Shown: piece after piece, positions 1 to 24,560 of the stretch
Position numbering within the stretch: position 1 is the stretch's first letter
Layout: every line of letters starts with the position of its first letter
Source: a virus
Virus record (IMG/VR): IMGVR_UViG_3300006108_000600
Coordinates: 1 to 24,560 of that record
Direction: 5' to 3' (one strand)
DNA: 24,560 nucleotides
Notes under the pieces: model-generated
Seen by the model: the letters and a program-made list of their open reading frames with translations, nothing else
Databases searched by the model: none
Told to the model about the DNA's origin: nothing
Made by a program: the position numbers and the translations under genes

Positions 1-1506
1 TTTAAGTTCTTTCTTTTTCTCAGGGTCTTTTTCATTTTCATAGGCCGCTTCGGCATCTAACATCTCCTTCTTATACTTCTTACGATCAGCAAACATCTTC
101 TCAACCATCTCTGGCATGAATCCTTGCTTGTCACGGCGATAGAACTGACCATTGGCAGTTAGACATACGTTATCATCCAAGAGAGAACTTGTGTCAATCT
201 TTCTGGCAAGTAAGGCATCCACACTAATACCAGAAGCAATGATAGAACGCATCCTGTCAGTATAGGCATCAGGTTCCACAATAGTCTCTGGGCTGATGTT
301 GCTGCCCATGATGACAGATGGGTACTCAGAATTAACGTCGAAACTTGCAACCCAATTATGAAAACCGATAATAGGATCCTTAACATAAGCACCAACATAA
401 GCAGCCTCCTTTTCATGCCGTTCAATAGGTGGTACAACCTTGTTCTGTGCCTTTAGATGATGGAAACAGATAACGTCCCACATACGGACTTGTGCGAATA
501 CGTCCTCAAAGTTACACTTGTTATCATAGGACAAAGTTAAGGCCAATTCAATCAACTTGTTCTTATCATCAATACGGTCAACAAGGTCAACGTCTTTGAT
601 ATTATAATCGATGAACTTTTGAAAGTCTTCTTTATAAAGATTGTGTAAAGAACCATACTCTTCATAGGATAATTTTCGCTCACCAAGTTCTTCATGACCA
701 ATATTATCCAACTTATAGGACTCTTGTGACTTACCGTTCTTAGCATATCTTTGGTAAAGGTCTAGTAAGTCTAGTGTTGCAATACCAAGGATTGAGTATG
801 ACTTGATCTTACGGTTCATACCGAGATCAACCATCTTATCGTTGATCACACCCCACGGAGATAGTTTCTTGGCCTCGTTCTCACCCATTAGTTTGCGAAT
901 ACGATTAACCAAGTATGGTATATCGAAGTTCTGGACGTTCCAGCCTGTGATTACATCTGGATATTCCGATTGCCACCAACCAAGAAACTTACGAATAAGA
1001 TCAAACTCATCCACACATTTGAAGTATGTCACATCATCACGGGTGTTGTTATACGCACCACAACCAAAGGTGGTGAACTGACCATCCATCTTGACCGTGA
1101 TAGCAGTCAAAGGACCAAGAGCATGTTCTGGTTCAGGGAATCCACCACCGTCAGGTTCACCAACCTCAATATCGATATTGGCCACTTTGATAAGGGACAT
1201 GTCCCAATCAACTGTGCCTTTGAACTCATCGGCAATAAAGCAATACTGATAACGAGTGTTGCCGTATACCTTAAAGTTCTCCACATTATCATACTGTGAA
1301 ACAAAATCACGGGCGTCACGGATCGTACCTGGTTTTACTTTGCCCAAGTATTCGCCATAGATTGTGGTGTATTTGGTCGGTGTGTTGGAAGGCACGAAAA
1401 GAGACGGATGATACTCGACTTTATGTCTCACCCGCCTCTCATTCTCAACGCCTCGGTATAGGATACGACCGCCCCATACCTCAACATTAGTATAAAATTT
1501 GTTCAT
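1..1506 (-). CDS. 43: DNA polymerase gp43, family B (N-terminal part)
   Basis: Replicative DNA polymerase of the T4 gp43 type, with 3'-5' exonuclease and polymerase activities. Translation from ATG at 1506 stays open for 502 codons to the window edge, so the palm, fingers and thumb (usual total about 850-900 aa) are missing. Visible motifs: Exo I with D112 and E114 (ANIDIEVG), Exo II with D195 (GWNVQNFDIPY), Exo III with Y301/D305 (YNIKDVD), and polymerase motif A near D390 followed by NISPETI, as in T4. The first base of the ATG is the last base of the upstream gene's TAA (TAATG), and no good Shine-Dalgarno is present, so translation is probably coupled. Oddity: motif A reads SEYPS where family B has SLYPS. 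Identity is certain from motif order and T4-like spacing. Confidence 0.97.
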   Translation of the reverse strand, partial: MNKFYTNVEVWGGRILYRGVENERRVRHKVEYHPSLFVPSNTPTKYTTIYGEYLGKVKPGTIRDARDFVSQYDNVENFKVYGNTRYQYCFIADEFKGTVDWDMSLIKVANIDIEVGEPDGGGFPEPEHALGPLTAITVKMDGQFTTFGCGAYNNTRDDVTYFKCVDEFDLIRKFLGWWQSEYPDVITGWNVQNFDIPYLVNRIRKLMGENEAKKLSPWGVINDKMVDLGMNRKIKSYSILGIATLDLLDLYQRYAKNGKSQESYKLDNIGHEELGERKLSYEEYGSLHNLYKEDFQKFIDYNIKDVDLVDRIDDKNKLIELALTLSYDNKCNFEDVFAQVRMWDVICFHHLKAQNKVVPPIERHEKEAAYVGAYVKDPIIGFHNWVASFDVNSEYPSVIMGSNISPETIVEPDAYTDRMRSIIASGISVDALLARKIDTSSLLDDNVCLTANGQFYRRDKQGFMPEMVEKMFADRKKYKKEMLDAEAAYENEKDPEKKKELK

Positions 1507-1811
1507 TAAGGAGTCAAAATCTTTGAGTTAGGAACAACAAGACCACCAAACATTCCGTTATATTGATTAACGAACTCATTGATAGGCTTGACCATATTTA
1601 TAACATGTTCGTGTTTAAATGTCAAGACCTTTTCATCTGTCCATTGTGTATAAGGTGCAAATCCTACAGAAGGATTGGAAGGATCTGCTTTGCTAGGAAC
1701 TACAACAATACGGATTGGATTTTCAATTTCAATCTCTTTGTCATCATCAGAAATAACTTTTCCAATAATTTCTTCACCTGTGATAAGGCGTAAAATCTGT
1801 AAGTTTGCCAT
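1506..1811 (-). CDS. Small conserved phage protein, possible Sm-like fold
   Basis: 101-aa protein directly upstream of gene 43, with TAATG overlaps at both ends (start at 1811 shared with the previous stop, stop at 1506 shared with the gp43 start). The N-terminus (ILRLITGEEIIGKV) resembles the first strands of Sm/LSm domains, where a L-x-x-G-x-x-x-x-G pattern starts the Sm1 motif. The rest is beta-rich with a conserved-looking PYTQWTDEK segment. T4 has the RNA-binding repressor RegA at this position, but here regA is 21 kb away. A role in RNA binding or in gp43 expression is only an inference from fold resemblance and position. No catalytic residues are recognisable. Confidence 0.8.
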   Translation of the reverse strand: MANLQILRLITGEEIIGKVISDDDKEIEIENPIRIVVVPSKADPSNPSVGFAPYTQWTDEKVLTFKHEHVINMVKPINEFVNQYNGMFGGLVVPNSKILTP

Positions 1812-2017
1812 TAGTCAACAATCTCCATTAGGTAGTCATAAACCCCAAGTGTGACCCACTTGAAAGGTGTAGTAGCGGCACGATTGCCGTATTCGTTAAT
1901 AAATGTATAAGAGTTGTCCTCATCGGCAATCTTACCAATACGTTCCCACTTTCCGTCATAGGCCCGCTGCTTGAATTCCGTCTCATAAATCGTCATATCT
2001 TTTTCATAGAATTGCAT
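1811..2017 (-). CDS. Hypothetical protein, 68 aa
   Basis: Unrecognised small protein. The reading frame is open up to 2059, but ATG at 2017 is preceded by GAGGAG with a 6-base spacer, so this start is preferred; it also removes the overlap with the upstream gene, which ends at 2028. The protein is mixed charged/aromatic, without a signal peptide or membrane segment, and ends in YDYLMEIVD. Its stop codon overlaps the next start by one base (TAATG). It belongs to the transcription unit leading into gene 43. No function can be assigned. Confidence 0.75.
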   Translation of the reverse strand: MQFYEKDMTIYETEFKQRAYDGKWERIGKIADEDNSYTFINEYGNRAATTPFKWVTLGVYDYLMEIVD

Positions 2018-2027
2018 GTCAATCTCC

Positions 2028-2654
2028 TCAGCTCCATAGGCCACGATAATACTTACCAAACAATCTTAATCCATTGTTTATTCTGTCATTATACTCTTTT
2101 ATACCATCTCTGTCAACCCAATAATCAGGATTAGTTTGTTTTATTTGAGGTTGCTGATAGTAGTTACCGTCATCATCTAACCAGGTATCTCCATAGATAG
2201 GTATTCCGTGAACAAACTGGTCTTCCCAGGAATCATCAGTTAGGTTTTCAAAGGCGAAGATCATTTCCTTCAACACCCATTCCCACTTGTAATGAATCCA
2301 TCTGTCATTGGTTTCATAATCGTCCGGACCTTTGCTAAAGGTGTGACGCATGTGTGAAGGAAGATCCTCATCATCAACCATGGTAGAACCGTGTTTGGTT
2401 TCTTTGAGTTGTTTGAGCATAGGAAGGATAATGAGTGCAAGTGTATTGTCCATACTCCAAGTATCATACTTGTCAATACGGACTTTTATATCACGGTCTT
2501 GTTTGGAGTAAAACCATTCACACAGATTACCAACCCAAGTATTGGCAAGAAACTCACCAACCTTGTCATGTGTATCTTCACTAACAAATGGGATTAGTTG
2601 TGCGATTTGATATGGACCCCACCAGGTTTTATACGGGCCTATTTTGACTTTCAT
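2028..2654 (-). CDS. Conserved phage protein, 208 aa, unknown function
   Basis: A soluble, tryptophan- and tyrosine-rich acidic protein starting MKVKIGPYKTWWGPYQIA. ATG at 2654 follows GAGGAG at 5 bases, a strong ribosome-binding site. The start lies inside the end of the Bfd-like gene (26-base overlap), suggesting coupled translation. The sequence recalls a hypothetical protein seen in many large tailed phages, with a conserved N-terminal GPY/WWGPYQI region and a middle section with aspartate-rich turns (DDDGNYYQQPQ). I see no known catalytic motif. Virion or early moron roles are both possible. Confidence 0.85.
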   Translation of the reverse strand: MKVKIGPYKTWWGPYQIAQLIPFVSEDTHDKVGEFLANTWVGNLCEWFYSKQDRDIKVRIDKYDTWSMDNTLALIILPMLKQLKETKHGSTMVDDEDLPSHMRHTFSKGPDDYETNDRWIHYKWEWVLKEMIFAFENLTDDSWEDQFVHGIPIYGDTWLDDDGNYYQQPQIKQTNPDYWVDRDGIKEYNDRINNGLRLFGKYYRGLWS

Positions 2655-2817
2655 AATGACTCCTCACAAGATCAATAATGTTGTTGGCGCAGGAACCACA
2701 CACAGGACCACAATCAAGGTCCTTTAGTATGGTTCCCACACTCGGTTTGGTTTCTCTGCCCTTGAGATATTCTTTCACTCTTTCATCAGTCAGGACATTA
2801 CAAGAGCAAATGATCAT
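2629..2817 (-). CDS. Bfd-like [2Fe-2S] protein (bacterioferritin-associated ferredoxin domain)
   Basis: 62-aa protein with the cysteine pattern of the BFD-like [2Fe-2S]-binding domain: C4-x-C6 at the start (MIICSCN) and C40-x-x-C43 (VCGSC), with an extra C36. This matches the ~64-aa length and spacing of bacterial Bfd (C4, C6, C38, C41 in E. coli). In bacteria Bfd binds bacterioferritin and passes electrons to the ferric core so that iron is released. In a phage it could mobilise host iron or serve as a small electron carrier; both are inference. It starts one base after the lipoprotein stop (TAA-C-ATG) and overlaps the next gene by 26 bases. No clear Shine-Dalgarno, so coupling is likely. 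Confidence 0.85.
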   Translation of the reverse strand: MIICSCNVLTDERVKEYLKGRETKPSVGTILKDLDCGPVCGSCANNIIDLVRSHYESQNRPV

Positions 2818-2818
2818 G

Positions 2819-3139
2819 TTACTTTACGTAACGTCCCTTGATTTCAATAACCTGGCCATTAATTGTAACAGTAGGAACAGCACTACGATAAGCAGATTTC
2901 TTTGAGATAGCATCACAAATTACTTGAGCGATCTGTGAACCTGTAGCAACTGCTGGATTAGCGGTGATGATTGAAGCAATTGTGGTTGCTGCTGGCAAGA
3001 ATCCACAAGCACTCTGAACAATAGCCTGAACATCAGCAATGGTTGTCACCACTGTTGGTGATGTAGTACCGGTTGAAGAACAACCAGCAACGGATAGACC
3101 GAGAAATCCTGCGGTCACTAGAGCAATAATCTTTTTCAT
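2819..3139 (-). CDS. Small lipoprotein, 106 aa
   Basis: Predicted exported lipoprotein. ATG at 3139 follows GAGG with a good spacer; the frame is open further upstream, but that part overlaps the preceding gene. The signal is typical: K2-K3, a hydrophobic core and the lipobox VAGC with lipidated C20. The mature part is Ala/Thr/Ile-rich, has two more cysteines (ACGF, QVICDA) that could form a disulfide, and ends in a short basic strand (GRYVK). Such proteins are frequent hypotheticals in phages of Rhizobiales. It directly follows the holin-like gene (7-base gap), so an outer-membrane spanin or other lysis/envelope role is possible, but its composition is not that of a proline-rich Rz1. Confidence 0.82.
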   Translation of the reverse strand: MKKIIALVTAGFLGLSVAGCSSTGTTSPTVVTTIADVQAIVQSACGFLPAATTIASIITANPAVATGSQIAQVICDAISKKSAYRSAVPTVTINGQVIEIKGRYVK

Positions 3140-3146
3140 AAAATCC

Positions 3147-3413
3147 TCATTTCTTCTTAGGTGTTGGTTTAGGTGTTGGTTTAACTGTTGATGGATTAGG
3201 TGCTGGCACTGGTTTTGGTGGATCTGTGTATAGTGCCTGTTGAACTGTGGTGGCCTGTGTGATGACACGCATAATTGCCATAAGAATAGCAGACGCGAGT
3301 GCTACCCAACCAGCCTTAGGATCATTTAGAAAACCATTCCAATCATATTGGGCAAGAACGCCAAATACTGCGATTAGTGTAGCAACAATGTATGTTTTAT
3401 AACCATTAAGCAT
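3147..3413 (-). CDS. Small two-helix membrane protein, holin-like
   Basis: 88-aa protein starting at ATG 3413 after AAGGAG at 7 bases. Two hydrophobic segments (about residues 7-22 and 32-52, the second ALASAILMAIMRVI) are separated by a short DWNGFLNDPKAG loop. They are followed by a charged/proline-rich tail made of P-x-P and KPTPK units ending in KKK. Two membrane spans, small size and a basic C-terminus fit class II holins and similar phage proteins. The next gene is a lipoprotein, which fits a lysis or envelope module, but no endolysin is nearby. The frame is open beyond the start, but that extension runs through the tRNA gene and is not coding. Confidence 0.8.
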   Translation of the reverse strand: MLNGYKTYIVATLIAVFGVLAQYDWNGFLNDPKAGWVALASAILMAIMRVITQATTVQQALYTDPPKPVPAPNPSTVKPTPKPTPKKK

Positions 3414-3448
3414 AATTATCTCCTTCATATAATGCCAAAGGGCACTGC

Positions 3449-3455
3449 TATTTAG
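3449..3455 (-). promoter_or_regulatory. Candidate late promoter (CTAAATA)
   Basis: CTAAATA on the minus strand, 36 bases upstream of the holin-like start and just downstream of the tRNA-like gene. It resembles the T4-group late promoter -10 element (TATAAATA in T4, close variants in cyanophages). A heptamer like this is expected a few times by chance in this AT-rich DNA, so position is the main support. Confidence 0.3.
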
Positions 3456-3461
3456 GATAAT

Positions 3462-3534
3462 TGGAGCGGAGAGTGGGAGTCGAACACCACATTCTGAGGG
3501 GGACCTCAGGTAATAACCATTATACGATCTCCGC
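3462..3534 (-). tRNA. tRNA-Gly-like gene (apparent CCC anticodon, aberrant anticodon arm)
   Basis: Acceptor stem GCGGAGA/TCTCCGC (7 bp), discriminator T and encoded CCA (3464-3462), D-arm beginning GTATAATGG, and T-loop TTCGACT are all present. G1-C72, C2-G71 and U73 are glycine-tRNA features, and T4 encodes a very similar tRNA-Gly. The anticodon arm (3494-3509) is a perfect 5-bp stem CTGAG/CTCAG, but its loop has six bases (GTCCCC) instead of seven; reading U33 from the only T gives anticodon CCC. The T-stem pairs only if one T is bulged. Total length with CCA is 73, short for a tRNA. It may be functional with an unusual fold, or degenerate. Confidence 0.6.
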
Positions 3535-3537
3535 ATT

Positions 3538-3612
3538 ATTGAGTGATACTGCCGACCTGCGTAACGCAGATCCCGGGATGAACATCCAAAATAGTAAACA
3601 GTATCACTCAAT
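3538..3612 (-). ncRNA. Branched structured RNA candidate next to the tRNA
   Basis: A 14-bp perfect inverted repeat (ATTGAGTGATACTG at 3538-3551, complement at 3599-3612) encloses two further hairpins: CTGCG/CGCAG around a 3-base loop (3557-3569) and GGAT/ATCC around 4 bases (3575-3586). Together these would fold into a closed three-way junction of about 75 nt, with only three bases between it and the tRNA-like gene. It carries no reading frame, T-loop or CCA, so it is not a tRNA. There is no U-run after the stem, so it is not an ordinary terminator. T4 also encodes small stable RNAs of unknown role (RNA C and D) in its tRNA cluster, which is the closest analogy. Confidence 0.55.
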
Positions 3613-3641
3613 TCTTGCACTTGTCTGGGCGACAAACCTAT

Positions 3642-3878
3642 TTATTGTATCTGGTAGATAGCAGTTCCACAAGAAGGCTTAATAACAGGACTTCTTTCCC
3701 ATGGACGCAACCAACCATAATGCCATGTTCCTCCTACACAATACATTCCACGGTGAACTGGCACCGACCAATCTCCTTGAAAAGGAGGATCTTGAACTGG
3801 ATTATAGTATGTACCGTAAGGATTGGCAATAGCTGCCGTAGAAAAAAGAGCAGCAACAATGATTAGGAACTTCCTCAT
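3642..3878 (-). CDS. Small exported protein, 78 aa
   Basis: Starts at ATG 3878, two bases after the end of the previous gene (TAA-T-ATG), so translation is probably coupled; no strong Shine-Dalgarno. Residues 1-18 form a Sec signal peptide (MRKFLIIVAALFSTAAIA, cleavage before NPYG). The mature part of about 60 aa is rich in Tyr, Trp, Pro and Gly (GTYYNPVQDPP, GTWHYGWLRPW) and has two cysteines, consistent with a disulfide in the periplasm. No known family is recognised. Together with the following exported and membrane proteins it suggests that this segment acts on the host envelope. Confidence 0.72.
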   Translation of the reverse strand: MRKFLIIVAALFSTAAIANPYGTYYNPVQDPPFQGDWSVPVHRGMYCVGGTWHYGWLRPWERSPVIKPSCGTAIYQIQ

Positions 3879-3879
3879 A

Positions 3880-4146
3880 TTAGAATACACCCAAGAACTT
3901 CTTACCGCGTGGCTCAATATCAACCTGGATATCACCACCATCGTTATCAACATCAACATCCATACCTGGAGGAGCAGTAACAACCAAACCGTGTGGTGTA
4001 AGTTGTGCAGCAGGTGCTAAAACACCCTTGCTCTTTGTTGCGCCAGGAACAGCGACCGTCTTGCCATTGTGTGTCTCATCCTGAAATGCGGATGCTGAAA
4101 CTGTAAGGCCGAGAACAATTGCTGCTGTTAGAAAAAACTTATTCAT
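3880..4146 (-). CDS. Small exported acidic protein, 88 aa
   Basis: ATG at 4146 follows AAAGGTGAT; a GTG three codons upstream is also possible but lies inside that ribosome-binding site. Residues 1-20 (MNKFFLTAAIVLGLTVSASA) are a clear signal peptide. The mature protein has a Pro/Ala middle and a repetitive acidic stretch (DVDVDNDGGDIQVD) that could bind divalent cations, then a basic GKKF. It overlaps no gene and is followed after one base by the next exported protein. Function unknown; a periplasmic location is likely. Confidence 0.72.
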   Translation of the reverse strand: MNKFFLTAAIVLGLTVSASAFQDETHNGKTVAVPGATKSKGVLAPAAQLTPHGLVVTAPPGMDVDVDNDGGDIQVDIEPRGKKFLGVF

Positions 4147-4159
4147 TACTATCACCTTT

Positions 4160-4417
4160 CTATGCTAAACCTGTGCCATCATGTTCAATGACATCAGGCA
4201 ATTTAATGGAACCGTCAGCATGACGTTCCTTCTTTTTGCGGTCAATACCGACAAAGTTATCTGGATGCTTTAGTATAAGAGCAAGAAACTTTACAAACTC
4301 TGCTAACTCTTCCTTGTTATACTTTGCACCAAGTTTTCCATCTTCCCTTAGATATGCTGTAAGTAAGCAGTAAGCCTCATTTACGGCAGGGTATGATACT
4401 TTTTCATCTACAACCAT
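4160..4417 (-). CDS. Hypothetical protein, 85 aa
   Basis: Soluble, helical, Lys/Glu-rich protein. ATG at 4417 is preceded by AGGA at 7 bases. Residues 10-50 look like an amphipathic helical hairpin (NEAYCLLTAYLRE, KEELAEFVKFLALILK) and the C-terminus is more polar (KKKERHADG). No signal peptide, no metal or nucleotide motif. It lies between two exported or Cys-rich small proteins in the same transcription unit. Not recognised. Confidence 0.72.
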   Translation of the reverse strand: MVVDEKVSYPAVNEAYCLLTAYLREDGKLGAKYNKEELAEFVKFLALILKHPDNFVGIDRKKKERHADGSIKLPDVIEHDGTGLA

Positions 4418-4425
4418 TTTCTATC

Positions 4426-4590
4426 CTAACATTTAAAATAAACGGTGGCGTCTTTCCACTCACCCATAATAGGGACCTGTGCTTGAGCCGATTTCAAATG
4501 ACAAACTTTAGGTTCAATCTTAACTTCGTGCTTTTCACATTCACCTGTATGAAGGCAAATAGAAATAACAGCGGCAACTAACTCTTTCAT
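4426..4590 (-). CDS. Small cysteine-rich protein, 54 aa, probably exported
   Basis: Short gene with ATG at 4590 and a strong AAGGAA Shine-Dalgarno. The N-terminus MKELVAAVISICLH is weakly signal-like; the remainder holds four more cysteines (GEC, VCH and C-terminal FKC among them) and a GEWKDATVYFKC end. The even spread of cysteines suggests disulfides in the periplasm. Small phage proteins with this C-terminal pattern occur in large phages, but I know of no function. It is separated from its downstream neighbour by eight bases. The ribosome-binding site and tight packing support coding despite the size. Confidence 0.65.
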   Translation of the reverse strand: MKELVAAVISICLHTGECEKHEVKIEPKVCHLKSAQAQVPIMGEWKDATVYFKC

Positions 4591-4600
4591 ATTACTTTCC

Positions 4601-4786
4601 TTATAATAAGAATAGTAAACCTACATAAAGAAGACCTACTATTACTCCGATTATAGTCGGCCAGAGAGGTTTACTCTCCTTGAGACTGGGAGACGGCTCG
4701 GTGATAGTATCGCTCAAAGATACTAAGTCTGTCCTCTTCCGAGTAGCAGTCGGGAATTGGATAACCTTTGACTTTTTCCCAGACAT
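4601..4786 (-). CDS. Tail-anchored small membrane protein, 61 aa
   Basis: Starts ATG 4786 after GGAG with a 10-base spacer. It has a basic N-terminus containing a VIQFP motif (KVIQFPTATRKR), often seen at the start of small phage and rhizobial proteins. A Ser/Pro linker follows, then one C-terminal membrane helix (about residues 42-61, PTIIGVIVGLLYVGLLFLL). It therefore looks like an inner-membrane protein with the N-terminus in the cytoplasm. It overlaps the next upstream frame by 116 bases on the same strand in another frame. Both frames look protein-like; this one has the clearer features. Confidence 0.6.
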   Translation of the reverse strand: MSGKKSKVIQFPTATRKRTDLVSLSDTITEPSPSLKESKPLWPTIIGVIVGLLYVGLLFLL

Positions 4787-4847
4787 ATTCAGCCATCTCC
4801 AATGTAAATTGTTTATCTTTATCCTCAGAGGATTGCGTAGAGTCCAA
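4671..4847 (-). CDS. Hypothetical acidic helical protein, about 58 aa, overlapping its neighbour
   Basis: Open frame overlapping the 3' end of the upstream membrane-protein gene (ends 4825) and the 5' part of the tail-anchored protein gene. No ATG start is well placed. TTG at 4847 has AGGAG at a 6-base distance, making it the best start, with another TTG at 4853. The protein is acidic and helical, with a compact region YVWEKVKGYPIPDCYSEEDR followed by an amphipathic helix. It may be a genuine overlapping gene or an open frame produced by its neighbours; codon statistics or homologues would decide. Confidence 0.45.
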   Translation of the reverse strand: MDSTQSSEDKDKQFTLEMAEYVWEKVKGYPIPDCYSEEDRLSIFERYYHRAVSQSQGE

Positions 4848-5046
4848 CGGCAACTCCTAAAGTAAATGGTATCATATTGCTGATTAGAACAACACCAAGA
4901 GCTGTAATAAACAATCCTGTCCGTGTCTCTTCCTGTTCATCTGTCTCTTCGTGTTCCACTACATTAGCATAAACCATACCCTTGATGAAGGTATTTACAA
5001 ATACGCTGATGGCGATAGAAGAGATTATTAGTAGTGCCAGAAACAT
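4825..5046 (-). CDS. Small two-span membrane protein, 73 aa
   Basis: ATG 5046 is immediately next to the previous stop (TGA then ATG) and has GGAGA five bases upstream. Two hydrophobic helices (about residues 2-25 and 45-70) flank an acidic cytoplasmic or periplasmic loop, EHEETDEQEETRTG. Not recognised as a known family. Its position among several other tiny membrane proteins suggests a shared role at the host inner membrane, which is inference only. Confidence 0.7.
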   Translation of the reverse strand: MFLALLIISSIAISVFVNTFIKGMVYANVVEHEETDEQEETRTGLFITALGVVLISNMIPFTLGVAVGLYAIL

Positions 5047-5238
5047 TCATTTCTCCTGTTTTATATTGTGATACCAGTTGGAACACACTCTCACTTGTTT
5101 ATCAGTTATCTCACCATTACATACCGGTCTAATATGTGGTATGAACCACCTACTATCGGCAATATCTAAAACTCCATACAGGAATAGAAAAATGATACCG
5201 AATACTAATGGATCGGAGTCGTGCCACTTTCGTAGCAT
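5047..5238 (-). CDS. Small membrane protein, 63 aa
   Basis: The frame is open up to TTG 5298, but ATG 5238 overlaps the stop of the upstream 33-aa gene as TGATG, a classic coupling arrangement, so this start is chosen. One membrane helix (PLVFGIIFLFLYGVL, about residues 10-25) precedes a soluble tail of about 38 aa with two cysteines (PVCNG, RVCSNWYH), which could pair if the tail is periplasmic. Unknown function. Confidence 0.62.
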   Translation of the reverse strand: MLRKWHDSDPLVFGIIFLFLYGVLDIADSRWFIPHIRPVCNGEITDKQVRVCSNWYHNIKQEK

Positions 5239-5339
5239 CAAAACCAACGCATGTAGATGACAACATGTTTCAGTATGACGACCGTAAGGCCCCAACAAAG
5301 AAACAAAGTTACTGCCAGTTTTATTCTTTCATCTAACAT
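5238..5339 (-). CDS. Very small membrane peptide, 33 aa
   Basis: ATG 5339 lies four bases after the stop of the upstream 45-aa gene and ends in TGATG shared with the next start. The peptide is one hydrophobic helix (LAVTLFLCWGLTVVIL) with a charged start (MLDERIK) and basic aromatic end (MRWF). No separate strong Shine-Dalgarno, so it depends on coupled translation. The precise junctions on both sides are the main evidence that this is a gene rather than chance. Confidence 0.5.
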   Translation of the reverse strand: MLDERIKLAVTLFLCWGLTVVILKHVVIYMRWF

Positions 5340-5343
5340 AGTT

Positions 5344-5481
5344 CTATTTAGTATAGCGTTCCTGCTTGATGGTCGTTTCCACATGTTGAGAGCGGACGGC
5401 CTCAAGGAACAGGATAAATGATAGTTGTCCGAGAATGATGAACCCGAACAACCAACATAGGATTACAGTAAGTTTTTTCAT
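5344..5481 (-). CDS. Small membrane protein, 45 aa
   Basis: ATG 5481 overlaps the previous stop as ATGA and has AAGGTGAAG upstream. Residues 2-26 form a hydrophobic helix after MKK (LTVILCWLFGFIILG) and the rest is a short polar tail (VRSQHVETTIKQERYTK). A non-cleaved signal anchor is the most likely topology. No family recognised. Ribosome-binding site, ATGA junction and membrane helix support coding. Confidence 0.6.
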   Translation of the reverse strand: MKKLTVILCWLFGFIILGQLSFILFLEAVRSQHVETTIKQERYTK

Positions 5482-5768
5482 TCTTCACCTTTATAGATAT
5501 ACATCTTCTTTCGTTCGTCAGAAAGTTCTATTAGATAGTCATTCTCTTTATCAAAGATTTCTAGATACTCTTCCTTGGATATTTCACGATAAGAAAAGAT
5601 ATCCTCACCAACATGGTTCTGGGCAAACTCGGTTAGTCCGTTCTCAAATCCAGTAGCATAGGCGGCCACATCATCAAGGGCATACTCAATCGGTTCGTCA
5701 TCTTTTACCGCTACGGCATACATATGACGAAAGGTGGCTACGGTTTCTACCAATACGATTTTAGGCAT
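5478..5768 (-). CDS. Conserved phage protein, 96 aa
   Basis: ATG 5768 with GGAG at 7 bases. Soluble, acidic. The first 20 residues (VLVETVATFRHMYAVAVKD) form a beta-hairpin type pattern seen in small phage proteins related to the DpnD/PcfM-like group. The middle is helical, followed by a REISKEEYLEIFD segment that is typical of the same proteins. I only suggest that relation and assign no function. It overlaps the next gene by four bases and follows the phosphoesterase with one base between. Confidence 0.78.
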   Translation of the reverse strand: MPKIVLVETVATFRHMYAVAVKDDEPIEYALDDVAAYATGFENGLTEFAQNHVGEDIFSYREISKEEYLEIFDKENDYLIELSDERKKMYIYKGEE

Positions 5769-5769
5769 T

Positions 5770-6567
5770 TTATATCTCCGCTATTAGAACAGGATCAACT
5801 AAACTTCTTTCATTAGGATATCCAAATGGATTACACACAACTCTTGTTTCTCCGATTTTATAATCAAAAGCATTATGTGTATGACCATGGATCCATAGTT
5901 TTACATTATCAGTCATCATATGTTCCAGATCCGAAGCATACAATGTATTCAGTTCTTTATCATCGGCAAACCTCTCATGGATACTTTTCCATGAAGGAGC
6001 ATGGTGAGTAATAACCACACAAGGTATATCCTTCACTTCTGAACCCGCAAGGATATCTTCTAGATATATTCTTGATAGTTTATGCTCTATGTAAGCATCC
6101 TGCGGAGAAAACTTACGATAGTTGCCTTTAGCATCACAATACTTGATGACACTAAAATCATTCATGGCAAACCTTAGTCTGTTGGTTGTCACAGGATTTT
6201 GTATATCAGTATTAGTCCAAAGAGTAGAACCAACAAACTTTATACCATCAATAGTCACACTCTCGTTATCCAGAAAGTGTAGGTTATTATACTCGGCAAG
6301 AGCATCACGAAGAATATCGGCACTCTTGTTGAATGTGCCTTTATAGTGTTCGTGGTTGCCCATGATATAGATAACATCCTTGAAGTTGGCACAGACCTCA
6401 TCAAAGAACATATAATAACCAAGATTGTTTATATTGCGTTCTTTATTCTTGAAGGCCTTGGCAAGGCAAATGTCACCAGCCAGCACCAGCACATCCGCAC
6501 CAGCATTAGGAATATGGACGTTATGTCCAAACTCTAGATGAATATCCGAACAGACTTGTATCTTCAT
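5770..6567 (-). CDS. Calcineurin-like metallophosphoesterase, 265 aa
   Basis: All metal-binding motifs of the PF00149 family are present in order: D8-x-H10 (CSDIHLEF), GD32 (LAGDICLA), GNHEH at 70-74, VITHHAPS, and HGHTHNAF near the C-terminus. These build a two-metal centre that hydrolyses phosphomono- or diesters. This short form is common in phages and mobile DNA; its substrate is not known. ATG 6567 follows GGAG at 7 bases; the longer open frame to 6603 lies in the upstream gene and is not used. It is distinct from the second metallophosphoesterase at 10710-11453. Confidence 0.93.
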   Translation of the reverse strand: MKIQVCSDIHLEFGHNVHIPNAGADVLVLAGDICLAKAFKNKERNINNLGYYMFFDEVCANFKDVIYIMGNHEHYKGTFNKSADILRDALAEYNNLHFLDNESVTIDGIKFVGSTLWTNTDIQNPVTTNRLRFAMNDFSVIKYCDAKGNYRKFSPQDAYIEHKLSRIYLEDILAGSEVKDIPCVVITHHAPSWKSIHERFADDKELNTLYASDLEHMMTDNVKLWIHGHTHNAFDYKIGETRVVCNPFGYPNERSLVDPVLIAEI

Positions 6568-6568
6568 C

Positions 6569-6853
6569 TTAGAACTCCAAATTTCCAAATTTATAATCTT
6601 CAAATCCTTTTTCTGGTTCGGTCAATATATCTTCCCGAATAAGTTTTTCACAACGCTTTTTCCAATCATCACGTTGCCATTGTGCCTTATCGTATGATAG
6701 TTCATGATAGTCATTGGCGATAAACCTAACCATTTCCTCGTATTTACGGAGGCGAGTGATTTCATTGGTTGCGTCATCAACAGCAGTCTCAACATTAATA
6801 TTACCAGGATAGCATCTGTCCCAAGATTTTATCCGCTCAACAATATCAGTCAT
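6569..6853 (-). CDS. Hypothetical protein, 94 aa
   Basis: Soluble helical protein, starting MTDIVERIKSWDRC, with a stretch NEITRLRKYEEMVRF typical of short coiled-coil phage proteins. The start resembles those of the paralogues at 7490-8366 (MTD/MTE, then a helix, then an EI/RL heptad run), so it may be a distant member of the same family. It overlaps the upstream gene by eight bases. GGAG lies six bases from the ATG. Function unknown. Confidence 0.75.
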   Translation of the reverse strand: MTDIVERIKSWDRCYPGNINVETAVDDATNEITRLRKYEEMVRFIANDYHELSYDKAQWQRDDWKKRCEKLIREDILTEPEKGFEDYKFGNLEF

Positions 6854-7046
6854 CCTTCTCTCCTGTTATTCCCATTTTATCTATCCAGAGATTGTAATCG
6901 TAGCGAGACATATAATCTCTAAGCACTCTCTCAATAGCCTGACAGACACCATCCTCTTCTGGATTGTTTATCATAATCTCATAGTATCCTTGTAAGTCCT
7001 GAACGACTATCCCGGATATCATACCATCATCAAGGTCCATTTTCAT
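6846..7046 (-). CDS. Hypothetical protein, 66 aa
   Basis: Small acidic protein in the tightly packed run, ATGA junction with its upstream neighbour (7043-7046). A second ATG two codons in is also possible. A GVCQAIERVLRDYMSRYDY segment suggests an amphipathic helix. No membrane or export signal. Not recognised. Confidence 0.68.
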   Translation of the reverse strand: MKMDLDDGMISGIVVQDLQGYYEIMINNPEEDGVCQAIERVLRDYMSRYDYNLWIDKMGITGEKDD

Positions 7047-7246
7047 TCTTTCTTCTCTCCTAATACCTTACGAGCTTGGCGTAGGTCGCCAACTGAAACA
7101 AATGCGTGGTCTAAGCTGCTATAGCCGTCATCTAAGAACTCAGTGTATTTTTCAGCAAACGGTTTCAGCGCCGCCTCTAGTTCAGCAATACGGGCCTTAG
7201 CTACCGCAAGTTCTTCTTCTAAGGCATCAACCTGTTCGTCACTCAT
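7043..7246 (-). CDS. Coiled-coil protein, 67 aa, member of a tandem paralogue family
   Basis: ATG 7246 (MSDEQ) overlaps the previous stop as ATGA and has GAGGG at a suitable distance; the frame is open 12 codons further but without a ribosome site. A heptad helix ends in ARIAELEAALKPFAEKY, followed by an acidic region and the C-terminus GDLRQARKVLGEKKE. The same helix and the same ARKVLGEK end recur in the genes at 7765-8043 and 8040-8366. Coding DNA at the 3' end is also similar (7047-7090 against 8044-8090), so duplication is recent. Function unknown. Confidence 0.78.
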   Translation of the reverse strand: MSDEQVDALEEELAVAKARIAELEAALKPFAEKYTEFLDDGYSSLDHAFVSVGDLRQARKVLGEKKE

Positions 7247-7488
7247 TTCTTTTCCCTCAATTCCATCTTCTTTACTATCCATTCTTGGTATTGGTCATTG
7301 GTAGAAAAGTAGTTTATAACCAAATCAAGAGCATTTAGGAACTCATCATCCGGAGGAATCGTCTCATCCGAACAATCATACTTATCAGGCTCACAGTTGA
7401 TACGATAGGCGTCTTTTAGTGACTCCACTACGATTTCATCTTTTTGGCTATCGTTTAGTTCAATATCCAGGTCAACAGATACCTTCAT
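7243..7488 (-). CDS. Conserved phage protein, 81 aa
   Basis: ATG 7488 with GGAG at 7 bases (the open frame to 7503 is in the upstream gene). The start KVSVDLDIELNDSQKDEIV is a beta-strand followed by a helix. An acidic NCEPDKYDC/PPDDEF segment and a helix ending in NYFSTNDQYQEW come next. I recall a widespread hypothetical protein of T4-like phages with this pattern. It interrupts the paralogue array, lying between its first member (7043) and the next ones. Function unknown. Confidence 0.78.
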   Translation of the reverse strand: MKVSVDLDIELNDSQKDEIVVESLKDAYRINCEPDKYDCSDETIPPDDEFLNALDLVINYFSTNDQYQEWIVKKMELREKK

Positions 7489-7489
7489 C

Positions 7490-7768
7490 TTAGTTCTCCT
7501 CATCTTGGAATGGTATTGGTCTTAGAATGTCTTGTGCCTTAGATTGTATAAACACTAACGCCTGCCTATGTTTATCCAGTTCTCTTTCCAGTTCAGCAAT
7601 TCGGTCGACATTTTCTTTTATCGTTTTGAGTGCTTCACGCATACGGTCTTTCCAAAAATCTATTTCCGAGGATTGTGCTTCAATAGTGTCGGCGGCTTCT
7701 CCAAGCATTTTCATTGCGCTTGTAGTATGTCCAAGGCGCAGTCGTTCAAGCAATGTTATCTCAGTCAT
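7490..7768 (-). CDS. Coiled-coil protein, 92 aa, diverged member of the paralogue family
   Basis: MTEITLLERLR start, an AADTIEAQSSEI helix and a VDRIAELERELDKHRQAL heptad run. The first half parallels the two upstream neighbours (MTD..., ...ADAIEAQANRIAELE), but the C-terminal PFAE/RKVLGEK part is replaced by an unrelated tail. It overlaps the upstream member by four bases. Probably a soluble oligomeric protein. Function unknown. Confidence 0.78.
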   Translation of the reverse strand: MTEITLLERLRLGHTTSAMKMLGEAADTIEAQSSEIDFWKDRMREALKTIKENVDRIAELERELDKHRQALVFIQSKAQDILRPIPFQDEEN

Positions 7769-8043
7769 TCCTTTTCTCCCAATACCTTACTGGCGGTAAA
7801 AAAATCTTTTTTACTCATTATAGGTGAACATAACCCGTTGAGTAAAGAGTCATTGTCATCATCAATAAATTCGGATTGTTCAGCAAACGGTTCCAGCGCC
7901 GCTTCTAGTTCAGCAATCCTATTTGCTTGCGCCTCAATAGCGTCGGCGGATTTATTCATTATCTGGGCGTTCAAAGACAATGGATGAACATCAAATTGCG
8001 CTTTCCGCCGTAACACCCACACAATGTCTGAGTAGTCAGTCAT
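7765..8043 (-). CDS. Coiled-coil protein, 92 aa, paralogue family
   Basis: Shares MTDYSDIVWVLR with the upstream copy (MTDYTDLVHILR), the central ANRIAELEAALEPFAE helix, and the ASKVLGEKE terminus. Overlaps both neighbours by four bases (ATGA), so the array is translated as a coupled unit. The acidic loop between helix and C-terminus (IDDDNDSLLNG) differs among copies, suggesting that the ends are conserved for structure and the middle diverges. No catalytic motif. Confidence 0.8.
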   Translation of the reverse strand: MTDYSDIVWVLRRKAQFDVHPLSLNAQIMNKSADAIEAQANRIAELEAALEPFAEQSEFIDDDNDSLLNGLCSPIMSKKDFFTASKVLGEKE

Positions 8044-8366
8044 TCCTTCTCTCCCAATACCTTACGGGCTCGGCGTAGGTCGCCAAGCGTAAAAGCAAAC
8101 GTGCGGTCATCCTCTGGGGCGAAGTCAGAGTATCTTTGTTCGCAAGCTGTTGCCTTATCAGCAAACGGCTTTAACGCTGCCTCTAGTTCAACAATACGGG
8201 CGTCAGTTTTCTCAATAAACCACTTTGCCCATTCGTCGTTTTTATCAATAGAAGCCTCTAGTTCCTCAATACGCTTTGCTTGCGCCTCAATAGCGGCGGC
8301 CGCCATATCACCATATTTTAGGTTAAGTTGTCGCAATATATGGACAAGGTCTGTATAGTCAGTCAT
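8040..8366 (-). CDS. Coiled-coil protein, 108 aa, first member of the paralogue array
   Basis: Longest copy: MTDYTDLVHILRQ start, AAIEAQAKRIEELEA, an extra helical insert (NDEWAKWFIEKTDA) and the shared VELEAALKPFADK, then FTLGDLRRARKVLGEKE. The insert accounts for its greater length and looks like a duplicated heptad segment. ATG 8366 is preceded by AAGGTGG. Nine bases separate it from the gene upstream. Function unknown. Confidence 0.8.
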   Translation of the reverse strand: MTDYTDLVHILRQLNLKYGDMAAAAIEAQAKRIEELEASIDKNDEWAKWFIEKTDARIVELEAALKPFADKATACEQRYSDFAPEDDRTFAFTLGDLRRARKVLGEKE

Positions 8367-8375
8367 CGTGCCACC

Positions 8376-8768
8376 TTACATTTTTTTGCCGATTTCCGAT
8401 AAAGACGCACCATCAGTTATAAGTTGATAAGGTCCTTTGGAATATAAGGGAGCGGTCCTGGCCGCTTTAGCCAAGATCGCTTCCTGAACGTGCTTAGGTT
8501 CCTTATGTAGATTAGTCATAACACCACGTTTGGCGCAAGCATACTTAGTACCTGACATACCTGCGGAAACATAGTCTGGACGCTCTACCTTTATATCCTT
8601 AGCACAATCCTTTACGCTATTCACTACCTTACGTGCCTTCTTGAGTTGAGAAATATGAAGACCTTGGGCCATCAACCATTCCTCGTGAGCAATAGCGGAC
8701 TTGGAAGGTTTCTTGGCCTTCCGCTTCCGCAGATTAGTGGTGGTGTAATAGGCAGGTAATAAAGCCAT
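8376..8768 (-). CDS. Conserved phage protein, 130 aa, basic
   Basis: Lysine- and alanine-rich basic protein starting MALLPAYYTTTNLRKRK. I recall this opening as that of a hypothetical protein found in many unrelated tailed phages. A helical segment (EEWLMAQGLHISQLKKARK) is followed by a DYVSAGMSGTKYACAKRG stretch and a Lys/Ala region. No signal peptide. It may bind nucleic acid, given its charge, but there is no recognised motif. It overlaps the upstream stop as TAATG. Confidence 0.85.
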   Translation of the reverse strand: MALLPAYYTTTNLRKRKAKKPSKSAIAHEEWLMAQGLHISQLKKARKVVNSVKDCAKDIKVERPDYVSAGMSGTKYACAKRGVMTNLHKEPKHVQEAILAKAARTAPLYSKGPYQLITDGASLSEIGKKM

Positions 8769-9262
8769 TAGTTTTGGGACTCCTCAAATGCTTTTTCTTC
8801 TTCCTGGTATTCTTTCCAGGACTCATACTCAAACTCCAACTCTTCGGCAAGATGGTCTGGAAGATGATTGCGCCATTCATCATCGGCAAAATCATACTCA
8901 TAACAATCATCTTCACCGTTGGCATACTCACCAATAAAGCACATACATTCCTCACGGTACCTGGCAGAAACGGTGAAACCTAACTCTTCCATTTTCTTAT
9001 AGAAAGCAATAGGCGGAGACCAGGCCGTATCAAAACCTAGATCAAGTTCCTTAGCGGATTCCATACCAATGAAACCATTGGCAACATCCCACTTGGTACC
9101 CCAATGCTCAATATGCCACTCGTACCAGTCATCCTTCTTATCCTCAGGAAGAGGAACAAACTCTTGGAAAAACCTGTTTTCCTCAAATGCCGCTTTGGCA
9201 CGGGAAATCATAGCCGGATCGTTATGGGATAGGGAGAGATTATTAGAGCACCAATTAGGCAT
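8768..9262 (-). CDS. Api92-like protein with ferredoxin-like fold (DUF1281 type)
   Basis: 164 aa, opening MPNWCSNNLSL, followed by an EFVPLPED segment, WHIEHWGTKWD, a FDTAWSPPIAFYKKMEELGF core and a very acidic tail. The MPNWC.N start, WG.KWD and the DTAWSPP motif are hallmarks of the Api92-like/YubB family found on phages and plasmids; no biochemical role is established. ATG 9262 has AAGGA at 7 bases. It is the first gene after the promoter at 9288-9316 and so heads the large early-type operon of small genes. Confidence 0.88.
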   Translation of the reverse strand: MPNWCSNNLSLSHNDPAMISRAKAAFEENRFFQEFVPLPEDKKDDWYEWHIEHWGTKWDVANGFIGMESAKELDLGFDTAWSPPIAFYKKMEELGFTVSARYREECMCFIGEYANGEDDCYEYDFADDEWRNHLPDHLAEELEFEYESWKEYQEEEKAFEESQN

Positions 9263-9287
9263 AGCACATTCCTTTCATTATGATTAC

Positions 9288-9316
9288 ATTATAGCACAAG
9301 GAATATACGGTGTAAA
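9288..9316 (-). promoter_or_regulatory. Sigma70-type promoter
   Basis: On the minus strand TTTACA (9316-9311), 17 bases, then TATAAT (9293-9288). One base differs from the bacterial consensus and spacing is ideal. It points to the gene starting at 9262, giving a leader of roughly 20 bases with AAGGA. Expected to be used by host RNA polymerase early in infection. Confidence 0.85.
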
Positions 9317-9333
9317 TGCGACATATTGTCGCA
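9317..9333. promoter_or_regulatory. Perfect palindrome abutting the -35 box (operator candidate)
   Basis: TGCGACA-TAT-TGTCGCA: a 7-bp perfect dyad with a three-base centre, ending at the base next to the -35 hexamer of the 9288-9316 promoter. Dyads of this size and place are typical binding sites of dimeric helix-turn-helix regulators. No regulator gene is seen nearby. It could alternatively form a small RNA hairpin if transcribed from upstream. Confidence 0.55.
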
Positions 9334-9369
9334 CCCTGTTTACATTTGTTTATGTTATTTCCAGCATAA

Positions 9370-9400
9370 TCGGTTATTATGTCAAAAATAGCATAACCGA
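9370..9400. repeat. Inverted repeat TCGGTTAT ... ATAACCGA
   Basis: Perfect 8-base arms at 9370-9377 and 9393-9400 with a 15-base AT-rich centre, in the non-coding stretch between the Gly-rich gene (ends 9461) and the promoter at 9288. No U-run follows on either strand, so it is a poor terminator; a protein-binding or replication-related site is possible. The flanking DNA (9263-9460) holds no other gene that I can support. Confidence 0.4.
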
Positions 9401-9460
9401 TGTTTACAATCAAATGAACTATAAATGGGTCAGGAGACGGTCATATGATCTGTTTATAGA

Positions 9461-9715
9461 TCAATCCATATTACCGAAGTCATTATTGAGGCGAGAAGAA
9501 GGAACGGAACCGCCGCCACCTCCACCACTATTTCCTGGGCTATAGGAAGGAGCAAATGACGGTGCTGATGCCGTAGGTAAATGGTGTGGACTTACATTGA
9601 AGGCAGTAGAACCTTCACTCCATCCAGGATTTTCCCAAGAGAAGGCCGGTATCTTATGTACCGGTTCTCCACTTAGGGAGTGAAACTGCGCAAGTATAAT
9701 CAAAGTTTTCATCAT
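9461..9715 (-). CDS. Gly/Ser/Pro-rich small protein, 84 aa
   Basis: ATG 9715 (followed by a second ATG) overlaps the stop of the glycosyltransferase as ATGATG; GGAG lies 8 bases upstream. The first part is ordinary (LIILAQFHSLSGEPVHKIPAFSWENPGW). The second is low complexity, with PSFAPSYSPGNS and a run of six glycines, ending NNDFGNMD. No membrane segment strong enough to call. It is the last gene of the glycan/lipid operon. Unknown function; the low-complexity tail may be disordered. Confidence 0.6.
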   Translation of the reverse strand: MMKTLIILAQFHSLSGEPVHKIPAFSWENPGWSEGSTAFNVSPHHLPTASAPSFAPSYSPGNSGGGGGGSVPSSRLNNDFGNMD

Positions 9716-10713
9716 ATCAAGTTCTCCAAAAATTGGTCTGTAGCGGATTCCCAAGAAAAGGTCTTGGCTCTTGCTACAGCATCCTTTCTATCTAACATAT
9801 TGGCACCGATAATAGCCTCTTCCAAGTCATCATCTTTTAATATACCAGACCTACCATCCTCAATGATATATTCATTTACATCATTACGGAATGCCGCAAC
9901 AGGAAGACCTGATGCCATACCTTCCAACACAACCAATCCAAATGTATCGGTCAAAGAAGGCCAGGCAAATACATCATGCTTACGCAACTCATTGGCAATC
10001 TCATACTTATTTTTTTTACCAAGAAAGTTCACATTAGGATACTTTGCTTTGTATTCTTCCAGTTGTGGTCCATCACCAATCAGTGTCTTGCGTATCCAAC
10101 CATTCTTGATAGATAAAAATGCCTCAAGGTTCTTTTCAGCCGATATACGACCAACATAGACTGCCTTGATAGGACCATTCTTTTCTTTTTGTTCATCATC
10201 AAAAGATGGAGAGAATAACGAGGTATCAACACCTCTAGACCAAAGTTTTAGGTTCTTCAGACCATTTGACTTACAATACTCCATCATTGATGGAGTGGTT
10301 ACGAGAACAGAGCTAGAAGGTCTATGAAACCAACGAAAATATCTCCAAGTAACTTTTGATGGTATACGAGCGTGTATCTCAGCGTAGTCCGGATACCGAG
10401 TATGGTAGGATGTTGTAAAAGGTTTTTTATATTTTTTACAAGAGTATCTAGCAGCAATGCCTATAGCTCCTTCGGTTGATATATGAATATGTTCAGCATT
10501 GCGAACTTCGTCATCAGCTATCCCGGCAGGGAGTAATGGCATATAGATTCCAGTGGATGGTTGTAATGGTACGGTAAGTTTATATAAACCAGGATGAACT
10601 ATTGTAACTTTATGTCCTCTTTTTTCCAGTTCTGCTTTGGTTGCTGATAGAGTTGATACCACTCCATTTATTTGAGGTTCCCAGGCGTCGGTAAAGATTG
10701 TAATATTCTTCAT
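9712..10713 (-). CDS. GT4 glycosyltransferase, Agt/Pgt-like (diacylglycerol glycosylation suspected)
   Basis: 333-aa GT-B enzyme. The N-terminal domain has TDAWEPQINGVVST (acceptor side), IHISTEGAIG and TTSYHTRYPDY. The C-terminal donor domain has YVGRISAEKN, GDGPQLEEY and the E-x7-E-type segment DTFGLVVLEGMASGLPVAA. This is the GT4 group that includes bacterial mannosyl-/glucosyltransferases for lipids. The FRWFHRPSSS and SRGVDTSLFSP signatures are those I associate with the alphaproteobacterial glycosyltransferase that glycosylates diacylglycerol under phosphate limitation (Agt), encoded next to PlcP. The gene overlaps the PlcP-like gene by four bases, reproducing that pairing. The acceptor is inferred; a glycan acceptor as in the neighbouring operon is the alternative. 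It is unrelated to the DNA alpha-glucosyltransferase of T4. Confidence 0.85.
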   Translation of the reverse strand: MKNITIFTDAWEPQINGVVSTLSATKAELEKRGHKVTIVHPGLYKLTVPLQPSTGIYMPLLPAGIADDEVRNAEHIHISTEGAIGIAARYSCKKYKKPFTTSYHTRYPDYAEIHARIPSKVTWRYFRWFHRPSSSVLVTTPSMMEYCKSNGLKNLKLWSRGVDTSLFSPSFDDEQKEKNGPIKAVYVGRISAEKNLEAFLSIKNGWIRKTLIGDGPQLEEYKAKYPNVNFLGKKNKYEIANELRKHDVFAWPSLTDTFGLVVLEGMASGLPVAAFRNDVNEYIIEDGRSGILKDDDLEEAIIGANMLDRKDAVARAKTFSWESATDQFLENLI

Positions 10714-11453
10714 AGAAATACCTTCATCTCAAATGTTCCGTCATAGTGTTCAACAATAGCGGTACAGGACTCTACCCAATCACCGCAGTTTATGTATTGG
10801 ACACCATCTATAGACTTAATACAACAAGAATGGATATGACCGCAAACAATGCCATCAGCATGTCTTTTAGAAGCATAGTCAGCAACAACATTTTCATAAT
10901 CTCCTATAAAGTTTACGGCCTCTTTTACGTGGTGCTTCGCCCACGCGGACAAGGAGAACCCAGGTATTCCTAAAGTTCTTGTGATCCATTGAATCTTACC
11001 ATTCAGACCAATCATAGCATCATACAACACTCCGCCGATATAGGCAAGCCACTTGGCGTTCATGGTAACAATATCAAACTGGTCTCCATGAATAACAATA
11101 TATTTCTTTCCGTCCACTCCGTAATGTATGGCCTCATCCACAAGTTGGATGTTTCCGAATACAATACCAGAATGTTCTCTAAGGAACTCATCGTGGTTTC
11201 CTGTGACGTAGGTAACTGTGACTGACTTTTTGGATTGTTTGAGGAAGAACTGAATAATGTTGTTATGGGCCTGTGGCCAATAAATCTTTTTACGCATCAT
11301 CCAACCGTCAATAATATCACCTACAAGGTAATAATGGTCTGCTTCGGTTGATTTTAGGAATTCTAATAGAAGTTCTGCGTTTGAGTATTTGGTTCCAAGA
11401 TGCACATCGGATATAAAAATAGAACGGTACTTTGCTCGGTCTTTATGTTTCAA
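10710..11453 (-). CDS. plcP: Metallophosphoesterase of the PlcP/LpxH-like type (phospholipase C suspected)
   Basis: 247 aa with a full two-metal centre: D16-x-H18 (FISDVHLG), GD46 (LVGDIIDGW), GNH87D88E, IHGD at 121-124 and CGHIH at 204-208. The features YWPQAHNN, SLSAWAKHHVKEAV and the ending NCGDWVESCTAIVEH are those of the alphaproteobacterial proteins often labelled UDP-2,3-diacylglucosamine diphosphatase, a group that includes S. meliloti PlcP. PlcP splits phosphatidylcholine/PE/PG into diacylglycerol and a phospho-headgroup during phosphate starvation. Start: TTG 11453 after GAGAGG; no upstream ATG fits. It stands directly before an Agt-like glycosyltransferase that would use the diacylglycerol. 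A true LpxH role in lipid A synthesis is the alternative. Confidence 0.82.
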   Translation of the reverse strand: MKHKDRAKYRSIFISDVHLGTKYSNAELLLEFLKSTEADHYYLVGDIIDGWMMRKKIYWPQAHNNIIQFFLKQSKKSVTVTYVTGNHDEFLREHSGIVFGNIQLVDEAIHYGVDGKKYIVIHGDQFDIVTMNAKWLAYIGGVLYDAMIGLNGKIQWITRTLGIPGFSLSAWAKHHVKEAVNFIGDYENVVADYASKRHADGIVCGHIHSCCIKSIDGVQYINCGDWVESCTAIVEHYDGTFEMKVFL

Positions 11454-11480
11454 AACAACCTCTCTGGTTAGGAGACCTAT

Positions 11481-11488
11481 TATTTATT
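11481..11488 (-). promoter_or_regulatory. Candidate late promoter (AATAAATA)
   Basis: AATAAATA on the minus strand in the 46-base gap between galE and the PlcP-like gene, 28 bases upstream of its TTG start. It differs by one base from the T4 late -10 element. It could give the two lipid genes transcription separate from the glycan operon. Weak evidence by itself. Confidence 0.25.
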
Positions 11489-11499
11489 GCTTTGCAACA

Positions 11500-12450
11500 T
11501 TAACCGTTTTGTGACGGTTTCATACTTTCCATAATATCATCTAAAGTATATTGTGGATAGTAACCTAATAGTTCTTTTAGTTTAGTGTTATCAGCAACAA
11601 GATAGGGAACGTCACCATCTCGGCGTTCTTTATACTCTATTCTCATTTCACCATTATGTAATACGTCGTTGGCCTTATCAACAACCTCTTTCACAGAATA
11701 ACCTTTACCAGAACCTATATTGAGGACGATGTTGGTATTATCCAAGAAGTTTATGTATTCATAGGCCGCGATATGTGTTCGGCAAATATCAATCACATGA
11801 ACATAATCACGAATACAAGTTCCATCTACCGTAGGATAATCATCACCATATATTGTGGCAGTTTTGTTTCTTGCTAATAGTGGAATAAGATGTGTCTCTG
11901 GATCATGTTCTTCATAGAGGTTGGCCTCTACGTTTCTACCACAGGCATTAAAATACCTTAGGCGTGCTACATTCATATCTTTAACACCTTCAAGGATAGT
12001 TTCGCACATAGCCTTAGACTTACCATAAACAGAAACAGGATTCATCGGTTGTGATTCCAACAAATGACCAAACATTTGACTTTTGGATTCACCATACACC
12101 GCAGCCGTAGATGAAAAGATAAAGTTTCTTATCTTACATCTTTTTGCCATATCAATGGTGTTTAATGTGGCTCCGACGTTGTTTCTATAATATGACCAAG
12201 GGTCTCTTTCCCCTTCTTCCACTGAGATATATGCTGCGAAATGGAAGAGGCAATCGACTTCTCCTCTTGAGAAATAAGCGGTATTGAGAGAAAGATCAAC
12301 ACAGCTAAAAGCATCATAAAGATGCCGCAAATGCGGTCTAACATTTTTATCTACTCCTATGATAAAGCAATCCGGATAGGTTCGCTTTAGTTCATAGCAC
12401 ATATGACTGCCAATGTAACCGTTACAGCCTGTGACTACAAATTTCTTCAT
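11500..12450 (-). CDS. galE: UDP-glucose 4-epimerase (GalE-like)
   Basis: 316-aa extended short-chain dehydrogenase/reductase that interconverts UDP-glucose and UDP-galactose. NAD-binding GCNGYIGS at 8-15; LFHFAAYISVEEG; catalytic serine region FSSTAAVYG; catalytic Y-x-x-x-K as YGKSK; RYFNACG and the family signature GTCIRDYVHV are all visible. Length is slightly below the usual ~330. It overlaps the upstream methyltransferase by four bases and is the last gene of the glycan block. Epimerisation of other UDP-hexoses cannot be excluded. Confidence 0.95.
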   Translation of the reverse strand: MKKFVVTGCNGYIGSHMCYELKRTYPDCFIIGVDKNVRPHLRHLYDAFSCVDLSLNTAYFSRGEVDCLFHFAAYISVEEGERDPWSYYRNNVGATLNTIDMAKRCKIRNFIFSSTAAVYGESKSQMFGHLLESQPMNPVSVYGKSKAMCETILEGVKDMNVARLRYFNACGRNVEANLYEEHDPETHLIPLLARNKTATIYGDDYPTVDGTCIRDYVHVIDICRTHIAAYEYINFLDNTNIVLNIGSGKGYSVKEVVDKANDVLHNGEMRIEYKERRDGDVPYLVADNTKLKELLGYYPQYTLDDIMESMKPSQNG

Positions 12451-13019
12451 TTGATTGCTACCAATTTTAGAACCGCACCTCTTGCTGGTTCTGGGTTACG
12501 TTCATCATCTTCACGGTAAATGCCCGTGAATCCTGCTTCTTGTAAAAGATTGACTAATGACTTCTCACAGAAACCATTGATATGTCCCATGCCAGGAATT
12601 TTAAACTCTTCTGGATGACGCCATCCACCAAATAGATAGTCCATGGCATTCTCCCAAGGATCCTCGTGTGTATTCAACCAAGAAACGTTAGCCTTTTCTT
12701 TCCAGTCATCATAGACAATACGTTCCATAATCCACATAACATCTGGACAGGTGATCTCAAACTTACCACCTGGTTTTAAAATACGGTGGATTTCTTTTAG
12801 AACTTGTGGTACCGCAAAGTGTATCAAATGCTCAACAACATCACCAAGGTAAATCTTATCAGCATAATCGCTATCATATGGATAAGGAAAGTGATGAAGG
12901 TCATGTACCTTTGTTGTACCTGCCCACTGGTGTATATCCATACGGTCCGTTGCATCTGGTTTTGGATGTGGGCCAGCACCAATGTCAATAATAACAGATT
13001 GTTCTATAGTAAGTTTCAT
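12447..13019 (-). CDS. Class I SAM-dependent methyltransferase (Methyltransf_11 type)
   Basis: 190-aa Rossmann methyltransferase: SAM-binding motif I IDIGAGPHPKP near the N-terminus, an acidic MDIHQW after strand 2, GDVVEHL (motif following strand 4), and the LKEIHRILKPGGKFEITCPD post-motif typical of small-molecule methyltransferases. The substrate is unknown; its place among sugar genes suggests methylation of a sugar or glycan hydroxyl. AGGA lies six bases before ATG 13019. Four-base overlap with galE. Confidence 0.9.
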   Translation of the reverse strand: MKLTIEQSVIIDIGAGPHPKPDATDRMDIHQWAGTTKVHDLHHFPYPYDSDYADKIYLGDVVEHLIHFAVPQVLKEIHRILKPGGKFEITCPDVMWIMERIVYDDWKEKANVSWLNTHEDPWENAMDYLFGGWRHPEEFKIPGMGHINGFCEKSLVNLLQEAGFTGIYREDDERNPEPARGAVLKLVAIK

Positions 13020-13028
13020 AATATATCC

Positions 13029-13634
13029 TTATGCAAAGTTTCCAGAAACGCTTATTCTATAATCATCACTAGTATAAAATGGATTTACAAAATGTCTTAA
13101 TTTAGAGGGAAAAAATACTAACATGTTTTCCCAACTTTTATCTGCCGGTATAGGATATCTTTGAATATCTCCAAGAACATCTGTGTATTGAAAACAAAAA
13201 TTAGCGGTAATATTTTCATGTTGTAATATATGTGGAAATGTTTTATATTCATCTTCAATTGAATATGGAATTTTCAACCACATAGCAAAACTAAACACAC
13301 CTGAATGGTGGTGAACTGGATTAAATTCGTGTTTTTTTTGATAGTTAACCCAAACATTTTCTAAAAAATATCCTTTCTCTTTACATTCAAAATGAGAAAA
13401 TTTATCTTTATACTCATAAACTAAAGGTAGTAATAAACTTTCCATATATGTTTTACATTCAAATAAATAATACTCATTATTGAGATGTCCAGCTAGGCCT
13501 TGATTGAATCTAACCGCATCATCAAAATTTTTTTGCAATTGTTCAACTTCATACACAATAGGTTTTACATCATCATCACTTAGAATGATTTTGAGAAAAC
13601 CTAAATTGCTGAAGTTTACTTCATTTATTTCCAT
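13029..13634 (-). CDS. 2OG-Fe(II) oxygenase superfamily protein
   Basis: 201 aa. The C-terminal half has the jelly-roll pattern of the phage 2OG-Fe(II) oxygenase family (TIGR02466-like): PVHHHSGVFSFAMWLKIPY holds the proximal metal ligands (H108-H110 region). The distal ligand is H181 in PSKLRHFVNPF, with a 2OG-binding arginine at R193 in DDYRISVSGN. Such enzymes hydroxylate or otherwise oxidise a substrate using 2-oxoglutarate and O2. They are frequent auxiliary genes in T4-like phages. Because it lies inside a glycan operon, the substrate may be a sugar or lipid moiety. The DNA here is more AT-rich than that of its neighbours, hinting at separate acquisition. Starts at the TAATG junction with the SDR gene. 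Confidence 0.82.
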   Translation of the reverse strand: MEINEVNFSNLGFLKIILSDDDVKPIVYEVEQLQKNFDDAVRFNQGLAGHLNNEYYLFECKTYMESLLLPLVYEYKDKFSHFECKEKGYFLENVWVNYQKKHEFNPVHHHSGVFSFAMWLKIPYSIEDEYKTFPHILQHENITANFCFQYTDVLGDIQRYPIPADKSWENMLVFFPSKLRHFVNPFYTSDDYRISVSGNFA

Positions 13635-14608
13635 TATTTTAAAGCATCCCTAATACAAAGACGAAGACTATCATCAACTTTCATCTTTGCTTCCCAACCA
13701 AGTATTTCTTTTGCTTTATCAACATTAGGAACACGATAACGAACATCGTTCTTATATGCTGGTTTATGGTCAAAGGTCATAGCATAATCATATTGACATC
13801 CAAACTCAGTTTCAGCAATGGCACGGATTTTTTTAGCAAGTTCTTTCATTGTGATTGGTTCATGATTGCCAAGGTTGAATGCCTGATTATCAGATTTATT
13901 AGAAAATGAGTATGTTGCAATCGCCTCTGCTACTTCATCAATCCATGTGAAGCAACGGATCTGTTGTCCATCACCAAGAAGAGGAATATTGTTTGAACGC
14001 TTGATAATAATCTCATGCATAAAGTCGGCAAATACATGAGCAGTACCTTGTTGACCTTCCGATTTCTCATATGGAGTTAAAATATTAAATGGACGCCAAA
14101 TTGTATATGATACACCATACTGTTTCTCAAAAGCAATAGACATTCGTTCGCCGACAAACTTTGATAGTCCATACTCTGTGTAAGGAGCAACCACCGTATC
14201 AATATCATCCTCTTTTACAGTACCTTGGCAGTTCTCATACACCATAGACGATGATGTATAAACAACTTTGGAGACGCCGTGGTCTACTGCGGCCTTGAGG
14301 ACATTATTATGTAGTGCTAAATCTTCACCTAGAATATCGGCACAATACTTATTGAAACCACCGACGCCGTATATTCTGGCTGCCATTTGGAATATAACAT
14401 CTGGTTGGACAGATTTCACAAGAGCATCAACAGAAGGACGGTCCGTAAGGTCTACCTTGCGAAACTCATATCCTTCACCGGCAATACCAAGGCGTTCACC
14501 GTATCTAACCAAGTTATCAACACCATAGACAATATGCTTATCTCTCAAAAGTTTTGGAACAACTGCTTGACCTAATGATCCTTCACTACCACACACTAAT
14601 ACTTTCAT
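13634..14608 (-). CDS. NAD-dependent sugar epimerase/dehydratase (extended SDR)
   Basis: 324 aa. Rossmann motif GSEGSLGQ at 8-15, a VDNLVRYGE turn, QMAARIYGVGG, YTSSSMVYEN with the catalytic Ser/Thr, and Y-x-x-x-K as YGLSK. Then RPFNILTPYE, the FTWIDEVAEAI region and a C-terminal AKEILGWEAK helix typical of nucleotide-sugar 4,6-dehydratases, decarboxylases and epimerases. The exact reaction cannot be read from motifs; UDP-glucuronate decarboxylase, GDP-mannose 3,5-epimerase or a 4-epimerase are candidates. It overlaps the upstream dehydrogenase gene by four bases, so it could act on the uronic acid made there. Confidence 0.9.
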   Translation of the reverse strand: MKVLVCGSEGSLGQAVVPKLLRDKHIVYGVDNLVRYGERLGIAGEGYEFRKVDLTDRPSVDALVKSVQPDVIFQMAARIYGVGGFNKYCADILGEDLALHNNVLKAAVDHGVSKVVYTSSSMVYENCQGTVKEDDIDTVVAPYTEYGLSKFVGERMSIAFEKQYGVSYTIWRPFNILTPYEKSEGQQGTAHVFADFMHEIIIKRSNNIPLLGDGQQIRCFTWIDEVAEAIATYSFSNKSDNQAFNLGNHEPITMKELAKKIRAIAETEFGCQYDYAMTFDHKPAYKNDVRYRVPNVDKAKEILGWEAKMKVDDSLRLCIRDALK

Positions 14609-15840
14609 TTAACATCTCCAACTTTATAAATGCCTGTCTTACTTAGTTTACTTTCTGGATACATTTTCCAGAGGTCGGCAACAATACAATCTTTTCTAAA
14701 CCAATCTAGAGGCCATACGGATTCCATACCTGTATGTGGAGTCATTACAATAATAGCATCAGCCTCTTGAGGTATCATACATGTATTTCCCTCAACAAAA
14801 GGATCCCACATATCAGATTCCACGCCGTGCTTCTTACATACCTTACGCATCTTGTATGAAAGACTGTTGCGAGTATCATCACAGTCTTTCTTGAATGTAG
14901 CACCTAGAATAAGGATCTTCTCGATGTTCGGGTTGATATCCTTAATGCGATTAAACACATAATCTGGCATACCTTCATTAATAAGAAAGCTAGTGTTAAT
15001 AAGATCACCAAAGGGAATGTCACTAAGCAAGAAACGACCGTCCTTGAAGAGGCAAGGGCCTCCAACATTAGGGCCTGGATGAGGCACATCCATTCTAGGA
15101 TAATCATAGTTACATGCGTCAATAACTTTGTCGATGTTGATACCATGTTTCTCTCCAATCATCCACATTTCATTAGCAAAGGCAAATGTGACATAACGAT
15201 ACATGTTAGTCATCAACTTACCAAGTTCCGCTTCTTTTGGTGAAAGGTGAAAAACTTTATTCTTAATGAAACTATTAAAGAATAATGCGGCCTGTAAGTA
15301 AGACTCCTCACTAAATGCACCAACAATCTGTGGAAGTTTTGTTGTCTCAATAATAGAACGGCCTTGTACCACTCGCTCAGGACAGAATACAAGATGATAG
15401 TCTTCACCTTCTACCCAACCATGGTTCTTTTCAATATGCTTACGGAGAACCTCTGTAGTTCCTGGTGACACTGTAGAACGAAGGACAATCAACTGTCCTT
15501 TTTTCATGCGAGGAATAAGAGTATCATCAACAAAACTAAAAAGATCATCAAGGCGGGCATTACCTTCTCCATCTACCGGTGTGCCAATCATAATAGCCAC
15601 TACATCAGAGTCCTTGATGAAATCAAAATCGGTGGTAAAAAGTATTCTCTCTTTCTTTAGATTGACTTTCAGTATATCTTCACCACCTTCTTCTTCATAA
15701 GGTGTGATACCAGCATTTAGTTTATCAACGGCATCTTGGTTAATATCAATACCATATACATTATGTCCTGCTTCGGCCACAACACAAGCAAAGGGAAACC
15801 CTACGTGCCCGCCGGCACCGATAACTGATACTTTCATCAT
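14605..15840 (-). CDS. Nucleotide-sugar 6-dehydrogenase (UDP-ManNAc/UDP-Glc dehydrogenase family)
   Basis: 411 aa of the UDPG/MGDP dehydrogenase family, oxidising C6 of a nucleotide sugar to a uronic acid in two NAD+ steps. N-terminal VIGAGGHVGFPFA nucleotide-binding motif, IGTPVDGEGN, STVSPGTTEVLR, and the catalytic cysteine in NVGGPCLFKDGR; C-terminal LGATFKKDCDDTRNS. CPERVVQGRS and KLPQIVGAF are closer to UDP-N-acetylmannosamine/GlcNAc dehydrogenases (WecC, WbpA) than to UDP-glucose dehydrogenase, which favours an amino-sugar substrate. Starts with ATGATG overlapping the upstream gene by four bases; GGAG is upstream. Confidence 0.92.
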   Translation of the reverse strand: MMKVSVIGAGGHVGFPFACVVAEAGHNVYGIDINQDAVDKLNAGITPYEEEGGEDILKVNLKKERILFTTDFDFIKDSDVVAIMIGTPVDGEGNARLDDLFSFVDDTLIPRMKKGQLIVLRSTVSPGTTEVLRKHIEKNHGWVEGEDYHLVFCPERVVQGRSIIETTKLPQIVGAFSEESYLQAALFFNSFIKNKVFHLSPKEAELGKLMTNMYRYVTFAFANEMWMIGEKHGINIDKVIDACNYDYPRMDVPHPGPNVGGPCLFKDGRFLLSDIPFGDLINTSFLINEGMPDYVFNRIKDINPNIEKILILGATFKKDCDDTRNSLSYKMRKVCKKHGVESDMWDPFVEGNTCMIPQEADAIIVMTPHTGMESVWPLDWFRKDCIVADLWKMYPESKLSKTGIYKVGDVK

Positions 15841-16787
15841 TTTGTCTCCAATAAAACATCCTCTATGTCATTACAAGTATCTTGTATGGTGTGGTTTGCC
15901 ATGACATAGTTATAGGCATTATCAATCTTTTCTTCATCTCTCTTATGATTACGGAGAATTTCCATCAACTCCTTCTCATCTTTATAAGTGGTGCCATGGT
16001 AGCACATATCTTTGGCACCGGCAATATCTCTGGCGTACCATGGTGTCTTATTCATCATAGCCTCTAAAAGGACAAGACCAAATCCCTCTTCATAGGAGTT
16101 CATGATATAAGCATCTGCACTGGAAATCTCAAATAAAACATCCGTCTTAGGTTTACCAAAGAAACATTTGACCACATCATTCTCAGCAGGCATCAAATGT
16201 TCTTCACCATATCCATATAGATGGAGTTCAGCATTAGGAATCTTTGCTTTAGTAAATGCTTGTGCGAGAGGACCCATTGCTTTATGTGGCCAAAAACCAC
16301 CGGCAGAAACAAAGATAGTTTTTTTCTTATCAAACTCATGTCTAAAGTATGCCACTTGTTCAATACCGTGACGAATACGGCGACCTTTCTCCAATACATT
16401 ATGTTTTCTGAGGTGATCGATATCCATGCTTGTAGAATATCCAAGGAATCGGTGTTCTCTTAGGCCATGCAAGCATATTGAACTTTCAGATGGTTTAACA
16501 ATCAGATAAAGGACTGGTGATTGTATGTTATCAGCATTTACATGAACTATATTCTGTGAGATGCAATCACCACCATGGACAACTATGAGGTCCCATTTTT
16601 GATCACCTAGCATTGCTTGATAATCATCAGAAACTTTTATACCGTTATATTCACCTTTGTGTTCATGTGCTAATACGATAACATCATGGCGCCGACGAAG
16701 CATCTCTTCGGCCATATTCTGCACATAATACTCACTACCGCCAGGATAAGGTGCATAGCGGTGAACCACAAACAATAGTCTCATCAT
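15837..16787 (-). CDS. GT4 family glycosyltransferase
   Basis: 316-aa GT-B fold. The N-terminal HRYAPYPGGSEYYVQNMAEEM is a standard GT4 acceptor-domain opening; the middle has IFVSAGGFWPHKA, and the donor site has YEEGFGLVLLEAMMNKTPWYA with the E-x7-E motif. Donor sugar unknown. The start may be the ATG at 16787 or the directly following ATG at 16784; the latter has better spacing from GGAGG. It overlaps the fucosyltransferase gene by four bases. Confidence 0.9.
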   Translation of the reverse strand: MMRLLFVVHRYAPYPGGSEYYVQNMAEEMLRRRHDVIVLAHEHKGEYNGIKVSDDYQAMLGDQKWDLIVVHGGDCISQNIVHVNADNIQSPVLYLIVKPSESSICLHGLREHRFLGYSTSMDIDHLRKHNVLEKGRRIRHGIEQVAYFRHEFDKKKTIFVSAGGFWPHKAMGPLAQAFTKAKIPNAELHLYGYGEEHLMPAENDVVKCFFGKPKTDVLFEISSADAYIMNSYEEGFGLVLLEAMMNKTPWYARDIAGAKDMCYHGTTYKDEKELMEILRNHKRDEEKIDNAYNYVMANHTIQDTCNDIEDVLLETK

Positions 16788-17671
16788 GCCTCCATAACAA
16801 ACTTATCCCACCATTCATAAAGGTTGTGTAAGTCCGTAAACTCATTAGGAATATCATTCTTAAATACTGGTCTCTCTATTATATCTAGGTACTCTTGTTT
16901 ACCAGCAGGAGAGTCCAAATGTTTTACATAATTCTTCACACCATCTAATGTTTGGAAATCATGAACATTAATAAATGCTTTGGTATTGAAGTCACGACCA
17001 ACAGTTTCCGATCCCCAATAGATAGGCATCGTTTTGGTTTGAAAAGCATTAAGGATTTTTTCTGTGACATATCCAGGATGTGATCCATTCTCAAAACAAA
17101 TGTTGAAACGGTAGTTATCAAGGAACTCTAGTTTATACTTTAATTTGTCTCTTGGTAGAATTGCGTTCATATTGTTTAGATGTGGACCGGCCGAATGTAC
17201 CTTTTTATATCCACTCATCATCTCGAACATAGCGTTTCGCATATGCTGTCTAGGATTCGATACAACAAAAGAACAGAAATCTCTGTTATCATAATCCTTT
17301 TCATAATCACGGACTACATTCTTGATCTGTAGAAAATCATCCGTCCATCCTTCTTGAATGGCACCATGCATATCAATAATATACAATGGTAAACGATAAT
17401 GCCTAGGACTATTCTCATGATCAAAGGTCATAGCAGCAAAGCAATCATTATATGGAGGCCTTGCGTTTTCACCTGTATAGAATATCTTCTTTACTTTGGT
17501 CTTATCAAACCTTTCATTAGAACGACCAAACTCTCCTTCACCATATATCAAATACTCCGGGTTCACATCATCACGGATAACATGATAGTGTTTGTTAAAA
17601 ACATCCATAAAGAAGTTTACTGCCGTTGTAAAGGTATCGGCAAAACCAATGCGAAGAGGTTTACGTCCCAT
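16784..17671 (-). CDS. GT10 fucosyltransferase (alpha-1,3/1,4 type)
   Basis: 295 aa. The C-terminal donor domain has the GT10 signature: FNICFENGSHPGYVTEKI, followed by a KTMPIYWGSETVGRDFN segment and AFINVHDF. This is the GDP-fucose binding part seen in Helicobacter alpha-1,3-fucosyltransferases and Lewis enzymes. The family transfers L-fucose to GlcNAc or similar acceptors. The N-terminal half is more divergent, with VSNPRQHMRNAMFE aligning to the family's xSNC..R pattern. No GDP-fucose synthesis genes are in the window, so the donor would come from the host or from genes elsewhere. It joins the upstream methyltransferase by TAATG. Confidence 0.9.
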   Translation of the reverse strand: MGRKPLRIGFADTFTTAVNFFMDVFNKHYHVIRDDVNPEYLIYGEGEFGRSNERFDKTKVKKIFYTGENARPPYNDCFAAMTFDHENSPRHYRLPLYIIDMHGAIQEGWTDDFLQIKNVVRDYEKDYDNRDFCSFVVSNPRQHMRNAMFEMMSGYKKVHSAGPHLNNMNAILPRDKLKYKLEFLDNYRFNICFENGSHPGYVTEKILNAFQTKTMPIYWGSETVGRDFNTKAFINVHDFQTLDGVKNYVKHLDSPAGKQEYLDIIERPVFKNDIPNEFTDLHNLYEWWDKFVMEA

Positions 17672-18267
17672 TACTTGTACCAGAAAAAGGCTGAATTGGT
17701 TGAAAGATTGATAGGTGCAGTAATCTTATAATCATTACGAAAATCTGTTACTGCACGTTTAACTGCCTCAATAGAAGAATAATCATGGCCAGAAAACAAA
17801 CCACCTTTCTTGAGCAAAGGATAGTATGACTCACAGTCAGCATATGTGGCCTCATAAGAGTGATCACCATCAACAAAGATGAAATCAAATTCTTCTTTAT
17901 TGGTGATAGTCTTAATCTTAGATGCAGCATTAGAGGATGTTTCTCTAATCATTTGAACTCGTTCATCATATTCTTTTAGGTTCTCTTGTGCAATCATCAT
18001 AAACTTATCAATAACATTTTGATTGATTTCACCGTTCCAATCCTCATATGCTTTATAAGGATCAATGGTGTATAACATCAGAATGTTTGGGCATTTATCT
18101 AATAGAAATGATGTTGACTCGGCACGGCAAGTACCAATCTCAACACCAACAATATTTTCTCCAAGGCGTTTGATATAAGGTGCTAAACCTTTTACCGATA
18201 CCCAATCATAAGGCCACTTATCACCTAGTTCTTTAATAGTTCTAAAATCATCATCCGAAAGTGCCAT
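17671..18267 (-). CDS. Class I SAM-dependent methyltransferase (Methyltransf_24 type)
   Basis: 198 aa. VGVEIGTCRAESTSFLL is motif I of this subgroup, LYTIDPYKAY carries the acidic ribose-binding residue, and DFIFVDGDHSYEATYADC with LLKKGGLFSGHDY is the family hallmark (metal/active-site region of Methyltransf_24). These proteins often sit in LPS and glycan gene clusters and are thought to O-methylate sugars. ATG 18267 has GGAG at 7 bases. Two bases lie between it and the glycosyltransferase-like gene upstream. Confidence 0.9.
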   Translation of the reverse strand: MALSDDDFRTIKELGDKWPYDWVSVKGLAPYIKRLGENIVGVEIGTCRAESTSFLLDKCPNILMLYTIDPYKAYEDWNGEINQNVIDKFMMIAQENLKEYDERVQMIRETSSNAASKIKTITNKEEFDFIFVDGDHSYEATYADCESYYPLLKKGGLFSGHDYSSIEAVKRAVTDFRNDYKITAPINLSTNSAFFWYK

Positions 18268-18269
18268 TA

Positions 18270-19169
18270 TTAATCTCCAAATTTATTAGTAAATAGTTCT
18301 TTCCATTCAGGTACTCGGTCCCACTGGTGAATTATTGATACTTTATTTCCGTTTGCATGAACTTCATTGTTGATTACATTATACTCTATACCACGCACGA
18401 ATGGCAAGTGCATATTTGGATTTCTTCTATATTCTTCGCCAATACCACCTGACCCAGATTGTATAGCAGGAAGTGATGTACCAGCGTGAACAACCCAACC
18501 ATCGATAGGATTTGTAAATTTAGTTGTTAATGAATATACTTCCGTTTGTAAAAGGACATTGAGCGCCGCTTGATCTGGACCTCCTCCGCCCGGAACGTGT
18601 GGATTTAGGCCACGACAAACCAACCAAACATTTAATGCAAGATCACGCATAGCATTTCTATTTCCAGAAATAACACCGGCACAATAGATTTCATTATCGC
18701 CATATGTTTCTAAGAAATATTGACCAAATGATTGTTGTAAATTATTCTTACCCCATGGTTCATCTTTATATTTTAAATTTTCGGAACCAACAAGAATATT
18801 TCCAAAAAAGTTTTTACTTAACCATTCAGAAGGATTATTCTGAAAAACCACATCTCTAACATCAGTCATAATAACATTATTTACTGGTTCACTCAATACA
18901 TTTAAGAGACTGTATAAATGAAAAAAGCGATCAACCATAACAGATCCGCGAGAATTGTCATGTAAAAATCCTTTTTGCTCATCGTATTGATTACATCCAA
19001 CCAACATAAAATCTTCATCAGTAAGTTTCTTTACTGTTTCTGCATCCATATTATATACTATAAGTGCTTTATGTCCGGAAAAACCGGACTTTTTAATTGA
19101 ATTGGCCCAGTATTTGATTTTATCCCAATTATAATTATCAACCACACCTACAATTAAATCTTTAGCCAT
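18270..19169 (-). CDS. Glycosyltransferase-like protein (GT-A type suspected)
   Basis: 299 aa. It begins with a nucleotide-binding-like strand (LIVGVVDNYNWDKIKYW). It has a VIMTDVRDVVFQNNPSEW segment, where D-x-R-D after four hydrophobic residues fits the metal-binding DxD region of GT-A glycosyltransferases. ENIYCAGVISG-like (EIYCAGVISGNRN) and GGGGPDQAALNVLL motifs also occur in GT8-like and related enzymes. Family assignment is therefore by motif, not firm. The start overlaps the GT2 stop by 16 bases; GAAGGGAAG is upstream. Part of the same operon. Confidence 0.75.
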   Translation of the reverse strand: MAKDLIVGVVDNYNWDKIKYWANSIKKSGFSGHKALIVYNMDAETVKKLTDEDFMLVGCNQYDEQKGFLHDNSRGSVMVDRFFHLYSLLNVLSEPVNNVIMTDVRDVVFQNNPSEWLSKNFFGNILVGSENLKYKDEPWGKNNLQQSFGQYFLETYGDNEIYCAGVISGNRNAMRDLALNVWLVCRGLNPHVPGGGGPDQAALNVLLQTEVYSLTTKFTNPIDGWVVHAGTSLPAIQSGSGGIGEEYRRNPNMHLPFVRGIEYNVINNEVHANGNKVSIIHQWDRVPEWKELFTNKFGD

Positions 19170-19930
19170 GGAAACTTCCCTTCATAGTATTGTTCATTTA
19201 TCTTATTACCTGCATCAAAAAATTCTTTATTTACCGAGTTGGGGTTACCATCCAGACGATAGCAAAGGGTGTGTTTTCCACTAGTATCGTATTTGCTACG
19301 ATCTTTCACCGCATAGAGATACTGGCGGTCTCCACCCCAACCGGCGTGCCAGTAGTGACATGTCTTTTGTAGAAACTCTTTCTTCCAACAGAATGATGAT
19401 GTGTCTATTAGGAACTGATCTCCATAAGGAGAATTGCGTGAGGCGAATATTGGCCACTTACCTAAACTTTCACATTTATCATCACATAGATATTCTTTAT
19501 CTGGACTATATATCTGTCTTAGAGAATAGGCAAAATCTAGGCCGTTTTGTTCAATAGTATTTACCAATGTTTCAACATGATCTGGTTGATACCAGTTGTC
19601 TTCATCAAGGAAGAGAATGTAATCGGAGTTTAGTAGATGTGGAATACCAGCATAGATACGATGACCATAAAAAGATTGGTCACCAACTTTACCTGTGTTC
19701 TCTGGTAGAATAAGGACTTTTACTTTATCTTTTGGTGGAAGTCCAACCTGTTCAAATACACCATTGGCATATTCTTTACCATCAACTACAATAAGATGTT
19801 TGATGTGTTTATAGGTTTGCTTTTCAACACTATCTAAAGCATCTTGTAGTTTTGGAGAACCTATTGTAGGCGTAACAACCGTTACGGTCTTAGGACCCTT
19901 AGGGGCATCTGTAATCACAAGTTTCATCAT
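19154..19930 (-). CDS. GT2 family glycosyltransferase
   Basis: 258 aa. Classical GT-A opening TVVTPTIGSPKLQDALDSV with KQTYKHIKHLIVVDG, the DxD motif in ILFLDEDNWYQPDHVE, and a GGDRQYLYAV region where the catalytic base is usually found. Soluble, without membrane helices, so it probably acts in the cytoplasm on a nucleotide-sugar donor. It is the first gene of the glycan operon; ATG 19930 is only 12 bases downstream of the U-run of the hsp20 terminator, so it must rely on read-through or on a promoter that I cannot see. AGGA is upstream. Confidence 0.9.
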   Translation of the reverse strand: MMKLVITDAPKGPKTVTVVTPTIGSPKLQDALDSVEKQTYKHIKHLIVVDGKEYANGVFEQVGLPPKDKVKVLILPENTGKVGDQSFYGHRIYAGIPHLLNSDYILFLDEDNWYQPDHVETLVNTIEQNGLDFAYSLRQIYSPDKEYLCDDKCESLGKWPIFASRNSPYGDQFLIDTSSFCWKKEFLQKTCHYWHAGWGGDRQYLYAVKDRSKYDTSGKHTLCYRLDGNPNSVNKEFFDAGNKINEQYYEGKFPWLKI

Positions 19931-19941
19931 AACATCCTATA

Positions 19942-19973
19942 AAGAAGACCGGGACTTGTATCAGAGGTCCCGG
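19942..19973 (-). terminator. Intrinsic terminator after hsp20
   Basis: Minus strand CCGGGAC (19973-19967), an 11-base loop and GTCCCGG (19955-19949), a 7-bp GC-rich stem, then TCTTCTTT. It lies 15 bases after the hsp20 stop codon and just before the GT2 start. Confidence 0.8.
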
Positions 19974-19988
19974 CCGTGTTATACTTAC

Positions 19989-20546
19989 TTAGGCTACTTT
20001 CTTACCTGTCTTCTCTCCAGCAAGCTGCTTTTGAAACGCCGTTGCCTCAGTGAGGAACTGTCTCGTCGCCTCCCCGACGCCGAACGGATCCAGGATGTCG
20101 ATTTTCTTCGCCTTCTTCTCCTCGGGAATAAATCGTTCAAGAAAGATTTTAAGAAGTCCATTAGCCATCTCCGCGTTCTTTACAACGACCGTGTCGGCAA
20201 GTGTAAATTGGCGAGTGAAAGCACGGTCAGCAATACCTTTGAAAATGTAGTCTTTATCATCATTCTCTAAGCGGCCAGAAACCGTAAGGATATCATCCTT
20301 CAATTCAATATCAAGGTTCTGTTTTCCGAAACCAGCAAGGGCGATTTCGATAACAAAATGTTCCTCGTCGACCTTCTTGATATTGTATGGAGGGTATGAT
20401 GGGATTTTTGGAGCGTATTCACTTGCTTCCTGTAATCGCTTTAGGATTGTATCAAACCCAATGGCAGTTTTAGGAAGATTTCCAGTTGTAAACCCAAAAG
20501 GGTCAAATAGTAGATGTTCAGTCATTTTATCAAATGTTTTAGTCAT
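19989..20546 (-). CDS. hsp20: Hsp20/alpha-crystallin small heat-shock protein
   Basis: 185 aa. The central alpha-crystallin domain is recognisable: YNIKKVDEEHFVIEIALAGF, IELKDDILTVSGR (the typical L-x-V-x-G strand), and AFTRQFTLADTVVV. The end NGLLKIFLERFIPEE replaces the usual GVL-x-I/V-x-V-P-K motif. It prevents aggregation of unfolded proteins. sHsps are known from T4-like phages and are thought to help virion or replication protein folding. The gene has its own promoter, a structured leader and its own terminator, i.e. it is a separate transcription unit within the run. ATG 20546 with GGAG at 6 bases. Confidence 0.95.
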   Translation of the reverse strand: MTKTFDKMTEHLLFDPFGFTTGNLPKTAIGFDTILKRLQEASEYAPKIPSYPPYNIKKVDEEHFVIEIALAGFGKQNLDIELKDDILTVSGRLENDDKDYIFKGIADRAFTRQFTLADTVVVKNAEMANGLLKIFLERFIPEEKKAKKIDILDPFGVGEATRQFLTEATAFQKQLAGEKTGKKVA

Positions 20547-20550
20547 GTGT

Positions 20551-20571
20551 TTCTCCTATAGTTAGCGAGAA
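20551..20571 (-). promoter_or_regulatory. Possible RNA thermometer hairpin masking the hsp20 ribosome site
   Basis: In the leader, UUCUC (20571-20567) can pair with GAGAA (20555-20551), which is the 3' part of the AGGAGAA Shine-Dalgarno. The helix has five A-U/G-C pairs and an 11-base loop and would be weak. Rhizobial sHsp genes often carry ROSE thermometers that hide the ribosome site; this element is simpler and only suggestive. Confidence 0.3.
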
Positions 20572-20576
20572 TTAAA

Positions 20577-20603
20577 GTGGATGATTCCTCTTGGAAGATC
20601 CAC
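20577..20603 (-). promoter_or_regulatory. 5'-terminal hairpin of the hsp20 leader
   Basis: GTGGAT/ATCCAC outer arms and TTCC/GGAA inner arms around AAGA form a two-part stem at what would be the very 5' end of the transcript from the promoter at 20608-20637. A 5' hairpin of this kind may protect the mRNA from decay or be part of temperature control. Confidence 0.5.
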
Positions 20604-20607
20604 ATAT

Positions 20608-20637
20608 ATTATATAGTAAACTTATTGGTCTTGTCAA
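20608..20637 (-). promoter_or_regulatory. Sigma70-type promoter of hsp20
   Basis: Both hexamers match consensus on the minus strand: TTGACA (20637-20632), 18 bases, TATAAT (20613-20608). The TGA stop codon of the preceding tail-fibre-like gene is contained in the -35 hexamer. The predicted leader is about 55 nt. It should be recognised by host polymerase. Confidence 0.88.
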
Positions 20638-21002
20638 CCTATTAACCAATTCGTACCATCAGAATAAACAGGAACGGACATACCACCTCCACCAGCAACA
20701 ATAACTCCTGTAACATTGTTAGAGAAGTCATTTGATGAATCCACAACAAAATAAAATGTTCCTCTAGGAACAGAAGATGCTGAAGGCAATTGAGAAACCA
20801 AAAAATTATTAAAATGAATAGATGTTACATATACTCTACCATTGGCATCAACACTAAATTCGGATGTTCCATTAACACTCAAATTTAAAAGTCTGGAAGT
20901 AGAACTAGCACCAAAGGGTGCGGCAACATTCATACCAATTCCTGTATAAGTATTGGATACGTCAATCCATGTTGCTGTAAGATTTGCTATAGATACTGTC
21001 AT
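20634..21002 (-). CDS. Tail-fibre-like virion protein, 122 aa
   Basis: Beta-rich, Ser/Asn/Gly-rich protein. The middle NLSVNGTSEFSVDANGRVYV is the repeating strand pattern of phage fibre and spike proteins. The ending PSASSVPRGTFYFVVDSS followed by GGGGMSVPVYSDGTNWLIG is the type of C-terminus found in many tail fibre and decoration proteins (trimming at a W-x-I/L-G end). Location in the particle is inferred. It overlaps the PAAR-like gene by four bases. It is unusual to find virion genes between dut and hsp20 in a replication region. Confidence 0.72.
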   Translation of the reverse strand: MTVSIANLTATWIDVSNTYTGIGMNVAAPFGASSTSRLLNLSVNGTSEFSVDANGRVYVTSIHFNNFLVSQLPSASSVPRGTFYFVVDSSNDFSNNVTGVIVAGGGGMSVPVYSDGTNWLIG

Positions 21003-21694
21003 GCTGTCACCACTGATGCTGTTAAATTCATTGCTGGATAATAATCTTGATAAGTTTGTAAAACAATAATGTCGCCTGTGTCAGACACAACGGCATTGGT
21101 AACATCGGCCAAAGCTGGATATGTATTTTGCCTGCTATCAACATAAACAACTGGAATTATATAATGTCCTGATGTTTGACCATATATAATAGTTCCAGGT
21201 GATACTGAAACTCCTGGTGATAAACCATTTATCTGTGCTACTGCACCTCCACCACCGATTTGAGTGAATGTGGATACTGTTCCTAATACCTGGCCGGCAA
21301 CAGAGACAAGTTCACCTACCTGTAATGCGCCAAATCCACCACCAGTCAATCTCTGCATGATACCAAGAGCGGCACCCATGCTACCTTGTCCTATTCTAAC
21401 ATTTTGAGAACCTGTAATAGGAATAGGAAAACCTTGAACGTGTGGTATAATACCAAGAACGTCTGGTGCAGCCATGCTTATGATAGAAGGAATAGCGGGT
21501 ATACCTCCAATCATTACATTATGCTGTAATACATTAATAAGAAAACCTAAAAGATTATGGGAGTCCTTATCACCTTCTAATGCAGGAATCATGTTATTGA
21601 TACGAACATTTGTTGGTATGCCTAGTCCAGGCACTGTCATAGCACCACACATCCTTAATCCAAGTTGTGCTACAAGGTGAATTGGAAAACTCAT
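20999..21694 (-). CDS. Glycine-rich structural protein, possibly PAAR-like spike or baseplate component
   Basis: 231 aa with very high Gly, Ile, Val and Pro content and few charged residues. Repeating G-x-P or N-V-x-I motifs (VPGLGIPTNVRINN, VMIGGIPAIPSI, GSQNVRIGQGSM) resemble the loops of PAAR-repeat proteins, which tip tail spikes (T4 gp5.4 is one). The C-terminal ~100 aa forms beta strands (LVSVAGQVLGTVSTF, GTIIYGQTSGHYIIPV). The PAAR suggestion rests on loop patterns only, and no zinc-binding His/Cys set is evident. It overlaps both neighbours by four bases. Confidence 0.6.
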   Translation of the reverse strand: MSFPIHLVAQLGLRMCGAMTVPGLGIPTNVRINNMIPALEGDKDSHNLLGFLINVLQHNVMIGGIPAIPSIISMAAPDVLGIIPHVQGFPIPITGSQNVRIGQGSMGAALGIMQRLTGGGFGALQVGELVSVAGQVLGTVSTFTQIGGGGAVAQINGLSPGVSVSPGTIIYGQTSGHYIIPVVYVDSRQNTYPALADVTNAVVSDTGDIIVLQTYQDYYPAMNLTASVVTA

Positions 21695-22344
21695 GCTTTC
21701 TTAGGCCTTCCTGGTTTTCTTGTTGGTACCTTAGGCGGCGCCTTAGGTGGTAATTTGGGAGGTAACTTGCTAACTTTACTTTTGGTCTTTTCTATTTTTC
21801 TATCATCATCTGGAATTTGGATAACAATTGTTGGACCATCCGATGATACACCAGTTGATCCCATACCACCTGTGCGGTTGGTCTTTACACCTGGTCTTGC
21901 TGCGGATTCGGAAATAGAATACTCAATATCCTTGACCAACTCACCTTGTGCAATACGATCACCAGCATTGATTACAATCTGGTTCTGAGAAATGTTATAG
22001 ACAAGAACCATAACCTCATTAACATAATCGGAATCAATAACACCTTCAGCATTAGCAAGAACTAGACCTTGCTTCAGTGACGCTCCGGAGCGGGCGTGGA
22101 GGCGCACGGAGTAACCTTCTGGAATGTCAAAGATAAGTCCAGTTGGTACCATAACACGGTCACCTGGCTGAACAACAATCTGGTTATTCATAGGTCTTTT
22201 GAAGTTTTTATTATGATGACTATACCCTTCATAGGTATTATTGTAATACCCCTGGAAAGACAAGTCAAAACATGCTGACTGTGTGGTCTGCTTTGCTGGT
22301 AGTTTCACCTGTGGATGTAATCTAAAAAATTTCAATTGTGTCAT
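21691..22344 (-). CDS. dut: dUTPase with basic C-terminal extension
   Basis: 217 aa. Trimeric dUTPase motifs in order: I SACFDLSF (D27), II HARSGASL (84-90), III GVIDSDYVNEV with catalytic D104 and Y107, IV GDRIAQGELV, and V NRTGGMGSTG. It hydrolyses dUTP to dUMP and PPi, supplying dTMP synthesis and keeping uracil out of phage DNA. Motif V has Met where Phe normally stacks on uracil. After residue 165 comes a ~50-aa Lys/Pro tail with repeated PPK units ending RKPGRPKKA, which resembles an AT-hook DNA-binding motif. ATG 22344 has GGAG at 6 bases; the open frame to 22356 lacks a ribosome site. It follows regA. Confidence 0.95.
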   Translation of the reverse strand: MTQLKFFRLHPQVKLPAKQTTQSACFDLSFQGYYNNTYEGYSHHNKNFKRPMNNQIVVQPGDRVMVPTGLIFDIPEGYSVRLHARSGASLKQGLVLANAEGVIDSDYVNEVMVLVYNISQNQIVINAGDRIAQGELVKDIEYSISESAARPGVKTNRTGGMGSTGVSSDGPTIVIQIPDDDRKIEKTKSKVSKLPPKLPPKAPPKVPTRKPGRPKKA

Positions 22345-22358
22345 AATATACTCCAATA

Positions 22359-22778
22359 TTATTCTTGGTCTGGATATCTTTTCTTACCTAGAGAATACTT
22401 GGCGACCAAGTTCCATTCAGGTTTCTCACTATAGGAGATAATTTTAATCCTATTAAGAGGTGTAAGTGGATCAGCACTCTTGTTCTTATCAACAAGATTA
22501 ACTAAACCCCATTCTGCTAAAAGGTTAGCAATAGTATTACGACGGCCCTTATCTTCCTCCGAGAAGTCAGTAGGTTTACCGTCTAACATAAACATTTCTT
22601 TGAAATGCGGAAGGAAATAACGACCTTGTTTATGTAAAATATGGACTGATTGATAAAGTGTTTTGTCTTTTTTGGAAGCAACACCAATGCGAGTCAAAGT
22701 TTCTTTAACTTTTAAAAAGGCTTGTGGATCTGGCAATTTCACTTCAATAAAATCCTTTAAAATATCGTCAGTATTCAT
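22359..22778 (-). CDS. regA: RegA translational repressor
   Basis: 139 aa, clearly the T4 RegA family: LKVKETLTRIGVASKKDKTLYQS, HFKEMFMLDGK and GLVNLV, EWNLVAKYSLG match the T4 protein closely in order and spacing. RegA binds the initiation regions of early phage mRNAs (including its own and rIIB in T4) and blocks ribosome loading. In T4 it lies between 62 and 43. Here the HNH gene precedes it with an 11-base overlap of its start, and gene 43 is 21 kb downstream. AGGG lies 8 bases from ATG 22778. Confidence 0.97.
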   Translation of the reverse strand: MNTDDILKDFIEVKLPDPQAFLKVKETLTRIGVASKKDKTLYQSVHILHKQGRYFLPHFKEMFMLDGKPTDFSEEDKGRRNTIANLLAEWGLVNLVDKNKSADPLTPLNRIKIISYSEKPEWNLVAKYSLGKKRYPDQE

Positions 22779-23364
22779 CAGTTTTACCCTTCATTTTTCT
22801 TTTTTGGAGATTTGCTTTCCAAGGTATCATTTGAAGGTTTGTTAAACTAGAACATTCCTCAATAGACAAACCTTTATCAAAACATTCTCTTACACCAAAT
22901 ATGTGATCTAATTGATAACCACCATCCACACCACATAATGTTCTTGGATAGTCATCAGGATTTATGATCTCTTTGTATTTAGCATAATTGGTTTCTGTAA
23001 GGTATCTGACCTTTCTCGCATACTTTTGATATTCTGGTATATTTAACTCTCTCTTTAGGCCGAATGAACTTAGGCATCTTGCTACATTACTTCTAGACAT
23101 CCCTAAAAGATCAGCAATTTCATCATTGGTATGTTTATTGTTTATCAAATATAACAAGTGTTCTTTTGTTACATCATATTTTCTATTGTTACCTCCACCT
23201 TGTATTCTAGTTTCTAATCCAAATTTTTTTATCCATTGACGGATTCTTAATTTTCCGCATCCATATATTTCAGCAAGTTCTCTCTGTAACTTACCTTGAT
23301 TTATGTATAGATCAACAAACTCTTCTCTATCAGGCAGTTGATTATAACCTATTACATTAGTCAT
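22768..23364 (-). CDS. HNH endonuclease, free-standing homing type
   Basis: 198 aa. The N-terminal half is helix-turn-helix-like: REEFVDLYINQGKLQRELAEIYG, then NDEIADLLGMSRSNVARCLSSFG, i.e. two recognition-helix units typical of homing endonuclease DNA-binding modules (NUMOD-like). The C-terminus has the HNH-like GGYQLDHIFGVRE and SLTNLQMIPWKANLQKRK (D-H ... N ... N/K). Such enzymes cut sequence-specifically and spread their own gene by repair. It sits between gp62 and regA, two T4 genes that are adjacent in T4, and its stop overlaps the regA start. ATG 23364 has AGGA at 7 bases. AT-rich relative to its neighbours. Confidence 0.88.
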   Translation of the reverse strand: MTNVIGYNQLPDREEFVDLYINQGKLQRELAEIYGCGKLRIRQWIKKFGLETRIQGGGNNRKYDVTKEHLLYLINNKHTNDEIADLLGMSRSNVARCLSSFGLKRELNIPEYQKYARKVRYLTETNYAKYKEIINPDDYPRTLCGVDGGYQLDHIFGVRECFDKGLSIEECSSLTNLQMIPWKANLQKRKMKGKTDEY

Positions 23365-23384
23365 AATAGCATCCTTTCTACCTT

Positions 23385-23391
23385 TATTTAG
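23385..23391 (-). promoter_or_regulatory. Candidate late promoter (CTAAATA)
   Basis: CTAAATA on the minus strand, 20 bases upstream of the HNH start, in the short gap after gp62. It resembles the T4-group late promoter -10. Homing endonuclease genes in T4 are frequently driven by a promoter of their own, which makes the position sensible, but a chance match cannot be excluded. Confidence 0.3.
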
Positions 23392-23418
23392 GCAAAAAGG
23401 TTTTTTCAAAGAAACATT

Positions 23419-23811
23419 TTATTTCTTTTTTATACCACCTTTATTCAGATTTTCTCTTATAACATTAATCTGTTTTTCCGAAAGTAATGATAGAACATCT
23501 TTTGCCTTCTCATTAGAATAACCAAAGTATTCTTTTACAAGTTCTAAGTTTTCATTCTTGGATAACTTTTGCCAAGGCTCAAACTTTCTCTTGTAACCTC
23601 TTATAGAGTTGAAGAGATAGTCATACTGCATTTTGCTATTCAATCCAGGATACTTATTCATCTCATTCACCTGCATCACACAATCGTAATGAAATGACAG
23701 AGACCTATTAACTATGAAGGGTAGGTAACTCTTTTCAAACCCCTCCTCGTTAGATAGGTCTCTTTTAGTTTGCTGAATGGAAGGTATGATTTCTTTAAAG
23801 ACATCAACCAT
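23419..23811 (-). CDS. 62: Clamp-loader small subunit gp62
   Basis: 130 aa. VDVFKEIIPSIQQTKRDL, FIVNRSLSFHYDCV, QVNEMNKYPGLNSKMQYDYLF-like sequence, and ENLNKGG at the end match gp62 of T4-like phages, which is one subunit in the gp44(4):gp62(1) complex that loads the gp45 sliding clamp. Shorter than T4 gp62 (187 aa). ATG 23811 overlaps the gp44 stop by one base (TGATG), keeping the two subunits translationally linked; a GTG one codon upstream is possible. GGAG lies 8 bases away. Confidence 0.93.
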   Translation of the reverse strand: MVDVFKEIIPSIQQTKRDLSNEEGFEKSYLPFIVNRSLSFHYDCVMQVNEMNKYPGLNSKMQYDYLFNSIRGYKRKFEPWQKLSKNENLELVKEYFGYSNEKAKDVLSLLSEKQINVIRENLNKGGIKKK

Positions 23812-24560
23812 CACATAAACTCCGCCTCAACCATAATCTCTGTTAATGCTGCGACTAGATTTATTTCCTGACTAGAAACGAAGGCCTGTTGATACTGGTA
23901 TTTTGCAATTGTAATGACCACATATGGGATGGATTCAGGTTTAAGAAATGTGTTCATTCCATCGTAAATATCTTGATAAATCCTTGCTGGATCAACATCG
24001 GAGTTATTCACAACCCACTTGCGCATAGTACCAAAGTCTTTCTCCTTTAGTGCCTTGATAAGTTCTTCCAGTTTTCTTACATTGTCAACTTGAGCAAGAA
24101 CACCAGCATCAATAGTTCCGCCAGAAGAATAACGTTGTATCTCGTTGAGAGTTCGGCGGTAATCTGGGAAATACCGCGATACAATCTTTCCCAAAACGTT
24201 GGCATCGTATTCAATTCCCTCTGTTACTAATATTGTTTTTAATCTTTTAAACATCTCCATTGCCATCTTGGCCTTCTCATCACCTTTGAGTGAGAAGTCA
24301 ACAACGGCACATCGAGAATGTAGAGCATCAATCAACCTTGCCTTAAAGTTACAGGTGAAGATAAAGGAGCAGTTGTCACTAAACTCCTCAATAGCCCCAC
24401 GAAGTCCCGCCTGGGCCTCTGGTGTAAGATAGTCAGCCTCATCAAGGATGATAACCTTACGACCACCTGTAAGAGAGATGGTTGAGGCATAACCTTTAAT
24501 CTTGGTTCTCAACATATCAATACCACGTTCATCAGAACTATTGATAAAGAGATGGTTGAG
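23811..24560 (-). CDS. 44: Clamp-loader ATPase large subunit gp44 (C-terminal part)
   Basis: AAA+ ATPase of the clamp loader. The frame is open to the window edge at 24560, so the first ~70 residues, with Walker A, are missing. Visible: SSDERGIDMLR, Walker B VIILDEADYL, sensor 1 FTCNFKA, the SRC arginine-finger motif (LHSRCAVVDF), and YFPDYRRTLNEIQRYSSGG of the lid/collar. Homology to T4 gp44 is clear from this order. Its end overlaps gp62 by one base. Confidence 0.96.
   Translation of the reverse strand, partial: LNHLFINSSDERGIDMLRTKIKGYASTISLTGGRKVIILDEADYLTPEAQAGLRGAIEEFSDNCSFIFTCNFKARLIDALHSRCAVVDFSLKGDEKAKMAMEMFKRLKTILVTEGIEYDANVLGKIVSRYFPDYRRTLNEIQRYSSGGTIDAGVLAQVDNVRKLEELIKALKEKDFGTMRKWVVNNSDVDPARIYQDIYDGMNTFLKPESIPYVVITIAKYQYQQAFVSSQEINLVAALTEIMVEAEFM

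Follow-up and report, generated by a model that had tools for sequence, protein, structure and literature searches.

The closest described counterparts of the locus considered here are the plcP-agt operons of bacteria (P. aeruginosa PA3219-PA3218, Phaeobacter MED193, SAR11 and the rhizobia), in which the same two protein families are encoded in the order plcP then agt; in cellular genomes, 47 of 60 short loci contain both genes. Among phages, the cyanophage genes pstS and phoA have been proposed to ease phosphate limitation. Cyanophage phosphate-acquisition genes act on phosphate uptake and are linked to PhoB, and to our knowledge the known phage phosphate genes act on uptake or signalling. 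A PlcP-like protein is also encoded by the Pelagibacter phage Mosig EXVC030M, where the gene (annotated as a UDP-2,3-diacylglucosamine hydrolase) is divergent from an adjacent gene annotated as a putative phosphate ABC transporter (L002:13906–15741). What is new here is that the plcP-agt pair is a conserved phage module.

The pair was studied on a 24,560-base contig from an IMG/VR virus record, the whole of which is referred to as the window. The contig is that of a T4-like phage. A fragment of a T4-like gp43 polymerase, 43–45% identical to the polymerases of Kyanoviridae and of Pelagibacter phage HTVC008M, lies at one end, and genes for a clamp loader (53–56% identical to cyanophage clamp loaders), RegA, dUTPase and Hsp20 lie at the opposite end; because these genes flank the pair on its two sides, the contig is viral. 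An identical contig, L004, is also present in the collection. A second metallophosphoesterase-like gene is found at 5770–6603 on the minus strand, with homologs in L013, L046 and L047.

The first gene of the pair, plcP (10710–11453, minus strand), starts with TTG and encodes a calcineurin-like phosphoesterase of the PlcP type, a predicted phospholipase C of 247 residues. A Shine-Dalgarno-like AGAGAGG (11459–11465, minus strand), read directly from the sequence, lies 5 nt ahead of the TTG. The sequence-only reading that preceded this work had described an intact phosphoesterase with PlcP-type signatures, and the open reading frame is indeed intact, its product matching Metallophos and Metallophos_2 above the Pfam cut-offs and retaining the metal motifs D16/H18, D46, G85-N86-H87-D88, H122 and H206/H208. 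These calcineurin-like ligands (DxH, GD, GNHD, H and GHxH) are essentially invariant in 65 distinct viral PlcP sequences. The window PlcP is 55% identical to PlcP of P. aeruginosa PA7, which exceeds the published 46–47% identity between PA3219 and the PlcP proteins of S. meliloti and MED193 (PMC8528852). The PA7 gene would be the ortholog of PA3219, judging by its identity and its neighbour. Among the matches listed, cellular PlcP proteins are mostly from Pseudomonas, at 52–55% identity, the closest named ones also being from Pseudomonas, and alphaproteobacterial PlcP proteins reach up to 56%.

The second gene, agt (9712–10713, minus strand), has an ATG start and encodes a 333-residue GT4 protein of the Agt (diacylglycerol glycosyltransferase) clade. 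Here too the earlier description, an intact GT4 with Agt-type signatures, agrees with the reading frame, with Glyco_transf_4 and Glycos_transf_1 matches above the Pfam cut-offs, and with the motifs GRISAEKN and WPSLTDTFG, which correspond to the family patterns GRVAXEKN and FPSXTDTFG. The glycosyltransferase is 39% identical to Agt1 of PA7, the gene adjoining plcP, and 43–45% identical to the best other cellular Agt; for Agt1 and the MED193 Agt, 41% has been published (PMC8528852). In a comparison that took in GT4 paralogs from two genomes, its scores are 212–270 bits against Agt, 145 bits against the next GT4, which may perhaps be Agt2, and at most 52 bits against the others. A tree that includes these paralogs joins it to Agt, apart from the other GT4 proteins. 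In GTcp of SAR11, mutation of the His104-Asp256 dyad, of donor-site residues or of diacylglycerol-site residues kills the enzyme (PMC8231724). The window protein keeps H104, D256, R160, R189, K194, T257-F258-G259, E264 and W321, as mapped to GTcp by motif and numbering rather than by alignment, and the mapped positions hardly vary among 51 distinct viral sequences. Its predicted structure is good (pLDDT 91), with general GT4 folds as the best structural matches, and PHROGs places both this protein and PlcP only loosely. The phylogenetic placement called for in the sequence-only reading thus falls on the Agt side by tree, bit scores, key residues and operon structure, and sequence comparison supports assigning the window GT4 to the Agt clade, apart from other GT4 proteins. 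As GTcp accepts UDP-glucose, UDP-galactose and UDP-glucuronate whereas a Pseudomonas homolog is glucose-specific (PMC8231724), the phage enzyme may use any of these donors.

Within the window, agt lies directly downstream of plcP on the same strand. Four bases (10710–10713, minus strand) are shared by the stop of plcP and the start of agt, as had been claimed earlier and as the coordinates bear out; the overlap is common to 28 related contigs and suggests translational coupling. The two genes are adjacent and on one strand in 49 of the 50 IMG/VR contigs of the window clade that have both, although these contigs are not all independent because many are near-identical. Overall, tens of IMG/VR contigs contain the pair, far more than chance would give, and more distant viral groups carry it too, with glycosyltransferases that are only 34–42% identical (loci L112–L121 underlie no claim made here, and L116–L120 may be cellular). 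Several phages, as well as Mosig, have PlcP without Agt, which counts against a reading as a paired pathway. So does an in-frame TAG close to codon 30 in the glycosyltransferase gene of two loci (L018:2845–3831 and L019:1638–2624), which could reflect decay, recoding or sequencing error and weighs against a functional pair. In L005 (8745–9435) a gap of about 690 bases separates the PlcP and glycosyltransferase genes, unlike in other close relatives.

Upstream of plcP, the sequence-only reading had called for a search for a PHO box. None was found above background ahead of the phage plcP, where the best score is 9 of 14, whereas some cellular plcP genes reach 12–13 of 14; by this measure the phage pair is not classed as a Pho regulon member. 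Instead, an ATAAATA element resembling a T4-type late promoter (11481–11487, minus strand) lies 34 nt ahead of the plcP start; the motif occurs only four times in the window. Of 24 distinct loci in the window clade, 16 have the element between −31 and −35, against 1.3% at random, and one more has it at −23. Since the genes upstream differ between loci, it travels with the pair. The gp23 genes of five related phages served as a positive control: ATAAATA lies ahead of gp23 in three; in L294 and L295 it is absent from the 80 bases upstream of gp23, and the assignment is for this reason not certain. We consider that the element ahead of plcP is probably a T4-type late promoter. Just before it, at 11502–11519, is a TGTCATAAATCGGTTAATG-like block, which forms a small stem in the window (AACCGT..ACGGTT) and is kept upstream in L006, L007, L009, L013, L037 and L041, even where the upstream gene differs.

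Upstream of the pair lies a nucleotide-sugar and glycosyltransferase cluster (11500–19930, minus strand) with galE, UGDH-like, FucT, methyltransferase and 2OG oxygenase genes. This cluster is also present in L005, L013 and L041, and its role may perhaps be the synthesis of a surface glycan or the glycosylation of a phage product. It had been proposed that GalE could supply the sugar donor. The galE gene is real (TIGR01179 above cut-off), but the link is not general: galE and the cluster adjoin the pair only in the window, the identical L004 and those three relatives. In most relatives the pair is found elsewhere, often beside hsp20 and gp43, and so moves independently of its neighbours. Because pair and cluster are usually separate, the neighbourhood is best regarded as incidental, and a view of the pair as part of the glycan cluster was rejected.

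With its homology, clade membership, key residues, operon structure, conservation and promoter-like motif, the pair is likely to be a phage-borne plcP-agt lipid-remodelling operon that encodes a late-expressed phospholipid-to-glycolipid pathway. The activities, sugar donor, timing and benefit that we describe are predictions from sequence. PlcP would strip the phosphate-bearing head group from host phospholipids (PE and PG), leaving diacylglycerol, and Agt would then move a sugar from a UDP-sugar onto the diacylglycerol to give a glycosyl-diacylglycerol that is retained in the membrane. UDP-glucose is the most likely donor, with UDP-galactose or UDP-glucuronate possible. Both genes would be read from one mRNA with coupled translation, and transcription would probably start from the T4-type late promoter, which would put the pair under the control of the phage rather than of host PhoB. 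During infection, glycolipid could replace phospholipid and free phosphate for phage DNA, and the composition of the membrane would change without loss of the bilayer.

An alternative would place both genes in the neighbouring glycan cluster, the phosphoesterase as a lipid A enzyme of the LpxH type and the GT4 as a glycan or LPS enzyme. Homologs are publicly annotated as UDP-2,3-diacylglucosamine hydrolase, the galE/UGDH/fucosyltransferase cluster is directly upstream, and LpxH shares with the window PlcP a calcineurin-like fold, a weak profile match and the closest PDB fold. This last resemblance (TM about 0.57) is not decisive for function, and the PlcP model itself is only fair (pLDDT 80, low across residues 128–182). 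However, the window protein has GNHDE where LpxH has GNRD, and it scores 40.9 and 45.6 bits against LpxH models with cut-offs of 190.35 and 134. Against TIGR01854, the true LpxH proteins of five Pseudomonas genomes score 341–374 bits and the second, PlcP-type gene of these genomes scores 41–44, compared with 41 for the window protein. A tree rooted with an LpxH outgroup nests it among cellular PlcP proteins, in a clade separate and at a large distance from LpxH. Profile scores, key residues, tree and operon structure therefore resolve the earlier question of placement on the PlcP side, and a PlcP assignment apart from LpxH is supported by sequence; the lipid A identity was rejected on scores, motif and tree. 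Given also that the glycosyltransferase joins Agt and that most relatives have the pair without an adjoining glycan cluster, we view this alternative as highly unlikely. We give hardly any credence to the pair being host DNA that ended up in the contig, or functionless genes acquired in passing. A cellular origin is itself likely, and viral PlcP sequences occupy more than one place in the PlcP tree, as such an explanation would have it. Yet phage genes flank the pair on both sides, gp23, the T4 capsid gene, is present on five long contigs (92–230 kb) that bear the pair, and in this diverse viral clade both genes are under purifying selection (dN/dS about 0.02–0.27).

As to the purpose of the operon, the sequence-only reading held that the pair remodels membrane lipid for phosphate; the identities of PlcP and Agt on which this relied are supported, but the purpose of supplying phosphate for DNA is only plausible. 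The phosphate motive has no independent support, since Pho-box scores stay at background level and none of eight related contigs encodes a PstS-type protein. It is quite possible, if somewhat doubtful, that the enzymes are as we propose and that their aim is a late change of the membrane or surface (for example, superinfection exclusion or altered envelope properties before lysis). The late-promoter-like motif and the lack of both phosphate-linked features agree with such an aim, and lipid changes have been proposed to influence phage binding (PMC9804370). On the other hand, phages with PlcP alone would free phosphate but could make glycolipid only in hosts that supply an Agt themselves, and the Mosig PlcP gene adjoins a gene annotated as a phosphate ABC transporter; these PlcP-only phages fit phosphate salvage somewhat better. 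For the lipid-remodelling operon, phosphate salvage remains a plausible benefit. A broader proposal, which we hold tentatively as close to evenly balanced, is that T4-like phages run a late phospholipid-to-glycolipid conversion independent of host phosphate signalling, with the membrane serving as a phosphate store that is rebuilt by the virus.

The PlcP-Agt pathway is known in bacteria; what is new is a phage-borne, conserved and apparently late-expressed version of it. The sequence-only reading knew of no such pair in a phage, and we likewise found no description in the literature searched, with bioRxiv and most subscription journals outside its scope. The pair suggests that, during infection, the membrane of the host cell is rebuilt by the virus. 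If true, host membrane lipid would be a new metabolic target for phages, and whether viruses alter the lipids of their bacterial hosts becomes testable. Some of the phage lpxH genes reported by virome surveys (such as PMC9611531 and PMC10653327) may be plcP. The pair would be hidden by filters that discard contigs carrying glycosyltransferases and epimerases (PMC11360552).

The phage pair shares key residues and similar levels of identity with the cellular PlcP-Agt operon but differs in its four-base gene overlap, its T4-like phage carriers and the late-promoter-like ATAAATA element that replaces the Pho box. Mosig EXVC030M is also T4-like and encodes a PlcP that is 45% identical to that of the window, but has no Agt beside it. 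Unlike cyanophage pstS and phoA, the phage pair has no Pho box, and its predicted target is membrane lipid.
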